A stretch of DNA of 64,000 nucleotides from Acidobacteriota bacterium. Its GTDB lineage: Bacteria > Acidobacteriota > Thermoanaerobaculia > UBA5066 > Gp7-AA6. The position numbers and the translations under genes were made by a program. Shown in pieces: positions 1-64,000 of this stretch. The DNA is taken from contig DAHUXD010000063.1 in NCBI GenBank assembly GCA_027307335.1, forward strand, positions 19,301 to 83,300, written 5' to 3'. Below the pieces are notes generated by a model. The model ran no database searches. It was not told the DNA's origin and saw only the letters and a list, made by a program, of their open reading frames with translations. Position 1 is the first letter of the stretch, and each line of letters opens with the position of its first letter.

Positions 1-46
1 GAGCCGCCGCGAGGAGAATCGCCGCGGCCGTCCCGACCGCTTCCAC
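1..46 (-). CDS. Possible start of a PotD-like binding protein (partial)
   Basis: Only about 15 codons lie inside the window. From a GTG at 46 the frame reads MEAVGTAAAILLAAA, a hydrophobic stretch that would suit the start of an exported protein. It begins 9 bases after the potC stop, where potABCD operons usually carry the periplasmic polyamine-binding protein. The n-region has no basic residue from this start, so the true start may be elsewhere. The call rests on position and hydrophobicity only. Confidence 0.35.
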   Translation of the reverse strand, partial: MEAVGTAAAILLAAA

Positions 47-54
47 GGCCCGGG

Positions 55-876
55 TCAGGACGTCTCCTCCCGCTCCGCCGGCCGACGCTGCAGCCGCTGC
101 GCGACCGCGATGAGGACGACGGTGACGGCGAGGATCAGCGTCGAGACGGCGTTGACCTCGGGCGTCACGCCGACCTTGAGCATCGAGTAGATCTGGAGCG
201 GGAGCGTCGTCGACCCGACGCCGGCGACGAACGACGTGATGACGTAGTCGTCGATCGAGATCGTGAAGGACAGGAGGGCGCCGGCGACGATGCCGGGCGC
301 GAGCAGCGGCAGGGTGACCCGGAAGAACGTCTGCGCCGGCCGGGCGCCGAGGTCGAGCGCCGCCTCCTCGAGCGAGCGGTCGAAACCCGCGAGCCGGGCG
401 CGCACCACGATCGCGACGTAGGAGACACAGAAGACGACGTGCGCGATCACGACCGTGAGGAGCGAGAGCCGGAACGCGAGCGCGCCGAAGAACGTCACGA
501 GCGCCGCGCCGAGGACGATCTCGGGGATGATCACCGGCAGGTACAGCAGCTGTCGCGTGAACCCCTCGCCGCGAAAGGTGTGCCGGCCGAGCGCGAGCGC
601 CACGAGGGTTCCGAGAACGGTCGCGATCAGGGTGGCCACGCCGCCGACGATCAGGCTGTTCTTCAGGGCGGCGAGGATCAGGTCGTTCTTCGCGAGGCTG
701 CGGTACCACTCCGTCGTTCCCCCCTCCCACACCGCCGTCTGCCGCGCGCGGTTGAACGAGAACACGACGAGGATGGCGATCGGCGCGTACAGGAACAGGT
801 ACACGAGCGCCGCGTAGGCGCCCAGGAGCCCGCCGCGACCCCTCATCGCGGCGTTCCCTCGCCGCGAGCTCGTCAT
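55..876 (-). CDS. potC: Spermidine/putrescine-type ABC transporter permease PotC
   Basis: 273-residue inner-membrane permease of the binding-protein-dependent family, taken to be the second membrane subunit of a polyamine importer. It has about six hydrophobic helices. The EAA cytoplasmic loop that contacts the ATPase reads EEAALDLGARPAQTF near residue 175. The length is normal for PotC. The ATG at 876 overlaps the potB stop by four bases (ATGA), which indicates translational coupling. An inner ATG 10 codons later is less likely. Substrate specificity (spermidine, putrescine or another cation) cannot be read from the permease. Confidence 0.9.
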   Translation of the reverse strand: MTSSRRGNAAMRGRGGLLGAYAALVYLFLYAPIAILVVFSFNRARQTAVWEGGTTEWYRSLAKNDLILAALKNSLIVGGVATLIATVLGTLVALALGRHTFRGEGFTRQLLYLPVIIPEIVLGAALVTFFGALAFRLSLLTVVIAHVVFCVSYVAIVVRARLAGFDRSLEEAALDLGARPAQTFFRVTLPLLAPGIVAGALLSFTISIDDYVITSFVAGVGSTTLPLQIYSMLKVGVTPEVNAVSTLILAVTVVLIAVAQRLQRRPAEREETS

Positions 877-1757
877 AACAGCACGTCCTCGCCCCTCCGC
901 CGCGTGTACCGGGCGTAGGCCCAGAGCAGCAGCAGCACGGCCGCGGTCAGCTCGAACGCGACCGCCGCGCCGAACGGCTTGTTCCGCGCGATCGCGAATT
1001 GGTTCTGGATCAGGTTGCCCGCGAGGATCGTCTTGGCGCCGCCGAGGAGGTCCGAGACGATGAACTGGCCGAGGCTCGGCACGAAGACGAGGACGATCCC
1101 GGCGACGATGCCCGGCATCGTCATCGGCACCGTGACGCGCCGGAGGGTCGCCGCGCGCGGCGCCCCGAGGTCGGCGGAGGCCTCGAGCAGCGAGCGGTCG
1201 AGCTTCTCGAGCGAGGCGTAGAGCGGCAGGATCATGAAGGGCAGCTCGCCGTAGATCAGGCCGATCAGGACCGCGAAGTCGTTGTAGAGGAGCTCGAGCG
1301 GCCGGTGCACGAGCCCGGCCGCGAGCAGCGCGTGATTCACCAGTCCCTCGGTGCGCAGGATGAACATCCACGCGTACGTGCGGATCAGGAAGCTCGTCCA
1401 GAACGGCACGACGACGAGGCCGAGCAGCAGCGGACGCCGGCGAGCCCGCGCCACGACCGCGATGTAGTACGCCGCCGGGAAGCTCACGACCAGGCACACG
1501 AGGGTCGTCACGACCGCCATCCAGAGCGACCGCCAGAAGATCTTGAGATAGATCGGGTGGAGGGACCGAGCGTAGTGCTCGAGGAACTTCCCCGACGCGA
1601 GATACGCGCCGAGGTCCCCGATCGGCTTCAGTCCCCCGTACGTGTCGCGGCGCGCGAAGCTGACGACGAAGAGGATCGCGAGGGGCAGCAGGAAGAAGAC
1701 GCCGAGCGTCGCCCAGGTCGGCAGGGCGAGGAGGACGCCCGCGCGGTCTCGCCTCAT
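873..1757 (-). CDS. potB: Spermidine/putrescine-type ABC transporter permease PotB
   Basis: 294-residue inner-membrane permease and partner of PotC. It starts MRRDRAGVLLALP and has six predicted membrane helices. The EAA loop reads LEASADLGAPRAATLRRVT near residue 185. The ATG at 1757 overlaps the potA stop (ATGA), so this start is preferred over an upstream in-frame ATG that would run 16 codons into potA. It is the middle gene of a coupled potA-potB-potC operon. Confidence 0.9.
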   Translation of the reverse strand: MRRDRAGVLLALPTWATLGVFFLLPLAILFVVSFARRDTYGGLKPIGDLGAYLASGKFLEHYARSLHPIYLKIFWRSLWMAVVTTLVCLVVSFPAAYYIAVVARARRRPLLLGLVVVPFWTSFLIRTYAWMFILRTEGLVNHALLAAGLVHRPLELLYNDFAVLIGLIYGELPFMILPLYASLEKLDRSLLEASADLGAPRAATLRRVTVPMTMPGIVAGIVLVFVPSLGQFIVSDLLGGAKTILAGNLIQNQFAIARNKPFGAAVAFELTAAVLLLLWAYARYTRRRGEDVLL

Positions 1758-2863
1758 CGATCCCCCGCCGTGGAAAGGAGAATGGCGTCGCGCGTCCGGA
1801 AGCACAGGAAGGCGCGCGCGCCCGCCGCGAACCGGGCGCCCTCATCGGGCCGCTCGTTCTGCTCGTACACGGAGAAGGCCTCGCCGCCGGGCCCGCGCAC
1901 GAGCCAGACCGTGCCGACGCCCTGGTAGACGCGGTCCTCGACCGTCACGGGAACGGACGGCACGCCGCGCGTCGAGAGGTCGTGCGTCCGCAGGTCGAGC
2001 TTCTCGGGGCGGACGACGAAGCGCAGCCGTTCGCCGGCGTTCCACTCCCGGCCCTCCCGCGGCAGCCGCGCGGCGGCTCCCCCGGGCAGCTCGATTGAGA
2101 CCGAGGCGGCGTCGCCGCCCCGCACGAAGACGTCGAAGAAGTTCGACGCGCCCATGAACGTCGCCACGAATTCGGTCGCCGGCCGCTCGAAGACCCGCGC
2201 GGCCTCGTCCAGCTGCTCGACGCGCCCGCGGTTCATCACCGCGATGCGGTCGCTCATCGTCAGCGCCTCCTCCTGATCGTGCGTCACGAAGACGAACGTG
2301 ATGCCGAGCGAGCGCTGGAGCTGCTTGAGCTGGACCTGCACCTCCTTGCGGAGCTTCTGGTCGAGCGCGCCGAGCGGCTCGTCGAGCAGGAGGACCTCCG
2401 GCTCGAGCGCGAGGGCGCGGGCGAGCGCGACGCGCTGGCGCTGCCCGCCGGAGAGCTGGTCGGGCCGGCGCGACTCGTACCCCGTCAGCTGGACGAGCGC
2501 GAGGGCGGCCGCGACGCGGCGCGGCTCGTCGCCGCGCGGAACCCCGTGGTAGCGCATCCCGAAGGCCACGTTCTCGCCGACCGAGAGGTGCGGGAAGAGC
2601 GCGTAGTGCTGGAAGACCATGTTCACGGGCCGGCCGTAGGGCGCCGTGCGGGTGACGTCCTCGCCGTGGATGCGGATCGAGCCGGCGGTCGGCAGCTCGA
2701 AACCGCCGATCATGCGGAGCAGCGTCGTCTTCCCGCAGCCGGACGGGCCGAGGAGCGAGAAGAACTCGCCGGCGCGGATGTCGAGGGTCACCGCGTCCAC
2801 GGCGGCGACGTCCCCGAACCGCTTCGTCAGCCCACGGATCTCGACGGCGGACACGGTGGACAC
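1754..2863 (-). CDS. potA: Spermidine/putrescine-type ABC transporter ATP-binding protein PotA
   Basis: About 369-residue cytoplasmic ATPase that energises import through PotBC. Visible motifs are Walker A (GPSGCGKTT, near residue 40), the LSGGQRQR signature, Walker B (LLLDEPLGALD) and the H-loop (VTHDQEEAL). A C-terminal TOBE-like domain from about residue 250 is typical of this subfamily. No ATG fits. GTG at 2863 or GTG at 2854 are the plausible starts, so the N-terminus is uncertain by three residues. A palindrome at 2876-2910 separates it from the upstream receptor gene. Confidence 0.92.
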   Translation of the reverse strand: MSTVSAVEIRGLTKRFGDVAAVDAVTLDIRAGEFFSLLGPSGCGKTTLLRMIGGFELPTAGSIRIHGEDVTRTAPYGRPVNMVFQHYALFPHLSVGENVAFGMRYHGVPRGDEPRRVAAALALVQLTGYESRRPDQLSGGQRQRVALARALALEPEVLLLDEPLGALDQKLRKEVQVQLKQLQRSLGITFVFVTHDQEEALTMSDRIAVMNRGRVEQLDEAARVFERPATEFVATFMGASNFFDVFVRGGDAASVSIELPGGAAARLPREGREWNAGERLRFVVRPEKLDLRTHDLSTRGVPSVPVTVEDRVYQGVGTVWLVRGPGGEAFSVYEQNERPDEGARFAAGARAFLCFRTRDAILLSTAGDR

Positions 2864-2875
2864 GGGCGACAGTCT

Positions 2876-2910
2876 GTCATCCCGAGCGACGCGAAGCCGC
2901 CCGGGATGAC
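2876..2910. repeat. Inverted repeat between receptor gene and potA
   Basis: Perfect 9-base arms (GTCATCCCG at 2876-2884 and CGGGATGAC at 2902-2910) flank a 17-base GC-rich loop. The hairpin lies just downstream of the receptor gene, 12 bases before potA. It could terminate or attenuate read-through on the minus strand. There is no U-tract. The GTCATCCCG...CGGGATGAC form resembles common intergenic palindromic repeats. Confidence 0.55.
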
Positions 2911-2924
2911 CGTTCGGGACTCGT

Positions 2925-5693
2925 CTAGAAGCTGACCCGCAGCCCCAGCCGCAGCGTGCGCGGCTGCTGGAACTGGTTGCCCTGGCCGTAGTGCGCGTTC
3001 GTCGGCGTGGGCGAGCTGTTGTCGGCCTGCACGAACGCCCACACCTGGTCCACCTGCGTGACCTGCTGCCGGTTGAGCACGTTGAAGAGGCTCGCGAGCA
3101 CGTGGACAGTGACGGGGCCGAGCTGGAGGGCATAGTCGCCCTGGAGGTCGATCTCGTAGAGAGACGGCGAGCGGCCCTCGCTGCCGCGCGGCGTGATGAA
3201 GAGCTCGGGGCCGGCGTAGCCGTCCCACCAGCCGATGCGCGACAGCGGCGTGCCCGACTCGTAGTAGCCCGATGCCGACAGCGTCAGGTTGAACGGAAAG
3301 ACGTACGCGACCTGCAGCTTGGCCTGATGCGGGCGGTCGAGCGTCAGCCGTCCGTAGGCGTTCACCTCGAACTCGGGATAGTCGAAGTCGTCGGTGATGT
3401 TCGGATCGCGCGCGAAGAATCCGCCCACCGCGCGGTAGGCGCCGTCGTAGTTGCCCTCGAGCGACGAGTACAGGTAGCTCGCGTACAGCATCCAGTGGTC
3501 CGAGAGCTGCTTCTGCGCCGTGAACTCGATGCCGCGGAAGTAGCGCTTGGCCAGCGGGAACCCCGGCGCCATGGTGCTCTCCCCCGGGTTGAAGAAGCCG
3601 TAGTTGTCGCAGACGTCGACCGGCACGCACGTGTCCTCGAGCGCGCGCTGGATCGCGCGGTAGATGCCGCGCACCCCGACGCCCCAGCTCGTGCCGAGCT
3701 GCATCTCGACGCCGGCGATGATCTCGGTCGAGTAGGGCGACTTCAGGTTGGGGTCCACCTGGTCCGCGGGCGCGCCCCGGATGACGCACGTCGTGTTGTC
3801 CGTGTTGGCCGCCGGATCGCAGTTCAGGTCGGTCGGCGAGAAGTTGAACGTGGCGCCGTCGCGCTCTCCGTTGAGCGACCGCACGTTCATGTCCATCGCG
3901 ATCGTCGGCGCGAACTCGCTGTACGAGGCGAAGAGCTTGGACCGTCCGTTCTTCAGGAAGTCCCAGGAGAATCCGACGCGCGGCGAGAAGTGGTTGACGT
4001 TGATGAACGTGATGTTGTCGAGTCCGTGGACCCACTGCTGGTCGAACCGCAGGCCCACGTTGACGGTCAGGTTCTCGAGGACGTTCCACCGGTCCTGGGC
4101 GAAGGCGCCGAGGACGTCGTTGTGCGGGGTCGCGTGATACGGCGCCGCCTGCGCGTTGTCGATCGTCGAGTCGAGGCTCGCGAAGAACTGGTGGTTGTAG
4201 ACGAGGCGCTGCTGCGGGTCGTTGGGGAACGGCGGCTGGATCACGACGAGCTGGCCGCCGTTGAACGTGCGCACGACGTCCGCGTCGATGCGCTGGTAGG
4301 CGCCGCCGACCTTGATGTCGTGGTTGCCCAGGATGTACGTCGCGTCCGCGGCGTAGTCGTAGCGCGTGAACTTCTTGTCGGCGAGGATGCCGTTGCCCTC
4401 CGTCCCGGCGAAGCCGCCCGACGCGGTGACGACGTCGCCGGTGTTGTCCTGGTACGGGATGCCGACGCCGCCCGGCGCCGGAAGCACGACGTTCGTCTCG
4501 TTGTGGTACGCGAACATGCCGGTGACGAGCCACTTGCTCGACACCTGACCCTGGTAGCGGAACCCGAAGTCGGTGCCTCCGATCGACTGCGTGCCCAGAT
4601 AGGTCGACGGCGGCCCGATGATCGGGCCGATCGCGCCGTTGTCGTTCGTGGGATCGCCGAAGACCGTCCCGATCACCGTGTTCGAGTCGTTGATGTGCCA
4701 GGTCAGCTTGCCGGAGAAGAGGTTCGCCTTGGTGTCGAGGTTGGTGATGTTGCCCGTCTCCGGACCGGTCGTGACCTGGCGGTCGATCGTGTTGGTCGTG
4801 TGGTCGTACGCGCCGAAGAACCAGAGGCTGTCCTTCAGAACGTACCCGCCGATGTCCGCGCCGTAGTCGTCCTTCGTGAACCCCGTCGGAATCCCCTCCG
4901 AGGAGACCGCGTCGAGGTGCTTGTTGCCGGCCTGCAGGCTCTGGTTGTCGAAGTAGCCGAAGGCGTCCCCGTGGAACTCGTTGCCTCCCGACTTGGTGAC
5001 GACGTTCAGGATGCCGCCCTGCGCCCCGCTGTACTCGGCCTCGTAGCCCCCGGACTTCAGCTCGACCTCCTGAATGAACTCGAAGTTCAAGACCTTGCCC
5101 TGGTTCCCGATCTCGACCCCGGTCGTGTTGGCGCCGTCGACGTAGAAGTTGTTTTCGAGCCCCGTCGAGCCGTACACGGTGATCGACTGCTGGCGCACGT
5201 CGGAGTTGTCGGTGTTGACGCCGCTCGCGAGCTGCGCGACGTCGGCGTAATTGCGTCCGGTCGGCAGGGCCTGGAAGGCCTTGGCGTCGAGGTTGCGGCC
5301 GACCGTGTTCGACTCGGTCTCGACCGGGACCGCCTGGCCGGTGACCATGACCTCCGCCGTCGCGGCTGCGACCAGCTCGATCGTGATCGACGCCGCCTGG
5401 GAGAGCGCGAGCCGCACGTTCTCGGTCCTCGTCGCGAAGCCCTGGAGCTGAGCGGTCACGGTGTAGGAGCCGGGCGGCAGCAGAGTCAGGATGAAGTGCC
5501 CGTCCTTGTCGGTCACCGCCGTCTTCGTCCCCTGGAGATTCGCGCTCTTCGCCTCGACGGCGACGCCGGGGAGCGCCGTGCCTCCGGCCACCACCGTGCC
5601 GCGGATGCTTCCCGTGGTCTGTGCGAAGACCGGACGAATCGCTGCGAGGGAGACGAGGAGAGCGAAGATCAAGCGCCGGCGAGCCGTCTTCAT
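2925..5693 (-). CDS. TonB-dependent receptor-like protein with carboxypeptidase-regulatory domain
   Basis: 922-residue outer-membrane protein. A signal peptide (MKTARRRLIFALLVSLAA, cleavage near residue 24) is followed by a CarboxypepD_reg-like beta-sandwich (about 26-110), a plug-like domain (about 115-235) and a long beta-barrel ending in LRLGLRVSF, the aromatic end expected of barrel proteins. This Oar-like architecture is abundant in acidobacteria and is usually tied to uptake of large substrates or to surface adhesion. The substrate is unknown. The ATG at 5693 has a good AGAGGAG site about 8 bases upstream and a TTGACA promoter at 5739-5768. The gene stands alone. Confidence 0.88.
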   Translation of the reverse strand: MKTARRRLIFALLVSLAAIRPVFAQTTGSIRGTVVAGGTALPGVAVEAKSANLQGTKTAVTDKDGHFILTLLPPGSYTVTAQLQGFATRTENVRLALSQAASITIELVAAATAEVMVTGQAVPVETESNTVGRNLDAKAFQALPTGRNYADVAQLASGVNTDNSDVRQQSITVYGSTGLENNFYVDGANTTGVEIGNQGKVLNFEFIQEVELKSGGYEAEYSGAQGGILNVVTKSGGNEFHGDAFGYFDNQSLQAGNKHLDAVSSEGIPTGFTKDDYGADIGGYVLKDSLWFFGAYDHTTNTIDRQVTTGPETGNITNLDTKANLFSGKLTWHINDSNTVIGTVFGDPTNDNGAIGPIIGPPSTYLGTQSIGGTDFGFRYQGQVSSKWLVTGMFAYHNETNVVLPAPGGVGIPYQDNTGDVVTASGGFAGTEGNGILADKKFTRYDYAADATYILGNHDIKVGGAYQRIDADVVRTFNGGQLVVIQPPFPNDPQQRLVYNHQFFASLDSTIDNAQAAPYHATPHNDVLGAFAQDRWNVLENLTVNVGLRFDQQWVHGLDNITFINVNHFSPRVGFSWDFLKNGRSKLFASYSEFAPTIAMDMNVRSLNGERDGATFNFSPTDLNCDPAANTDNTTCVIRGAPADQVDPNLKSPYSTEIIAGVEMQLGTSWGVGVRGIYRAIQRALEDTCVPVDVCDNYGFFNPGESTMAPGFPLAKRYFRGIEFTAQKQLSDHWMLYASYLYSSLEGNYDGAYRAVGGFFARDPNITDDFDYPEFEVNAYGRLTLDRPHQAKLQVAYVFPFNLTLSASGYYESGTPLSRIGWWDGYAGPELFITPRGSEGRSPSLYEIDLQGDYALQLGPVTVHVLASLFNVLNRQQVTQVDQVWAFVQADNSSPTPTNAHYGQGNQFQQPRTLRLGLRVSF

Positions 5694-5738
5694 GACGGGG
5701 CTCCTCTCTAATTCAGGTGAACCGTTAACGCTGGCGTA

Positions 5739-5768
5739 ACGCTAGTGTCGGCGCGGAGCGCCTGTCAA
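5739..5768 (-). promoter_or_regulatory. Promoter of the TonB-type receptor gene
   Basis: Read on the minus strand, a perfect TTGACA (5768-5763) is followed after 18 bases by TAGCGT (5744-5739), about 45 bases before the receptor ATG. Two copies of the hexamer TAACGC (plus strand, 5726-5731 and 5737-5742) are spaced 11 bases apart and overlap the -10 and start region. They could be operator half-sites. Confidence 0.5.
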
Positions 5769-5771
5769 GAC

Positions 5772-5915
5772 TCACTCGCGGCGGGGAAACGCCGCGTCGA
5801 ACCCGGGACCGAGCCAAGGGAGGGCCCGGGTTCGATCAGGAGTTCACCCGCGGCGGGGAAACGCCGCGTCGAACCCGGGACCGAGCGAAGGGAGGGCCCG
5901 GGTTCGATCAGGAGG
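5772..5915. repeat. Tandem double-hairpin repeat, two 72-base copies
   Basis: Two nearly identical 72-base units (5772-5843 and 5844-5915) differ at only a few positions. Each unit holds two stems: a GCGGCG/CGCCGC hairpin, then a larger TCGAACCCGGG/CCCGGGTTCGA hairpin with a loop around GAGCGAAGGGAG. A third diverged relative lies at 10756-10816. The unit therefore looks like an interspersed palindromic element and not a gene-specific terminator. Confidence 0.75.
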
Positions 5916-5978
5916 GAGTCAGGCCGCGATTCGGAGAAAACTGACCGGCAGTCTCCCCGATACGTTCGGCAGCGGAGA

Positions 5979-6491
5979 CTAGCGGCGCGAGCGGTCGAGG
6001 ATGCGGGCGATGTCCTTCAATTCGCGGAGGACCGCGCGCCGGTCGAAGTCCGGCGCCGCCGGTGGCGGGATCTTCGCGACGGGAGCGGGCGCCGGGGACG
6101 GCTTCGCGGCGGCAGCGGCCTCGCGCGGAGGGGCCGCGAGCGATTTGGGCTGTGGAGGCGGCGGCGCCTTCGGAGCGGGCGTCGGCTCCGCCTTGCGCTG
6201 CTCCATCGGCGGCGGCGCGGGCGCGAGCCCGTCGTCGAAGCGGCCCTCGGCGATCTCCGATTCGAGGCGCTTCTTCGCGCCCGCCACCGTGAAACCCTCG
6301 TCGTAGAGGAGCTCGCGGATGCGCGCGATGATCTTCACGTCGCGCGCGGTGTAGAGCTTGGCGGCGCCCTTGTCCTTGCCCTCGGAGAGCGCGGGGAATT
6401 CCGTCTCCCAGTAGCGGAGGACGTAGGGCGCGACCTCCGCGATGCGGCACGCTTCGGCGGGCCGGTAGACCTCGGCGTTCCCCTTCGCCAC
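5979..6491 (-). CDS. MerR-family transcriptional regulator
   Basis: 170-residue predicted DNA-binding protein. The N-terminal MerR winged helix-turn-helix spans about residues 8-75 (YRPAEACRIAEVAPYVLRYW, then YTARDVKIIARIRELLYDEG). It is followed by a Pro/Ala-rich linker (about 90-145) and a short C-terminal helix (RRAVLRELKDIARILD). No effector-binding domain or metal-binding Cys cluster is seen, so it belongs with the small MerR-like proteins of unknown signal. It lies immediately downstream of der on the same strand. Confidence 0.8.
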   Translation of the reverse strand: MAKGNAEVYRPAEACRIAEVAPYVLRYWETEFPALSEGKDKGAAKLYTARDVKIIARIRELLYDEGFTVAGAKKRLESEIAEGRFDDGLAPAPPPMEQRKAEPTPAPKAPPPPQPKSLAAPPREAAAAAKPSPAPAPVAKIPPPAAPDFDRRAVLRELKDIARILDRSRR

Positions 6492-6500
6492 GACGTTAAT

Positions 6501-7931
6501 CTACCCTGAACGCGCCTTCCGGCGGGAATACTTTGCACGCGATCCCGCCGATGGTTCCCGCCGGCCGGAGCGCTCGCGCACGCGGATGCGGATCGGCGTT
6601 CCCGAGAAGTCGGCCGACTCGCGCAGCAGGTTCTCGATGCGCCGCTCCTCCGAGAAGTGAAGCGGCTCGCGCCGACTCGCGACGAGGGCGAACGCGGGCG
6701 GCGCGACGCCGGTCTGCGCGACGTAGTAGACCTTCAGCGTCCGGCCCGCCGCCGTGCGCGGGGCCTTGTCCCGGAGCGCCCGGCCGAGCACGCGGTTGAG
6801 CTCCCCGGTCGGGATGCGACGGTGGCAGTTCTCGGCCACCTTCGCCGCCTCCGCCAGCACGCGGCCGACGCCGCGCCCGGTCTTCGCCGAGATCAGGAGG
6901 ATCGGCGCATGCCGCGCGAACGGGATCTGCGAGGCGAGCGCCTGCCGGAAGTCGTCCGCGGTGCCCTCCTCGCGCCGGGCGGCGACGTCCCACTTGTTGG
7001 CGACCAGGACGAGCCCCTTCCCGGCCGCGTCGGCATCCCCCGCGATGGCCGCGTCCTGGCCGGTCGGTCCCTCGCTCGCGTCGACGACGAGCAGCGCGAC
7101 GTCGCAGTCCTCGATCCGCTTGCGCGCCTGCACGACCGACAGGACCTCGGCGCCTCTCTCGGTGCGCCCGCGGCGGCGGATGCCGGCCGTGTCGACGAGC
7201 CGGAACCGGCGGCCGCCGGCCTCGATCGCCGTATCCACCGCGTCGCGCGTCGTGCCCGCGACGTCGGAGACGATCGCCCGCTCCTCGCCGAGGAGCGCAT
7301 TGACGAGCGACGACTTCCCCACGTTCGGCCGGCCCACGACGGCGAGCGCGATCTCGGGCGCCTCCTCCCGTGCCTCCGGCTCCTCCGCCGGCGCCTCCGC
7401 CGGCGCCTCCGCGCGGCCCGACGCCGAGAGGCGCTCGCCGATCGCGCCGCGCAGGTCGTCGATGCCGATGTCGTGCTCGGCGGAGACGCCGTAGACCTCG
7501 GAGAAGCCCAGCTCCCAGGCCTCCGCCTCGCCGTCGGCCGCCTCCCGGCGGTCGACCTTGTTCGCCACGACGACGCACGGCCGGCCGGCCTCGCGGACGA
7601 CGCGGGCGGCGACGCGGTCGCCGGGCAGGATCCCCTGCGACCCGTCGATCACCAGGAGCACGAGGTCCGCCGACCGGATCGCGGCGAGCGCGCGGTCGCG
7701 GACCGCCGCGGGGATCGCGTCGCGGCCCTCGGGGTCGTAGCCGCCGGTGTCGGCGAGCCGGAACGAGCGGCCGTCCGCGAGCGACGCATCGGCCTCGACG
7801 ACATCGCGGGTCATCCCCGGCAGGTCGTGCACGATCGCCCTCCGCCGCCGCACGAGCCGGTTGAAGAGGGAGGACTTGCCCACGTTCGGCCGCCCGGCGA
7901 CGACGACGCGGAAGGGGGTCAGGTCTCTCAA
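6501..7931 (-). CDS. der: Ribosome-assembly GTPase Der (EngA)
   Basis: About 476-residue cytoplasmic GTPase needed for 50S subunit maturation. It has two tandem GTPase domains. Each has a P-loop GRPNVGKSS, a switch-II DTxG (DTGGYDPEG, DTAGIRRRG) and an NKxD base-recognition motif (NKVDRRE, NKWD). A C-terminal KH-like domain ends in a basic tail. Length is normal. The start is unusual: no ATG lies near the first P-loop. The best candidate is TTG at 7931, giving MRDLTPFRVVVAG, and this codon lies inside one arm of an 18-base inverted repeat (7915-7976). No clear ribosome-binding site precedes it. Confidence 0.93.
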   Translation of the reverse strand: MRDLTPFRVVVAGRPNVGKSSLFNRLVRRRRAIVHDLPGMTRDVVEADASLADGRSFRLADTGGYDPEGRDAIPAAVRDRALAAIRSADLVLLVIDGSQGILPGDRVAARVVREAGRPCVVVANKVDRREAADGEAEAWELGFSEVYGVSAEHDIGIDDLRGAIGERLSASGRAEAPAEAPAEEPEAREEAPEIALAVVGRPNVGKSSLVNALLGEERAIVSDVAGTTRDAVDTAIEAGGRRFRLVDTAGIRRRGRTERGAEVLSVVQARKRIEDCDVALLVVDASEGPTGQDAAIAGDADAAGKGLVLVANKWDVAARREEGTADDFRQALASQIPFARHAPILLISAKTGRGVGRVLAEAAKVAENCHRRIPTGELNRVLGRALRDKAPRTAAGRTLKVYYVAQTGVAPPAFALVASRREPLHFSEERRIENLLRESADFSGTPIRIRVRERSGRREPSAGSRAKYSRRKARSG

Positions 7932-7976
7932 AGAGCGTTTCGCCCGTCGAAGATCACCTTTGAGAGACCTGACCCC
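7915..7976. repeat. 18-base perfect inverted repeat overlapping the der start
   Basis: The arms 7915-7932 (GGGGTCAGGTCTCTCAAA) and 7959-7976 (its exact reverse complement) enclose 26 bases. The left arm overlaps the first codons of der and supplies its likely TTG start. The right arm ends 8 bases before the stop of the lipoprotein gene. The element resembles a small mobile palindrome inserted between two co-transcribed genes. Confidence 0.8.
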
Positions 7977-7983
7977 ACCGGGA

Positions 7984-8517
7984 TCAGCTCTTCTTCGGGA
8001 CCCCGCCCTCGAGATGCAGCTGGTACTTCGGGTTCTCGAACGGGTGCACGTCGGGGAAGCGGTTGAAGATCCATCCCGCGAAGACTTCCTTGCCCTTCTG
8101 GAACACCGTGATGCGCGCCGCCGGGTTCTGCTCCTCGACTCCCTGCGACGTGATCGCGCCGCCCCCCATCGTGAACGACGGGAGATAGACGTCGGCGCGC
8201 ACCACGTACGTGGGGTCCGGCAGCGGCGTGGCGCCATTGAGCGGCACCTCGATGACGCCGGTCTCTCCGCTCGACTTGTCCTTCCAGGAGAGGCGCACGC
8301 CGGCGTAGGCCTGCTGCACCTCCGGCGGAACCTCGAGGCGGTTGGGCACGTCCGGCGCCGGGCCCGCGGCCGGCTGGCCCGGGGCCGTGCCGTCCGTCAT
8401 CCGCTCGTGCGAGATCGCCATGCGCACGTTCGGGTCCGGTCGGCCGCGCTCCCTGCAGGCCAGAGCGCCCGGCACGGCGAGCACGGGAACCAGAACGAGC
8501 GCGAAACGGAATCTCAT
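7984..8517 (-). CDS. DUF2155-like lipoprotein
   Basis: 177-residue predicted exported lipoprotein. A hydrophobic leader (MRFRFALVLVPVLAVPGALA) is followed by Cys21, a plausible though imperfect lipobox. The C-terminal half (about 95-170) has the pattern FKGKEVFAGWIFNRFPDVHP-like with FENPKYQLHL, matching what I recall of DUF2155 (GWLF..FP..H.FEHP.Y). The function of that family is unknown. Its ATG overlaps the rnr stop (ATGA), so it is probably co-translated with RNase R. (The family match is from memory.). Confidence 0.7.
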   Translation of the reverse strand: MRFRFALVLVPVLAVPGALACRERGRPDPNVRMAISHERMTDGTAPGQPAAGPAPDVPNRLEVPPEVQQAYAGVRLSWKDKSSGETGVIEVPLNGATPLPDPTYVVRADVYLPSFTMGGGAITSQGVEEQNPAARITVFQKGKEVFAGWIFNRFPDVHPFENPKYQLHLEGGVPKKS

Positions 8518-10736
8518 GCCTTCCTCCGCCGGGCGCTCCGCCCGTAGGTGACCGGCGCCGCCGGAGCGGGACGCGGCGGCTTCCGCGGCGGACGCTCCGG
8601 CGCCTCGGCGAGCCGGAAGTCGAGCCGCCGCCGCACCTCGTCGATCGCCACGAGGCGCACGCGGAGCGTGTCCCCCAGTCGGTAGGTCTTGCCCGACGAC
8701 CGTCCGCGCAGGCGGTGCTGCTTCTCCTCGTACACGAAGAAGTCGTTGCCGAGCGCCGAAACCGGCACGAGACCCTCCACGAAAAAATCCCGCAGGGTGA
8801 CGAACACACCGAAGGATGCCACACCGGTGGCGTTGGCGTCGAACTCGCGCCCGACCTTGTCGCGCATGAAGACGATCTTCTTCCAGAGGAGGCTCTCCCG
8901 CTCGGCCTGCTCCGCCCGGCGCTCGCGCTCCGAAGCGAAGGCGGAGACCTCGCGGAGGCGCTCGTTGAGCGATTCGAACTCCTTCGGCGGGACGGGCCGT
9001 CCCGCGGCGAGGAGACGCGAGAGCTGCCGGTGGACGACGAGGTCCGGGTAGCGGCGGATCGGCGAGGTGAAGTGGCAGTAGTACGGCGCCGCCAGCGCGT
9101 AGTGGCCGCGGCACTCCTCGCTGTAGACGGCCTTGCGCTGCGCGCGGAGCAGGAGGTCGTGCAGCAGCCGCTCCTCGGGCTTGCCCTCGATCTCGACGAG
9201 CAGCCGCTGGAACTGCGCCGGCGCGATCTCGTCGAGGTCGCCCTTCAACTCGTAGCCGAAGCTCTCGAGCACCTCGCGCAGATCCACGAGGCGATCCGGA
9301 TCGGGCCGGTCGTGGACGCGGTAGATCGCCGGCTGTTTCGCGAAGAGGAGCTTCTTCGCCACGGCCTCGTTCGCGGCGAGCATGAACTCCTCGATGAGCC
9401 GGTGCGCGACGTTGCGCGCCTCGGGCACGATGCCCACGACGAGCCCCTCGTCGTCGAGCACGATGTCGGCGTCGGGCAGGTCGAAGTCGATCGAGCCGCG
9501 CGCCTCGCGCCGCTTCCGCAGCAGCGCGGCGAGCTCGCCCATCGTCCGGAAGTCCTCGAGGAACGCGCCGTAGCGGCGCGCGTCGTCGGGCCCCGGTCCC
9601 TCCTCGAGCAGGCGCGCGACCTCCGTGTAGGTCATCCGGTGGCCGCTCCGGATCACCCCCTTCGCGAAGCTCGACCCGGTGACGCGTCCCTTCGCGTCGA
9701 CCTCGAGGATCGCCGAGAGGACGAGGCGGTCGACGCGCGGATTGAGCGAGCACAGCCCGTTCGAGAGACGCTCCGGCAGCATCGGCAGCACGCGGCCGGG
9801 GAAATAGACGGAGGTGCCGCGCGAGCGGGCCTCGTCGTCGAGAGCGGTGTCCTCCTCGACGTAGTGGGAGACGTCGGCGATGTGCACGCCCAGCCGGAAG
9901 CCGTCGCGCGTCCGCTCGACCTCGACCGCATCGTCGAAGTCCTTCGCGGTCTCCCCGTCGATCGTGACGATGCGCCGCTCGCGGAAGTCGTGCCGGCCGA
10001 GCAGGTCCTCCTCGCGGACCTCCTCGGGGAAGGCCTCGGCCTCCTCGACGACCGGCTGCGGAAAGCGCGGCGGCAGGTTGTGCGACCGCAGCACGATCTC
10101 GATGTCCACCCCGGGCTCGCCGAGGAACCCGAGCCGCTCCTCGACCTCGCCGTGGGCGATGCGGCGCGCGTCGGGGAACGCGGTCAGGCGCACGGAAACG
10201 ATCTCCCCTTCCCGCGCGCGGTGCGTCTTGCCGTCCGCGATCCGGATGAGCGCGTCGAGCTTCGGGTCGTAGGGCACCACGACCCGGCGCCCCTCGGCCG
10301 TCTCGAAACGGCCGACCACGCGCTCGCGGGCCCTCTCGAGGACGCGCAGCACGGTGCCGGAGGTCCGCGCCTCGCCGCCGCGCCGCGCCGAGCGGGAGCG
10401 CTCCTCGCGGGCGAGGACGGTGTCGCCGTCCATCGCGCCGTGCATGCCCATGCGGGGCACGAAGAGGTCCGCCCCGCCCGGAACGAGGACGAAGCCGAAG
10501 CCCTCCGGGCGCACCGTCAGGCGGCCGGCGACCAGGTCGGTGAACTCGATCGCGGAGTACTTCTCGCCGCGGACCCGCGCGATCTCCCCGCGCCGCTCGA
10601 GGGCTTCGAGCCGCTCCCGCAGCGCGTCCGACTCGTCGTTGGAGACGCCGAGCTTCCGGCGCAGCTCGGCGAAGGAAAGGATCCGGGATCCCTTCTCCCT
10701 CAGGAGGACGAGGATCTCCGGGTCGCGGGGCAGCAC
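8514..10736 (-). CDS. rnr: Ribonuclease R
   Basis: 740-residue 3'-5' processive exoribonuclease of the RNB family. In order it has an N-terminal winged-helix region (about 1-65), cold-shock domains (about 70-220), the RNB catalytic domain (about 250-590; IDGETAKDFDDAVEVER supplies the conserved Asp cluster, followed by LGVHIADVSHYV) and a C-terminal S1 domain (about 640-720) with a basic tail. Length is normal for RNase R. It is first in a run with the DUF2155-like lipoprotein and der. Assignment to RNase R over RNase II rests on the N-terminal helical domain and the basic C-terminus. Confidence 0.93.
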   Translation of the reverse strand: MLPRDPEILVLLREKGSRILSFAELRRKLGVSNDESDALRERLEALERRGEIARVRGEKYSAIEFTDLVAGRLTVRPEGFGFVLVPGGADLFVPRMGMHGAMDGDTVLAREERSRSARRGGEARTSGTVLRVLERARERVVGRFETAEGRRVVVPYDPKLDALIRIADGKTHRAREGEIVSVRLTAFPDARRIAHGEVEERLGFLGEPGVDIEIVLRSHNLPPRFPQPVVEEAEAFPEEVREEDLLGRHDFRERRIVTIDGETAKDFDDAVEVERTRDGFRLGVHIADVSHYVEEDTALDDEARSRGTSVYFPGRVLPMLPERLSNGLCSLNPRVDRLVLSAILEVDAKGRVTGSSFAKGVIRSGHRMTYTEVARLLEEGPGPDDARRYGAFLEDFRTMGELAALLRKRREARGSIDFDLPDADIVLDDEGLVVGIVPEARNVAHRLIEEFMLAANEAVAKKLLFAKQPAIYRVHDRPDPDRLVDLREVLESFGYELKGDLDEIAPAQFQRLLVEIEGKPEERLLHDLLLRAQRKAVYSEECRGHYALAAPYYCHFTSPIRRYPDLVVHRQLSRLLAAGRPVPPKEFESLNERLREVSAFASERERRAEQAERESLLWKKIVFMRDKVGREFDANATGVASFGVFVTLRDFFVEGLVPVSALGNDFFVYEEKQHRLRGRSSGKTYRLGDTLRVRLVAIDEVRRRLDFRLAEAPERPPRKPPRPAPAAPVTYGRSARRRKA

Positions 10737-10755
10737 GCGCGGGAGTCTAACCGCC

Positions 10756-10816
10756 CCGCGGCGAAAAAACGCCGCGTCGACGACCGGGCCGAGGGAACCG
10801 AGGGCCGGGCGTCGCA
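10756..10816. repeat. Diverged third copy of the double-hairpin repeat
   Basis: A CGCGGCG/CGCCGCG stem with an A-rich loop is followed by TCGACGACCGGGCC...GGCCGGGCGTCG. This gives the same two-hairpin layout as 5772-5915, with GAGGGAACCGAG in the second loop. It lies between the small Zn-ribbon gene and rnr on the minus strand. Confidence 0.6.
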
Positions 10817-10823
10817 GAAGAGG

Positions 10824-11027
10824 CTAGGCCTTCGGGTCCTTTTCGGGCTCCGGGACCTGGAAGAGCCCGGGAAAATCGTCCAGGTTCTCGGGCTCGCGCT
10901 CGACGGCCCGCCTTTCCCAGCCGCAGGAGCGGCATCGGATCACGCCGTCGACGGGACGCGAGGAGGGATTGTGCGGCTCCGGGCAGTACGGGCTCGGGCA
11001 GTTCCAGGGCAGGTCCGGGGCGGCCAT
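10824..11027 (-). CDS. Small zinc-ribbon-like protein
   Basis: 67-residue protein with two Cys pairs in its first half: NCPSPYCPEPHNPSS, then RCRSCGW about 20 residues later. This layout would bind one zinc. The C-terminal half is acidic and proline-rich. I recognise no family. It sits 19 bases downstream of the DUF309 gene and is probably in the same transcript. Coding is supported by the Cys spacing and codon use, but it is short. Confidence 0.55.
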   Translation of the reverse strand: MAAPDLPWNCPSPYCPEPHNPSSRPVDGVIRCRSCGWERRAVEREPENLDDFPGLFQVPEPEKDPKA

Positions 11028-11046
11028 GAGAGCGTGTTCCTGCGGT

Positions 11047-11409
11047 TCATTTTACGCCCCCGAACGGCGGCAGGCGCGGTCCGGTCGCCGCGCCGGCCCC
11101 TGGTCGGCGCACCTTTCCGGTGCGCTGGCGCACCTCGGCCAGGAATCCGGCGAGATCCGGCGCCGCGCCGGAGTCCTCGACCCGCCGCGCGCCGGCCTCG
11201 AGCAGCCGGACGGCCGCGTCCGGGCGGCCCTGGCCGATCTTCAGGAAGCCGGCCGCGATCTGGATCAACCCCTGGAGCAGGAGCTTCGTCGCCCCCGTCT
11301 CCGAGAGCCACGCCTCCTCCCAGCGCTCGTGGGCCTCGAAGAAACGGCCTCCGTTGAAGAGCGCGCGGCCTTCCTCGAGAGCTTCCGAGAGCGGGCGGCG
11401 GGCCGGCAT
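11047..11409 (-). CDS. DUF309-family protein
   Basis: 120-residue helical cytoplasmic protein. The pattern ALFNGGRFFEAHERWEEAW, then LLLQGLIQIAAGFLK and AVRLLEAGARR, is the DUF309 helical bundle. Function is unknown. It starts at the ATG at 11409, only 31 bases from the divergent SLH-cupredoxin gene, so both promoters must share that gap or lie within the genes. Confidence 0.8.
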   Translation of the reverse strand: MPARRPLSEALEEGRALFNGGRFFEAHERWEEAWLSETGATKLLLQGLIQIAAGFLKIGQGRPDAAVRLLEAGARRVEDSGAAPDLAGFLAEVRQRTGKVRRPGAGAATGPRLPPFGGVK

Positions 11410-11440
11410 CGCGCATATAGTCTCCGACAGAGGCGTTCCC

Positions 11441-13084
11441 ATGAAGACCGGCATCCTCGCGCTTCTGCTCGGAGTCGGGATCATGGCCGCGGCGCGCGGG
11501 CCCGTCGCGGTCCCGGGACGCTCGCCCCATCTCCTCGCCGCCGCGGCCGCCCCCTCGGGCACGGCGATCCAGCCGATCGCCGCGGGCGTCGACGACCATC
11601 CGGCGGCGGGCACCGTCTCGAACGTCAATGGCCTCCTCGAGCCGGGCGAGACGGTCCAGATCTCGCCTTTCTGGAAGAACACGCTCGGCGACGCCCAGGC
11701 GTTCACGGGGTCGGCCTCGAACCTGTCCGGTCCGCCCGGACCGAGCTACGCCTTCGCCGACGCGGCCGCGGACTACGGAACCGTGGCGGCCGGCTCCACG
11801 GCCGACTGTGCGACCGCGACCGCCGACTGCTACCTGCTGACCGTCTCGGGCGCGCGGCCCGTGCCGCACTGGGACGTCACGTTCACGGAGACGCTGAGCA
11901 TCCTCGGGATCTCGACGACCTGGACGATCCACGTCGGCGAGAGCTTCACCGACGTGCCGACGACGCATCCCTTCTACGCCTACATCGAGCAGCTCTTCCA
12001 TCTTCAGATCACGGGCGGCTGCGGCGCGGGGCTGTACTGCCCGAGCTCGACGGTCACGCGGGCGCAGATGGCGGTGTTCCTCCTGAAATCGGAGCACGGC
12101 TCGGGCTACGTGCCGCCGCCGTGCACGGGGAAGTTCGACGACGTGCCGTGTCCGGGGACCTTCACCGACTGGATCGAGCAGCTCTCGAACGAGGGCATCA
12201 CCGGCGGCTGCGGCGGCAACAATTACTGTCCGAACAATCCCGTCACCCGCGCGCAGATGGCGGTCTTCCTGCTGAAGACGGAGCACGGCTCCGCGTACCT
12301 GCCGCCGGCCTGCGCCGGGATCTTCGCGGACGTCCCGTGCCCGAGTCCGTTCGCGAACTGGATCGAGCAGCTCTTCAACGAGGGAATCACCGGCGGCTGC
12401 GGCGGGGACAACTACTGTCCGAACGCCTCCGTCACGCGGGGCCAGATGGCCGTGTTCCTGCTCCGCACCTTCGCACCGTTGACCCCGCCCGTGCCGACGC
12501 CGACCGGCCCGCCCGCGACGCCGACCGCGACGAACACCGCCACGTTCACTCCCACGTTCACCCTCACGGGCTCGATGCCGCCGACGAGCACGAGGACGCC
12601 GACCCTGACTCCGTCCGTGACCCTGACGCCGTCGATCACCCCGACCCTCACGGGATCGGCGACACGAACCTTCACGCTCACTCCGACGAACACGCGCACG
12701 CCAACCAACACGCGCACGCCGACAAGTACGCCGACGCCGAGTCCGACACCGAGTCACGTCGTCTACGTCGGGTTCGATATGGGATATACGTTTCACGATT
12801 CGATCAGCGGCACCAACGTGACAACTGTCTCCGTGGGCGACACCGTAACTTGGATTTGGCAGGGTTCTCCGCACTCGACTACGTCCGGCACGTGCACCAT
12901 CAGCAATTGTGTTCCCGACGGCGTATGGGACTCGGGTATCCAAAGCGACCCCTTCACTTTCCAGTACACCTTCAATACCGCGAACACAACCTACCCCTAT
13001 TTCTGTCTCGTCCATGGGGTCAGCATGGGGATGATCGGCACAGTCATCGTCAACCCGGCCTCGCAGCCGATCACGCGCCGCTAG
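11441..13084 (+). CDS. Secreted SLH-repeat protein with C-terminal cupredoxin domain
   Basis: 547-residue exported protein. It has an N-terminal signal segment (about 1-20), a unique region (about 30-165), three SLH repeats (about 169-216, 231-280, 295-343; each with [24 protein letters not shown]) and a Thr/Pro-rich linker (about 344-438). It ends in a plastocyanin-like domain (439-537). Candidate copper ligands are H478, C522, H525 and M529 or M531 ([12 protein letters not shown]). The SLH repeats suggest anchoring at the cell surface. The cupredoxin suggests extracellular electron transfer or copper binding. Base composition drops at about 12,755, where the cupredoxin begins, which suggests a fusion. 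The promoter is unclear and the RBS is weak. Confidence 0.82.
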
Positions 13085-13307
13085 ACCGGCGTCTCCCGAC
13101 ATCCCCCTTGCTCGCCCTTGACTACGGCGACCCCGGCGGAGGCGAGCCGTTCGCGCAGCGACGACGCCCGCTCGCCCCTCGGAGGCCGGTCCGTGGGACG
13201 ATCTCGCGGTTTCTCGACCGGGATTCGGCGCGAGGGCGGCGGCAGCGTCGAACGCGGGTGCGGGGCGCGGATGTGGCGGCGGGCGAGGATGCGGATCTCG
13301 GCCGCGG
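13085..13307. other. Gap with no convincing gene
   Basis: 223 bases lie between the convergent SLH-cupredoxin gene and the first SIS gene. Open frames exist on both strands but none has a credible start or resembles a family I know. No strong terminator hairpin with a U-tract is visible. Confidence 0.4.
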
Positions 13308-13988
13308 CTACCCCACGCGGTCCCTCCGCGTCTGCCGGGCGAGCGCGTACTGGGAGAGCTCCCAGAGCGCGTGGTAGAGCGTCGTCCGGGTCTCCTGGAT
13401 CCGGTGCGCCGACGGGCTGTGGATGACGAAGAGGTGATCGATCGTGTCGGTCTCCGCCATCCTGCCGCCGTCGTATCCGGCGAACCCGATCGTCAGGAGC
13501 CCGCGTCGGGAGGCCTCCTCGAACGCGCGGAGGACGTTTTCCGAGTTGCCGCTCGTCGACAGGCCGAGCGCGATGTCCGTCGGCTCGGCGAGCGCGGCGA
13601 GCTGCCGCGCGAACACCGCGTCGAAACCGACGTCGTTCGCGAGCGCGGTCACGACCGCCGTCTCGGCCGCGAGGGAGGAGGCGGCCACCGGACGGCCGGA
13701 CGGGGGCTGCAGGAAGAGCTGGGCGACGGCGGACGCGTCGGTCGAGCTGCCGCCGTTGCCGAACGTGAAGAGCCGCCCCCCGAGACCGAACCGGATCGCC
13801 ATGGCGGAGGCGCACGAGATCAGCCGGTCGGCGAGCCGGAGGAGCGTCTCCTCGCGCAGGGACGCGGCCTCCCGCGCCTTCTCCGCCGTCGACCGCTCGA
13901 TCTCGGCCAGGACCGAGCGCCCGTCGGCGGCCGAGGCGTGCACCAACGGATACAGCGATGCGAGGCTCCCTTCCGCGGCGTGCTTCAT
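13308..13988 (-). CDS. SIS-domain sugar-phosphate isomerase-like protein (GmhA-like)
   Basis: 226-residue SIS protein. The phosphosugar-binding loops are visible: FTFGNGGSSTDA (near residue 75) and GLSTSGNSENV (near 142). N-terminal helices are as in phosphoheptose isomerase (GmhA). GmhA converts sedoheptulose-7-phosphate to a heptose phosphate, but no heptose-pathway partner is nearby. The gene follows a second SIS paralogue and hypA on the same strand, so a role linked to nickel-hydrogenase maturation or to a modified nucleotide sugar is possible. The exact substrate is unknown. Confidence 0.75.
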   Translation of the reverse strand: MKHAAEGSLASLYPLVHASAADGRSVLAEIERSTAEKAREAASLREETLLRLADRLISCASAMAIRFGLGGRLFTFGNGGSSTDASAVAQLFLQPPSGRPVAASSLAAETAVVTALANDVGFDAVFARQLAALAEPTDIALGLSTSGNSENVLRAFEEASRRGLLTIGFAGYDGGRMAETDTIDHLFVIHSPSAHRIQETRTTLYHALWELSQYALARQTRRDRVG

Positions 13989-14085
13989 CGACCTCTCCCG
14001 AAGCGAGGCCCCCTTCCACGGGAACCGCCCGCAACGCCGAGCGTCCGTGCAAGACCCGCACCGCGATCCGCCGACCGCATCGCCT

Positions 14086-14748
14086 TCATGCCTCCGTCCG
14101 CGTCAGCATCGCGGGCTGCTCGAGGAAGACGTGAACCAGCTCCCAGAGCACGTGATACGCGGTCGCCTGGATTTCCCGGGCCAGGAGCGGGTCGCCCGAG
14201 CCGGCCACGATCCGATGGTCGACGACCGCCGACGGACCGTCGAGCTCGCCGACGAGACTGACCGTGAGGAGGCCGCGGTCCCGCGCGACCCGCAGGGCCC
14301 GGCGGACGTTCTCCGGTTCGCGTCGCGACGAGAGCGCGAGGGCGATGTCGACCGGCCTGTCGATCTGCCGCAGCGGAGTGGCGAAGGCCTCGGCCCAGCC
14401 CTCGGCCTCCGCGGCTCCCGTCAGGCTCGCGACGTCGGCGAGCAGGCAGACCGCCGGGAGCGCCCGCTTCCCGACGATCGCAGGATGCAGGAACTCCACG
14501 GTCACGTGCTGCGCGTCCGATGCCGCCGGTCCGGAGCCGAATGCGATCAGCTTGCCGCGCCGGTGAAATCGCTGCGCCATGGCACGACCTGCGCGGGCGA
14601 TCTCCGCGGACTGATTCACGAGGCACGCCGCCGTCGCGCTTCTTCGCGATGCGATGCTCAGGATCTCGGCGGGAGGTCCAGCCTGGAGGGAGGGCGTGAA
14701 GTCGCCCTTCAGCGGGCGCACCAGTTTCTCCGTGGAGAGGAACCGCAT
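14086..14748 (-). CDS. Second SIS-domain protein, paralogue of the downstream gene
   Basis: 220-residue SIS-domain protein starting MRFLSTEKLVRPLKGD. The nucleotide/sugar loop reads IAFGSGPAASDA where the neighbour has FTFGNGGSSTDA. The second loop is LALSSRREPENVRRA in place of STSGNSENV. The loop residues have thus diverged from typical GmhA, and the enzyme may be altered or be a non-catalytic partner. It lies 97 bases upstream of the first SIS gene and 50 bases downstream of hypA, all on the minus strand. Confidence 0.72.
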   Translation of the reverse strand: MRFLSTEKLVRPLKGDFTPSLQAGPPAEILSIASRRSATAACLVNQSAEIARAGRAMAQRFHRRGKLIAFGSGPAASDAQHVTVEFLHPAIVGKRALPAVCLLADVASLTGAAEAEGWAEAFATPLRQIDRPVDIALALSSRREPENVRRALRVARDRGLLTVSLVGELDGPSAVVDHRIVAGSGDPLLAREIQATAYHVLWELVHVFLEQPAMLTRTEA

Positions 14749-14798
14749 GGGAAGGTCCGGCGCGTCGGTTCCTCTCTCGTGATCGTGACCTCGCTCCT

Positions 14799-15161
14799 TC
14801 AGCACTCGACCGGCTCGCCGGAGATCTCGAGGCTCACGAGCTCGAGCTCGCGTCCACCGACGATCTCCGGAGTCGGCGTTCCGCAGTCCGAGCATCGAAA
14901 CGATCGGAGGCTCTCGATCGACCGCTCCTCTGAGCAGGCCGGGCACAGCACTCGGACGCTGGTCTCCTCGATCGCGAGCCGCGCCCCCTGAATCGGGGTG
15001 CCCTCCGCGGCGAGCTCGAAGGCCGTGAGAAGCGAGCCCGGCACGACGCCCGAGAGGGGTCCGATGCGGACGTGAAGCGCTTCCACGCGCGTGCCGGCCT
15101 GCCGCTCCAGTTCTTCGCAGCCGACCTCGACGAGGCTCACGGCGATCGAGAGTTCGTGCAT
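14799..15161 (-). CDS. hypA: Nickel metallochaperone HypA
   Basis: 120-residue hydrogenase-maturation protein that delivers nickel, usually with HypB. The N-terminal MHELSIA carries the nickel-binding His2. The zinc site is C73, C76, C90 and C93 (CPACSEE, then RCSDCG). Length is normal. No hydrogenase subunit or other hyp gene is in the window, so this is either the tail of a split locus or a relic. It heads a minus-strand group with two SIS proteins. A similar protein could serve urease, but no urease gene is seen here. Confidence 0.9.
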   Translation of the reverse strand: MHELSIAVSLVEVGCEELERQAGTRVEALHVRIGPLSGVVPGSLLTAFELAAEGTPIQGARLAIEETSVRVLCPACSEERSIESLRSFRCSDCGTPTPEIVGGRELELVSLEISGEPVEC

Positions 15162-15265
15162 CGCCGGTACAGCTTTGCAAGAAGGAAGCCACGTGTCTTC
15201 GCAATGGGTCCGGACGGTCGAAACCTTTGGCCGTACGCGACGTCCTGAATTTTGGAGGTGTTCCG

Positions 15266-15437
15266 ATGAGAGGTTCCGTTGCCCGCGGCGCGATCGCTCT
15301 GGCCGTCGCTCCGCCGACGACCTCGTCTCGATGCGCATCACGGCGTGTCGGTCGATTACGTGAAGCGGATGAAGGCGCGGGACAAGGACGTTTCGATCGA
15401 CGAGGTCGTGGACATGAAGATCCACGGGCGGGTCTGA
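15266..15437 (+). pseudogene. Degenerate gene with BlaR/M56-type tail repeats
   Basis: A good GGAGGTG site precedes an ATG at 15266 that begins an export-like leader (MRGSVARGAIALAVA). Shortly after, a different frame reads SADDLVSMRI. A third frame continues SVDYVKRMKARDKDVSID and VVDMKIHGRV to a stop at 15437. Restoring one missing C at about 15338 joins the last two frames into repeats of the type HGVTPDYVRELK...LSVDDLVSMRIHGV, which I know from acidobacterial secreted or M56-peptidase proteins. It looks like a gene reduced by an internal deletion and a frameshift. The repeat match is from memory. Confidence 0.55.
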
Positions 15438-15679
15438 GGCCGCTTTGAACCAGCCGGATCTCCTGCGCGTTCTTCGGAGGAACATCGAAGTTCCCCGTCA
15501 CGCGAGGCGGGCGGGGCTCGAGCTCATCGGGCTCCGCGCGTTCGATCGAGACAAGCCCGATCGCGAGACCATCGACGCAGAGCGCTCCCAGCGTGTCAGC
15601 GCCGATCGTCCGAAGCCCTGACCACGGTGCCCGCCGTCGCGAAGGCCGGCGGCCTGAGAGGACGAGGGGCCGGTATCGA
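15438..15679. other. Intergenic stretch with one doubtful small frame
   Basis: A plus-strand frame from a TTG at 15447 to a stop near 15620 (reading NQPDLLRVLRRNIEVPRHAR and on) is open but resembles nothing I recognise and has no clear ribosome site. It directly follows the degenerate gene and may be another eroded remnant. Confidence 0.3.
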
Positions 15680-16432
15680 CTAGCCCGGCCAGTGCAGCCC
15701 GAGCGCTTTCGCCAGGAAAACGGCCATCTGACCGCGTGTGACCGGATTGTTGGGGCAATAGTTCCCGCCGCCGCAGCCGGCCGTGATCCCGGCGTGATAC
15801 AGGGCTTCGATGAACTGAAACTGCGGGCTCGATGTCGGCACATCGCCGAAGTCCGCGCTGCCGGGCGCCGGACTGACTTGGAGGTAGTACTCGATCCGGG
15901 CGGCCCGAAATTGCAGGGTGGGCGAGATGGCGATATTGAAGGCCACCTTATAAAAGTTGTCGGAAGTATCGATCGTTATCCCCCCGCCGGGCAGCCCCAA
16001 GAATGAGGATGTATGGCCGGGTGTTCCACTGGAGAAGACCTGCGTCAACTGCGTTGCGGTGTCCGAGGAGATGTTGTCCTGCTCGATGAGGAACTCCATG
16101 TCATTCGCCGCATCCGAATCGTTGTAGTAGACGGTCACTCCGGTCCAGAGGGCTCCGTTGGGTAGCCGGACCGTAGCAAAGAAGAATGGATTCGGGTCCG
16201 AGCCGGTCGCGTTGAAGTAACCGTTGGGATTGATCGCCAGGCCGAAGTCGGGACGGTCGGGCGTGAATTCCGATGCCGGGATCCAGTCGTAGATCACACT
16301 CTGAGTCCCGTAGGTCGCCGGAGACTTTCCGGCGCTCGACGCCGGTTGTTGCGCGGTGGCCGCAAATGCAACAGCGAGGCAAACGGCTATGCCGACGCAC
16401 GTCATCGAAACGCGAGGCCGCCTCGAACTCAT
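15680..16432 (-). CDS. Secreted protein with a C-terminal SLH repeat
   Basis: 250-residue exported protein. It has a signal peptide (about 1-28, VSMTCVGIAVCLAVAFAATA), a central beta-rich domain with no family I recognise (about 35-190) and a single SLH repeat at the C-terminus (about 195-247; [20 protein letters not shown], then QMAVFLAKAL). The SLH unit closely matches those of the protein at 11441-13084, so both are probably surface-anchored in the same way. GC is lower in the central domain than in surrounding genes. Confidence 0.75.
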   Translation of the reverse strand: MSSRRPRVSMTCVGIAVCLAVAFAATAQQPASSAGKSPATYGTQSVIYDWIPASEFTPDRPDFGLAINPNGYFNATGSDPNPFFFATVRLPNGALWTGVTVYYNDSDAANDMEFLIEQDNISSDTATQLTQVFSSGTPGHTSSFLGLPGGGITIDTSDNFYKVAFNIAISPTLQFRAARIEYYLQVSPAPGSADFGDVPTSSPQFQFIEALYHAGITAGCGGGNYCPNNPVTRGQMAVFLAKALGLHWPG

Positions 16433-16680
16433 AACGATCTCCTTTGCTTCCGCGAGGATACGCCCGGCCGTCGCTACCTGCGATGACCAGGGTCACGGGA
16501 AGGCCGGGTTGCGTCGAAATCTCGGCGGAAGGTCCGCCCGGCCCGGTCGCCGACCCTCTCGCTAGACAACCCGTTCCACCGCACCTCTCGATGCATTTGC
16601 ATCTGGCGGCCGAGCGGCCGCCGTCCTGTACTTGCCGGTCAGGGTGCGCCGTCCGTTTCGACGGCGCGAAGGGGGAAGTC

Positions 16681-17049
16681 ATGACATCGGGCCAGCGCGC
16701 GGCTCAAATTTGGCCGGTTCTCTCGCTCGCGGCAAAGAACCGCCAGGTCCTCACGTACGAGCTTCTCTCTCAGCTAATCGGCGTACCGAGATACGGCCTC
16801 GGGCAACTCCTGGAGCCCATTCAGTCCTACTGCTTGGCGAACGGCCTTCCGCCCCTGACCATCTTGGTGGTTAGCAGCGATACGGGTATGCCCGGCGAGG
16901 GCTTCAGCGCCGCGCAGGACGTTCCTCGCCATCAGGTCGCGGTGTTCTCGAAGAATTGGCTCGCGATCGGATGCCCGACCCCGGAACTATTCGACCGCGC
17001 CGTCCGCGAACGGCCGTCAAACGGAGTTCCGGAGTTGGTTCGCACCTAA
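16681..17049 (+). CDS. Conserved-looking 122-residue protein of unknown function
   Basis: 122-residue soluble protein starting MTSGQRAAQIWPVL, with a purine-rich site (GGGGGAAGTC) just before the ATG. The pattern VLTYELLSQLIGVPRYGLGQ, then LPPLTILVVSSDTGMPGEGF, resembles small hypothetical proteins I have seen in variable regions of proteobacterial genomes. It looks like a compact winged-helix fold. It is followed at once by a strong terminator, so it forms its own transcription unit. Function is unknown. Confidence 0.65.
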   Translation: MTSGQRAAQIWPVLSLAAKNRQVLTYELLSQLIGVPRYGLGQLLEPIQSYCLANGLPPLTILVVSSDTGMPGEGFSAAQDVPRHQVAVFSKNWLAIGCPTPELFDRAVRERPSNGVPELVRT

Positions 17050-17073
17050 GAAGACCTCGTCGTTTTCGCGTCG

Positions 17074-17107
17074 CGGCCGAGGGACATATTCCTCGGCCGT
17101 TTTTCTT
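17074..17107 (+). terminator. Rho-independent terminator
   Basis: A perfect 9-bp stem (CGGCCGAGG at 17074-17082, CCTCGGCCG at 17091-17099) with an 8-base loop is followed by TTTTTCTT. It ends the transcript of the 122-residue gene, whose stop is 25 bases upstream. Confidence 0.9.
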
Positions 17108-17439
17108 GCGTTGTACAAAAGAATCGTACGCCGACGCGGCGCCGACCAGGCCTGTATGAACCTCTAAGGAAGACGCCGACTTCGGCGGTGCGTCGCGTCC
17201 TCAGACTCTGGAGGGCGCTCGATACCGCCCGGCGCGTCCGGCGCGTCATCGGGCAACCAAGCACCCAACCCGTCCCCGAACTCCCCTACCCGAACGGTCA
17301 AAGACCTTTCGAGACGGGGAGGATGTCGTGAGGGTCAGAGACCCGCGCGACCGCCGAAAAACGCACGCCCGCTTAACGATTCTGTGGACGTTGCCGGCTT
17401 CTGCCGACGCTCGCTGAACTCGCGAGGGAAGCCCGGCTT
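17108..17439. other. Intergenic region without recognisable gene
   Basis: About 330 bases with several short palindromes, for example CGCCGA-CT-TCGGCG near 17171. An inverted pair CGGCTTCTG/CAGAAGCCG near 17397-17450 could be the terminator of the eroded minus-strand fragment next to it. No frame shows a credible start or a known motif. Confidence 0.4.
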
Positions 17440-17585
17440 TCAGAAGCCGCGATAGCCAATCGACAGGTTCGCCGTGTTGGCGCCCTGAACGAGAGTAAGG
17501 GTCCTTGCACCCTCAGAGTAAGCCCGAGCCGTGGCCGAAACACTTACGGTCATACCCGGAGTGAGCCCGGTGAACTCGTAGCCCC
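17440..17585 (-). pseudogene. C-terminal fragment of a secreted beta-sandwich protein
   Basis: The minus strand reads EGGYEFTGLTPGMTVSVSAT, then LTLVQGANTANLSIGYRGF and a stop at 17440. This resembles the end of a carboxypeptidase-regulatory or fibronectin-like domain from an exported protein. The frame closes upstream at a stop near 17660, with no start or leader, so only the tail remains. It abuts the integrase remnant. Confidence 0.45.
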
Positions 17586-17587
17586 CT

Positions 17588-17898
17588 TCACGCGCCGCTC
17601 GGGCCCGGCCAGCGCGAGAGGTTGCAACAGTTCCAGGACGACGGCGTCCCAGACGTGGCTATGAGTGGCCAAAGCGTTCCTCGGACACTCGGACGAGGAC
17701 GTGACGGACACCTACATCCTGGCGTCGATCGACGACGTCCGAGCAGCCGTGAACCGCGCTGCGCGGTACATCGATGGTGAGAAACCCGCTGGCGTAATTG
17801 AGTTTCCCGGCCCGAATGGCACGCTGAATGGCACAGCGGCGATTTCCGCCTCCGTCGGAGCTCGAGGATGGTCTCGAGGACTCGCGGCAACCTATTGA
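17588..17898 (+). pseudogene. Tyrosine-recombinase (integrase) C-terminal remnant
   Basis: From a GTG at 17665 the frame reads VAKAFLGHSDEDVTDTYILA. This is the end of a phage-type integrase: LGHS supplies the last catalytic His region, and the Tyr in DTY fits the nucleophile. The same frame upstream is interrupted by a TGA at about 17661, and no N-terminal or core domain with the catalytic Arg is present. The fragment stops at 17898, 35 bases before tRNA-Leu. Tyrosine integrases typically sit beside tRNA genes, so this is probably a scar of a lost island. Confidence 0.6.
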
Positions 17899-17923
17899 TT
17901 CCCGAGCCGGTTGCGGCTACGAT
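17895..17923 (+). promoter_or_regulatory. Promoter of tRNA-Leu
   Basis: TTGATT (17895-17900) and TACGAT (17918-17923) are 17 bases apart. The expected start site is a few bases before the tRNA at 17934. The -35 overlaps the stop of the integrase fragment. Confidence 0.55.
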
Positions 17924-17933
17924 TCCGGCCCCT

Positions 17934-18018
17934 GCGAAAGTGGCGGAACTGGTAGACGCGCAGGTTTCAGGAACCTGTGGGTAACACCGTGAGGGTTCGA
18001 GTCCCTCCTTTCGCACCA
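17934..18018 (+). tRNA. tRNA-Leu (anticodon CAG)
   Basis: 85-base class II tRNA. The acceptor stem GCGAAAG pairs with CTTTCGC, and CCA is encoded at the 3' end (18016-18018). The D-arm, the long variable arm and a GGTTCGAGTCC T-arm are all present. The anticodon stem CAGGT/ACCTG encloses loop TTCAGGA, giving CAG at 17968-17970, which reads CUG. It lies next to an integrase remnant. I found no second copy of its 3' end in the window. Confidence 0.95.
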
Positions 18019-18182
18019 AACTCCCTGCGGCCCGAATCGGCCCGGGCCTCAGCGATCGGCCAAGCGAGCTCCCGGTTGGCGCGACTTGGGCGAGAGGGTT
18101 CGCACATTCTGGCGTAGAACGACCGCCCCGAGCGCTGGCGCGCCGCTTCGTTTGCGCGCCAGCCGCCCGGGAACGTGGATCC

Positions 18183-19796
18183 TTACTGCGCCTGCTGGTT
18201 CGCCATCCTCTTCTCGAGCTCTTCTTTCAGGGCCTGAAGGTTGAAGCTCGCGCCCTTCTGCATCGGGGGATACTCGAGGAACGTCTGTGCGGCCTTCGCG
18301 ACCTCCTGCTGGACGTAGACGAAGCGCCAGAACTCGTACGCGAACCAGTTGTAGTACGCGATCGACCCGTTGTCCTTGCCGTTGTACATGCCCGTCCGCT
18401 CGTAGGGATCGAGGCGGAGGTTGACGAGGATGGGCCAGTCGACCTTCACCGTCGCGCCGAGCCAGCCGTTCGGCTGATCCGTGAAGCGGTACTTGTAGTC
18501 GTCGAGGCGGACCGCGGAGAGCGTGCCCTCGGTGAAATAGAAGACCTCGTGGCGCTTCGAGGGGCCCTTGCCCGTCAGCATGTCGGTCTGGTCGTAACCG
18601 TCGAGATGGACCTTGTAATTCTGACCGCCGATCGCCTTGCCCTTCGCGAACTCCGCCGTGATGTTCGGGTCTCCCGCCAGCGAGACGAACGTCGGGAACC
18701 AGTCGAGCCCGGACACGATGCCGTTCTCGATCTTTCCGGCCGGGATCTTTCCCGGCCAACGGATCATGGCCGGGACCCGGAAGCCGCCCTCGAGGGCGGT
18801 TCCTTTTCCTCCCGCGAAAGGAGTCTGCCCGCCGTCCGGCCAGGTGAAGTTCTCGGCGCCGTTGTCCGTCGAGAAGGCGATGACCGTGTTGTTGTCGAGG
18901 CCGTTGTCCTTGACGTATTTCATGACGGAGCCGACGATGTCGTCGAGCTGCGCCATTCCGGCCTCCTGGATCGACCAGCCGTTCTCGGGCGTCCGCATTT
19001 TCTGGTACTTCGGGGACAGGTGCGTCACGACGTGCATGCGCGTCGGGTTCAACCACAGGAAGAACGGCTTGTTCGCGGCGCGCGACTTGTCCAGGAACTT
19101 GAGAGCGTTCGCCAGGATCTCGTCGTCCACGGTTTCCATGCGGTCCGGGCAGAGGGTGCCGGCATCCTCGATCTTCTGCTTGCCGATCTTGCCCCACCGC
19201 GGTTGCACCGTCGGATCGTCCACGTCGGTGGCCCAGCTATGGAGCATGTTGCGAGGGCCGACCGTGTCCCGGGCCGCCGCCGGGTAGTTCGCGTGGCAGG
19301 GATCCTCCATCGCGTCGAGGTGATAGAGGTAGCCGAAGAACTCGTCGAATCCATGGACCGTGGGCAGGAACTGGTTCAAGTCGCCGAGGTGATTCTTCCC
19401 GAACTGACCCGTGGCGTACCCCATCGACTTGAGCACCGTGGCGATGGTCGGCGCCTCGGCCGGCAAGCCGATCTTCGCGCCGGCCTGACCCACCGTCGTC
19501 ATCCCGGTCCGGATGGGAATCTCCCCCGTGATGAAGTTCGCGCGGCCCGCCGTGCAGCTGGCCTCGGCGTAGTAGTCCGTGAACCGCATGCCTTCGGAAG
19601 CCAGCCGGTCGAGGTTCGCAGTCCGGCCGGACATGATGCCCTGGTTGTACACCCCGATGTTCGACCAGCCGATATCGTCGCCCATGATGAAGATGATGTT
19701 CGGCTTCTGCTGTGCCCCGGCGGGCGCCGGAATCGCCAGCACTGCACTCGCCGCCACCAAGAAGACACCGAGGGTTCGGATGGTCCTTCGCCTCAT
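18183..19796 (-). CDS. Arylsulfatase-type sulfatase
   Basis: 537-residue exported hydrolase of the alkaline-phosphatase superfamily. It has a signal peptide (about 1-28, ending APAGAQQ) and an N-terminal metal site NIIFIMGDDIGW (D40, D41). The sulfatase signature ASCTAGR has C81 as the presumed formylglycine precursor. FSTDNGAE supplies further metal ligands. It needs a formylglycine-generating enzyme, which is not in the window. The ATG at 19796 has an AAAGGAGTGA site. It is a stand-alone gene downstream of the glucan synthase. The natural sulfate ester is unknown. Confidence 0.9.
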   Translation of the reverse strand: MRRRTIRTLGVFLVAASAVLAIPAPAGAQQKPNIIFIMGDDIGWSNIGVYNQGIMSGRTANLDRLASEGMRFTDYYAEASCTAGRANFITGEIPIRTGMTTVGQAGAKIGLPAEAPTIATVLKSMGYATGQFGKNHLGDLNQFLPTVHGFDEFFGYLYHLDAMEDPCHANYPAAARDTVGPRNMLHSWATDVDDPTVQPRWGKIGKQKIEDAGTLCPDRMETVDDEILANALKFLDKSRAANKPFFLWLNPTRMHVVTHLSPKYQKMRTPENGWSIQEAGMAQLDDIVGSVMKYVKDNGLDNNTVIAFSTDNGAENFTWPDGGQTPFAGGKGTALEGGFRVPAMIRWPGKIPAGKIENGIVSGLDWFPTFVSLAGDPNITAEFAKGKAIGGQNYKVHLDGYDQTDMLTGKGPSKRHEVFYFTEGTLSAVRLDDYKYRFTDQPNGWLGATVKVDWPILVNLRLDPYERTGMYNGKDNGSIAYYNWFAYEFWRFVYVQQEVAKAAQTFLEYPPMQKGASFNLQALKEELEKRMANQQAQ

Positions 19797-19955
19797 GAAG
19801 TCACTCCTTTGGGAACAACCGGCACGCCGAGGATGACGGCCGAGACGGGCACTCTATACGGGAGTGGGCCTCCGCGGCTCGGGGAGCGTGGGGGTCAAGA
19901 CTGAGGATAGGAAGAATAGTCCCCCGCCACCGTCGGTTCGACCCCCCGCCCGGTG

Positions 19956-22900
19956 TCAGCCGAGCAGGACGTCGACCCGATGGATCCCCCCGTCGTCGAC
20001 TAAGGGAACGCCGCCGCCTTCGAGAGGATGATCGCGCCCGTCGAGCCGGACCTCGGCCACGCCGCGCGAGACGCCGCGCGGATTCTCGACGGTGACGTGA
20101 TAGCGGGAGGAGTGATACCGGAAGGTCACCTCGAACCGGCGCCAGGTCCGCGGAATGCAGGGCGCAAAGTGCAGGACGCTGCCCGTCACCCGCACGCCGA
20201 GAACCCATTCCACCGCCGCCCGATACATCCACCCGGCCGAGCCCGTGTACCAGCTCCATCCGCCGCGGCCGACGTGCGGATGCTCGGAGTAGACGTCGCC
20301 CGCGATCACGTAGGGTTCGACGCGATAGCGGTGCAGGCCCGGCCGCGTGCCGGTGTGGTGGAGGGGATTGAGTAGCGAGAGAAGCTCGCCCGCGCGGTCG
20401 CCGTCGCCGAGCTCGGCGTACGCGACGACCGCCCAGAAGGCGGCGTGGTTGTACTGCCCGCCGTTTTCCCGGATGCCCGGCGGATAGGCCCCGATGTAGC
20501 CCGGATCCTTCGCCCCTCCGTTGAACGGCGGCGTGAAGAGGAGCGTCAGGCCGTCGGAGCGCCGGATCAGCTGCTGATCGACCGCGTCCATCGCCCGGCG
20601 CGCCCGGTCGACCCGCCCGCCTCCGGCGATGACCGCCCATGACTGCGCGATCGAGTCGATCCGACACTCGTCGCTCCCCGCCGAGCCGAGGGGGGACCCG
20701 TCGTCGTAGTACGCGCGGCGGTACCAGTCGCCGTCCCAGGCCTGACCCTCGATCGCGTCGTCGAGGGCCGCGAGCCGCTCGCGCCACCGCGCCGCGCGCA
20801 CGCCTCCCGCTTCGCCCCGGCGCTGTGCGATCGGCGCGAAGGCCGCGAGGTTCGCGCGGAGGAACCACGCGAGCCACACGCTCTCTCCCTTGCCCCCCGA
20901 ACCGACCCGGTTCATGCCGTCGTTCCAGTCCCCCGTCCCCATGAGCGGAAGCCCGTGGGCACCGGCGGGAAGCGCCCGGTCGATCGCCCGGGCGCAGTGC
21001 TCGAAGACGTCGCCGGACTCTCTCGAGACGGCGGGGACGAAGTAGCGCTCGTCCTCGCCCGCCGGCAGCGCCTCGCCTTCGAGGAACGGCACCGTTTCCC
21101 CGAGGATCGTCTCGTCGCCGGTGACCTCGAGGTACCGCGCCACGGCAAACGGAAGCCAGAGAGCGTCGTCGCTGATGCGCGTGCGAACGCCGCGGCCCGT
21201 GGGGGGATGCCACCAGTGCTGCACGTCGCCCTCGGTGAACTGGCGCGCCGCGGCGCGGAGGATCTGCTCGCGGAGGAGATCGCGCCCCGTCACCGCGAAG
21301 GCGAGCGCATCCTGGAGCTGGTCGCGGAAGCCGTACGCGCCGCCGGACTGGTAGAAGGCGGTGCGGCCCCAGAGCCGGCACGAGAGAGCCTGGTAGAGGA
21401 GCCAGCGATTGACGAAGACGTCGAGCGCGGGGTCCGGCGTCTTGATCTGCAGACCGCCGAGGACGCCGTCCCAGAATCGCCGGATCTGACGGAGCGTGGC
21501 GTCCGCGTCTTTTTCCCGGTGCGCCGTCACCAGGCGCCGCGCCTCGGCCTCGTCCCGCGCTTCCCCCAGGAAGACGCGCACCTCGGCGCGCTCTCCCGGC
21601 GCGAGCGGGATCCGACGCTGGAGCGCCGCGCAGGGATCGAGCGCCGCGCCGCAGCGACCGGAAAGCGCGAGCCCCGGCGCGAGCCCGGAGGGAAGGGCCG
21701 CCGAGCCGTTGCGGCCCAGGAACTCGGTCCGGTCCGCGGTGAACGACGTCGGCGCGGCGTCGAGAGCGGCGAAGGCCACGGCGTCGGGGAAGTCGCCGTT
21801 CCAGGGGTTGCGCGCGTGCAGGGCGGCCGTCTCGGCGTCGAAGGACGTGACGACGAACCGGGGCGCCTCCGAGCGCGTCGCGCCCAGGACCCACTCCGCG
21901 TAGGACGTCACCGTGATCGTCCGCGCCCGCCCGGACCGGTTCTCGATCGTCAGCCGGGAGACCTTCACCGGGTCCTCGGGGTCCACGAAGACGGTCAGCT
22001 CGAGGGCGAGCTCGTGGCTCTCGTGCTCGAAGCGGCTGTATCCCTGTCCGTGGCGGGCGAGGTAGGGCGTCTCCTCCCGCATCGGCAGGGCGGTCGCGCT
22101 CCACACCTCGCCCGATTCCTCGTCGCGGAGGTAGATGGCCTCCCCCGCCGTGTCCGAAACGGAGTCGTTCGACCACGGCGTCAGGTGATTCTCGCGGCTG
22201 TTTCCGGCCCACGTGTAGCCGGAGCCCGACTCGGTGACGATACATCCGAAGTCGCGGTTGGCCATGACGTTCGACCAGGGGGCCGGTGTCGCCTGACCGC
22301 GCTCGAGGATCGTCACGTATTCCGAACCGTCCTCGGAGAAGCCTCCCGTCCCGTTCCAGAACCGGAGCGGCTGGTGGGGGGCGGGCACGTCGCGCGGCGG
22401 CCGGGACGCTCGCCGCGCCGACGGAGGCTTCGGGGTCGGGCGCTTCTTGAAGAACCTCACGACCTGATCGGCGAGCGGGCCGTTACGGGACAGGAGGACG
22501 ATGCGTGCGGCCGCGGCGATCGCATCGCGGTTCTCCGGAGGGACCTGAGGGGCCTGAAGCAGGTAGACGCCGGCCCGGCGCGGATCCTCGTGCGCGACGC
22601 CGCTCGTCCGGAGCATCGTCTCGAGGGTCGGCTGAAGCTCGGAACTGTACGAGGGAGCCTCCTCGTTCAAGACGACGAGGTCCGCCAGCAGCCCCTTCAT
22701 CCGCCAGTACTCCTGAGCCCGCAGCAGCTGCCCGAAGATCTCCCGGTCCTCGGCCTGGTCGATCCGAAGCAGAACGATCGGCCGATCCCCGGAGATGCCG
22801 TAAGGCCAGAGCGCCGTGACGCCGCGTCGGTTGCGGGTCAGGACGCCGGACGGCGCGCGCAGCGTCGGATCGGAATAGACGAGCCGGGTCGAGAGCCTCT

Positions 22901-25900
22901 GAAAGAGATGCGCCTCGTCCGCGGACACCCGGAGCTGTCCGAGCTCGACCTGCGCCTGCGTCCAGGCGAGGGCGACGGTGCGCTCGAAGATCGAGGGATC
23001 CCGGCACCGGTCGGCCGCCTCGAGCAGCTTCTCCCGGCTCCTCGCGACAATGGTCGAGAACGTCACCCTCGCGTTCCCGCCCGGCGCGAGCGTCACGCGG
23101 CGGCGCAGGCTGAAGATGGGATCGAGCACCGGGCCGACGGTGTTCGACAACGCCAGACCCTCGTGGACCGCCGCCGCGGACCGCAGGTCCCGACCCCGGC
23201 CGACGAAGCGGGCCCGGTCCGTCTCGAACTGGAGCGCCCGCGACGGGGCGCCCTCCACGGCCGCCACGTGCGCGGCCCAGAGGACCGGGTCGGAGGGCGA
23301 GCGGGTGCGGCGCGTCGCGACGAGCGCCTCGAGCCCCGGAACGAATTCCGTCTCGACGAAGAGATTCGAGAACGCGGGATGGGCGTCGTCCGCTCGCGGA
23401 TCGCCGAGGACCAGCTCCGCGTAGGACGTGACCTCCAGCTCCCGCGGGCGCACGCCCAGGTTCGTGATCGACACCTGGCGCAGCTCCGCGTCGCTCTCCG
23501 GAGAGACGACGATCTCGAGCATCGTCGCGATGCCGCCGTCCCGCCTTCGGATCTCGACCCGATCCTCGTAGAAGGCGACGTCGTAGGAGTCGGCCTCGGC
23601 GCCGCTCGGCTGGTGGCCGGCGGACCACACCTTGCCGCTCGCGACGTCGCGGATGAAGACGTAGCTTCCCCAGGCGTCGCGAGTCGGGTCCTCGCGCCAC
23701 CGGGTCACGGCCGAGCCCTCGAACCGCGAGTATCCGGAGCCGGCCGCCGTGACCATGACGGAGTAACGCCCGTTCGACAGGAGATGGGCGCGCGGCGTCG
23801 GATCGTGCGGCGACTGGAAACGGCGGAGCACGGGGACGACGAAGTCGCGCACGTGCCGGCGGGAGCCGACCTCCTCGGCCCGGGGATGCGAGACCGCGAC
23901 GTCTCGCGGCGTGCGCTCCTGGAGCAGGAGCTCGGCCGACTGCACGAGCGGCTCCGAATGGAAGCGGCGGCGCATCGTCCCGCCGCACAGGACGTTCGCG
24001 AGCGCCGCGAGCGTCATGCCCTGGTGATGCGCCATGTACTCCCGGACGACGGCGCGGTTCGTGCCCTCGGGCAGCCGCGACGGCGTGTAGTCGACGGCCT
24101 CGTAGTAGCCGTAATCCCCGAGGGCCCCCGCGCGCGTGAGGGCGCGGAAGTTCTTCACCGCCGCGGAGGGATCGACCATCGCCGCCAGAGCGGTCGCGTA
24201 TGGCGCGATCACGAGATCCTCCGAGAGGCCTCGCTTCAGCCCGAGCCCGCCGACGCCGAAGCTCGAATACTGATAGGCCAGGCTGACGTCCCGCGCGTAG
24301 AACCCGGACTCCGAGATGCCCCACGGCACGCCGCGCTCGGCGCCGTATCGGATCTGCCGGCCGACAACCAGGCGCGTCGTGAGGTCGAGAAGGCTGTCGG
24401 CCGGCGGCGCCATGACGAGATCGGGCATGAGGTACTCGAACATCGATCCCGACCACGACACGAGAGCGGACCCCTTTCCGACCGGAGTCAGCGCCCTCCC
24501 GAGGTGGAACCAGTGCGACACCGGCGCCTCGCGGCGGGCGATCGCGAGATAGCTCGCGAGACGGGCCTCGGAGGCGAGCAGGTCGTAGAAGCCCGTGTCG
24601 AGGCAGCCGTCGGAAAGCCGGTAGCCGATCGAGAACAGCTTGCGATCGCGGTCGAAGAGAAACGAGAAGTCCATTTCCGAGGCGAGCGCCTCGGCGGCGG
24701 CGGCGACCGAGAGCAGCCGGTTCACCAGGGCCTCGGCGGGTTGGGCTAACGCCGCCGGGGAGACCGCCGGCGCCGCTCGGGGAGGCTCGGGCGACGCAGC
24801 CTCGAGACGCCTCTCGTCGTCGGAGACCCACTCTCGCAGCCCCCCGGGCCCGTCCCCGCTCGCCGCGCGCGCGAACCGCCGGACCTCCGCGGCCTCCCGA
24901 GCAACCGCCGCGGCCGGCGCCGGTCCCGCGGGCACGAGATCGCGGCGATGGCTCGCGATCGAGCCTTGCAGGGCGTGGCACCAGAACTCGAACTCGTCCG
25001 GTCGAGACCTCTCGTCCCGCCGCTCGGTCGTGCCCGCCGTCGCGGCGAGCGCATCGGCATCCGCCGCCAAAGCATCGAGGCGCGCCATCAGGGTCTCGCC
25101 CGGCCGGAGGGGAACGAGCCGCTCCTCCAGGCGGTCGAGCACCTCCTTCAGGATCTTCCGGCTCGCGGCGCGCATCTGCGCAAAGCGCGCGTCGTCGGAG
25201 CCGTCGCGAAGCAGCCGAACCACGTCGCGCAGGCCGGCGAGGGCGATTTCCGGCGCGAGGGGCCGCTCGGCCAGCTCGAGACAGGTCTGCTTGACGACGA
25301 TCAGATGGGCCGCGAGGTTTCCGCTGTCGACCGTCGAGACGTAGCGGGGCTCGAGCGGAGCGAGCGTTCGGGTGTCGTACCAGTTGAGCAGATGCCCCCG
25401 GAAGCGCTCGAGGGAGCTCGACGCGGAGACCAGCCTCTCCAGACGCTCGGAGGTCTCCGTCGCCCCGATCCACCCGAAGTCGTGGGCGGCAATCGTGGCG
25501 AGCAGCGACAGGCCGATGTTCGTCGGGGAGGTCCGGTGCGCGAGGACGGGATGGGGATCCTCCTGAAAGTTGTCGGGAGGCAGGTGGTGGTCGTCGGGAC
25601 CCGCGAACGCCTCGAAGAATCGCCAGGTCCTCCGGGCGAGCGATCGCAGGTGCGCCTCGCCGGCGGCGGACAGAGGCTCCCGCGGCGAGCGCACCACCTG
25701 CCGGCTGAGATCCCAGGCCACGAACGGCGAGCTCGCCCACAGGACGAAGAAGAGGACGGCCGTGGGCGCGACACCGGAAGGACGCAGGCCGGCCGAGAGG
25801 GCCAGGCCCGAGGCCGCGATCGCGATCACCATGACGTTGCGCCGGGCGAAGCCGGAAGCGGAGAGGTCGTACTCCGAGCGGGTCTGCGCGCTCGTGGTCC

Positions 25901-28682
25901 ACTCGAGGAGGCGCCGGCCCGTTCCGTAGACCCGCCCGAGCGTCCGGACGATCGCGTCGGTCATGACCCATGCCTGATGGGCCAGCAGAATGATCGAGGC
26001 CCCGGTGTTCGCCGCCGTCAGAACGACGTCCGACAGGAATCCCCGAAGAACGCTCCTCTTGGCGGTTCGCCGCCGGTGCGGAATCGCTCCGGCGAGCACG
26101 GGCAGGAACCGCGGCACCGCGATCGTCGACAGCACGAAGGCGGTCCAGACGATGGGGATCGCGCCCGGGAGCGTCCAGCCGACGATCAGCGACGCCACGG
26201 AGAAGGGCGCGACGAGCGAGCGGCGGATGTTGTCGAGGATCTTCCACAGGCCCATGGGGGGAAGCGGGTTTCGGCGCAGCCGTCCGGCGGCGTCGGGCAC
26301 GCGCCGCGGCAGCCAGCGCAGCAGCTGCCAGTCGCCCCGCGCCCATCGGTGCTGCCGTGCGGCCGCGACCTCGTAGTGCGACGGAAACTGCTCGAAGAGC
26401 TCGACGTCGGAGACGAAACCGGCCCGCGCGAAGAGGCCCTCGAAGAGGTCGTGGGAGAGCAGCGTGTTCTCCGGCACGCGGCCCGCGAGAGCGCGCTCGA
26501 ACGCATCGACGTCGTAGATGCCCTTCCCCGTGTAGATCGCCTCTCCGAAGAGATCCTGGTAGACGTCCGAGACGGCGAACGCGTAGGGGTCGATGCCGCG
26601 GGGTCCCGAGAAGAGCCGTCCGAAGAGACTCTCGTGGCCCGCCGCCGGGAGCGTCGGCGTCATGCGCGGCTGGAGGATGCCGTGGCCCGCGACGACCCGG
26701 TTTTCGGCCTCGTCGAAGACGGGCCGGTTGAGCGGGTGCGCCATGGCGCCGACGAGCCGGCGCACGGCGCCCCGCGGCAGTCGCGTGTCGCCGTCGAGGG
26801 TCACGACGTAGCGCACGCGCGAGCACGGCGGCTTCTCGTCCGGGAGGAAGGTCGTGTCCGGGGCGCCGCGGAGGAGCCGGTCGAGCTCCTCGAGCTTTCC
26901 GCGCTTGCGCTCCCAGCCCATCCAGCAGCCCTCCGACTCGTTCCGGACCCTCCGGCGGTGGAAGAGGAAGAAACGGGGTCCGCCGTCGGGCGCCGGTCCG
27001 TGCCGGGCGTTGAGCTCGGTCACGGCCGCCCGCGCCGCCTCGAGGAGCCTCGCGTCGTCCGCGCGGCTCTCCTCGGGCGCGTCGGTCCAGTCGGTCAGGA
27101 GGGCGAAGAAGACGTATCCGTCCGGATTCGCGAGGTAGCGCACCTCGAGCTGCTCGACCTGCTGCCGCGCCTCGTCCTCCGAGACGAGAAGGGTCGGGAC
27201 GACGACCATCGTGGCCAGCTCCTCCGGGATGCCGTCGTCGAGGGCGAGCTTCGGCAGCCGGCGCGGGCCGATGAGATCGGTGACGTCGCGGTTGAGCACG
27301 GCCACCGCGATCTCCGACGCCGGGAAGAGCGCGAGGAGTCCGAGCAGCGCGACCGCGGCGACGCCGGCTCCCATGCGCAGCGAGGCGTCGAGCGGCACGA
27401 GAACGACCGCCAGGGAGAGGAGGCATATCGTCATCGGATAACCGGGGTTCGCCCAACGGACGCACGCCCGTCGGACCCGGTGCTTCAGCGAGGGCCGATA
27501 GCCGATCTCCCGCTCGAATTCGGGCCTCCCGCGCGAGATCAGGTAGTAGCCGGGGTCGGCTCGAGGACTGCCGGGAGGCTCGCCCGACGCCGCGCTCTGC
27601 GCCACCGCCCGGCGCGCGATCTCCTCCTCCGACATCTGGCTGCCCTTCGCGAGGCCCTCGACCGCATCGCGGTAGCGGTTGCGCGTCTCGAAGTCCATCG
27701 CGCCGACGTTCGTCCCCTGGGCGAGCTCCCTCGCGACGACGCTGACGCCCTCGAAGAAGGTGCGCCAGTCGGCGATCGACAGCAGCCGCATGCTCGTGAT
27801 GACGTTGCGCACCGACACGTTCGTCGCCACCTGCGACCTCTGTTCCGAGTACACGAGGTCGTCGCGGCTGAGGCCCTCGCGCTCCATCCAGTCGTCGATC
27901 CACCGGAGCGCGGGCGTCTTCTCGGGATCCAGGTCTCGAAGCCGGAGAAGCAGCTGCACGACGAACGCCGTCGGCAACGGGCCCTGCAGGACGCGCCGCA
28001 GGGAACCCTCGGGCGCCGCGCGCCCCTCCTCGGTGCCCCGGATCGAGTCGGCGTAGGCGTCCGCCCGCTCCCTCTCGGCGCGGTGCGTCACGACGCGCTC
28101 GGCGAGGCGCCGCAGGTTCTCCGCGAGCACGAGGCGCAGCGAGATCGCCAGCGCCCACAGCTCTCCGATCGTCAGCGTCCGGACGGTCTGATACGCGGCG
28201 ACGAATCGGCGCAGCGTGTCGAGATCGATCCGGCTGTCGGTGTGGGCGATGTAGGTCCATGCGACGCCGTACACGCGCGGAGCGCCCGCGAGCGGGCCGT
28301 CGACGAGCTTGGGCAGCTCTCGGTAGTAGCCGGGCGGCAGGTCGTCGCGGATCTCCCGGAGCTGGTCTTCCACGATGTGAAAGTTGTCGGCGAGCCACTC
28401 GGCCGCGGGCGAGATCGGCTTCGCATCGCGGATGGCCTGGGCGATGTCGCGATAGCACTCGAGGAGAACGCGGCCGTTCTCCTCGAGCCGGGCGAGGAGC
28501 CGGGCGCCTCGGCCGCCGGCGAGGTCCACGCGATCGGCGCGCGCCAGCTCCCGCGCCCGCTCCTCGAGGCGATCCGGCCCGAGCAGGTCTTCGCGGATCG
28601 GGTCGAGCCGGCGGGCCGGGTCGGATGCCGCCGCCGGTCCCCGCAGTCGATCTCGAAGCTGCCGGCCTCTCTCCTGCTTCAT
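19956..28682 (-). CDS. ndvB: Cyclic beta-1,2-glucan synthase (NdvB/Cgs type)
   Basis: About 2,908-residue multidomain membrane enzyme that builds cyclic beta-1,2-glucan. It has an N-terminal helical region (about 1-400), membrane helices (about 410-460) and a GT84 domain (about 490-900; TLDGDTRLP near 630, TGKGIYDVD, RQHRWARGDW near 780). More helices follow (about 830-980), then a glycoamylase-like domain (about 1340-1560, YRLSDGCLDTGFYD) and two carbohydrate-binding regions. The C-terminal GH94-like domain has the catalytic Asp in TGDWNDGMNRVG (near 2590). Size and order match NdvB. The start may be ATG 28682 or GTG 28724. No transporter (NdvA) is adjacent. Confidence 0.92.
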   Translation of the reverse strand: MKQERGRQLRDRLRGPAAASDPARRLDPIREDLLGPDRLEERARELARADRVDLAGGRGARLLARLEENGRVLLECYRDIAQAIRDAKPISPAAEWLADNFHIVEDQLREIRDDLPPGYYRELPKLVDGPLAGAPRVYGVAWTYIAHTDSRIDLDTLRRFVAAYQTVRTLTIGELWALAISLRLVLAENLRRLAERVVTHRAERERADAYADSIRGTEEGRAAPEGSLRRVLQGPLPTAFVVQLLLRLRDLDPEKTPALRWIDDWMEREGLSRDDLVYSEQRSQVATNVSVRNVITSMRLLSIADWRTFFEGVSVVARELAQGTNVGAMDFETRNRYRDAVEGLAKGSQMSEEEIARRAVAQSAASGEPPGSPRADPGYYLISRGRPEFEREIGYRPSLKHRVRRACVRWANPGYPMTICLLSLAVVLVPLDASLRMGAGVAAVALLGLLALFPASEIAVAVLNRDVTDLIGPRRLPKLALDDGIPEELATMVVVPTLLVSEDEARQQVEQLEVRYLANPDGYVFFALLTDWTDAPEESRADDARLLEAARAAVTELNARHGPAPDGGPRFFLFHRRRVRNESEGCWMGWERKRGKLEELDRLLRGAPDTTFLPDEKPPCSRVRYVVTLDGDTRLPRGAVRRLVGAMAHPLNRPVFDEAENRVVAGHGILQPRMTPTLPAAGHESLFGRLFSGPRGIDPYAFAVSDVYQDLFGEAIYTGKGIYDVDAFERALAGRVPENTLLSHDLFEGLFARAGFVSDVELFEQFPSHYEVAAARQHRWARGDWQLLRWLPRRVPDAAGRLRRNPLPPMGLWKILDNIRRSLVAPFSVASLIVGWTLPGAIPIVWTAFVLSTIAVPRFLPVLAGAIPHRRRTAKRSVLRGFLSDVVLTAANTGASIILLAHQAWVMTDAIVRTLGRVYGTGRRLLEWTTSAQTRSEYDLSASGFARRNVMVIAIAASGLALSAGLRPSGVAPTAVLFFVLWASSPFVAWDLSRQVVRSPREPLSAAGEAHLRSLARRTWRFFEAFAGPDDHHLPPDNFQEDPHPVLAHRTSPTNIGLSLLATIAAHDFGWIGATETSERLERLVSASSSLERFRGHLLNWYDTRTLAPLEPRYVSTVDSGNLAAHLIVVKQTCLELAERPLAPEIALAGLRDVVRLLRDGSDDARFAQMRAASRKILKEVLDRLEERLVPLRPGETLMARLDALAADADALAATAGTTERRDERSRPDEFEFWCHALQGSIASHRRDLVPAGPAPAAAVAREAAEVRRFARAASGDGPGGLREWVSDDERRLEAASPEPPRAAPAVSPAALAQPAEALVNRLLSVAAAAEALASEMDFSFLFDRDRKLFSIGYRLSDGCLDTGFYDLLASEARLASYLAIARREAPVSHWFHLGRALTPVGKGSALVSWSGSMFEYLMPDLVMAPPADSLLDLTTRLVVGRQIRYGAERGVPWGISESGFYARDVSLAYQYSSFGVGGLGLKRGLSEDLVIAPYATALAAMVDPSAAVKNFRALTRAGALGDYGYYEAVDYTPSRLPEGTNRAVVREYMAHHQGMTLAALANVLCGGTMRRRFHSEPLVQSAELLLQERTPRDVAVSHPRAEEVGSRRHVRDFVVPVLRRFQSPHDPTPRAHLLSNGRYSVMVTAAGSGYSRFEGSAVTRWREDPTRDAWGSYVFIRDVASGKVWSAGHQPSGAEADSYDVAFYEDRVEIRRRDGGIATMLEIVVSPESDAELRQVSITNLGVRPRELEVTSYAELVLGDPRADDAHPAFSNLFVETEFVPGLEALVATRRTRSPSDPVLWAAHVAAVEGAPSRALQFETDRARFVGRGRDLRSAAAVHEGLALSNTVGPVLDPIFSLRRRVTLAPGGNARVTFSTIVARSREKLLEAADRCRDPSIFERTVALAWTQAQVELGQLRVSADEAHLFQRLSTRLVYSDPTLRAPSGVLTRNRRGVTALWPYGISGDRPIVLLRIDQAEDREIFGQLLRAQEYWRMKGLLADLVVLNEEAPSYSSELQPTLETMLRTSGVAHEDPRRAGVYLLQAPQVPPENRDAIAAAARIVLLSRNGPLADQVVRFFKKRPTPKPPSARRASRPPRDVPAPHQPLRFWNGTGGFSEDGSEYVTILERGQATPAPWSNVMANRDFGCIVTESGSGYTWAGNSRENHLTPWSNDSVSDTAGEAIYLRDEESGEVWSATALPMREETPYLARHGQGYSRFEHESHELALELTVFVDPEDPVKVSRLTIENRSGRARTITVTSYAEWVLGATRSEAPRFVVTSFDAETAALHARNPWNGDFPDAVAFAALDAAPTSFTADRTEFLGRNGSAALPSGLAPGLALSGRCGAALDPCAALQRRIPLAPGERAEVRVFLGEARDEAEARRLVTAHREKDADATLRQIRRFWDGVLGGLQIKTPDPALDVFVNRWLLYQALSCRLWGRTAFYQSGGAYGFRDQLQDALAFAVTGRDLLREQILRAAARQFTEGDVQHWWHPPTGRGVRTRISDDALWLPFAVARYLEVTGDETILGETVPFLEGEALPAGEDERYFVPAVSRESGDVFEHCARAIDRALPAGAHGLPLMGTGDWNDGMNRVGSGGKGESVWLAWFLRANLAAFAPIAQRRGEAGGVRAARWRERLAALDDAIEGQAWDGDWYRRAYYDDGSPLGSAGSDECRIDSIAQSWAVIAGGGRVDRARRAMDAVDQQLIRRSDGLTLLFTPPFNGGAKDPGYIGAYPPGIRENGGQYNHAAFWAVVAYAELGDGDRAGELLSLLNPLHHTGTRPGLHRYRVEPYVIAGDVYSEHPHVGRGGWSWYTGSAGWMYRAAVEWVLGVRVTGSVLHFAPCIPRTWRRFEVTFRYHSSRYHVTVENPRGVSRGVAEVRLDGRDHPLEGGGVPLVDDGGIHRVDVLLG

Positions 28683-29030
28683 CTCTCCACGAACGATTCG
28701 AGGGAGAAAGACCCGTTCGCGCACACCTGCGAGGCGGGAACGGCGCTGGCCGTCTCCGTCCCATGCGAACGGCGCCTGCCGTCCCCGTCCGATGCGGATG
28801 ACACTCCTCTTCCTCCAGTAGCAAATGGAGTGCCGACGGCCGGGCCGTCGGCGGCGGCTTCCGCCGGTGGCCTGGTTCTGGCAGAAGGGCCGTTCCGGAT
28901 GCTATCTCGCGCGAAGGAGCACTGGCGTCCTCGCCGTCGCGCTGGCCCTCTACGGGGCCTGGGCCTGGCTCGTCCATTGACGGACGCGAGCGGCGCAACC
29001 GCGGACGCTCGAGGCGGGTTACAGTGGGAG
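28683..29030. other. Gap upstream of ogt with one possible micro-gene
   Basis: About 350 bases lie between the divergent glucan synthase and ogt genes. It contains a GC-rich palindrome (GCCGACGGCC/GGGCCGTCGGC, about 28831-28850) and a small open frame at 28825-28980. No clear -35/-10 pair is visible for either flanking gene. Confidence 0.4.
28825..28980 (+). CDS. Possible 51-residue single-span membrane peptide
   Basis: From ATG 28825 the frame gives a basic first half (MECRRPGRRRRLPP) and a hydrophobic end (TGVLAVALALYGAWAWLVH) before a TGA at 28980. That could be a C-tail-anchored peptide. No ribosome site is convincing, and a palindrome covers its first codons, so it may be chance or a relic. 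Confidence 0.25.
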   Translation: MECRRPGRRRRLPPVAWFWQKGRSGCYLARRSTGVLAVALALYGAWAWLVH

Positions 29031-29558
29031 ATGACCCCGTTCCGCTATCACCGCTTCGACAGCCCCCTCGGGCGATGCGGGATCGCCTGGACCGAACTCG
29101 GCGTCGCGCGCTTTCAACTCCCGGAGCCGGACGACCGGCGCGCGGTCGCAAGCCTCGAGCGGCGCGGCGCCGTCGCCGCCGAGCCGACGGCCGAGATCGC
29201 GTCGACCGTCCGCGATGCGACTCGGCACTTCGGCGGCGACCTGCGCGACTTCTCCGGCGTGGCGCTCGACCTGTCCGGCGTCGCCGACTTCGCGCGGCGG
29301 GTCTACGCCGCGGCGCGGCGCGTTCCGGCCGGCCGGACCGCGACCTACGGCGAGATCGCCGCGGAGATCTGCGCGCCCGGCGAGGCGCGCGCCGTCGGGC
29401 AGGCGCTCGGCGCGAATCCGATTCCGCTGATCGTCCCGTGTCACCGCGTGGTCGCCGCGAGCGGCGGGATCGGCGGCTTCTCGGCGCCGGGCGGCGCGCT
29501 GACGAAGACGCGCCTCCTCGCGCTCGAGGGCGTCGGCCTGCCGCTGTCGTGGACCTGA
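29031..29558 (+). CDS. ogt: Methylated-DNA-protein-cysteine methyltransferase
   Basis: 175-residue suicide DNA-repair protein that removes alkyl groups from O6-alkylguanine. The active site is PCHRV with acceptor C137 (IPLIVPCHRVV). The helix-turn-helix region AGRTATYGEIAAEI and the Asn hinge (GANP) are present. Length fits Ogt/MGMT without an Ada regulatory domain. ATG 29031 has a GTGGGAG site directly upstream. It is transcribed alone, convergent with rpiA. Confidence 0.95.
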   Translation: MTPFRYHRFDSPLGRCGIAWTELGVARFQLPEPDDRRAVASLERRGAVAAEPTAEIASTVRDATRHFGGDLRDFSGVALDLSGVADFARRVYAAARRVPAGRTATYGEIAAEICAPGEARAVGQALGANPIPLIVPCHRVVAASGGIGGFSAPGGALTKTRLLALEGVGLPLSWT

Positions 29559-29571
29559 GACCGGCGCGGGC

Positions 29572-29691
29572 TCAGAGCGCCGCGATCAGGCCGTCGTAGC
29601 TCGCCGGATCGGCCGGCGCGAACCGCAGGACGCCGTACTCGGCGAGGAGTGTCTCCCCGATCCGCGCCGCGGAGAGGAGACGGGTCAGGGG
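29572..29691 (-). other. Open frame resembling the tail of a protein, no start
   Basis: The minus strand after rpiA reads [19 protein letters not shown], then VLRFAPADPASYDGLIAAL and a stop at 29572. The residue mix looks protein-like, but no ATG, GTG or TTG lies in the non-overlapping part. It may be a remnant, or an extension frame entered from within rpiA. I do not recognise it. Confidence 0.25.
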
Positions 29692-30386
29692 CGCTTGCGC
29701 TCCCGGATCCCGTCCGCCGCCGCGACGATCACCTCGGTCGCGAGGCCGCAGAAGAGTCCGTGCGCGACGAGCCCGGCGCGGTCGGCGAGGCGCCGGGCGA
29801 GGGCCGAGGCGTCGGCGATCGGACCGAACGAACAATCGAGGATCCAGTTGCCCTGGTCGGTCTCGTAGGGGTCGCCGCCGCCCGAAAGCCTCAGGCGGGG
29901 CCGGCCGCCGATCGACTCCAGGAAGCGCTCCTGGGATTTCCAGCCGAACCGCGCGACCTCGACCGGCAGCGCGTGGCGGGTGCCGAGCGCGGGCGAGAGC
30001 TTCGAGTCGTCGACGACGATCACGAGGCGCCGGCTCGCCTGCGCGACGATCTTCTCCCGGAAGAGCGCCCCGCCCCCGCCCTTGATGAGATCGAGAGCGG
30101 GATCCACCTCGTCGGCTCCGTCGATCGTGAGGTCCACCTCGCGCGGAATGTCGTCGGGGAGGAGCGGGACCCCGACGCGCCGCGCCTCCTCGGCCGTCGC
30201 CCTCGACGTGGGCACGCCGGACACGTCGCGCAGCGCGCCGGAGGCGAGCCGATCCCCGATCGCACGCGTCGCGAACACCGCGGTCGAACCCGTGCCGAGG
30301 CCGACCACCATCCCCGACGAGACCAGCGCCGCCGCCCGCTCCCCCGCCCGGCGCTTCAGCGCCTCGCGCGGATCGGGAACGCTCAC
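29685..30386 (-). CDS. rpiA: Ribose-5-phosphate isomerase A
   Basis: 233-residue cytosolic isomerase interconverting ribose-5-phosphate and ribulose-5-phosphate in the pentose phosphate pathway. Motifs are GLGTGSTA near residue 25, [20 protein letters not shown] near 85 (catalytic Asp and Glu) and the substrate-binding [10 protein letters not shown]. The GTG start at 30386 overlaps the upstream gene's stop (GTGA), which decides against the longer open frame. It is the last gene of the long minus-strand operon. Confidence 0.93.
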
Positions 30387-30661
30387 GCCGGAGGCAGGCC
30401 GAGCTCGACGTCGGCCTTGGGCAGCGCGATCGCGGTCTCCCGGAATCCCCGATCGACGCAGACGAAGCACGCCTTGAACACGTTGTCCTGATTCATCTTC
30501 AGCTCGCGATCGGTCACGAAGACCTCGCGCAACGGATACAGCGCGTCGATCCGCTTCAACCCGACCCGCACTCCGCCGCCCGCGCGCGCGCGATGGGCGA
30601 TCCGGAAGCGGTGGGGCGGCTCATGCGTGCACTCGCACGCGGCGGCCACCTCGGCGCTCAC
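30383..30661 (-). CDS. Unknown 92-residue protein in the STAS-rpiA operon
   Basis: 92-residue protein with a [11 protein letters not shown] segment near the N-terminus and [13 protein letters not shown] near the C-terminus, four Cys in all. The middle part ([20 protein letters not shown]) looks like beta strands. No family is recognised; a small metal-binding or PilZ-like fold is possible. It overlaps both neighbours by four bases (STAS stop and rpiA start), so it is translated as part of the operon. Confidence 0.65.
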
Positions 30662-31029
30662 CGTCCTCCCGTCTCCTCTTCCTTGCCCGGCAGGTTCGCG
30701 ACCGCGAGCGCCGCGTCGAGCGACGGAAAGACGCGGAACACCTGGTCGAGGTGCGTGATGCGGAACACCGCGGCGACCCGCTCGCGGGGATTGACGATGT
30801 AGAAGCGGCGGCCGAGCGCGTCGAATTTCTTCAGCCCGCCGACGAAGACCCCGATCGCGGTCGAGTCGAGGTGCTCGAGGCCCGAGAGGTCGAGGATCAC
30901 GGCGCCCGTGCGGTCCTTCGCGAGCTTCTCGAACCGCTCCTGGAGCGCGCGCGTCGCGTCGCCGAGCGCGAGCGTGCCCGAGATGCTCAAGACGGTGTGC
31001 GCGCCGCGGTCCTCTTCGACGAGCTTCAT
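30658..31029 (-). CDS. STAS-domain anti-sigma-factor antagonist
   Basis: 123-residue single-domain protein of the SpoIIAA/RsbV type. The phosphorylatable serine is S56 in GLEHLDSTAIGVF. The preceding strand AVILDLSG is typical. Such proteins bind and release anti-sigma kinases when dephosphorylated. No anti-sigma kinase is adjacent; the PP2C phosphatase at 59.7 kb is far away. It lies in a lipid/sugar-type operon, so it may instead regulate that pathway. Confidence 0.85.
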   Translation of the reverse strand: MKLVEEDRGAHTVLSISGTLALGDATRALQERFEKLAKDRTGAVILDLSGLEHLDSTAIGVFVGGLKKFDALGRRFYIVNPRERVAAVFRITHLDQVFRVFPSLDAALAVANLPGKEEETGGR

Positions 31030-31039
31030 CGGCGTTCGC

Positions 31040-31459
31040 TCACCCTTCCGCGACGGGGCCGCCCGCCCCTTCGCGCACCAGCACGCTGCCGCGGGCGAGC
31101 GTCTCGCCCCCCGACAGGACCTCGCCGTCGAACCGCGTCACGAGACCGAACCGGCCCGCGAGCCGCACGGAAACCTCGAGCGTCTCACCCGCGAGCGGCG
31201 GCCGCTCGGCGGAGAAGCCCTCGATTCCCGCGAGGAAGCCGCTGCGGCCCCGCTCCGGGTCCTCCCCGCGGAGGAGCAGGGCGGCCTGCGCGATCGCCTC
31301 GGCGTAGAGGAGCGGACTCCGCCAGCCCTCCCCCATCGCCGCGCGCCCGTTTGCCGAGACGCGGGCGCGCACGCGCCCGCCGGCGAAGGCCGCATCGGCC
31401 GGAGCGGTCACCGTGTCCACGAACCGGAAGGGGTAGGCGTGCGGCAGCGCCTCCGGCAT
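31040..31459 (-). CDS. FabZ-like hotdog dehydratase
   Basis: 139-residue hotdog-fold protein. LPHAYPFRFVDTV at the N-terminus matches the FabZ LPHRYPFLLVD region, including its catalytic His. The later helix LLYAEAIAQAAL has Glu in the dehydratase position (near residue 54). It would dehydrate a 3-hydroxyacyl group on the neighbouring acyl carrier protein. Sequence outside these motifs is diverged, so it may serve a specialised pathway. Its ATG abuts the ACP stop. Confidence 0.72.
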   Translation of the reverse strand: MPEALPHAYPFRFVDTVTAPADAAFAGGRVRARVSANGRAAMGEGWRSPLLYAEAIAQAALLLRGEDPERGRSGFLAGIEGFSAERPPLAGETLEVSVRLAGRFGLVTRFDGEVLSGGETLARGSVLVREGAGGPVAEG

Positions 31460-31719
31460 CAGGCGGTCTTCTTCTGCTCGATGAAGTCGCAGAGGGCGTC
31501 CACGGACGCGAACGCCTTCACCCCGACCTCTTCGTCCTCGACCTTGATGTGGAACTCCTGCTCGAGTCCGAGGACGAGCTCCAGCGCGTCGATCGAGTCG
31601 AGCCCGAGGCCCTCCCCGAAGAGCGGGGCCGCGTCGTCGATCGATTTCGGATCGATGTCGAGCTTCAGGCGGCGCACGATCAGCTCCTTGACGCGCCCCG
31701 CCAGTTCGTTCCGGGACAT
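31459..31719 (-). CDS. Acyl carrier protein
   Basis: 86-residue four-helix carrier. The phosphopantetheine site is S42 in GLGLDSIDALEL, followed by LGLEQEFHIKVEDEE. The start is ATG 31719 (MSRNELAG), which has a strong AAGGAG site 7 bases upstream. A longer open frame starting 10 codons earlier is rejected on that basis. It is probably a dedicated carrier for the flanking FabD, FabG and FabZ-like proteins. A TATAAT box lies just upstream. Confidence 0.9.
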   Translation of the reverse strand: MSRNELAGRVKELIVRRLKLDIDPKSIDDAAPLFGEGLGLDSIDALELVLGLEQEFHIKVEDEEVGVKAFASVDALCDFIEQKKTA

Positions 31720-31738
31720 GGGGTCTCCTTCACGCGGG

Positions 31739-31744
31739 ATTATA
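31739..31744 (-). promoter_or_regulatory. Candidate -10 box for the acyl carrier protein gene
   Basis: On the minus strand a perfect TATAAT (31744-31739) lies 20 bases before the ATG, ahead of the AAGGAG site. No good TTGACA is seen at the expected distance. The ~156-base gap between fabG and the ACP gene is otherwise empty, so a second promoter here is plausible. Confidence 0.4.
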
Positions 31745-31875
31745 GCCACCTGGCGTGCCGTCGCCGAAGTGGCGATACCGCCGCACGGCGGATTCCGGGC
31801 GCCCCATCTCGTTGCGAGTCGATCCAGAGGCCATCCGTGGCAGCACGGTGGCAGCGTGACTGCAGTTGCAGGACC

Positions 31876-32604
31876 CTACGCCATGCCGCCGTCGGCGCGC
31901 CAGACCTGTCCGGTCACGTACGAGGCCTTCTCCGAGGCGAGAAACCCGACCACCGCGGCGATCTCCTCGGGCGTCCCGAAGCGGGCCATCGGGATCCGGC
32001 CGATGAACTCGCGGCGCGCCTCCTCCTTCAGGTGCGCGATGATTTCCGTGTCGACGAGCCCGGGCGCGACCGCATTGACCGTGATGCCGCGCGGCGCGAA
32101 CTCGAGCGCGAGGGCCTTCGTGAACGCGATCAGGCCCCCCTTCGCCGCCGAGTAGTTCGCCTGGCCCGCGTGCCCGGAGATGCCGCTGACCGAGACGACG
32201 TTGATGATGCGCCCGGAGCTCTTGTGCAGCATCCCGCGGATGAGCGCCTTCGTGACGCGGAAGGCGCCCTTCAGGTCCACGTCGACGACGTAATCCCAGT
32301 CCTCCTCCTTCATGAAGGGGAAGAGCGCGTCCTTGATGACGCCGGCGTTGTTGACCAGGATGTCGGCCCCGCCGAAGTCGGCGCCGACGCGCTCGGCGAG
32401 CGCCTTGACGTCTTCGGGCCGCCGGACGTCCATCGCCAGGGCGGCCGCCCGCCCGCCGGCCCGCTCGATCTCGGCGACGGTCGCGCGCGCGCGATCGAGA
32501 TCCTCGCGGCAGGTCAGGACGATCCGGGCGCCCGCCCGGGCGAGCTCGAGCGAGATCGCGCGGCCGATGCCGCGAGAGCCCCCGGTCACCACGGCCGTTC
32601 TCAT
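31876..32604 (-). CDS. fabG: 3-oxoacyl-ACP reductase FabG
   Basis: 242-residue NAD(P)H-dependent short-chain dehydrogenase. Motifs are TGGSRGIG (residues 7-14, cofactor), NNAG near 85, a catalytic Ser near 138-140, and Y151 with K155 (YSAAK). It reduces 3-ketoacyl-ACP. Its ATG overlaps the fabD stop (ATGA). Length is normal. It acts with the neighbouring ACP and acyltransferase, but no ketosynthase is encoded nearby. Confidence 0.9.
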   Translation of the reverse strand: MRTAVVTGGSRGIGRAISLELARAGARIVLTCREDLDRARATVAEIERAGGRAAALAMDVRRPEDVKALAERVGADFGGADILVNNAGVIKDALFPFMKEEDWDYVVDVDLKGAFRVTKALIRGMLHKSSGRIINVVSVSGISGHAGQANYSAAKGGLIAFTKALALEFAPRGITVNAVAPGLVDTEIIAHLKEEARREFIGRIPMARFGTPEEIAAVVGFLASEKASYVTGQVWRADGGMA

Positions 32605-33533
32605 CGCGGGCCGACTATATCCACGGCGCTGCGGATGGTCTCGACCGAGCCCGCCGGCCGGCAGCGCGCCGTCCGGTCGATCCAGCGCGCCATCTTCGTC
32701 AGCATCTCGCCGGGGCCGACCTCCAGGAACTCGTGCGCGCCGTCGGCGACCAGGCGCTCGAACGTGTCCTTCCAGAGCGTCGGAAAACAGAACGCGTTTC
32801 CGAGGAGGCGCCGGACGTCCGCGCCGCTCGCCGGAAGGCCCTCGGGACCGTAATAGGGAGTCTGCGGATCGCGAATCGTCCGGAGATTCGCGACGAGGGG
32901 CGCGATCGCGTCGGCCACCGGCCGCATGAGCTCGCTGTGGATCGGCCAGGTCATGCCGAGCGGCAGCACGGAGAGCGCCTTCAACCGCAGCACGTCGAGC
33001 GCCGCCGCGACGGCCTCGGCCGTGCCGGTGAGCACGAACTGGGTCGACGCGTTGACGTTCCCGATCCAGACCGGGAGGCCGCGCGCGCGGAGCGCGCCGA
33101 GCGCCGCGTCGACCGCCTCGCGGCGCACGCCGACGACCGCGCCCATCGCGCCGCGGATGCCGAGCCGGTCGGTCTCGCGCCACACGGCGACGAGCACGTC
33201 GAGCGCCTCCTCGTACGAGATCGCCCCGGCGGCGACCATCGCGGCATAGTTGCCGAGGCTGTATCCGGCGGTCGCGCGGGGCGCGACGCCGGCGCGGACC
33301 AGGGCGCGGGCGGAGAGGGTCGAGACCAGGTAGACGCCGGCCTGCGCGGCGAGGTTCTCGTGGAGCGCCGGCTCGGGCCCCTCGAAGAGGAGGCGGCGCA
33401 GGTCGCGGCCGCAGCGCTCGGAGGTCGCGGCGAAGAGGTCGCGCGCTTCGGCGCCGGCCTCGTAGAAGTCGCGCCCCATGCCGATCCACTCCGACAGCTG
33501 GCCCGGGAAGAGGAAGGCCGGAGCGGAGCTCAT
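32601..33533 (-). CDS. fabD: Malonyl-CoA:ACP transacylase (FabD-like)
   Basis: 310-residue acyltransferase that loads malonyl groups onto ACP. FLFPGQLSEWIGMG is the N-terminal signature. The nucleophile is S92 (GYSLGNYAA) and the partner is H199 (WPIHSELM). The conserved Arg that binds the malonyl carboxylate is expected near VAVWRETDR (R119). The GHSLGEY motif of housekeeping FabD is altered to GYSLGNY, which hints at a specialised paralogue. Its ATG overlaps the deacetylase stop. Confidence 0.85.
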   Translation of the reverse strand: MSSAPAFLFPGQLSEWIGMGRDFYEAGAEARDLFAATSERCGRDLRRLLFEGPEPALHENLAAQAGVYLVSTLSARALVRAGVAPRATAGYSLGNYAAMVAAGAISYEEALDVLVAVWRETDRLGIRGAMGAVVGVRREAVDAALGALRARGLPVWIGNVNASTQFVLTGTAEAVAAALDVLRLKALSVLPLGMTWPIHSELMRPVADAIAPLVANLRTIRDPQTPYYGPEGLPASGADVRRLLGNAFCFPTLWKDTFERLVADGAHEFLEVGPGEMLTKMARWIDRTARCRPAGSVETIRSAVDIVGPR

Positions 33534-34405
33534 GCGGGGCGCAGCTTTGCCAGCACGTCGCGGACGGCGACGCATCGGTCTTTCGCGAGCCAGCGCTCGA
33601 GCCGCGCCGGAAAGCCGCGGAGCCCGAGGAAGTGCACGAGGCGCGACAGGGCCGGCAGGCCGTCCATCGAAGGATGCTCGCGATCGAGCTCCCAGGGATG
33701 GACCGTGAAGACGGCCGGCCACCCCGCGTCGCGGAAGCGGCGCTCCCCGGCGGCGAGCGTGGGTTCCGGAAGCACCCGGAACGGCCACGCGCCGCCGAGC
33801 GGGAGCCGGCGCCCGAGCACCGCCCCGCTCAAGGGCGGCAGCTCGACGAGCGACCAGTCGCCCCGGTCGATCCGCACCGGGCCCGACGGGTTCGCCTCGC
33901 TGCCGAGCGGCGAAAGCGGCATCATCGACGCGTCGCAGCGGAACCCGGCCGCGGCGAGAGCGCCGAGCGCCTCGGCCGCCGGCTCGCGGATCGACCACTC
34001 CGCCGCGCGGTGGACGTCGGCGGAGACGCCCCCGGCCTCCTCGACGGCGTCCTTCGCCCGCCGGAGGTCGTCCCGGAACTCGTCGCCCGTCATCTCGTCG
34101 GCGCGGACGTGCAGGTCGCCGTGCACGCCGACCTCGCACCCGCGGCCCGCGGCCTCGCGCACGAGCTGCGGGTAGCGGCGCGCGATCCAGCCGAGGAAGA
34201 AGACCGTCGCCCGGTGCCCGCCGCGGGAGAGCGCCTCGAGGAGGAGGCCGAGGGTCTTCTCGACCCGCGGGACGAATCCGTCCCACCGGCGCGGATCGGA
34301 GTAGTACCCGTCGCCGCAGACGTGAAACCAGTCCTCCGCATCGATCGTGAGGACCCGCGGCGCCGGCGCGGGCATGCGGAGCGGCGTCAAGACCGGCTCG
34401 GACAC
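33530..34405 (-). CDS. Polysaccharide deacetylase family protein
   Basis: About 291-residue NodB-type carbohydrate esterase. LTIDAEDWFHV carries the metal-binding Asp pair near the N-terminus, and GVHGDLHV supplies the His motif. The opening motif is that of deacetylases associated with exopolysaccharide/exosortase loci (XrtA type), which is an inference from the motif. GTG 34405 and ATG 34376 are possible starts; an in-frame ATG at 34450 is less likely. It lies between a glycosyltransferase and fabD. Confidence 0.82.
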   Translation of the reverse strand: MSEPVLTPLRMPAPAPRVLTIDAEDWFHVCGDGYYSDPRRWDGFVPRVEKTLGLLLEALSRGGHRATVFFLGWIARRYPQLVREAAGRGCEVGVHGDLHVRADEMTGDEFRDDLRRAKDAVEEAGGVSADVHRAAEWSIREPAAEALGALAAAGFRCDASMMPLSPLGSEANPSGPVRIDRGDWSLVELPPLSGAVLGRRLPLGGAWPFRVLPEPTLAAGERRFRDAGWPAVFTVHPWELDREHPSMDGLPALSRLVHFLGLRGFPARLERWLAKDRCVAVRDVLAKLRPA

Positions 34406-34502
34406 GGCGGGGATTGTAGCGGCTACGCCGAGCGGGCCCGCGATCGCCATGGGATGGTGATCAGCGGCCGCTTGCTCCCTCCGGCCGCGTCGAGCGGCCG
34501 CC

Positions 34503-35180
34503 TCAATCGAGTTCGAAGACCTTGTAATACACCGCCCCCCACGAGATCACCCACGTGTCCCGGAACGGACGGTAGTGCGACGGGCCGCCGTAGATCGCGC
34601 GCACCGGGACGTGGCGGAACCGCTTCACCCAGCGCGCCGCCTTCAGCAGGATCTCCGTCTCGATGATGTAGCCCCGCGCGGACAGCGAGAGTCGCCGCAG
34701 CACGTCCCCGCGCACCACCCGGTACCCGGACTGCGCGTCTTCCACCTCGAGGCCGGTCATGCGCGAGAGGATCCGGCTGCCGATCTCGTTCGTGCGGTAC
34801 CGGTAGGCGGGGATCGCGTCCGGGTCCGCCATGCGCGATCCGATGACGAAGTCCTCGCCGGACCGGGCGGCGTCCAGGAGGCGCGGCAGGTCCGCCGGAT
34901 CGTGCTGGCCGTCGGCGTCCACGAACACGACGTGGGTCGTCTCGGTCGCGAGGAGCCGCTCGAGCCCCGCGCGGATCGCGGTCCCCTTCCCGCCGTTGAC
35001 CGGCAGTCGGAGGACCTCGGCCCCCGCGCGCGCGGCCTCGGCGCCGGTCGCGTCGGCCGAGCCGTCGTCGACGACGAGGACGCGCGGCACGTGCGCCCGC
35101 ACGCCGCGGACGACCGCGCCGACGGTGGCGGACGCCTCGTACGCGGGCGTCAGCGCAACCGGTCGAAACGGGTTCGGCAC
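34503..35180 (-). CDS. Family 2 glycosyltransferase (dolichol-phosphate mannosyltransferase-like)
   Basis: 225-residue GT-A fold transferase. Visible motifs are VVDDGSADAT (nucleotide binding, near residue 37) and FVDADGQHDPADLPR (DxD-type metal site, near 88). IGSRM and AQSGYRVVRGDVL complete the DPM1-like pattern. There are no membrane helices, so a lipid-phosphate acceptor is only inferred. It leads the minus-strand cassette with the polysaccharide deacetylase and the fab-like genes, diverging from the nuo operon. Confidence 0.85.
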   Translation of the reverse strand: MPNPFRPVALTPAYEASATVGAVVRGVRAHVPRVLVVDDGSADATGAEAARAGAEVLRLPVNGGKGTAIRAGLERLLATETTHVVFVDADGQHDPADLPRLLDAARSGEDFVIGSRMADPDAIPAYRYRTNEIGSRILSRMTGLEVEDAQSGYRVVRGDVLRRLSLSARGYIIETEILLKAARWVKRFRHVPVRAIYGGPSHYRPFRDTWVISWGAVYYKVFELD

Positions 35181-35289
35181 GCGCGGATCCTAACCAACAC
35201 GGCGCCGGCGTCGAAGAGCCTTAGCTCCTTTGCTCTCTTCCACATGCGTTGACTCGCCGGGCCCCTTGTGAAAAAGTCTGGCCGCCTCC

Positions 35290-35643
35290 ATGCCAGAGAC
35301 CTTTTTCCCCATTCTGGTCCTGCTCGGAGTCGCGGCCATCATGGCGGCGACCATCCTCTTTTTGAACGCCGTTCTCGGCCCCAAGCTCCGCACCCGCAAG
35401 AAGCTCGAGACCTACGAGAGCGGCGTCCCCCTCCTCGACGCGTCGCGCAAGCGCGTCTCGATCCAGTTCTTCGTGATCGCGATGGTCTTCATCCTGTTCG
35501 ACGTCGAGATCGCGTTCGTCTACCCCTGGGCGCTCGTCTTCAAGGCCGCCGGCTGGCCCCTTCTGCTCGAGATGTTCGTCTTCCTCGCCATCCTGATCGT
35601 GGGCTACGCCTACATCTGGAAGAAGGGGGCCTTCGACTGGTGA
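35290..35643 (+). CDS. nuoA: NADH-quinone oxidoreductase subunit A
   Basis: 117-residue inner-membrane subunit of Complex I with three helices. Typical features are KLETYESGVPLLDASRKR (the conserved loop), VFILFDVEIAFVYPW (acidic residues in helix 2) and a third helix ending YIWKKGAFDW. It is first in the plus-strand nuo operon. A TTGACT at 35249-35254 could be a -35, but no good -10 follows. Confidence 0.95.
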   Translation: MPETFFPILVLLGVAAIMAATILFLNAVLGPKLRTRKKLETYESGVPLLDASRKRVSIQFFVIAMVFILFDVEIAFVYPWALVFKAAGWPLLLEMFVFLAILIVGYAYIWKKGAFDW

Positions 35644-36158
35644 GTCACACGCGCTACCGGGTCATGGAGGCGGGCGAGGCGCGGAGGTTCCCGCCCGAGG
35701 CCATGGCCCGGATCGAGAAGATCCTGACCCGCTACCCCACCAAGCAGGCGGCGCTCCTGCCGGTGCTCTGGGTGGCGCAGGAGACGTGGGGCTGGATCTC
35801 GAAGGAGGCCGGCGAGGAGGTCGCCCGGGTCCTGGACCTGCCGCCCTCCCACGTGGACGGCGTCCTGACCTTCTACACGATGTACAACCTCCGCCCGGTC
35901 GGGAAGCACCTCCTCCAGGTCTGCACGTCGATCTCCTGCCACTTGAACGGCGCGGAGTCGCTCCTCGAGCGCTGCGGCAAGAGGCTCGGTATCGGCCTCG
36001 AGGAGACGACGGCGGACGGCAAGTTCACGCTCGTCGAGGTCGAGTGCATCGCCGGCTGCGACCGGGCGCCCTCGATGATGGTCAACGACCAGTACTTCGA
36101 GCCGATGGACGCGGGCAAGCTCGACGCGCTCCTCGATCGGCTCTCGCGGGAGGCCTGA
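35640..36158 (+). CDS. nuoE: NADH-quinone oxidoreductase subunit E
   Basis: 172-residue peripheral subunit carrying the N1a [2Fe-2S] cluster. The ligands are C95, C100, C136 and C140 (CTSISC, then CIAGC). The HVDGVLTFYTMYN region is typical. The GTG start at 35640 overlaps the nuoA stop (GTGA). An ATG at 35664 is an alternative. It follows nuoA directly, with none of the usual nuoB, nuoC and nuoD genes between. Confidence 0.95.
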   Translation: MSHTRYRVMEAGEARRFPPEAMARIEKILTRYPTKQAALLPVLWVAQETWGWISKEAGEEVARVLDLPPSHVDGVLTFYTMYNLRPVGKHLLQVCTSISCHLNGAESLLERCGKRLGIGLEETTADGKFTLVEVECIAGCDRAPSMMVNDQYFEPMDAGKLDALLDRLSREA

Positions 36159-36159
36159 C

Positions 36160-37470
36160 GTGGAGAAGGTGCTGACCGCGCGCATCGGGAAGAAGGACTC
36201 CCGCTCGATCGACACGTACCTCGCCGACGGCGGCTACACGGGCGTGAAGCGGGTCCTCACGAGCGGCATGACCCCGGAGCAGGTCATCGAGGAGGTCAAG
36301 AAGGCGAACGTCCGCGGCCGCGGGGGCGCCGGCTTCTCCGCGGGCGTGAAGTGGGGCTTCCTCCCGAAGGACACGAAGGGCAAGCCGATCTACCTCTTCT
36401 GCAACGCCGACGAGTCGGAGCCCGGGACGTTCAAGGACCGCCTCCTGATGGAGAACGATCCCCACCAGCTGATCGAGGGAATGATCCTCGCGTCGTACGC
36501 GATCCGGTGCCGCAACGCCTACATCTACATCCGCGGGGAGTTCTACGACGGCGCGCGCATCCTCGAGAGGGCGATCGGGGAGGCGTACGCGAAGGGGTAT
36601 CTGGGCGAGAAGATCCTCGGCTCCAGATTCTCGCTCGACATCACCGTCCACCGCGGCGCGGGCGCCTACATCTGCGGCGAGGAGACGGGCCTGATCGAGT
36701 CGATCGAGGGCAAGCGCGGCCAGCCCCGCATCAAGCCGCCATTCCCGGCCGTGTCGGGCGCCTTCGCCGCCCCGACGATCGTCAACAACGTCGAGACGCT
36801 CTGCTGCGTCAAGCACGTCATCGACCGCGGCGCCGAGTGGTTCCTGAAGATCGGCCGCAACGAGAAGAACGCGGGCCCCAAGCTCTTCTGCATCTCGGGG
36901 CACGTCAACCGGCCGGGCGTGTACGAGGCGGCGATGGGGCTCCCGCTGAAGGACCTGATCTTCGGCGCCGAATACGCGCAGGGCATGAAGGGCGGGAAGA
37001 AGATCAAGGCGGTCATTCCGGGCGGCGCCTCGGCGCCGATGCTCACCGCCGCGGAGATCGACGACTGTCCGCTCGACTTCGACGGCGTCGCCGCCAAGGG
37101 CTCGATGCTCGGTTCGGCCGCGATCGTCGTCATCAACGAGGACGCCTGCATCGTCGACGTCGCGAAGAACCTCTCGAAGTTCTTCTCCCACGAGTCGTGC
37201 GGCCAGTGCACGCCGTGCCGCGAGGGGACCCCCTGGCTCTACAAGGTGCTCACCCGCATCGAGGCGGGTCAGGGCCGCATGGAGGACATCGACCTCCTCG
37301 CCCGGATCTGCAACCAGATGGCCAACGGCATGACGATCTGCGTGTTCGCCGACGCCGCGATCGCGCCGCCCCTCTCGTCCGTCACCAAGTTCCGCGCCGA
37401 GTACGAGCACCACGTCACGCAGAAGCGGTGCCTGGTCGGCGCGAGGGCCGCCGAGCTGGTGACGGTTTGA
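36160..37470 (+). CDS. nuoF: NADH-quinone oxidoreductase subunit F
   Basis: 436-residue NADH-binding subunit with FMN and the N3 [4Fe-4S] cluster. The FMN/NADH loop is GRGGAGFSAG (near residue 50), followed by FCNADESEPGTFKDR. The cluster ligands are in ESCGQCTPCREG (near 346), with a fourth Cys about 40 residues on. The GTG start lies two bases after the nuoE stop. Together with NuoE and NuoG it forms the NADH-oxidising module. Confidence 0.96.
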   Translation: MEKVLTARIGKKDSRSIDTYLADGGYTGVKRVLTSGMTPEQVIEEVKKANVRGRGGAGFSAGVKWGFLPKDTKGKPIYLFCNADESEPGTFKDRLLMENDPHQLIEGMILASYAIRCRNAYIYIRGEFYDGARILERAIGEAYAKGYLGEKILGSRFSLDITVHRGAGAYICGEETGLIESIEGKRGQPRIKPPFPAVSGAFAAPTIVNNVETLCCVKHVIDRGAEWFLKIGRNEKNAGPKLFCISGHVNRPGVYEAAMGLPLKDLIFGAEYAQGMKGGKKIKAVIPGGASAPMLTAAEIDDCPLDFDGVAAKGSMLGSAAIVVINEDACIVDVAKNLSKFFSHESCGQCTPCREGTPWLYKVLTRIEAGQGRMEDIDLLARICNQMANGMTICVFADAAIAPPLSSVTKFRAEYEHHVTQKRCLVGARAAELVTV

Positions 37471-39146
37471 GCAGCACTCCGGTCGCGCCGCCGCCATCCG
37501 CGCCGCCTCCGGCGCCGCCGCCGAAGGACACCTTCACGGTCTCCTTCGACGGCAAGGCGATCGAGGTGCCGAAGAACCTGAACCTGATCGACGCCGCGAA
37601 GCTCGCCGGCGTCGACATCCCCCACTTCTGCTACCACCCGCGCCTGTCGGTCGTCGGCCAGTGCCGGATGTGCCTCGTCGAGATCGAGGGCATGCCGAAG
37701 ATCCAGGCCGCGTGCACGGTGCCGCTGAAGGATGGGCTCTCGGTCAAGACGACGACCGACAAGGTCAAGAACGCGCGCGCGGCGACGATGGAGTTCCTCC
37801 TCATCAACCACCCGCTCGACTGCCCGATCTGCGACCAGGCCGGCGAGTGCACGCTCCAGGACAACTCGTTCGGGTACGGCAACCAGCTCTCCCGGTTCGA
37901 CGAGGCGAAGCGCCAGTATCCGACCTTCGACCGCACGATGATCGGCCCGCACGTGGTCGCCGACATGACCCGGTGCATCCAGTGCACGCGGTGCATCCGC
38001 TTCACGCACGAGATCGCGGGCACGTCCGAGCTGACCTTCCTCGACCGGGGCGGGCGCACGCTCGTGTGGACGCACGAGGGACAGCCGCTCGCCAACGACT
38101 GGTCCGGCTGCGCCGCCGACGTCTGCCCCGTCGGCGCGCTGACCACGCGCGAGTTCCGCTTCCGCAGCCGCGTCTGGTACCTGCAGAAGACGCCGTCCGT
38201 CTGTCCGGGATGCAACGTCGGCTGCAATATCTCGATCGAGTCACGCGACGACGTCGTCTACCGGTTCCTGCCCCGCCTGAACCCGACGGTCAACGACTAC
38301 TGGCTCTGCGACTACGGCCGCTTCCTGTCCGAGCCGCTCAACGACCGCGACGTCCACAAGGCCACCGTGCGCGAGGGCTCGGCCGTGCGCGAAGCGACCG
38401 TCCCCGCCGCCGTCGACCGCATCGCCCGCGAGATCCGCTCGTCCCTCGAGGGGAAGGGCCCGGGCGCCGTCTTCTTCCTGGGCTCGGCGCACCTGTCGAA
38501 CGAAGAGAACTTCCTGCTGCGCAAGATCGCGGACCACGTCGGCTCGCCGAACCGGGACGCGATCGTCGACAAGAGCCGACCGCGCAAGGTCAAGTCGAAG
38601 ACCGTGTGGGTCGAGGGCGACGACGCCGGCGCCAATCACCAGGGCGCGAAGGACATGGGCCTCTCGCCCGGGGCCGGCGGCCACGGCCTCGACGCGGTGA
38701 TCGCCGGCAAGGCCTCACCGGAAGTCATCCTGATCGCGGACGCCGCGTTCTCGGCGATCGCCGACGATCCCGAGAAGGTGGCCGCGCTCCGGCGCGCGCG
38801 CTTCCTCGCCGTCGCCGCTCGCAACGCGAACGCGCTGACGCGCGCCGCCGACGTCGTCCTCCCCGCGGCCTCGCTCGCGGAGAAGGAGGGAACCTTCACG
38901 AACGTGCAGGGCCGCGTCCAGAAGTTCGACCGCGCCTTCCTGCCGAAGCCCCCCATCCGCGCGGCGTGGGAGCACCTGCTGCTGCTGGCGCTCGCGCTCG
39001 GCTTCGGCGACCGCTCCTGGACGCCGCACGACCTCCTGAGGCAGATCGCCGCCGAGGTCCCCGACTACGCCGGCATCAAGGAGGAGGAGCTCGAGGGCGG
39101 GCGGCTGCTCAAGAAGGGCGACTTCGCCTGGGCGGGACGGCCGTGA
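37467..39146 (+). CDS. nuoG: NADH-quinone oxidoreductase subunit G, short form
   Basis: 559-residue iron-sulfur subunit. A Pro/Ala-rich N-terminus (about 1-20) precedes the [2Fe-2S] domain (CYHPRLSVVGQCRMC near 55), the His/Cys site (HPLDCPICDQAGEC near 118) and [4Fe-4S] motifs (CIQCTRCIRFTHE, CAADVCPVGAL, VCPGCNVGC). The C-terminal molybdopterin-like part is much shorter than in NuoG of about 800-900 residues, retaining VVLPAASLAEKEGTFTNVQG. TTG 37467 overlaps the nuoF stop (TTGA). Confidence 0.92.
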   Translation: MSSTPVAPPPSAPPPAPPPKDTFTVSFDGKAIEVPKNLNLIDAAKLAGVDIPHFCYHPRLSVVGQCRMCLVEIEGMPKIQAACTVPLKDGLSVKTTTDKVKNARAATMEFLLINHPLDCPICDQAGECTLQDNSFGYGNQLSRFDEAKRQYPTFDRTMIGPHVVADMTRCIQCTRCIRFTHEIAGTSELTFLDRGGRTLVWTHEGQPLANDWSGCAADVCPVGALTTREFRFRSRVWYLQKTPSVCPGCNVGCNISIESRDDVVYRFLPRLNPTVNDYWLCDYGRFLSEPLNDRDVHKATVREGSAVREATVPAAVDRIAREIRSSLEGKGPGAVFFLGSAHLSNEENFLLRKIADHVGSPNRDAIVDKSRPRKVKSKTVWVEGDDAGANHQGAKDMGLSPGAGGHGLDAVIAGKASPEVILIADAAFSAIADDPEKVAALRRARFLAVAARNANALTRAADVVLPAASLAEKEGTFTNVQGRVQKFDRAFLPKPPIRAAWEHLLLLALALGFGDRSWTPHDLLRQIAAEVPDYAGIKEEELEGGRLLKKGDFAWAGRP

Positions 39147-40189
39147 CGCTCGTCGACGGCGCGATCGTCGTCCTGCGGGTGGTGGTGCCCGCGCTCATTC
39201 TTCCCGCCCTCGTCATCCCGCTCGTCTGGGTCGAGCGGCGCGTCGCGGCGTTCATCCAGGACCGGCCGGGCCCGAACCGCGTCGGCCCGTTCGGCCTCCT
39301 CCAGAGCCCCGCCGACATCATCAAGCTCTTCACGAAGGAAGACGTCGTGCCGGCCGCGACGGACAAGTTCCTCTTCCTCCTCGCGCCCTCGCTCGCCGTG
39401 TTCGCCGCGCTCTCGACGTTCGCGGTCGTGCCCTACGGGCCGACGATCCGCGTCGCCGGCAAGGTGATCCCGATGGTCGGCGCGGACGTCTCGGTCGGGC
39501 TCCTCTACGTCTTCGCCATCACCTCGCTCTCGGTCTACGCCATCGTGCTCGCGGGCTGGTCCTCGAACGACAAGTTCTCTCTCCTCGGCGGCATCCGCTC
39601 GAGCGCGCAGATCATCTCCTACGAGCTCGCGATGACCACGGCCGCGGCCGGTGTCGTGCTCGCGGCCGGATCCTTCCGCCTCACCGACATCGTCGCCATG
39701 CAGGAAGGCACGTTCCGGCTCCTGCCCGTCGTGCCGCGCTGGAACTTCTTCCCGCAGGTGATCGGGTTCATCGTCTTCTTCGTCTCCGCGTTCGCGGAGA
39801 CGAACCGGCTGCCGTTCGACCTCCCCGAGGCCGAGGCGGAGCTCGTCGCCGGGTACCACACCGAGTACTCCGCGATGCGGTTCGGCTCCTACTTTCTCGC
39901 GGAGTACATCAACGTCATCGTCGCCTCGGCGATGACGGCGACGCTGTACTTCGGCGGCTGGTCGCTGCCGGGCTTCCACCCGGAGGGCTGGCTCGGCGGC
40001 CTGCTGGGCCTCCTGATCTTCGCCGCCAAGACCGCGTTCTTCGTCCTCGTCTTCATCTGGGTTCGCTGGACGCTGCCCCGCTTCCGCTACGACCAGCTGA
40101 TGCGCCTCGGGTGGAAGACGCTCCTGCCCCTCTCCCTCGCGAACCTGCTCTGGGTGGCCCTGCTCGCGATCTGGAGGACGTCCCGCTAG
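39143..40189 (+). CDS. nuoH: NADH-quinone oxidoreductase subunit H
   Basis: 348-residue membrane subunit of about eight helices at the quinone site. Typical segments are ERRVAAFIQDRPGPNRVGP, then LFTKEDVVPA, and the acidic loop ETNRLPFDLPEAEAELVAG. The GTG start overlaps the nuoG stop (GTGA). nuoI, which normally follows nuoH, is missing: nuoJ starts 4 bases later. Confidence 0.95.
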   Translation: MTLVDGAIVVLRVVVPALILPALVIPLVWVERRVAAFIQDRPGPNRVGPFGLLQSPADIIKLFTKEDVVPAATDKFLFLLAPSLAVFAALSTFAVVPYGPTIRVAGKVIPMVGADVSVGLLYVFAITSLSVYAIVLAGWSSNDKFSLLGGIRSSAQIISYELAMTTAAAGVVLAAGSFRLTDIVAMQEGTFRLLPVVPRWNFFPQVIGFIVFFVSAFAETNRLPFDLPEAEAELVAGYHTEYSAMRFGSYFLAEYINVIVASAMTATLYFGGWSLPGFHPEGWLGGLLGLLIFAAKTAFFVLVFIWVRWTLPRFRYDQLMRLGWKTLLPLSLANLLWVALLAIWRTSR

Positions 40190-40192
40190 GCC

Positions 40193-40705
40193 ATGGAACG
40201 CCTGATCTTCGACGCCGCGGCCCTCGTGGCCATCGTTTTTGCGGGCCTGATGGTCGCCGGGCGCGACCCCATCAAGAGCGTCCTCGCGCTCGCCGTCTCC
40301 TTCTTCGCTCTGGCGGTGACGTACGTGCTGCTGCTGGCGCCCTTCATCGCGGCGCTGCAGATCATCGTCTACGCGGGCGCGATCCTCGTGCTGTTCCTCT
40401 TCCTGATCATGCTGCTCAACGTCGGGCCGGAGCGGCCGGACGGCGTGCGCCGGCCCGTCCAGACGTTCCTCGGCAGCCTCTCCGTCGTCGTGTTCGCCGG
40501 GCTGCTCCTCGGGATGCTGCGGGCGAGCGGGGCCCGCCTGCCGGGGCAGCCCGAGGCGGTGGCGGCGGACGCCCTGCCGGACCCGAAGGCGCTCGGCCGC
40601 CTGCTCTTCTCCGACTACCTGCTCCACTTCGAGGCGGTCTCGGTCCTGCTGCTCGCCGCGCTCGTCGGGGCATTCGTGCTCGCCCGAAGGGAGAACGCGC
40701 AGTGA
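40193..40705 (+). CDS. nuoJ: NADH-quinone oxidoreductase subunit J
   Basis: 170-residue membrane subunit with about five helices. The segment QIIVYAGAILVLFLFLIMLL is the conserved NuoJ helix 3. The C-terminal half is shorter and more variable than in Escherichia coli, as is common outside enterobacteria. The ATG is 4 bases after the nuoH stop, and the gene's own stop overlaps nuoK. Confidence 0.93.
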   Translation: MERLIFDAAALVAIVFAGLMVAGRDPIKSVLALAVSFFALAVTYVLLLAPFIAALQIIVYAGAILVLFLFLIMLLNVGPERPDGVRRPVQTFLGSLSVVVFAGLLLGMLRASGARLPGQPEAVAADALPDPKALGRLLFSDYLLHFEAVSVLLLAALVGAFVLARRENAQ

Positions 40706-41013
40706 TCGGCCCGATCCCGCTGTCGCACGTGCTCCTCGCCTCGGGCGCGCTGTTCGCGATCGGCGTCGCGGGCGCGCTGCTGCGCCGCAACGCGATCCAG
40801 ATCTTCCTGTCGATCGAGCTCATGATGAACGCGGCGAACCTCGCGCTCATCGGCTACGGCGCGGCCCTGGGCACGCAGCAGGGCCAGATCATCGTCTTCT
40901 TCGTCATCGCCATCGCGGCCGCGGAGGCCTCGGTCGGTCTCGCCATCTTCGTCGCGATCTTCCGCCACACGGAAACCATCGACGTCAACAAGATCAACCT
41001 GCTGAAGTGGTGA
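40702..41013 (+). CDS. nuoK: NADH-quinone oxidoreductase subunit K
   Basis: 103-residue, three-helix membrane subunit. It has the two proton-path acidic residues: Glu in LSIELMMNAANLAL and Glu in AIAAAEASVGLAI. GTG 40702 overlaps the nuoJ stop (GTGA). Length is exactly as expected. Confidence 0.95.
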   Translation: MIGPIPLSHVLLASGALFAIGVAGALLRRNAIQIFLSIELMMNAANLALIGYGAALGTQQGQIIVFFVIAIAAAEASVGLAIFVAIFRHTETIDVNKINLLKW

Positions 41014-41026
41014 GCGCGAGCCGAGC

Positions 41027-42967
41027 ATGACGACCCCGCCGCTCTGGCTGATCCCTGCGATCCCCCTCGTCGGCTTCGCCTTGAACGGCCTCCTCGGCAC
41101 GAAGCTCGGGAAGTCCTTCGTCTCGGCCGTCGGCGTGGGCGCCGCGGGGCTGACGACGGTCGTCGCGTACGCGCGCCTGATCCCCTTCGTCGGCGGGAAC
41201 CACCAGCCCGTCGTGGAGCCCGTGGCGAGCTGGATCGCGCTCGCGGGGCTCTCGATCGACATCTCGTTCCGCCTCGACCCCCTCTCCGCCCTGATGCTGT
41301 CGTTCGTCACGTTCGTGGCGTTCCTCATCCACGTCTACTCGATCGGGTACATGCACCACGAGGCGACGAACGCCGGCTATGCCCGCTTCTTCGCGTACCT
41401 GAACCTCTTCCTGTTCGCGATGCTCACGCTCGTCCTCGCCGAGAGCTTCCTCCTCATGTTCGTCGGCTGGGAGGGCGTGGGGCTCTGCTCCTATCTCCTG
41501 ATCGGCTACTACTTCGAGGCGGACTACGCCGCGGCGGCGGGGCGGAAGGCCTTCGTCGTCAACCGCATCGGCGACTTCGGGTTCCTGCTCGGGATGTTCG
41601 GCCTCTTCGCGGCCTTCGGCTCCCTCAACTACTCCGAGGTGTTCTGGAAGGCCGCCCAGGACCCGGCGCGTTTCGCGCCGGCGCTCGGGGCGATCTGCCT
41701 GTGTCTCTTCGTCGGGGCCATGGGCAAGAGCGCGCAGGTGCCGCTGTACGTCTGGCTGCCGGACGCCATGGCGGGCCCGACGCCCGTTTCGGCGCTGATC
41801 CACGCCGCGACGATGGTGACGGCCGGCGTCTACATGGTGGCCCGCTGCAACGTCCTCTTCCGCCTCGCGCCCGAGGTGATGGTGTTCGTGGCGGCGATCG
41901 GCTGCTTCACCGCGCTCTTCGCAGGCATCATCGCCGTCGCCCAGAACGACCTGAAGAAGGTGCTCGCATACTCGACGATCTCGCAGCTCGGCTACATGTT
42001 CCTCGCCTGCGGCGTCGGCGCCTTCGGCGTCGGCATGTTCCACGTGATGACGCACGCGTGCTTCAAGGCGTGCCTCTTCCTCGGCGCGGGCTCGGTCATG
42101 CACGCGATGTCGGGCGACCTCGACGTGCGGCACATGGGCGGGTTGCGCGGCAAGTTGAGGATCACGTACGCGACGTTTCTCGTCGCGACGCTCGCGATCG
42201 CCGGCATCCCGCCGCTCGCCGGCTTCTTCTCCAAGGACGCGATCCTCTCCGCCGCGTTCGACGCGCCGGGCGCCGGGAAGGTGCTCTGGGCCGTGGGTCT
42301 CGCGACGGCTGGCCTCACCGCGTTCTACATGTTCCGGGTGGTCTCTCTGACCTTCTTCGGGCGCTTCCGGGGAACCGCGGAACAGGCCCACCACATTCAC
42401 GAGTCGCCGTCGTCGATGACGGTCCCGCTGATCGTCCTCGCCTTCCTGTCGATCGGGGTCGGCTTCGTCGGCCTGCCGCCGGTGTTCGGCGCGCGGGCCG
42501 ACCTGATCGGGCCCTTCCTCGCGCCGATCTTCGCGCCGATCGCCGGACACGAGGGCGCCCGCGAGGCGCTTCCCCACGCGACCGAGTGGCTCCTGATGGC
42601 CGTCTCTGTGGCCGTCGCCGCCTCCGGGCTCATGCTCGCCTGGCAGTGGTACGTGAAGCAGGAGGGCCGGCCGGCCGAGCGCCTCGCCGCCGCGATGCCG
42701 GGCGTGTACGCGCTCGTCGCCGAGAAGTTCCGCGTGGACGAGGACTACGACTTTCTGTTCGTCCGTCCCTTCAACCGCCTGTCGCATTTCCTCTGGAAAG
42801 TCGTCGATGTCCTGATCATCGACGGCATCCTCAACGCTTCGGCATTCCTCGTCGAGCTCTCGGGCGACTTCCTGCGATTCGTGCAGACGGGCAACGTCCG
42901 CAACTACGCGCTGACGTTCTTCCTCGGCCTGATCGCGCTGCTGCTCTTCGTCGCGGGGGCGATGTAG
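41027..42967 (+). CDS. nuoL: NADH-quinone oxidoreductase subunit L
   Basis: 646-residue antiporter-like proton-pumping subunit with about 16 helices. Motifs include LMFVGWEGVGLCSYLLIG, then VYVWLPDAMAGPTPVSALIH-like residues near 240 and the LKKVLAYSTISQLGYM segment. It has the long C-terminal lateral helix region expected of NuoL. The ATG is 13 bases after nuoK. Confidence 0.96.
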   Translation: MTTPPLWLIPAIPLVGFALNGLLGTKLGKSFVSAVGVGAAGLTTVVAYARLIPFVGGNHQPVVEPVASWIALAGLSIDISFRLDPLSALMLSFVTFVAFLIHVYSIGYMHHEATNAGYARFFAYLNLFLFAMLTLVLAESFLLMFVGWEGVGLCSYLLIGYYFEADYAAAAGRKAFVVNRIGDFGFLLGMFGLFAAFGSLNYSEVFWKAAQDPARFAPALGAICLCLFVGAMGKSAQVPLYVWLPDAMAGPTPVSALIHAATMVTAGVYMVARCNVLFRLAPEVMVFVAAIGCFTALFAGIIAVAQNDLKKVLAYSTISQLGYMFLACGVGAFGVGMFHVMTHACFKACLFLGAGSVMHAMSGDLDVRHMGGLRGKLRITYATFLVATLAIAGIPPLAGFFSKDAILSAAFDAPGAGKVLWAVGLATAGLTAFYMFRVVSLTFFGRFRGTAEQAHHIHESPSSMTVPLIVLAFLSIGVGFVGLPPVFGARADLIGPFLAPIFAPIAGHEGAREALPHATEWLLMAVSVAVAASGLMLAWQWYVKQEGRPAERLAAAMPGVYALVAEKFRVDEDYDFLFVRPFNRLSHFLWKVVDVLIIDGILNASAFLVELSGDFLRFVQTGNVRNYALTFFLGLIALLLFVAGAM

Positions 42968-44518
42968 GTGGACGCGCTCCTCCGCGACCACCTGGTCTCC
43001 GTCGTGGTGTTCCTGCCGCTCGCCGGGGCGGTCCTGCTGCTCCTCCTGCCCCGCTCGGCGGCCTCCGCGGCCCGGAACATCGCTTTCGGCGTCTCGGTGC
43101 TGGACTTGATCGTCTCGGTCCCGCTCTGGACCCGCTTCCTCGTGGGCGTGCCCGGGTTCCAGCTCCGCGAGAGGATCGACTGGATCCCGCAGCTCGGGAT
43201 CACCTATAACGTGGGCCTCGACGGGATCTCGCTGCTCCTGGTGATGCTCACGACCGTGCTGACGCCGGTGTCCCTCCTCTTCTCGCTCACGCACGTGGAG
43301 AAGGAGGTGCGCGGCTACTCGGTCGCCTTCCTCGTGCTCGAGACGGGAATGCTCGGGAGCCTCGTCGCCCTCGACCTCGCGCTCTTCTACGTGTTCTGGG
43401 AAGTGATGCTCGTGCCGATGTACTTCATCATCGGCATCTGGGGCGGACCGCGCCGGATCTACGCCTCGATGAAGTTCTTCCTGTTCACGATGTCCGGCAG
43501 TCTCCTGATGTTCCTCGCGATCCTCTTCGTCGCGATCCGGCACCACACCGCGACCGGCGCCTGGTCGTTCGCGCTCGAGGACCTCACCCGCATGACGTTC
43601 ACGGGCCGGGTCGAGACCTACCTCTTCCTCGCGTTCGCGCTCGCCTTCGCGATCAAGGTGCCCGTCTTCCCGCTCCACACGTGGCTGCCGGACGCGCACA
43701 CGGAGGCGCCGACCGCCGGATCGATCATCCTCGCCGGCGTGATGCTCAAGCTCGGCGCGTACGGATACCTCCGCTTCGCGCTGCCCCTCTTCCCCGACGC
43801 CGCGATGCGGTTCGCCCCCTGGCTCGGCGTCCTCGGGGTCATCGGCGTGATCTACGGGGCGATGGTCGCCTACGCGCAGCACGACATGAAGCGCCTCGTG
43901 GCGTACTCGTCGGTGTCGCACCTGGGGCTCGTCGTGATCGGCATCGGCGCGTTCACGACGATGTCGCTCTCCGGCTCGATCCTCCAGATGGTCAACCACG
44001 GCCTCTCGACCGGCGCGCTGTTCCTCCTGGTCGGCGTCCTGTACGAGCGCCGCCACACCCGCGAGCTCGATGCGTACGGCGGCATCGCGGCGGTCGTCCC
44101 CGTCACGACGGCGCTCTTCCTGATCGCGACGCTCTCCTCGATCGGCCTGCCGGGCTTGAACGGGTTCGTCGGCGAGTTCACGATCCTCCTCGGCACCTGG
44201 CTCTCGCCGCACCGCTGGTGGAGCGCCGCCGCCGCGACGGGCGTCATCCTCTCGGCGATCTACATGCTCACGCTCGTCCAGCGCGTGTTCTGGAATCCGC
44301 TCGTCGTCGAAGAGAACAGGAAGCTGACCGACGTCCGGCCGAGCGAGTTCGTGGCGGCGGCGACGCTCGTCGTCCTGATGGTCTGGATCGGCGTGCGGCC
44401 GAACGACGTGCTCGACCGCATCCGGCCCGCCGTCGAGAGCCTTCAGAAGAGCGTCGCGGCCAGGCAGGTCGCGCTCCATGAGAGCGCGCGGCCCGAAATT
44501 AGCGAGGTGCGCCGGTGA
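42968..44518 (+). CDS. nuoM: NADH-quinone oxidoreductase subunit M
   Basis: 516-residue antiporter-like subunit with about 14 helices. Conserved parts are FYVFWEVMLVPMYFIIGIWG (proton-path Glu), FPLHTWLPDAHTEAPTAGS and MKRLVAYSSVSHLGLV. The GTG start immediately follows the nuoL stop without a gap. Confidence 0.96.
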   Translation: MDALLRDHLVSVVVFLPLAGAVLLLLLPRSAASAARNIAFGVSVLDLIVSVPLWTRFLVGVPGFQLRERIDWIPQLGITYNVGLDGISLLLVMLTTVLTPVSLLFSLTHVEKEVRGYSVAFLVLETGMLGSLVALDLALFYVFWEVMLVPMYFIIGIWGGPRRIYASMKFFLFTMSGSLLMFLAILFVAIRHHTATGAWSFALEDLTRMTFTGRVETYLFLAFALAFAIKVPVFPLHTWLPDAHTEAPTAGSIILAGVMLKLGAYGYLRFALPLFPDAAMRFAPWLGVLGVIGVIYGAMVAYAQHDMKRLVAYSSVSHLGLVVIGIGAFTTMSLSGSILQMVNHGLSTGALFLLVGVLYERRHTRELDAYGGIAAVVPVTTALFLIATLSSIGLPGLNGFVGEFTILLGTWLSPHRWWSAAAATGVILSAIYMLTLVQRVFWNPLVVEENRKLTDVRPSEFVAAATLVVLMVWIGVRPNDVLDRIRPAVESLQKSVAARQVALHESARPEISEVRR

Positions 44519-45972
44519 CCGAGACCTTCGTCTCCTTCACGCGCGCCGACCTCGCCGCGATCGCGCCCGAGATCGCGCTCGTCGCCACGGGCTGTCTCAT
44601 CCTCCTGCTCGAGGCGTTCGCCCCGAGGCTCCGGCGGTGGTTCGCCACCGTGGCGCTCGCGGGAGTCGCCGCCTCGCTCTGGTTCCTCGTCCAGGCGCCG
44701 GGCGGCACGACGTTCGGCGGGCGCTACGAGACGTCGTCTCTGACCGTCCTCATGGGCCTCTTCCTCGGCGCCACGGCGGTCGTCGCGATCCTCGTGGCGA
44801 AGCCGTACCTCGAGCGCACGGGAGAAGAGCGCGGCGAGTTCTACGCGCTGCTCCTCTGGGGACACACCGGCGTCATGCTCATGACGCGGGGGCTCGACCT
44901 CCTCATCGTGTTCATCGGCCTCGAGACGCTGTCGCTCGCGTTCTACGTGCTCGCGGGCTTCTTCCGCCGCGTGTCCGCCTCGTCGGAGGCCGGGCTGAAG
45001 TACTTCCTGACCGGCGCCTTCGGCTCAGCGTTCACCCTCTACGGCATCGCGCTGCTGTTCGGCGCCTCGGCCGGCACGCGGTTCGAGGACCTCTCGCGGC
45101 CCGGGCTCGCGGACAGCACCGCGGTCACGTTCGGCCTGCTGCTCCTGCTCGTCGGCTTCGGCTTCAAGATGTCGCTCGCGCCGTTCCACGCGTGGGCGCC
45201 CGACGTCTACCAGGGCATGCCGACGCCGGCCGTCGCGTACCTCTCGGTCGCGCCGAAGGGCGCCTCGGTGCTCGTCCTCTTCCGGGTGTTCGGCGCCGTG
45301 TTCGAGCACGGCATGCCCGATCGCTTCCGGACGGGCGTCGCCGCGCTCGCCATCTTCTCGATGACGCTCGGCAACGTCGTGGCGCTCGCGCAGCGCGACG
45401 CGAAGCGCCTGCTCGCCTACTCCGGCATCGCGCAGATGGGCTACGTGACGATCGCGCTCGCGGTCTTCGGCCGCGACGCGCTCGCCGCCGTGCTCGTCTA
45501 CTTCTTCGCGTATCTGGTCTCGAACGCCGGCGCGTTCGCGGCGGTGTCGGCCCTGTACCCGGACGAGACCAAGCCGCATCCGGTCGGCCTCCTCGCCGGG
45601 GCCGGCCGCACGGCGCCGTTTCCATCGGCGGTCCTGGCGCTCTGCCTCTTCTCGCTCGCGGGCATCCCGGCGACCGCGGGATTCATCGGCAAGTTCTTCC
45701 TCTTCAAGGCCGCCCTCGAGCAGGGGCTCTACGCGCTCGCCGTCATCGGCGTCCTGAACAGCCTCGTGTCGATCGGCTACTACCTGAAGGTCGTCTACAT
45801 CCTCTACATGCGCGAGCCGATCGAGGGCGAGGCGCCGCCCCCGCTGGCCCCGGCGGACCGCCTGGCGCTCGCGCTCTGCGGCGCCGGCATCCTGATCCTG
45901 GGCATCTTCCCCGCGTCCCTCTGGGCGATCGCGCGCCAGGCGGCCGCGACGCTTCCGCTGACCGGTCCCTGA
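44515..45972 (+). CDS. nuoN: NADH-quinone oxidoreductase subunit N
   Basis: 485-residue antiporter-like subunit with about 14 helices. Typical motifs are VFIGLETLSLAFYVLAGFFR, then FKMSLAPFHAWAPDVYQGMP and AKRLLAYSGIAQMGYV. GTG 44515 overlaps the nuoM stop (GTGA). It is the last nuo gene here. Glutamate dehydrogenase follows after 38 bases and may be co-transcribed. Confidence 0.96.
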   Translation: MTETFVSFTRADLAAIAPEIALVATGCLILLLEAFAPRLRRWFATVALAGVAASLWFLVQAPGGTTFGGRYETSSLTVLMGLFLGATAVVAILVAKPYLERTGEERGEFYALLLWGHTGVMLMTRGLDLLIVFIGLETLSLAFYVLAGFFRRVSASSEAGLKYFLTGAFGSAFTLYGIALLFGASAGTRFEDLSRPGLADSTAVTFGLLLLLVGFGFKMSLAPFHAWAPDVYQGMPTPAVAYLSVAPKGASVLVLFRVFGAVFEHGMPDRFRTGVAALAIFSMTLGNVVALAQRDAKRLLAYSGIAQMGYVTIALAVFGRDALAAVLVYFFAYLVSNAGAFAAVSALYPDETKPHPVGLLAGAGRTAPFPSAVLALCLFSLAGIPATAGFIGKFFLFKAALEQGLYALAVIGVLNSLVSIGYYLKVVYILYMREPIEGEAPPPLAPADRLALALCGAGILILGIFPASLWAIARQAAATLPLTGP

Positions 45973-46010
45973 CCCCGCCCGACACCCGGCGCGCCGGCGA
46001 AGGAGAAAAG

Positions 46011-47327
46011 ATGGTTCCGAAGCGCAAAGTCGTCCCGATCCGGCCGGCGTCGCCCAAGCGGGCCCCCGCTCTCGAGCTCGCCCCCGAGAACCTGAACCCG
46101 TACCAGTTCGCGCTGCGGCAGTTCGAGCGGGCCGCCGACTACCTGTCGCTCGACGCCGGCACGCGGCAGTTGCTCAGCCAGCCCAAGCGCCAGCTGATCG
46201 TGTCGATCCCGATCAAGATGGACAACAAGAAGATCCGGGTCTTCACCGGCTACCGCGTCCAGCACTCGATCGCGCGCGGGCCGTCGAAGGGCGGCATCCG
46301 CTTCCACCCCGGCGTCACGCTCGACGAGGTCAAGGCGCTCGCGATGTGGATGACGTGGAAGTGCGCGGTCGTCAACATCCCGTTCGGCGGCGCGAAGGGC
46401 GGCATCACGGTCGATCCGAAGAAGCTGTCCATGGACGAGAACGAGCGGCTCACCCGGCGCTACACGTCGGAGATCGCGATCGTCCTCGGCCACGACCGCG
46501 ACATCCCCGCGCCCGACGTCTACACGACGCCGCAGCACATGGCGTGGATCATGGACACGTTCTCGATGACGCAGGGATTCTCGACGCTCGGCGTCGTCAC
46601 CGGGAAGCCGATCCCGCTCGGCGGCTCGGCCGGCCGCAACGAGGCCACGGCCGAAGGGTGCTTCGTCGCGATCGACGAGGCCGCGAAGCGGATGCGGATG
46701 AAGCTGAAGGGCGCGACCGCGGCCGTCCAGGGGTTCGGCAACGCCGGCGCGCACGTGGCCCGCTTCCTCGAGGAGGCCGGGGCGAAGGTCGTGGCGGTCT
46801 CCGACTCGCGGGGCGGCGTCTACGACAAGAAGGGCCTCCGCATGGAGCTCGTCAACGCGGCCAAGGAGAAGAAGGGCACCGTCACCGCGGGGCGCGGCCA
46901 GAAGGTCTCGAACTCGGAGCTCCTCGAGCTGCCCGTCGACATCCTGGTCCCGGCGGCGCTCGAGGGCGTCATCACGCGCGAGAACGCGCCGCGCGTGAAG
47001 GCCAGAATCATCGCCGAGGCCGCCAACGGCCCGACGACGCCGGACGCCGACGACATCCTCCGCGGCAACGGCGCCGTCGTCATCCCCGACATCCTGGCGA
47101 ACGCCGGCGGCGTGACCGTGTCGTACTTCGAGTGGGTGCAGGACCTCTACTCGTTCTTCTGGGACCCGGACATGGTGCGGACACAGCTCGAGCGGACGGT
47201 GCGGCGAGCGTACGACGACGTCGCGGAGACCGCGCGCCGGCACGACACGGACCTGCGGACGGGGGCGCTCATCCTCGCGGTCGGCCGGGTCGAGGAGGCG
47301 ACGCGGCTGAGAGGGCTGTTCCCCTAG
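46011..47327 (+). CDS. gdhA: Glutamate dehydrogenase
   Basis: 438-residue NAD(P)-dependent enzyme interconverting glutamate with 2-oxoglutarate and ammonia. The catalytic Lys is in GGAKGGI (near 128), preceded by MTWKCAVVNIPF. The dinucleotide site is VQGFGNAGAHVA (near 243), and AEAANGPTTPDAD is typical. The family resembles the 420-440-residue hexameric type rather than the 450-residue enterobacterial type. ATG 46011 has an AAGGAG site. Its product supplies NADH or NADPH, which fits a position after Complex I. Confidence 0.94.
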   Translation: MVPKRKVVPIRPASPKRAPALELAPENLNPYQFALRQFERAADYLSLDAGTRQLLSQPKRQLIVSIPIKMDNKKIRVFTGYRVQHSIARGPSKGGIRFHPGVTLDEVKALAMWMTWKCAVVNIPFGGAKGGITVDPKKLSMDENERLTRRYTSEIAIVLGHDRDIPAPDVYTTPQHMAWIMDTFSMTQGFSTLGVVTGKPIPLGGSAGRNEATAEGCFVAIDEAAKRMRMKLKGATAAVQGFGNAGAHVARFLEEAGAKVVAVSDSRGGVYDKKGLRMELVNAAKEKKGTVTAGRGQKVSNSELLELPVDILVPAALEGVITRENAPRVKARIIAEAANGPTTPDADDILRGNGAVVIPDILANAGGVTVSYFEWVQDLYSFFWDPDMVRTQLERTVRRAYDDVAETARRHDTDLRTGALILAVGRVEEATRLRGLFP

Positions 47328-47352
47328 CGCGTCTCTTCATCGCGCACCCCGG

Positions 47353-47373
47353 CCCTCTCCCGGAGGGAGAGGG
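47353..47373. terminator. Hairpin between convergent gdhA and cyclase genes
   Basis: A perfect 9-bp stem, CCCTCTCCC (47353-47361) with GGGAGAGGG (47365-47373), has a 3-base loop. It lies in the 55 bases between two convergent stops and could serve both strands. It lacks a U-tract, and similar CCCTCTCCC palindromes are common intergenic repeats. Confidence 0.5.
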
Positions 47374-47382
47374 AGATGAGCC

Positions 47383-47979
47383 TCAGGCCGGATCTTCCCC
47401 GATCAGGATCGCCCGCACCGGCGACGCGTCCAAGTCGTCGAAGCGCAGCGGCAGCGCGACGAGCTGGTAGGTGCCCTCCCCCACCGCTTCGAGATCGAGG
47501 TCCTCGAGCAGCGCGACGCCGTTGCCGAGGAGCGCGCGATGCGCCGGCAGATCCGGAGCGTCCTCCGGATCGATCGAGGCGGCGTCGGTGCCGACCAGGA
47601 CCGTCCCGTGCTCGACGAGGCGCAGGGCGGCGAGTGGCGAGAGGGATGCCCTGCCGCCGCTCCGGAAGAGCACCCGGGCGACGCCGAGCGCCTTCTTGGG
47701 CAGCGCGTCCGCGCCGACCTCGCCGAGGCCCGGCAGCTCGATGACGCGCGCCGGGCCGATGTAGGCGGAGAGCGGCGCCTCGGCGATCGTCCTTCCGTCC
47801 GCGAACACGTGGCTCGGCGCGTCGGCGTGCGTGCCGCAGTGGGCGCTCATCGAGAAGCAGGTGGACCCCCACGGTGCCGCTGATCCCGGCGTCTCGAGCT
47901 CGCGCCAGCTGAAAGCGATGTCGCCCGGCCACACGGGCGTCTCCTCCGAGATGCGGCGCGAGACGTCGTAGATCTTCAT
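47383..47979 (-). CDS. kynB: Kynurenine formamidase / cyclase family hydrolase
   Basis: 198-residue metal-dependent hydrolase. Zinc-site residues H47, H51, D53 and H57 lie in SAHCGTHADAPSHVF, the cyclase-family signature. The opening IYDVSRRISEETPVWPGD is characteristic of KynB, which hydrolyses N-formylkynurenine in tryptophan breakdown. No other kynurenine-pathway gene is seen, so the substrate is inferred. It is last in a coupled minus-strand group. Confidence 0.85.
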   Translation of the reverse strand: MKIYDVSRRISEETPVWPGDIAFSWRELETPGSAAPWGSTCFSMSAHCGTHADAPSHVFADGRTIAEAPLSAYIGPARVIELPGLGEVGADALPKKALGVARVLFRSGGRASLSPLAALRLVEHGTVLVGTDAASIDPEDAPDLPAHRALLGNGVALLEDLDLEAVGEGTYQLVALPLRFDDLDASPVRAILIGEDPA

Positions 47980-48434
47980 CGCATCCGCCGCACGGTCTTC
48001 GTCTCCGCGTAGCGCTCCGCGACGTGCGGGTCGTAGCCCTGGTGTCGCGGATGGACCGGCACGTCGCGGTACTCGGCGTCGCAGCGGTAGCAGATCGTCA
48101 CCGGCTTGATCCGCGCGGCGACGATCCAGTCGACGACGACCGAGGCGAGGAGCACGGGCGTGAACCAGATCCAGCCGGCGCGCCATCCGACGAAGAGCGC
48201 GATGGCGAGCGAGACCGCCATGACGAGGCAGCCGAGGCGCTGGTCGAAGTCCTTCTGCAGGAAGAAGGCGTGCCCGCCGCAGAAGGCGCACTGCGCGACG
48301 CCCTCGGCGTCCATCGCGGTGTCGCACCGGGCCGAGTAGGCCTTGCCGCACTTGTCGCACGCGAAGTCGCCCGAGTCGGAGGGGCCGTGCTCCCTCGCGG
48401 TGAGGCAGTCGGCGCAGTAGTGCCGCGCGCGCAT
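47976..48434 (-). CDS. Membrane protein with N-terminal zinc ribbons
   Basis: 152-residue protein. Cys pairs CADC (near 7), CDKC (near 26) and CAFC (near 49) suggest two small zinc ribbons. Two membrane helices follow (about 68-105). A C-terminal cytoplasmic tail has another Cys pair remnant (ICYRCDAEY) and ends in ETKTVRRMR. The function is unknown. The stop overlaps the cyclase start (ATGA). It is preceded 8 bases upstream by another membrane protein. Confidence 0.7.
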   Translation of the reverse strand: MRARHYCADCLTAREHGPSDSGDFACDKCGKAYSARCDTAMDAEGVAQCAFCGGHAFFLQKDFDQRLGCLVMAVSLAIALFVGWRAGWIWFTPVLLASVVVDWIVAARIKPVTICYRCDAEYRDVPVHPRHQGYDPHVAERYAETKTVRRMR

Positions 48435-48442
48435 CGAAGGAC

Positions 48443-49201
48443 CTACGCGGGAAAGCCGGTGGCGACCGTCAGGTACGACGACAGGAGCTCGCCGATGAGG
48501 ACGAAAACGAGGGCCACGTAGAGGAGACCCGTCGCCGCCTGGTTCGACTTCATCTCCGCGGTCCGCCAGATGAAGTACGAGAGCGCCAGCGGCCCGACGA
48601 TCCCCCAGAGCACGCGGAACAGGAAGAAGAGCGCATCGTGCTCGAGGGAGGTCAGCGTGCGGAGGCCCTCGGACTCCCGGTGGCTCGCGACCGCCGTTGC
48701 GAGGTAGACCGTGCGGAAGATGGCGAGGCCGGCGAACAGCGCGGCGCCGCGCGCGAGCAGGCGGAACGGGAGCGAGCGCGAGACGAGGTACCAGTGGCCG
48801 AGGTTCATGATCAGGAGCACGGAACCGAAGAAGAGGCCTCCCGCGGCGGCGCCGACGACCGTCCAGGCGGTGCCCGTGGCGAGCGGGGCGACGAGGGCGA
48901 CGCGCGAGAGGCACCACGCGGCCCCCAGGGCGCCGGCGGCGAGGAGCGGCCGCGCGGGGGCGGCCCATCCCCAGTGGGCGACGAGCGTGTAAGCGGCCAT
49001 GACCGCGGCGGTGGCGACGGCGACGGAGTGGGGCATCCCCGAGGGCTTCACGAGCAGGGCGAGACCGGCGAAAACGGCGGCGAGGCCGCCGTGGAGCGCG
49101 AAGAAGCCCCGGCCGAGCACCTTCGGCGGGAAGAAGAGCAGCAGAAAGGCCGTGCCCGCGCAGGCCTCGAGCAGGAAGAGACCGAGACCCGACAACGCCA
49201 T
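48443..49201 (-). CDS. Polytopic membrane protein of unknown function
   Basis: 252-residue protein with about eight hydrophobic helices and little outside the membrane. Conserved-looking polar residues include LIMNLGHWYLVSRSLPFR (near 130-150) and a His-rich position VAHWGW (near 75), which could bind haem or metal. It ends VALVFVLIGELLSSYLTVAT. I do not recognise the family. It lies directly upstream of the zinc-ribbon membrane protein and the two may act together. Confidence 0.7.
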   Translation of the reverse strand: MALSGLGLFLLEACAGTAFLLLFFPPKVLGRGFFALHGGLAAVFAGLALLVKPSGMPHSVAVATAAVMAAYTLVAHWGWAAPARPLLAAGALGAAWCLSRVALVAPLATGTAWTVVGAAAGGLFFGSVLLIMNLGHWYLVSRSLPFRLLARGAALFAGLAIFRTVYLATAVASHRESEGLRTLTSLEHDALFFLFRVLWGIVGPLALSYFIWRTAEMKSNQAATGLLYVALVFVLIGELLSSYLTVATGFPA

Positions 49202-49212
49202 CGCCGAAGATT

Positions 49213-49845
49213 CTATCCGGTCGTCATCGATGAGCGGATCGCGTCGGCGATCAGCCCGACGTGGTCCACGAGACCGTGATCGCCCTTCGGAATTGCGGTG
49301 AAGCTCGATCCCTTCGCGAGCTGCCCGCTCGCCTCCCAGCGCTGCCAGACCTCGGAGACGCCGTCGAACGGCACGCTCTCGTCGTTCGCGCCCATGAGAA
49401 CGGCGACCCGCTGCGCCGGCGCCTCGCGGTCGATCTTCAGTTGAGCCATTTGCTCGAAAAAGCGCCGATGGATCTCGAGCTCGCGTCCCTGGCCGTGGTG
49501 GAAGAAGCGGACCGGATCGCCGGGAGCGAGTTTCTCGAGCCAGCGCGGGCCGAAGCCGAGCGCCGGGGCGATCAGGACGAGGGGGGCGTCGAGGCCACTT
49601 TGGCTGGCGGCGATCGCGACGAGCGCTCCCAACGAGCTGCCGACCACCACGTCGGGTGGACTGCCCTTCGCTGCAGCGAGCGCGGCATGAACGATGGCGT
49701 CGAAGTCGAGCTTCTGGAACGAAGGCTTGTTCAGGTCCGGGGCAACGAGACGGAACTCACTGGCCGGGAGCGCCTCGCGGAGGAGCGCGATCTTGCGCCC
49801 GGACGGCGAAGAGGCGAACCCATGGAGGTACAGCACCGTCCGCAC
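49213..49845 (-). CDS. YqiA/UPF0227-like alpha/beta hydrolase
   Basis: 210-residue cytosolic esterase-like protein. It has an oxyanion region LYLHGFASSPSG, nucleophile S71 in VVGSSLGAL, a probable acid in GANDESVP (near 160) and H in PKGDHGLVDH (near 195). It resembles YqiA and other small hydrolases acting on acyl or aryl esters. The substrate is unknown. Its stop is 12 bases before the start of the neighbouring membrane protein gene. Confidence 0.8.
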   Translation of the reverse strand: MRTVLYLHGFASSPSGRKIALLREALPASEFRLVAPDLNKPSFQKLDFDAIVHAALAAAKGSPPDVVVGSSLGALVAIAASQSGLDAPLVLIAPALGFGPRWLEKLAPGDPVRFFHHGQGRELEIHRRFFEQMAQLKIDREAPAQRVAVLMGANDESVPFDGVSEVWQRWEASGQLAKGSSFTAIPKGDHGLVDHVGLIADAIRSSMTTG

Positions 49846-49990
49846 GGGCCGAACGATATCGGATCGGAAGACATCTCACCCGGCCGTTAGAAAAGAAAGG
49901 GAAGGCTCTCGTGGTGACGGCGCCTGTCCACTTCGGGCGTCCTGAATCGGCTCTCTCCAACCAGGACTCTTCTGAGCCAAGCTAGAAATC

Positions 49991-51469
49991 TCACGATCGA
50001 CTCCCTTCATGGGGGCCTTGGAGTGCGCGTCGCAATGTTCCCAGAGCGTCCCTATCGGCGGACTGTCTACTCATAGACTCCCGAAGTAACGCGACAGCCA
50101 CGACCGCCTCCTGGACTAGCCCGAGTGTCTCGATTATTGGAAGGGCGGCGGCGATCTCCGAGAGCGCCTCTGCATCACGCTCGCGAGCGAGCAATGTCTC
50201 CGCCAGAATGAGTCGCACTTGCGCCTCTAAGGCCCTGAAGCGAGAAGACCCGTATGTGGCAACCGCAAGGCGATACGACTCGATAGCCGCGTCCAGGTGA
50301 CCGAGGTCTCTGAGGATCTCGCCTTTCACAGCGTTGAAATGGCCAATGGCCGTTGGGAGCCCTGAGTCGCCCACCAGTGCCCAAGCCCGCGACAGTATTT
50401 CGAAGCCTCTCTGGGGTTCCTCCTCTTTGGCACAGATGTCAGCCGAATAGATTAGGGCTAGGCCCTTGAGCCATCCCTCCACTTGCGAACTCTCGTCGGT
50501 CGCTACCGCCTGAAGTTGCACCAAGGCTTCCGCATGGCGTCCCATTTCCTTGAGTACGACCCCGTCGAGGTACGTACACAAGACGGCGCTCCTGTGCATT
50601 CCGAATCCTTTGAACTTATCTAGGAGTTCTGGCAGGCCACTCCGAGCATCAGCGAACTCATGCCGTTCGTAGGCGATAGACCGACGAATAAACTCAATTC
50701 GGGCGCTGGAAATATCAGGTCGAGTAACGAGATCGCATCGCGCAGACGCGACTTCGAGCCATTTCGCAGAATCAGCGAAGTTCCCGTGATGTTTATGGGC
50801 AAAGGCTGCAATGATCTCTAGCTGAAGGAGAAACCAGGCCCTCTCCTCCCTTCCCAGGGATAGCGCTCGAGTTTTCGAAAGGTATTCATGGGTGGCGATA
50901 GTTTGGCGAAGCGAGTCGGCGGGGTCCAGATTGGTTGTCAGGTAGAGCCCAGCGCATAAAGCAAGCAGCACGCGAGGATCAGTGAAGAACCTGTCGCGCA
51001 ACTGGTCCGTACGCTCCTGTTCCTCTAAGGCGAGAAAGTCGGACACCGATGGAAGCTGCCGCGCGAGCTCAACAGTCTTGTTCTCCCAGATCCAAGCCGA
51101 CCTCGGCTCGCCAAGGCGTCTGTATTGCCTTGACGTCAGATATGCCAACTGGGAAAGGAGATCGAGCTTCTCGTCGAATTCATTGGCCGGCCAATCCAAC
51201 TCAGAAAGAAGCTCGTACAGCCGTTGAACGCGTCGCGGGTCCCCTCGAAAGTCATCTGTAGCCACCTTCACGAGTGCGTAGACGCGATCGGGTTCGAGCG
51301 CGGATCCGACCGCGGCGTCCGACCAAGTGTCGCCTTTTCGCCAGACCTTTGTCGCCCAAGCTAGAGCCTCGTTGGCGCGAGGAAGCGACAACCCGTGAGT
51401 GTCTGCGCTGAGCCATATTTTCAGCGCGTTTGCGCTGATCAACTGGGATTCGCTGATGCCGGCGCTCAT
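49991..51469 (-). CDS. TPR-type repeat protein, partner of an upstream sigma-2-like protein
   Basis: 492-residue, largely helical protein. The segments LDGVVLKEMGRHAEALVQLQ, then IGHFNAVKGEILRDLGHLDA and VRLILAETLLARERDAEAL form TPR-like pairs in the C-terminal two thirds. There is no signal peptide or catalytic motif. The end (AALPIIETLGLVQEAVVAVA, then LLRESMSRQ) matches the end of the TPR protein at 51914-53029, so the two are paralogues. Its ATG overlaps the stop of the upstream small gene (ATGA), so both are made together. GC is clearly lower than in neighbouring operons. Confidence 0.75.
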   Translation of the reverse strand: MSAGISESQLISANALKIWLSADTHGLSLPRANEALAWATKVWRKGDTWSDAAVGSALEPDRVYALVKVATDDFRGDPRRVQRLYELLSELDWPANEFDEKLDLLSQLAYLTSRQYRRLGEPRSAWIWENKTVELARQLPSVSDFLALEEQERTDQLRDRFFTDPRVLLALCAGLYLTTNLDPADSLRQTIATHEYLSKTRALSLGREERAWFLLQLEIIAAFAHKHHGNFADSAKWLEVASARCDLVTRPDISSARIEFIRRSIAYERHEFADARSGLPELLDKFKGFGMHRSAVLCTYLDGVVLKEMGRHAEALVQLQAVATDESSQVEGWLKGLALIYSADICAKEEEPQRGFEILSRAWALVGDSGLPTAIGHFNAVKGEILRDLGHLDAAIESYRLAVATYGSSRFRALEAQVRLILAETLLARERDAEALSEIAAALPIIETLGLVQEAVVAVALLRESMSRQSADRDALGTLRRALQGPHEGSRS

Positions 51470-51816
51470 TCTGGGTTCTCCTGGGCGCCTTTCGCTTGGC
51501 CATCAAGTTTCGACCATTTGGCGGTTAGAGCAATACGCCTCAGAGTCTTGCGCGAGTGGTTAAGGCAGAGATGATCCACGACTTGGATCAACCAGGCTTT
51601 AGGGTTCCGGCAGGCGTCGATTCGCTCGATCGCGAGAACAAAGGCATCTTGAACTATGTCTCGAGCATCTTCAACATTCAGTCGGTATCGCCAGGTTGCC
51701 CTCCGAATTAGGGGCAAGTAGACCTGCTGATAGAACGCGCCAAGAGCCACGTCCGTCATGGGCGTTCGCGACGCCCTCGATGTATCGCCTTCCTGCCTCT
51801 GTGGCCGCGACGCCAT
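51466..51816 (-). CDS. Short sigma-70 region-2-only protein
   Basis: 116-residue protein. Residues about 28-92 match sigma-70 region 2: YRLNVEDARDIVQDAFVLAI (regions 2.1-2.2, RNA polymerase contact) and NPKAWLIQVVDHLCLNHSRK (2.3-2.4, -10 recognition). It ends within 25 residues, so region 4, which reads the -35, is absent. It could be an alternative promoter-binding factor that needs its coupled TPR partner, or a regulator that evolved from an ECF sigma factor. ATG 51816 has a strong GGAGGTG site 6 bases upstream. Confidence 0.75.
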   Translation of the reverse strand: MASRPQRQEGDTSRASRTPMTDVALGAFYQQVYLPLIRRATWRYRLNVEDARDIVQDAFVLAIERIDACRNPKAWLIQVVDHLCLNHSRKTLRRIALTAKWSKLDGQAKGAQENPE

Positions 51817-51913
51817 CGGACACCTCCGGTCAATCCGGGGGGAGCCCCTGCCTAAATCCTAACTAAATATTGTCGCGAGGAAGGTGGAGCCGAGGGGGTA
51901 GGGGAGGAAAAAA

Positions 51914-53029
51914 CTAGTTTCTCGCCTGGAGGTACTCCCGGAGCTCTACGAGGGCCTTGGGATCCGTCTTGCGCTGGCGGACCGACTCGCGCAGAAGGGC
52001 CACGGCAGCGAACCCCTCCGGGACCATCTTCTGCTCATCGATGGTTGGCAGCGCCGCGAGCAGTTCCCATTCCGCCTCGCGAGGCTTGCTAGCCTGAATC
52101 AGCAACTCGGCAAGCAAGACCCGGAAGTAAGCTGCTCTCGTCGCCATCCCAAGGGTGACCAAGTCCTCGATGGCGGCTCTGTACGCAGGAATAGCATCAC
52201 TCAAACGACCGAGTTCCCTGAGGGTCTCACCAAACATCAGCTTTAGGTCGGCCAGCGCCGAAGTTCTATTCGCAGCTTCAAGGAGTGGCTGCGCCTGCTG
52301 GTACCTCGAAAGAGCGTCTGCGTACAAGCCCTGCGCCGAGAGTAGGTTTCCGAGGTTTACGAGGGCAGTGCCACGCAGCGCAGAATTGACGGACTGATCG
52401 TCAGACAGGCTCAGAAGACGGGTCGCGGCCTCATCGAGTCTTCCGAGCTGCTTCAGGCTGAGACCCTCGAGAAGGAGGCATTTGGCTCGTTCAAGCCGCA
52501 TTCCCAATCGTTCGAAAGTGAGGGCGGCCGAAGGAAGCAATTCAACGACATCTTCATATCGGTTGGCGTCATATCTGAGCGCGAGTCGGTTATAGGCAAC
52601 GCGTGCGAGATGCGCAGCCGGTGCAACCGTATGGCGAAAATTGGCGTCGGATCTATCAAACCAGCTTTCCGCCTCGTCTCGTCGACCAGTCATTCTGTGG
52701 GCAGCGCCGGCCAGAAGCGCGAATTCGCCTAGGAAGTACTCGCGTTCATCGAAGAAGAACTCACGCGACTGGCGGACAAGAAGCCAACGGTAGATCCCAA
52801 CCGCCTCGTCAAGGACGACAGCGGGTGTGCTGTTGATGAGCTCTCCCAACGTCGAGCACAGAGACGCCAGGACGTCAGCATCTGAGAGAGCATCGAGGAT
52901 GAGCTGCTCGGAGCGCGTCGAGGGAGAGGACTGCAGATAAGCCATCGCTCGCGCGGGCGCCTCATCGCGTGACCGCGTCGCAGGCGCGACGCTTGCGCGG
53001 AACTTGAGGATGCGAGCGCTGCTAGGCAT
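51914..53029 (-). CDS. Second TPR-type repeat protein
   Basis: 371-residue helical protein, paralogue of the one at 49991-51469. TPR-like pairs are visible from about residue 120, for example ALVNLGNLLSAQGLYADALS, then LMFGETLRELGRLSDAIPAY and RVLLAELLIQASKPREAEWE. The shared C-terminal signature is LLAALPTIDEQKMVPEGFAA, then VALLRESVRQR. No enzyme motif or leader is seen. The ATG at 53029 overlaps the upstream small gene by 8 bases. It would be a partner or effector of that gene product. Confidence 0.75.
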   Translation of the reverse strand: MPSSARILKFRASVAPATRSRDEAPARAMAYLQSSPSTRSEQLILDALSDADVLASLCSTLGELINSTPAVVLDEAVGIYRWLLVRQSREFFFDEREYFLGEFALLAGAAHRMTGRRDEAESWFDRSDANFRHTVAPAAHLARVAYNRLALRYDANRYEDVVELLPSAALTFERLGMRLERAKCLLLEGLSLKQLGRLDEAATRLLSLSDDQSVNSALRGTALVNLGNLLSAQGLYADALSRYQQAQPLLEAANRTSALADLKLMFGETLRELGRLSDAIPAYRAAIEDLVTLGMATRAAYFRVLLAELLIQASKPREAEWELLAALPTIDEQKMVPEGFAAVALLRESVRQRKTDPKALVELREYLQARN

Positions 53030-53420
53030 CTGAGCGGCGAATATCGATCAACTGAAGACTGCGCGAGAAATCATGAGCGACATCGGCTGGCTCGCGATCG
53101 AGAAGGGATTGGAGCTGCGCATCGGATTCGCGAACACCAGTACCAACAACGTATTTCTGGTACTCGCGCGCGAACTGACAACACGCGACAAGAAGATACG
53201 GACGGTTCTCGCGAATCGACGCTCCGGGACGGTAGCAAAAGCGGCGGAACCAGACGAAGAGATCCTTCTCGAGCTCCGTCGCTTCCTGTTCACTCAGCTG
53301 ATAGTGAGTAACGAGAGCGATATGGATGAGACCCAACGTCTCTTGGAAGACCGTCTCGACTTCTCTCTCGAAGACATCCTCAGTCGACGGTGTGTTGTCG
53401 AGGTCGTCTGAGATCTCCAT
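53022..53420 (-). CDS. Diverged sigma-2-like small protein
   Basis: 132-residue protein starting MEISDDLDNTPSTED. The pattern ALVTHYQLSEQEATELEKDL, then FVWFRRF and ENRPYLLVACCQFAREYQKY aligns by eye with the region-2 helices of the neighbouring 116-residue protein, but conserved DNA-contact residues are changed. It may be a sigma-derived protein that no longer binds promoters. ATG 53420 is preferred over an in-frame ATG at 53483 because of a GGGAG site about 8 bases upstream. A TATAGT box lies at 53458-53463. Confidence 0.6.
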   Translation of the reverse strand: MEISDDLDNTPSTEDVFEREVETVFQETLGLIHIALVTHYQLSEQEATELEKDLFVWFRRFCYRPGASIRENRPYLLVACCQFAREYQKYVVGTGVRESDAQLQSLLDREPADVAHDFSRSLQLIDIRRSDA

Positions 53421-53457
53421 CGCTCGTCTCCCGTTTGCTCCGAAATGTTGTAGGCAG

Positions 53458-53483
53458 ACTATACCAGAAAAAAGAAAACACAA
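53458..53483 (-). promoter_or_regulatory. Candidate promoter of the sigma-2/TPR block
   Basis: On the minus strand, TATAGT (53463-53458) has TTGTGT (53483-53478) upstream, but the spacing is only 14 bases. The sequence around it is AT-rich against a GC-rich genome. It lies about 40 bases before the ATG of the first gene of the block. Confidence 0.4.
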
Positions 53484-53835
53484 CCCCTCGTCGCTCCGAC
53501 TCAGGGCGCAATATAAGAACCGTATTTTCTTTTACTTAGAGGCTTTTAGAACGGAACGGAGCCAGCAACTGAGTTCAAAATGGACCCCCTTTTCGCCAAA
53601 TCCCCTGGCCTAACGCCGGGGGCTAGAAACCTCGTCCAGTGGCCACAGGCGCGGGTTTTCTGCGTGCCCGAATGGGCAGGCTTCGCCCCGTACACCGACC
53701 ATGGCATTTGGATTCCCACCTTTTTTTAGCGGGCCAAAAAAAAGGCCCGGACACGAATCAAGTGAATTGGATCACAAACTCAGCCTGAGGGTGCCAAGTT
53801 TTTTTGACAGCGGCCAGGGCGGCCACCTTCCGGAG
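53484..53835. other. AT-rich intergenic region with hairpins
   Basis: About 350 bases between dacB and the sigma-2/TPR block, both minus strand. It contains a stem CCCCTGGC/GCCGGGGG (about 53604-53625), and a GGGCC-A8-GGCCC hairpin (53731-53748) next to T7 runs that may end dacB transcription. A second T7 run lies near 53800. No open frame here has coding character. The composition differs sharply from dacB. Confidence 0.5.
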
Positions 53836-55326
53836 CTACCCCTTCTGAATCAGGGCCCGGACCAGCCGGTCCTGGTACCCGTGGGCGCGGCCGTCCGTAA
53901 CCCCCGGTCCGTTCAACAGGATAGCGAACACGTAGGTCTTCCCGGACGCCGCCCTCGCGTACCCGGCCAGGGTCGAGACGCCGTTCAGGGTCCCTGTCTT
54001 CGCCTCGACCTGACCACGGGTCAGCGAATCTAGCAGCCTCCCCCGCAGCGATCCCTCCGACTCGCCGGACACCGCGAGCGTCGAGCGCCACGCGCCGCCG
54101 TAAGGCTGGGCCTGCATCGCGCGCAGGAACCGCACGAGGTCCGAGGCCGCGGTGCGATTGAACGCGGACAGTCCCGATCCGTCGTGCATGTCGTAGCGCG
54201 CCGGATCGAGGCCGATCGCCTGGAGGAACTGCTTCTCGAGCGCGAGCGCGTTCTCCCACGTCCCGCGCCCGCTCTTCTCGTACGCGAGCGTCTTGAAGAT
54301 CTGCTCCGCGTAGTAGCTCTGGCTGTGCTTGTTCGACACCGCCATCGTCGGCATCAGGTCCGACTCGGTCTTCGCGATGAGCGCCCACGAGTTGTCCGGC
54401 GGAACGTCCTTCTCCACGACGCCGCCGCCGAGCTCGATGCCCGCGGCGCGGAGGCGGCTCTTCAGCGCGGCGCCGAAGAACTTCGGCGGATCGTCGATCG
54501 CGAGGGGCACCGAGTAGCGGAAGTAGCGCATCGGCAGCGTGCCGTCGACGTACACGGTGTCGGACCCGCCCGGCCGCGCGACCGCGATGCGGACCTGCCC
54601 CGTCTTGCCGATCGTGCGCGCCCGCGAGACCTTCTGCACGACGTCCGTGTCGGGATCGATCGAGACGATGGCCGGCGCGCCGGGCAGCGCCCCGCGCCCG
54701 ACCGACACGATGACGACGTTGTCGTTGTAGGAGAGCGCCGAGATCGGGGCCTGGTACCAGCGCGTATCGCGGTCCGGCGGCCACTCGGGGTTGCGGTAGA
54801 GCCGGTCGAACGCGCTCGCGTTCAAGACCAGGTCGCCGCTGACGCGCACGATGCCCGCGCGCTTCAATCCGTCGGCCCAGCGGTCGAACACGGCGAACGA
54901 GTCGTTGTCGTAGAAGCGTCCCGAGATGTTCGGGTCCCCCCCGCCGACCACGAGCAGCGATCCCTGGAGGATCCCGTCCTTCACCTCGCCGCGACGCCAG
55001 AACGTCGTCTTGAACTTGTAGTCGGGCCCGAGGAAGTGGATCGCCGCCGCCGACGAGAGCATCTTCGACACCGACGCGATCGTCTCGGCCTGGTCGGGAT
55101 TGCGCGTGTAGACCGTCTCGCCCGAGTCGAGCTCGGCGATCGCGACCGACACGCCCGGCGAGCGCGCCGGCGCGCGGCGCGCGATCTGGTCTAACGTCTG
55201 CTGAAGAGTCGCGGGAGGCGCGGCGCGGCGCGGGGCCGCGAGGACCGGTGAGACCGAGAGCGCACAGATCCAGACGACGGCCGCGATACGGCTCACGGCA
55301 AGCCTGATTCCGGGCACCACCTCCAA
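53836..55326 (-). CDS. dacB: D-alanyl-D-alanine carboxypeptidase/endopeptidase (PBP4 type)
   Basis: 496-residue periplasmic peptidoglycan hydrolase. It has a signal region (about 10-31), the catalytic SxxK S85-V-S-K88 and a large inserted domain as in PBP4. KTG is at 443-445 (VEAKTGTLNG). The middle motif, usually SxN, reads SQS in NKHSQSYYAE, so the Asn appears replaced by Ser. The first codon is a TTG at 55326; GTG codons at 55320, 55317 or about 55296 are alternatives. It diverges from the helicase gene, with their starts 18 bases apart. Confidence 0.9.
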   Translation of the reverse strand: MEVVPGIRLAVSRIAAVVWICALSVSPVLAAPRRAAPPATLQQTLDQIARRAPARSPGVSVAIAELDSGETVYTRNPDQAETIASVSKMLSSAAAIHFLGPDYKFKTTFWRRGEVKDGILQGSLLVVGGGDPNISGRFYDNDSFAVFDRWADGLKRAGIVRVSGDLVLNASAFDRLYRNPEWPPDRDTRWYQAPISALSYNDNVVIVSVGRGALPGAPAIVSIDPDTDVVQKVSRARTIGKTGQVRIAVARPGGSDTVYVDGTLPMRYFRYSVPLAIDDPPKFFGAALKSRLRAAGIELGGGVVEKDVPPDNSWALIAKTESDLMPTMAVSNKHSQSYYAEQIFKTLAYEKSGRGTWENALALEKQFLQAIGLDPARYDMHDGSGLSAFNRTAASDLVRFLRAMQAQPYGGAWRSTLAVSGESEGSLRGRLLDSLTRGQVEAKTGTLNGVSTLAGYARAASGKTYVFAILLNGPGVTDGRAHGYQDRLVRALIQKG

Positions 55327-55328
55327 AT

Positions 55329-55334
55329 TATAAT
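55329..55334 (+). promoter_or_regulatory. -10 box of the helicase gene
   Basis: A perfect TATAAT lies 10 bases before the TTG start at 55344, so the transcript would have only a few untranslated bases. No TTGACA is seen at 16-18 bases upstream. The site overlaps the start region of divergent dacB. Confidence 0.4.
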
Positions 55335-55343
55335 CGAGGCTCC

Positions 55344-57737
55344 TTGCGATTCGACGAAGCGTCCCGCGTGTTCGAGCTCACCGTGCGCGAACTGGCGGAG
55401 GACGAGGGGTTCCGGCGCGTCGGTTTCGATCGCGGCGACGGCTGGTGGCGGCTCGGCCTCGGCGCCCAGATGCACGCGCGCGTCCTCGCCGGGAGACGGG
55501 AGGTCCACGCGGGCTATCGCGCCGAGGTCCACGTCGAAGCGCGGCTCCCCGTCGAGGACTGGACCGCGGTGCTGTCCGGCCGCCTGGACGGCTGCATCGA
55601 GCGCGAGGCCGGGAGCTGGCTCATCGAGGAGCTCAAGTCCTCCAACTTCTCGGTGGACGGCCTCCGTCCGACCGGCCACGCCTTCGAGCGGGACCGCCGG
55701 CAGCTCCACGGCTACTGCTACCTCTGGAGGCGCCTGGGCCACGCCCGGGTGGGCGGCGCCCTCGTCTACGTGGACGTCGGCACCGGCGAGGAGCTGTCGC
55801 TCGAGGTGCCCTTCGACGAGGACGGCGAGCGCGAGATCGAGAAGCGCCTCGCCCGGGTCCTCGGGATCTGGCGGGCCGGGCGGATCGCGCGGGAGCGCAA
55901 GGCCCTCGCGGCCGAGCGCCTCCCGTTCCCCCACGCCGCCCCCCGCCCGATCCAGGAAAGAATCATGGAGGCCGTCCGCAACGCGGTCCACTCGGGCGAG
56001 AACCTGATCGCCGAGGCGCCGACGGGATCCGGGAAGACCGCCGCCGCCCTCCACCCCGCCCTCGCCGAGGGCCTCGCCTCGGGCCGCCAGGTCGTCTTCC
56101 TGACGTCGAAGACGCTGCAGCAGAAGATGGCGGTGTCCTCCCTGATCGCGATGAACGAGCGGGCGTTCCAGTCCCTCCAGGTGCGCGCCAAGGAGCGCAT
56201 GTGCGCGAACGACCGGATCCTGTGCCACGAGGAGTTCTGCCGCTTCGCCAAGGACTATCCGAGGAAGATGGAGCAGTCGGACCTGCTCGGGCGGCTCCGC
56301 GTGGGCCACTCGCATCTCGACCCCGACACGGTCTTCGAGGAGGCGCGGCGCGAGGAGGTCTGCCCGTTCGAGGTCCAGCTCGAGCTCGCGGGCCGCGCAG
56401 ACGCGATCGTCGCCGACTACAACTACGTGTTCGAACCGGCCGCCGCGCTCCGGCACCTGACGGGCGAGGACCTCGGCCGCGCCATTCTCCTCGTCGACGA
56501 GGCCCACAACCTCCCCGACCGGGCGCGGCAGATCTTCTCGCCCGAGCTCGCGGAGGAGGAGCTCTCGCTGCTCCACGAGCGGCTGCGGCTCCAGACGGGC
56601 GCCCTGTTCGCGGACCTCGCGCTGTCGGTCGAGCAGCTCCTCGCGATCGTCCACGACGCGGCCGAGGACCTGCCGGAGGGCGAGGCGATCGCCGAGGTCG
56701 CGCCGCCCTCGGAGGCGATCTTCGACCTGCGGCTCGATTGGGAGCCGAAGCTGATGCGGTATCTCGCCTGGAAGCGGGACACGAGGCTCGCGCTCCCCGA
56801 CGACCCGGTCCTCGATTTCCACTTCACCCTCCAGCGGTTCGCGGCCGTCCTCTCGATGTTCGGCGGCGACTTCACGTGCGTCGCCGAGCGGCGCGCGTCC
56901 GGCGTCCGCCTCGGACTCGTGTGCCTCGATCCGGCGCGGGCCGTCGGGCCGGTGTTCCGGTCCGCCCACGCGAGCGTCCTGCTCTCCGCGACCCTGACGC
57001 CGCCGGAGGCGATCGAGCGCGTCCTCGGACTCGAGCGCGACCGAACCTCGTCGATCTCCCTGCCCCCGCCGTTCCCGAGGGAGAACCGCAAGGTCCTGAT
57101 CGTGCCGACCGTGCGCACCACCTTCAAGGCGCGCGAGAAGAACTACGAGCGCATCGCCGCGCTGCTCGGCGAGATGTCGGACGCGCACCGCGGCAACGAC
57201 CTCGTTCTCTTCCCGTCCTACCGCTTCCTGTCCGAGGTCGCGGCGCGCATGCCGGCGACGCGGTCCCGGCTCCTCGTCCAGCGGCCGGAGCTCCCGGAAT
57301 TCGAGCGGCAGCGGCTCCTCGAGGCACTCGCGTCGCCGCCGCCCGGCGGCACCCTCCTCTTCGCGGTGTCCGGCGGCATGTATGCGGAGGGCGTCGACTA
57401 TCCGGGCGAGCTGCTGTCGGCCGTCTTCGTCGTCTCCCCCGCGCTCCCGCAGGTCTCCTTCGAGCGCGAGCTCCTGCGCCGCTACTTCGACGAGCGAGAG
57501 GAGTCCGGCTTCGACTTCGCCTACCTCCAGCCCGGGATGACGCGCGTCGTCCAGGCCGCGGGCCGGCTCATCCGCAGCGAGACGGACCGCGGCGTGATCG
57601 CGCTCGTCTGCGCGCGATTCCTCGAGGAGCCCTACGCCAGCCGCATTCCGCGCGACTGGTACGACGAGAGCCCGCGCGAGCTCGCGACCCGCCGCCCGGC
57701 GGACGAGATCCGCGAATTCTTCGGGAGCTACGAATGA
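55344..57737 (+). CDS. XPD/DinG-family helicase with nuclease-like N-terminus
   Basis: 797-residue DNA helicase. The N-terminal domain (about 1-200) has GRLDG and LIEELKSSNF, the D...ExK pattern of a PD-(D/E)xK (Cas4/RecB-like) nuclease. The helicase has Walker A (EAPTGSGKT, near 225), DEAH (LLVDEAHN, near 383) and four Cys for an FeS cluster (RMCANDRILCHEEFC near 287-300, EEVCPFE near 339). QAAGRLIRSETDRG is motif VI. It acts on 5'-overhang or damaged DNA by analogy. TTG start follows GAGG by 5 bases. It is coupled to a Nudix gene. Confidence 0.88.
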   Translation: MRFDEASRVFELTVRELAEDEGFRRVGFDRGDGWWRLGLGAQMHARVLAGRREVHAGYRAEVHVEARLPVEDWTAVLSGRLDGCIEREAGSWLIEELKSSNFSVDGLRPTGHAFERDRRQLHGYCYLWRRLGHARVGGALVYVDVGTGEELSLEVPFDEDGEREIEKRLARVLGIWRAGRIARERKALAAERLPFPHAAPRPIQERIMEAVRNAVHSGENLIAEAPTGSGKTAAALHPALAEGLASGRQVVFLTSKTLQQKMAVSSLIAMNERAFQSLQVRAKERMCANDRILCHEEFCRFAKDYPRKMEQSDLLGRLRVGHSHLDPDTVFEEARREEVCPFEVQLELAGRADAIVADYNYVFEPAAALRHLTGEDLGRAILLVDEAHNLPDRARQIFSPELAEEELSLLHERLRLQTGALFADLALSVEQLLAIVHDAAEDLPEGEAIAEVAPPSEAIFDLRLDWEPKLMRYLAWKRDTRLALPDDPVLDFHFTLQRFAAVLSMFGGDFTCVAERRASGVRLGLVCLDPARAVGPVFRSAHASVLLSATLTPPEAIERVLGLERDRTSSISLPPPFPRENRKVLIVPTVRTTFKAREKNYERIAALLGEMSDAHRGNDLVLFPSYRFLSEVAARMPATRSRLLVQRPELPEFERQRLLEALASPPPGGTLLFAVSGGMYAEGVDYPGELLSAVFVVSPALPQVSFERELLRRYFDEREESGFDFAYLQPGMTRVVQAAGRLIRSETDRGVIALVCARFLEEPYASRIPRDWYDESPRELATRRPADEIREFFGSYE

Positions 57738-58219
57738 AGAACCCGTACACGAACCCCCGCACGCCGAAGGTGACCGTCGACGCCTGGATTCGAGACCGGA
57801 GGGGCCGCGTCCTCCTGATCCGGCGCGGGCGCCCGCCGTTCGAGGGGCGCTGGGGGCTGCCCGGCGGCTTCTGCGAGTGGAAGGAGACGACCGAGCGCTG
57901 CTGCGCGCGCGAGGCCGAGGAGGAGACGGGGCTGAAGGTCCGCGTCGGGGAGCTGCGCGGCGTCTACTCGCGCCCGGATCGGGATCCCCGCGGCCACAAC
58001 GTCACGGTGGTCTACGCGGCGCGCCCGATCCGCGGCAAGGCCGAGGGCGGCGATGACGCGGCCGAGGCGCGGTGGTTCGAGGAGCGGGAGCTGCGGCGGA
58101 CGCCGTTCGCGTTCGACCACCGGGAGATCGTCATCGAGCAGCTCGCGCGGGACCGCAAGGCCCGGCGGGCGCGCGGCATGCGGAAGCCGCGCCGTCGCTC
58201 GGCTAGTCGCCGGTCCTGA
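57734..58219 (+). CDS. Nudix hydrolase
   Basis: 161-residue pyrophosphohydrolase. The Nudix box is GGFCEWKET...AREAEEETGL (about residues 41-64), with all metal-binding Glu present. It has a basic C-terminal tail (KARRARGMRKPRRR). ATG 57734 overlaps the helicase stop (ATGA), so it is co-translated with the helicase. It may sanitise nucleotides or act on ADP-ribose/NADH-type substrates; the substrate is not evident. Confidence 0.88.
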   Translation: MKNPYTNPRTPKVTVDAWIRDRRGRVLLIRRGRPPFEGRWGLPGGFCEWKETTERCCAREAEEETGLKVRVGELRGVYSRPDRDPRGHNVTVVYAARPIRGKAEGGDDAAEARWFEERELRRTPFAFDHREIVIEQLARDRKARRARGMRKPRRRSASRRS

Positions 58220-59654
58220 CCGTGGTCGAGAACGCCCGGGCGAGCAGCCCATCGGCCGTGACGGCCCAGACCGTGTAGCGGTAGTACGTCCCGGGCTCCG
58301 CCGCGGCGTCGACGAACTGATAGCGATAGGAGCGGGTCGCGCTCTCCGCCGAGGGCACGATCTCCGGTCCGCGCCGTAGGATCCTGCCGTCGGGGAGAGC
58401 CTGCTCGCGGAAGATCGCCCAGCCCCACATGCCCTCGTGGCTCGCGGTCGTCCAGAGGAGCCGCGGCTCGCCGCCCTCGGCGGAGGCCCGCGCCTCGAGG
58501 CCGCCGAAGGGGACGTTCGCGGCCGCCTCGACGGAGACGGGCGCCGCGATCCCGCGGCCGCCGACGGCGCTGCCGGCGACGAGGAAGTCGACCCGCGCGA
58601 CGCCCGCCATGGGCAGGCTGCGCGCGTCGCCGGGCGAGAACGTGACCACGTCCGGCGGCAGGAGCGGGTCCGCGTAGCGCACCACCGCGGCGCCGGCGCC
58701 CCCGTCCTGGGGCCACGTGACGCGCAGCGTGTCCTCGGACTCCGGGAGGTACGCGCGATGCCGCACGGCGAACGCGGCGGGCGCGGCGGCGTCGATCGCC
58801 CCCGACAGCACGTCGAAGAGGCGGAGCCGCGACGGCGAGGGCTCGGGCTCGATCGCCGCGTAGAGCCGCGCGGAGGCACGCAGCAGCGCCGTCTCGTCGG
58901 TCTGCGGGGCGGCCGCGCGCAGGAGCACCGCGGTCGGCGCGTCGCCGCTCTCCGCCGCCCGCTGCCAGGCCTCGCGCAGGATTGCCGGGCCTCCGGCGCC
59001 GCGCGCGATCTCCTCCACCCAGAGGCGGCCCAGGACGGCCGGTTCCGCGTGGAAGTCGAGCGATCCCGCCGCGGCGAGCGCCCACGCGGCGTCCGCGCCC
59101 GTCTCCCCGGGCGGCGCCGACAGGAGCTCTGCCAGCGCGGGCTCGAGGAACGCATCCTCCGCCCCGTAGCCTTCGAGCACGGAGCGCGCGACCTGGCGGG
59201 CGACCTCGCGGACGATCGCGCGAGCGTCCATGCCGCTCGCGTCGAGGAGCACGGCGGGCTCGCGGAGGAGGCCTCGCTCGGTCGTGCGCGACGCGACCGT
59301 CTTCATCCCGTCCGCGGCCGATCGCGAGACGTAGACCCGGAGCGGCTCGTCCGGGGGAAACGGCGACCGCCACCCCTGCCGCCGGAAGAGCTCGGTCGAA
59401 AGCCGCGACAGCTCGGCGTCGAGCTCCGCCGCGAGCTCCGGATCGCGGACCTCGTCGAAGAGCACGGCGCGGCCGCCCGGCAGGGCCCGGCCCGGTCCGA
59501 AGTGCCGATAGGGGCTCTCGATCCACGCGGCCGCCTCGGAGGCGCGGCCGTCCGCCCCGAACGCGAGCGCCGCCCCGGCGGGAACACAGACCAGCGCCGC
59601 GGCCGCGAGGAGCGCGCGCGCCCGCCCGGCGTTTCCGAACCGGCGGCCGATCAT
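58203..59654 (-). CDS. Secreted protein of unknown function with fibronectin-like C-terminus
   Basis: 483-residue exported protein. It has a signal peptide (about 1-30, ARALLAAAALVCVPAGAALA). A middle region (about 60-230) resembles peptidase scaffolds: EVARQVARSVLEGYG, then EPALAELLSA. It has no HExxH zinc motif. A C-terminal half is beta-rich, ending SYRYQFVDAAAEPGTYYRYT as in fibronectin III. It is convergent with the Nudix gene, overlapping it by 17 bases. Function is unknown. Confidence 0.7.
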   Translation of the reverse strand: MIGRRFGNAGRARALLAAAALVCVPAGAALAFGADGRASEAAAWIESPYRHFGPGRALPGGRAVLFDEVRDPELAAELDAELSRLSTELFRRQGWRSPFPPDEPLRVYVSRSAADGMKTVASRTTERGLLREPAVLLDASGMDARAIVREVARQVARSVLEGYGAEDAFLEPALAELLSAPPGETGADAAWALAAAGSLDFHAEPAVLGRLWVEEIARGAGGPAILREAWQRAAESGDAPTAVLLRAAAPQTDETALLRASARLYAAIEPEPSPSRLRLFDVLSGAIDAAAPAAFAVRHRAYLPESEDTLRVTWPQDGGAGAAVVRYADPLLPPDVVTFSPGDARSLPMAGVARVDFLVAGSAVGGRGIAAPVSVEAAANVPFGGLEARASAEGGEPRLLWTTASHEGMWGWAIFREQALPDGRILRRGPEIVPSAESATRSYRYQFVDAAAEPGTYYRYTVWAVTADGLLARAFSTTVRTGD

Positions 59655-59748
59655 CGAGTCAGGGTAGTCCTCGCCCCTCGATGCGTCAAATCGGAGGACG
59701 GACAGGAGCATGGAGAGGAGGGAGCCGTCGTCGCGGGACGGCCGGGTC

Positions 59749-60546
59749 CTAGTCGGCGGAGTCCGGCCCGGCCGAGCGGTCCTCGATGCGGACGAAGACG
59801 ACGGTGATGTTGTCGACGCCGCCCTTCTCGTTGGCGAGATCGACGAGATTCTGGCAGAGCGTCTCGGCGTCCGCGTCCTGGCTCGCCGCGACCGAGTCGC
59901 GGATCTCTTCATCGGAGAGCATCGTGGTCAGCCCGTCCGAGCAGAAGAGGAACCCGTCGCCCTTCTTGAACTCCATCTCGCGGAGGTCGGGAGACACGGA
60001 CGGGCCGCCGCCGAGCGCGCGCGTGACGACGTTCTTCAGCGGATGCGTCTTCGCCTCCTCCTCCGTCAGGATGCCCGCGGCGACCTGCTCGTGCACCCAC
60101 GAGTGGTCGTCGGTCAGGCGCGAAAGCTCGCCGTCGCGGAAGAGGTAGGCGCGGCTGTCGCCGACGTGGGCGAGCGAGAGGATCTTCTCGTTCAGGAGAC
60201 CGGCGACGACCGTGGTGCCCATCCCCTTCAGCCACGGCTGCGCCGCGACCGCGGCCATCACCCGCTCGTTCGCCTTTTCGATCGCGACGGCCAGGCGATT
60301 GCTGTTGAAGTCGAGCTCGTGGTTGTACTTGAACGGCCAGGTCGCCTCTTCCTTCTGGCGCGTGGCCGCGATGAACTCGCCGATCGTCTCGACGGTGATC
60401 TTCGCCGCGACCTCGCCGGCGGCGTGGCCGCCCATCCCGTCGGCGACCACGAAGAAACCCTCGGCGGGGTCGAGCGCGTAGGCGTCCTCGTTGTGCTTGC
60501 GCTTCTTGCCAACGTCGGTGATGCCGAAGGCTTCGATCCGGGCCAT
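59749..60546 (-). CDS. PP2C-family Ser/Thr protein phosphatase
   Basis: 265-residue Stp/PrpC-type phosphatase. Metal-binding motifs are NEDAY (near residue 19), VVADGMGGHAAGE (near 34), LAHVGDSRAYL (near 125), CSDGLT (near 208) and VDNITVVFV. It reverses Ser/Thr phosphorylation, but no cognate kinase is in the window. It follows a DnaJ-TPR gene by 5 bases on the same strand, suggesting co-transcription. Confidence 0.93.
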   Translation of the reverse strand: MARIEAFGITDVGKKRKHNEDAYALDPAEGFFVVADGMGGHAAGEVAAKITVETIGEFIAATRQKEEATWPFKYNHELDFNSNRLAVAIEKANERVMAAVAAQPWLKGMGTTVVAGLLNEKILSLAHVGDSRAYLFRDGELSRLTDDHSWVHEQVAAGILTEEEAKTHPLKNVVTRALGGGPSVSPDLREMEFKKGDGFLFCSDGLTTMLSDEEIRDSVAASQDADAETLCQNLVDLANEKGGVDNITVVFVRIEDRSAGPDSAD

Positions 60547-60551
60547 TCTCG

Positions 60552-61175
60552 CTAACCTCGGCCCGCGCGCTGGACGCGGATTTCTTCGAGGGCCTTGCGC
60601 GCCTCGCCCGCCGCGGCGGGGTCCCAGCGCAGGGCCTCCTGGTACGCCTTCTCGGCCTTCAGGAGGAGACCCGCCTGGCGGAAGATGGCGCCGGCGTCCT
60701 TCTGAAGGCTGCCGTTGTGCGGTTCGATCGCCAGCGCGGCCTCGATCGCCTTGACGGCCGTGCGCACGTCGCCGGCCCGCGCGGAGGCGAGGCCGAGGTA
60801 GTGCTGGGCCTTCACGTCGCGGGGATTGCGTCCCACGACGAGCTGGAAGTTGCCGGCCGCGTCCGTGTACTTGCGTTCCTTGAAGGCGGCGATGCCCTGG
60901 CTCAGGTAGTTCTGGGCGACGGCATCGGCGTTCTCCGCCGAGCCCCGCGAAGCGGCGAGGTCGAAGTCGTAGGCCCTGCGGCGGTCGGGACTCGTCAAAA
61001 CGTTGACGGCCTCGGTGAGGTCCTGGAACTTCGCCTCGGCCTCGGCCTTCCGCGCCGCGGGCGCGCGGTCCGGGTGCGCCTCGCGCGCCAGCGCGCGGAA
61101 GCGTTCCCGGATCTCCGCTTCGGTGGCGTCCCGCGCCACGCCGAGCAGTCCGTAGTAGTCGATGTCTCGCGGCAT
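60552..61175 (-). CDS. DnaJ-domain protein with TPR repeats
   Basis: 207-residue cytosolic protein. The J-domain (about 5-70) has HPDRAP in place of a strict HPD-only loop, keeping His-Pro-Asp. Two to three TPR units follow (about 85-195; AQNYLSQGIAAFKERKYTDA, then HYLGLASARAGDVRTAVKAI). It should recruit DnaK to client proteins. The start at 61175 gives MPRDIDYYGLLG; a longer frame is possible. It probably forms an operon with the PP2C gene. Confidence 0.88.
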   Translation of the reverse strand: MPRDIDYYGLLGVARDATEAEIRERFRALAREAHPDRAPAARKAEAEAKFQDLTEAVNVLTSPDRRRAYDFDLAASRGSAENADAVAQNYLSQGIAAFKERKYTDAAGNFQLVVGRNPRDVKAQHYLGLASARAGDVRTAVKAIEAALAIEPHNGSLQKDAGAIFRQAGLLLKAEKAYQEALRWDPAAAGEARKALEEIRVQRAGRG

Positions 61176-61280
61176 TTCGTGCGGAACCTCACCCGCGCAG
61201 GGGGACCTTTTGAGGAGGTTAACATACGGGAAAGTCGGGGCTTCCGGCAAGCGGTGGGCGGCGCGACGCCGCGCCGCCGG

Positions 61281-62375
61281 TCACCCGCGCTTCTCGATCA
61301 TGATCTTGCGCGCCATCGTCCGGACGCCCTCGGGCAGGTTCCGGTCGCGCGCCAGGTTGCGCAGGTCGCGCATGCCGACGAACTTGATCAGGGGCAGCGT
61401 GATCGAGAGCGGCACCGCGGGATTGCAGACGAGCGCGAGCTGGACCTTCGGCTTCCGGATCCACTCGCGGGTCGTCGCGATCTCCTGGAAAAGCTCGGCG
61501 GCGAGGTGGCGCATCGCGCAGAACGTCTCCACTTCCGCCGGGGTGAGCGCCTCGTTCCGCAAGACCGCCATGCTCACGATTTTGTTGGCGTCGGCGATCA
61601 GGATGCGCCGCTCTTCCTTCGTGCCCTTCTGGGCGAGGTCGAGCTTCTCCTTGACCGTCATCGACGAGATGCGCCGGAACACCTGCGCGAGGTTCGCGGA
61701 GCTGTAGTCCTCGCCGCCCGCCGCGGCTCCCTCCGCGGCGCCGGCCTCATCGGCGGTGTCCTGCGCCGCCTCCTCGAAGACGATGCCGGCCGCTTCCTGC
61801 TCCGCCCGGCGCGCCTCCTCTTCCTGGCGGAGCCGCTCCTGCTCCCGGCGCCTCTCCTCCTTCTCGAAGAACTCCTCGCGGAGTTCGAGGAGGCGCCGGC
61901 GTCCGTCCGCCGTCAGCCCGGGATTTTCGAGGAGCGCGTCGATCAGCCGGGGATGGCGGAGCAGGCGCACCTGGTTGACGATCAGCGCGTCCTGCGGCGC
62001 TCCCACGACCGTCGCGGCCAACCGTTCCAGCGTGTCGTCGGACGCCTCGCGGTTGCGGATGACCTGTTCGAGGACCGCATGGTCGTCGGTCCGGCGGCTG
62101 ACGGCGTCGAGCTCGGCCGGCGTGGGACTGCCGCCGTCGAGGAACCGCACGACGTCGTCCGGCGGAACGGCGGCGAACGTCGCGGCAGCGGCGGTCGCCA
62201 CGTCGGGGTCCGCATCGTTCACGACCGCCAGCAGCGCGCGCAGGCGGTCCTCGCTCTCGAGCGGAAGGAGTCCGCGCGCGGCGAAAGCGCGCAGCTCCCG
62301 CGGCGCGTCCGGCGACCGCAGCAGCGAAACGAGATCCGCGGGCTCGAGGGCGGCCGGGCTCGCGGGATCGGGCAA
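61281..62375 (-). CDS. HEAT-like repeat protein of unknown function
   Basis: 364-residue soluble protein. N-terminal HEAT-like helices (about 10-165) are followed by a charged coiled-coil (about 165-195, EEFFEKEERRREQERLRQEE), a flexible linker, and a second helical block (about 230-360; PAVPLSITLPLIKFVGMRDL, then RNLPEGVRTMA). It shares its C-terminal pattern with the protein at 63195-63887. Similar proteins occur in acidobacteria and deltaproteobacteria with unknown function. It follows the RodZ-like gene. Confidence 0.75.
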   Translation of the reverse strand: MPDPASPAALEPADLVSLLRSPDAPRELRAFAARGLLPLESEDRLRALLAVVNDADPDVATAAAATFAAVPPDDVVRFLDGGSPTPAELDAVSRRTDDHAVLEQVIRNREASDDTLERLAATVVGAPQDALIVNQVRLLRHPRLIDALLENPGLTADGRRRLLELREEFFEKEERRREQERLRQEEEARRAEQEAAGIVFEEAAQDTADEAGAAEGAAAGGEDYSSANLAQVFRRISSMTVKEKLDLAQKGTKEERRILIADANKIVSMAVLRNEALTPAEVETFCAMRHLAAELFQEIATTREWIRKPKVQLALVCNPAVPLSITLPLIKFVGMRDLRNLARDRNLPEGVRTMARKIMIEKRG

Positions 62376-62396
62376 GGGAGCGAGAACCGCCGGCGG

Positions 62397-63164
62397 CTAG
62401 CTCTGAGTCAACCGCGTCGGCACGGCGAGATTCCGGACGACCTGGCCGGCGCCGCCCAGCGGCTCGAGCGCGCGGCCGTCCACGGTCACCTTCACGCCTC
62501 CGGCGTTCCCGAGCGTCAGCCGGAATCCATCCTGCGACTCGAAGCGCTGCCGCGTGCCCCGTCGCGCGAGCCCGGAGAAGATCGGCTGTCCGCCGTTCGT
62601 GGTGACCTCGGTCCAGGAGTCCTGCTCGAACTCGAGCTCCATCGAGACCGCCGGCTTGTCCGCCGCCGCCGCGCGCTCCTCCTGGATCACCGGCGCCGGC
62701 CCCGGGGACACCGCCACGTTCTTGAACGACACCGAGGGCGCCGTGCGCCGCTGGACGATCGGCCCGCCGCTCGCGCTCCGCCGCTCGGGCCGCGCGATGA
62801 GGCCGAGCACGAGGAGCACCGCGGTCACGGTCACGACGATCGTGCTCGCCGCCGCGCGCCGGCCGCGGAGGAAGCGCGGACCGCTGCGACGCTTCCCCGC
62901 CTCGCGCGACTTCTCGGGAGCGAGGTCCGCGAGGTACGCGTTCACCTTCTCGTCGGGATCGAGGCCGAGGTGGCGCGAGTACGCACGGATGAAACCGCGG
63001 GTGAAGACGGGCGCCGGCAGCTTCGCGACGTCGCTCGCCTCGAGCGCGGTCAGAAGGCGCACCGAGATCTTGGTCGCGGCCGAGATCTCCTCGAGCGACA
63101 CCTCCCGGATGAGCCTCTCCCGACGGAGTTCTTCTCCGAAGGTGAGGACCGGTGTGTCTCCCAT
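62397..63164 (-). CDS. RodZ-like membrane-anchored helix-turn-helix protein
   Basis: 255-residue protein. A cytoplasmic HTH (about 8-80; FGEELRRERLIREVSLEEIS, then TRGFIRAYSRHLGLDPDE) is followed by a single membrane helix (about 110-128, TIVVTVTAVLLVLGLIA) and an extracytoplasmic beta domain (DUF4115-like, about 180-250; SWTEVTTNGG, DGFRLTLGNAGG). This is the layout of RodZ, which links MreB to the cell wall. No mre gene is in the window. It lies between two HEAT-like paralogues. Confidence 0.85.
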   Translation of the reverse strand: MGDTPVLTFGEELRRERLIREVSLEEISAATKISVRLLTALEASDVAKLPAPVFTRGFIRAYSRHLGLDPDEKVNAYLADLAPEKSREAGKRRSGPRFLRGRRAAASTIVVTVTAVLLVLGLIARPERRSASGGPIVQRRTAPSVSFKNVAVSPGPAPVIQEERAAAADKPAVSMELEFEQDSWTEVTTNGGQPIFSGLARRGTRQRFESQDGFRLTLGNAGGVKVTVDGRALEPLGGAGQVVRNLAVPTRLTQS

Positions 63165-63194
63165 GCTCCGTCTCCCGATGAGGCCTGATTGATG

Positions 63195-63887
63195 CTAGAC
63201 CCCCGCGCCGCGCTCCGCAAGGACTCTTTCCGCGCAGGCCTTGAGGAGTCCCGAAACTCGCGGCGATTCGAGGACGCCGCGCAGGTCGTCGAGGCTCGCG
63301 CGCGTCAGCAGGGACAGGGCGACCCCGAGGGGCAGGGCCGGATGACGCAGGATCGCGCTCCGGACCCCCGGACGGAGCCCCCAGCGGGGATGCCCGGCGA
63401 TCAAGGCGAGGCACTCCTCCCGTTCCCCGGCCTCCACGGTTGCGGCCTGGATCACATCGGCCTCGATCGCGAACCGGTTCTCGAGCACCGACGCGAGGAC
63501 CCGAGGATCGGCGTCGAGCCGCAGGTACAGAAGGGCGCCGCGTCCCACCTGGCGGGCCAGATCCACGCGCTCGGCGACGGCCATGTCGGGCAGGCGTCGG
63601 TGCAGGTCGAGGTCGGCCGCCCGGCGGATCGCCGGATGGACGCGCGCATCGGCCGAGAGCCCCGCGAGATCGCGCCAGAAGAGGGTTCCGACGAGCGCGA
63701 GGGCGTCGCCGCGCGGCGTGCGCGGGTGGGCGGCGAGCGCCCGGCGAACCGCGTGGAACTTCCGGACGCTGCGGTCGCCGAGGATCTCGAGAAGCGTGTC
63801 CCGGGCGAGGTCGGCCCGGCGCAGGAGCCGGAGGCACTCCCCCTCGGTCCGCATCAGCCGGCGGCCGCCGCGCGGCGTCGGCGTCAC
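63195..63887 (-). CDS. Second HEAT-like repeat protein
   Basis: 230-residue helical protein, relative of that at 61281-62375. Repeated units include AAHPRTPRGDALALVGTLFW, then RHPALPLGVALSLLTRASLD and LRGVLESPRVSG. GTG 63887 overlaps the trpA stop (GTGA). An ATG at 63854 is an alternative. No known function; it probably serves as a scaffold with the neighbouring RodZ-like protein. Confidence 0.75.
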   Translation of the reverse strand: MTPTPRGGRRLMRTEGECLRLLRRADLARDTLLEILGDRSVRKFHAVRRALAAHPRTPRGDALALVGTLFWRDLAGLSADARVHPAIRRAADLDLHRRLPDMAVAERVDLARQVGRGALLYLRLDADPRVLASVLENRFAIEADVIQAATVEAGEREECLALIAGHPRWGLRPGVRSAILRHPALPLGVALSLLTRASLDDLRGVLESPRVSGLLKACAERVLAERGAGV

Positions 63888-64000
63888 GCGGCGGCGAGCG
63901 AGCGGGCGAGCGTCTCGACCGCCGCCTCGCGCCCCTCGCCGGCCTCCTCGGCGGCGCGCACGAGCGCCGAGCCCACGACGACGCCGTCCGCGAGCCCCGC
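63884..64000 (-). CDS. trpA: Tryptophan synthase alpha chain, C-terminal end (partial)
   Basis: Only the last 38 codons are in the window. They read AGLADGVVVGSALVRAAEEA, then GREAAVETLARSLAAA and a stop at 63884. ADGVVVGSA is the conserved phosphate-binding segment of TrpA, which cleaves indole-3-glycerol phosphate. Its stop overlaps the next gene (GTGA), so the HEAT-like/RodZ genes may be in the same transcript. Confidence 0.8.
   Translation of the reverse strand, partial: AGLADGVVVGSALVRAAEEAGEGREAAVETLARSLAAA

Follow-up and report, generated by a model that had tools for sequence, protein, structure and literature searches.

A sigma-70 region 2 protein lacking region 4, and a probable divergent counterpart, each encoded beside a TPR protein in an Acidobacteriota genome

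How might a protein that resembles region 2 of a sigma factor, and carries no region 4, act in transcription when its gene is joined to that of a TPR protein? The question is raised by four minus-strand genes within a stretch of 64,000 nucleotides from an Acidobacteriota bacterium (the window). An earlier note on this DNA had described two consecutive units of the same layout, in which the gene for a small region-2-like protein overlaps the start of a TPR gene; the ORF coordinates bear out the layout, the protein lengths and the 8- and 4-base overlaps.

orfA, 53420..53022, minus strand: first gene of the cassette, 132 aa, a probable divergent sigma region 2 domain.
TPR-A, 53029..51914, minus strand: 371 aa, overlapping orfA by 8 bases; Pfam TPR_12 at E 6.6e-9; 363 homologs.
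orfB, 51816..51466, minus strand: 116 aa, sigma-70 region 2 only, without region 4; PF04542 at E 5.6e-10.
TPR-B, 51469..49991, minus strand: 492 aa, overlapping orfB by 4 bases (ATGA).

Judged from sequence, each pair is likely to be a cut-down two-part gene switch.

The clearer of the two small proteins is orfB. Its Pfam match to Sigma70_r2 (E 5.6e-10) reaches 39.3 bits, where the cut-off is 24, the same region 2 family (PF04542) is matched by all 37 aligned members of the orfB family, and profile alignment with the region 2 domains of 20 other ECF sigma factors from the same genome gave a probability of 98.3%. The ECF signature residues are retained, and D50, A51, D53, Q56, F59, W75, N86 and R89 are invariant in 37/37 members. 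Other conserved positions are specific to the family (F28/Y29, P35/L36, R38/R39, W42 and a tail, R93-R94-L97-W101, lying just past region 2.4), and conservation extends beyond region 2.4 to W101. With respect to ECF membership, region 2 is present and region 4 in the same protein is absent; Pfam detected no region 4 in orfB, and none was found on this contig. Elsewhere in the genome the two regions travel together: of the 22 places with an above-cut-off region 2 match, 20 lie near a PF08281 region 4, and the remaining two are orfB and a 607-aa frame that we take for RpoD.

Mis-annotation or decay would make the small proteins truncated remains of full ECF genes, and orfB does end soon after region 2.4. 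This is very improbable. The homolog search returned 155 orfB relatives, of which the 120 listed are all 96–133 aa long, although candidates of up to about 203 aa were admitted; there is no region 4 match on the contig, and the conserved tail reaches W101. The truncated-gene candidate, which the earlier note had named as one finding that would undo its proposal, was rejected on the homolog lengths and the lack of a region 4 on the contig. By its sequence, orfB is an untruncated protein that consists of sigma-70 region 2 and has no region 4.

In searches for orfB within the class, 6/148 genomes passed E 1e-10: the source genome, at 6e-54, and five more with values between 1.5e-11 and 8.7e-11. 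Within the phylum, 2/396 passed E 1e-12, the second of them encoding two longer sigma-like proteins with weak HTH matches after region 2. Among contigs of named genomes, none of the 20 best matches to the orfB alignment is region-2-only, the open frame continuing at least 124 residues past the match start in all 20. No match was obtained among the viral contigs scanned with the same alignment.

The assignment of orfA is less direct. Neither orfA itself (E ≤ 1) nor the 51 members of its family (region 2) gave a Pfam match, Foldseek returned nothing below E 1, and the region 2.2 glutamine of ECF sigma factors is not retained. The orfA profile, compared with the sigma factors linked to TPR genes, scored 23.8, above the maximum of 21.01 from 100 column shuffles, at a probability of only 7.5%. 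On this comparison and the predicted fold, orfA is probably a divergent sigma region 2. The claim that both small proteins resemble only region 2 is thus plain by sequence for orfB and, for orfA, depends on the predicted fold and a modest profile score. Among the 120 orfA relatives listed, those that carry names are called only ‘hypothetical protein’; of 396 phylum genomes drawn, the source genome alone encoded one, G001 and G002 presumably not being in the draw. The family is conserved: in 18/18 sets of database proteins, paired by the size of their source contig, orfA was more conserved than TPR-A. Such strong constraint would be expected of a protein that touches something slow to evolve, RNA polymerase for instance, and these strongly conserved small proteins are likely to be a hidden RNA polymerase ligand.

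Rather than conferring promoter specificity, orfA and orfB could be sigma mimics or blockers that sit on core polymerase where sigma docks, or that titrate an anti-sigma factor, with the TPR partner controlling their release. Region 4 is absent from both, orfA has partly lost the region 2.2 signature yet is highly constrained, and PMC8103513 describes in PhyR a domain that resembles sigma but whose contacts to promoter and core are degenerate. We regard this as possible though rather unlikely, and it fits orfB poorly: W75, N86 and R89, in regions 2.3–2.4, are kept in 37/37 members and would be needless for a pure blocker.

What, then, does the TPR partner contribute? With 29% identity (E 1.7e-34) the two TPR proteins are homologs, TPR-B matching TPR-A from about its residue 140 and carrying an extra N-terminal helical stretch. 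The model of TPR-B is an all-helical TPR solenoid, confident over residues 141–480, with the N-terminal 130 residues poorly modelled. The C-terminal signature that the earlier note had seen in both proteins (AALPxI...ALLRES) runs across the aligned TPR family. Its description of a duplicated module accordingly holds for the TPR half; for the small proteins, orfA and orfB compared directly by profile gave no significant match (probability 0.5–1.5%).

The note had offered two roles for the TPR protein, supplying what region 4 would normally do or controlling the sigma-like protein. Under the first, the TPR protein would anchor the polymerase on DNA lying upstream, or on an activator, and the pair would be a true split sigma factor like SigO–RsoA, which is presented in PMC8103513 as a sigma factor divided into a region-2 and a region-4 protein. 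The fixed gene overlap and the co-occurrence of the partners are in keeping with such a division of labour. Set against it, no HTH, DNA-binding or region 4 family was detected in TPR-A or TPR-B, though the poorly modelled N-terminal 130 residues of TPR-B might harbour such an element. The relatives of the TPR proteins, described below, also speak against it, and we consider replacement of region 4 quite improbable.

The pairing itself recurs, as the earlier note had expected of a real system. The orfA–TPR pair was found at four further loci in three genera, and the spacing is tight at all five genomic loci where it could be read; the orfB–TPR-B junction was read at the DNA level in this genome only. 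Database relatives of TPR-A retain the register of the overlap. Twelve of the 120 listed TPR proteins exceed 378 aa, and nine of these N-terminally extended proteins can encode the end of an orfA in another frame. A pattern caught eight of the 12, all eight of which fit (P0071 to 1/69 orfA ends only), with 0/200 shuffles fitting for each, the shuffles having been run on 60 of the 69 ends; among the other four, the fit holds for P0096, holds for P0107 with 1/69 ends and only up to the start codon, and fails for P0051 and P0083. Co-occurrence was also assessed by shared size of the source contig, using 118/120 TPR values (the two omitted values are absent from the other lists). orfB and orfA relatives share nine such sizes, of which three are short (560, 1039 and 1154) and possibly shared by chance.

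A wider TPR family is present in 64/148 genomes of the class, with up to a dozen copies per genome. For these 64 genomes 30 loci were returned, one per genome, and 27 were read, those of the source genome, G001 and G002 being left out; one locus (L154) starts at a contig end. At 13 of the 27 a same-strand ORF directly upstream matches region 2 by profile (E 2.1e-5 at worst), and 36 of the 49 upstream ORFs at these loci have no such match. Ten of the 13 sigma-like ORFs were compared with Pfam: eight have regions 2 and 4 (E ≤ 0.05), one has region 4 only and one gave nothing. The sigma factors ahead of these more distant TPR relatives mostly retain region 4, so the TPR protein did not come into being as its substitute. 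Many of the relatives have HxxxCxxC, a motif like that of anti-sigma factors, near the N-terminus, counted by script in 15/27 TPR frames and seen by eye in that of L142 (the scripted count is void for L142 and L149). zf-HC2 reached the Pfam cut-off in one of six TPR relatives (L141), and was found in neither of two more distant ones nor in a further one. TPR-A and TPR-B themselves have no Pfam match to zf-HC2, and the cysteine pair is absent from both at the aligned place. Between the two roles proposed, control of the sigma-like protein is therefore favoured, the relatives following small sigma factors, most of which have both regions, and often carrying HxxxCxxC.

A sigma factor already fused to TPR repeats might also have given rise to the cassette, as a split ECF42-type protein (with its C-terminal TPR extension) minus region 4. 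Several of the 20 best named-genome matches to the orfB alignment are long-tailed, Mesorhizobium first, and the tails look ECF42-like. The source genome encodes three ECF42-like proteins, which gave no match at E ≤ 10 to the profile of TPR-A/B and are not the closest to orfB among its 20 ECF sigma factors (15, 14 and 13 of 47 identities, the best having 18/47). The sigma factors that precede the relatives of TPR-A/B are short and have no TPR tail. The C-terminal TPR extension of ECF42 is described in PMC8999054 as essential for activity. A split ECF42 origin appears highly unlikely.

To our reading, which has about an even chance of being right, orfB and TPR-B form a two-part sigma-like switch without region 4, in which TPR-B holds and releases orfB in the manner of an anti-sigma factor. 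orfB would likely grip core RNA polymerase, binding the beta-prime clamp helices, as well as the −10 element of the promoter. TPR-B would dock on orfB, probably at F28/Y29, P35/L36, R38/R39, W42 and the R93-R94-L97-W101 tail, and is predicted to hold or release it; TPR-B would also sense a signal. The pair would descend from a complete sigma factor and an anti-sigma-like TPR protein, having lost region 4 and the zinc-type motif. Together, orfA and TPR-A would make a second unit of this type, one that is more widespread and in which region 2 has drifted.

This proposed switch has partial counterparts among known systems. As in the pairing of an ECF sigma factor with a zf-HC2 anti-sigma factor, a sigma gene is followed by a putative regulator, and in the relatives a small sigma factor precedes the TPR protein, which often carries HxxxCxxC; here, however, the sigma gene is without region 4, TPR-A/B are without HxxxCxxC, and the regulator is mostly a TPR solenoid. 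The nearest two-part analogue is SigO–RsoA, in which, according to PMC8103513, a protein with region 2 alone acts together with a partner from a separate gene (PMC10141391 assigns the regions the opposite way). A region-2-only subunit is common to that system and orfB, but the partner there has region 4, whereas here it is a TPR solenoid, and neither the cassette nor the contig encodes a region-4 partner. ECF42 likewise brings TPR repeats together with region 2 in a single regulatory unit, as PMC8999054 sets out, but in one chain with region 4, whereas the cassette uses separate genes without it; the TPR tails of the three ECF42-like proteins of the source genome are not detectably related to TPR-A/B. 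A literature search of titles and the openings of abstracts found no pair of a region-2-only protein with a TPR protein, in agreement with the earlier note, whose author knew of no described system of this form. If orfB does work as a sigma subunit under its TPR partner, promoter opening by region 2 would be feasible without region 4, an answer other than that of SigO–RsoA to what a sigma factor must minimally contain; the wider family, a single lineage of TPR proteins found after sigma factors in many genomes, would amount to a large collection of sigma/TPR switches in which intermediates from complete to region-4-less forms occur naturally.

The TPR superhelix is shared, too, with the Rap, NprR and AimR (RNPP) receptors. 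An ORF of 45–48 aa at four sister loci would allow a three-part switch of small peptide, Rap-like TPR receptor and region-4-less sigma protein, derived from a class-wide system of sigma factors and TPR anti-sigma factors, of which the window would hold a duplicated form with the full region 2 chemistry still present in its second unit, orfB. We find this doubtful. Unlike RNPP systems, the cassette shows no HTH or phosphatase output, no secretion signal is apparent by eye in the peptide ORF, and no ORF of the window cassette has the sister-locus peptide pattern. The match to RNPP receptors is itself unspecific, because eukaryotic TPR scaffolds reach equal or better scores (24.0).

Two gene pairs stand in tandem on the minus strand, flanked on one side by a D-alanyl-D-alanine carboxypeptidase-like gene and on the other by a YqiA-like esterase gene (names read from the translations):

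53420..53022, minus strand: orfA, 132 aa
53029..51914, minus strand: TPR-A, 371 aa
51816..51466, minus strand: orfB, 116 aa
51469..49991, minus strand: TPR-B, 492 aa

In the window, orfA and TPR-A overlap by 8 bases and orfB and TPR-B by 4 bases, the latter junction being readable in this genome only.

The sole Pfam match of orfB is Sigma70_r2 (39.3 bits, cut-off 24, E 5.6e-10), which for this protein bears out the proposal of an earlier note that the small protein is region 2 only. That orfB might be a truncated ECF annotation is ruled out: the 120 relatives listed, from 155 found by protein search, all span 96–133 aa, in a search that permitted lengths to about 203 aa, so that lacking region 4 characterizes the family and is not an annotation error. 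All 37 aligned members match the single family Sigma70_r2. The pattern DA.D..Q..F and the W, N and R residues that orfB has in common with 20 further ECF region 2 domains in the genome are invariant in all 37. F28/Y29, P35/L36, R38/R39, W42 and R93/R94/L97, all fixed, and W101, nearly fixed, are particular to the orfB family, and would be candidates for a partner surface. Across the whole genome the region 2 cut-off is passed at 22 places, and at 20 of them a region 4 (PF08281) is no more than a few hundred bases away; the other two are orfB and a 607-aa frame, which we take to be RpoD. A 23rd place (L074), under the cut-off, is by eye a small sigma factor that itself carries a C-terminal HTH. 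In another class of the phylum, two longer sigma-like proteins (L123:1282-1749 and L124:1231-1899) match the orfB profile (5e-15 and 2e-13), with weak HTH matches after region 2.

The pairing, whose recurrence the same note had left to be checked, does recur: orfA and a TPR gene are adjacent at all five readable loci, spread over three genera within a single family (the window, contig C26 of the same genome, C218 of genome G001, and C5 and C90 of genome G002). At each, the small ORF stops at or beside the TPR start, with an overlap of 8 bases in the window and 4 bases in C26 and C90, and a gap of 1 base in C218; in C5 the TPR frame, whose start is not fixed, extends across the orfA stop. The sixth TPR match, G002 C58, is at the beginning of its contig, where the preceding DNA is unreadable. 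Among listed protein matches, source contigs of the same size were found 24 times for TPR-A/orfB and 18 times for TPR-A/orfA (shift control mean 1.2, maximum 6 for each), and 9 times for orfB/orfA (mean 2.4, maximum 8), with 118 of 120 TPR entries used. Source names among the relatives are Thermoanaerobaculia, Acidobacteria and one Nitrospiraceae. Independently of this comparison, 12 TPR-A relatives among the matches listed carry an N-terminal extension, and nine of these can share their coding DNA with an orfA C-terminus, in precisely the register of the 8-base overlap; the other three do not fit fully. For each of the first eight tested, none of 200 shuffles fitted, and for seven of the eight neither did any of 30 slides or the other frame.

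The C26 and C5 copies (L051:3384-7871 and L048:3598-12860) share flanking genes, NADH-dehydrogenase-like on one side and ATP-grasp-like on the other (named by eye), which suggests an old, vertically kept locus.

When proteins were joined by equal size of source contig, orfA was nearer the window protein (85–93%) than was TPR-A (52–83%) in all 18 matched sets; orfB stood at 60–76% in the four sets having all three proteins. Such constraint on orfA would fit a slowly evolving partner, for example RNA polymerase.

A TPR profile including more distant relatives has matches in 64 of 148 class genomes (E <= 1e-15), with up to 12 in one genome. At 27 such loci, one per genome and with the bacterial family of the window genome left out, a same-strand upstream ORF matches the region 2 profile in 13 (worst E 2.1e-5; L130, L133, L135, L139-L145, L148, L152 and L156). 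In 10 of the 13 the stop of this ORF is no more than 90 bases from the point where the TPR match begins. Of all 49 upstream ORFs examined, 36 have no region 2 profile match. The 4.37 Mb genome of the window holds 23 region 2 matches, a density at which chance would seldom produce such neighbours. Ten of the 13 were submitted to Pfam: eight have regions 2 and 4 (E <= 0.05; five with both above curated cut-offs), one a weak region 4 alone and one no match. HxxxCxxC is a mark of zinc-type anti-sigma factors. Close to the N-terminus, a script found it in 15 of 27 TPR frames, two frames being void in that count; one of these, L142, carries the motif when its locus is read. Among six TPR relatives submitted, L141 alone has zf-HC2 at the Pfam cut-off. 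The motif is absent from TPR-A and TPR-B, by Pfam and at the aligned position. The TPR family thus looks like one of regulators encoded alongside small sigma factors; the units in the window look like forms from which region 4 and the zinc motif have disappeared.

We favour reading the cassette as a two-part sigma-like switch. orfB, and the more diverged orfA, would use region 2 to contact core polymerase; the TPR partner would bind and gate the region 2 protein in the fashion of an anti-sigma factor. The sequences directly show the region 2 domain with its residues, the absence of region 4, the overlapping genes, their recurrence and the sigma neighbours of related TPR proteins, while binding to polymerase and to the partner, gating and descent are inferred. 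In SigO–RsoA (PMC8103513) the partner is a region 4 protein, whereas here it is a TPR protein. ECF42 (PMC8999054) combines regions 2 and 4 and TPR in one chain, in contrast to the separate genes without region 4 here; three ECF42-like proteins of the same genome do not match the TPR-A/B profile.

Four sister loci carry, 72–89 bases upstream of orfA, an ORF of 45–48 residues with conserved ends:

L051:4799-4936, same strand as orfA (C26 copy)
L047:2135-2275, same strand as orfA (sister locus)
L048:8378-8515, same strand as orfA (C5 copy)
L049:7944-8084, same strand as orfA (sister locus)

No such ORF is present at the window cassette. Strong matches in the 148 class genomes are just these four loci, as expected from the construction of the model, and the next four have E 1.8e-3 or worse. 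Together with a Rap-like fold, this ORF suggests a possible peptide-responsive switch.

The cassette (window:49991-53420) is a compositional island: third-position GC is 0.61–0.67 in the three cassette genes scored, as against 0.85–0.94 in the three nearest flanking genes, and the cassette may therefore have been acquired from elsewhere. A 112-aa open frame antisense to orfA (window:53073-53411, plus strand) is probably a by-product of codon usage.
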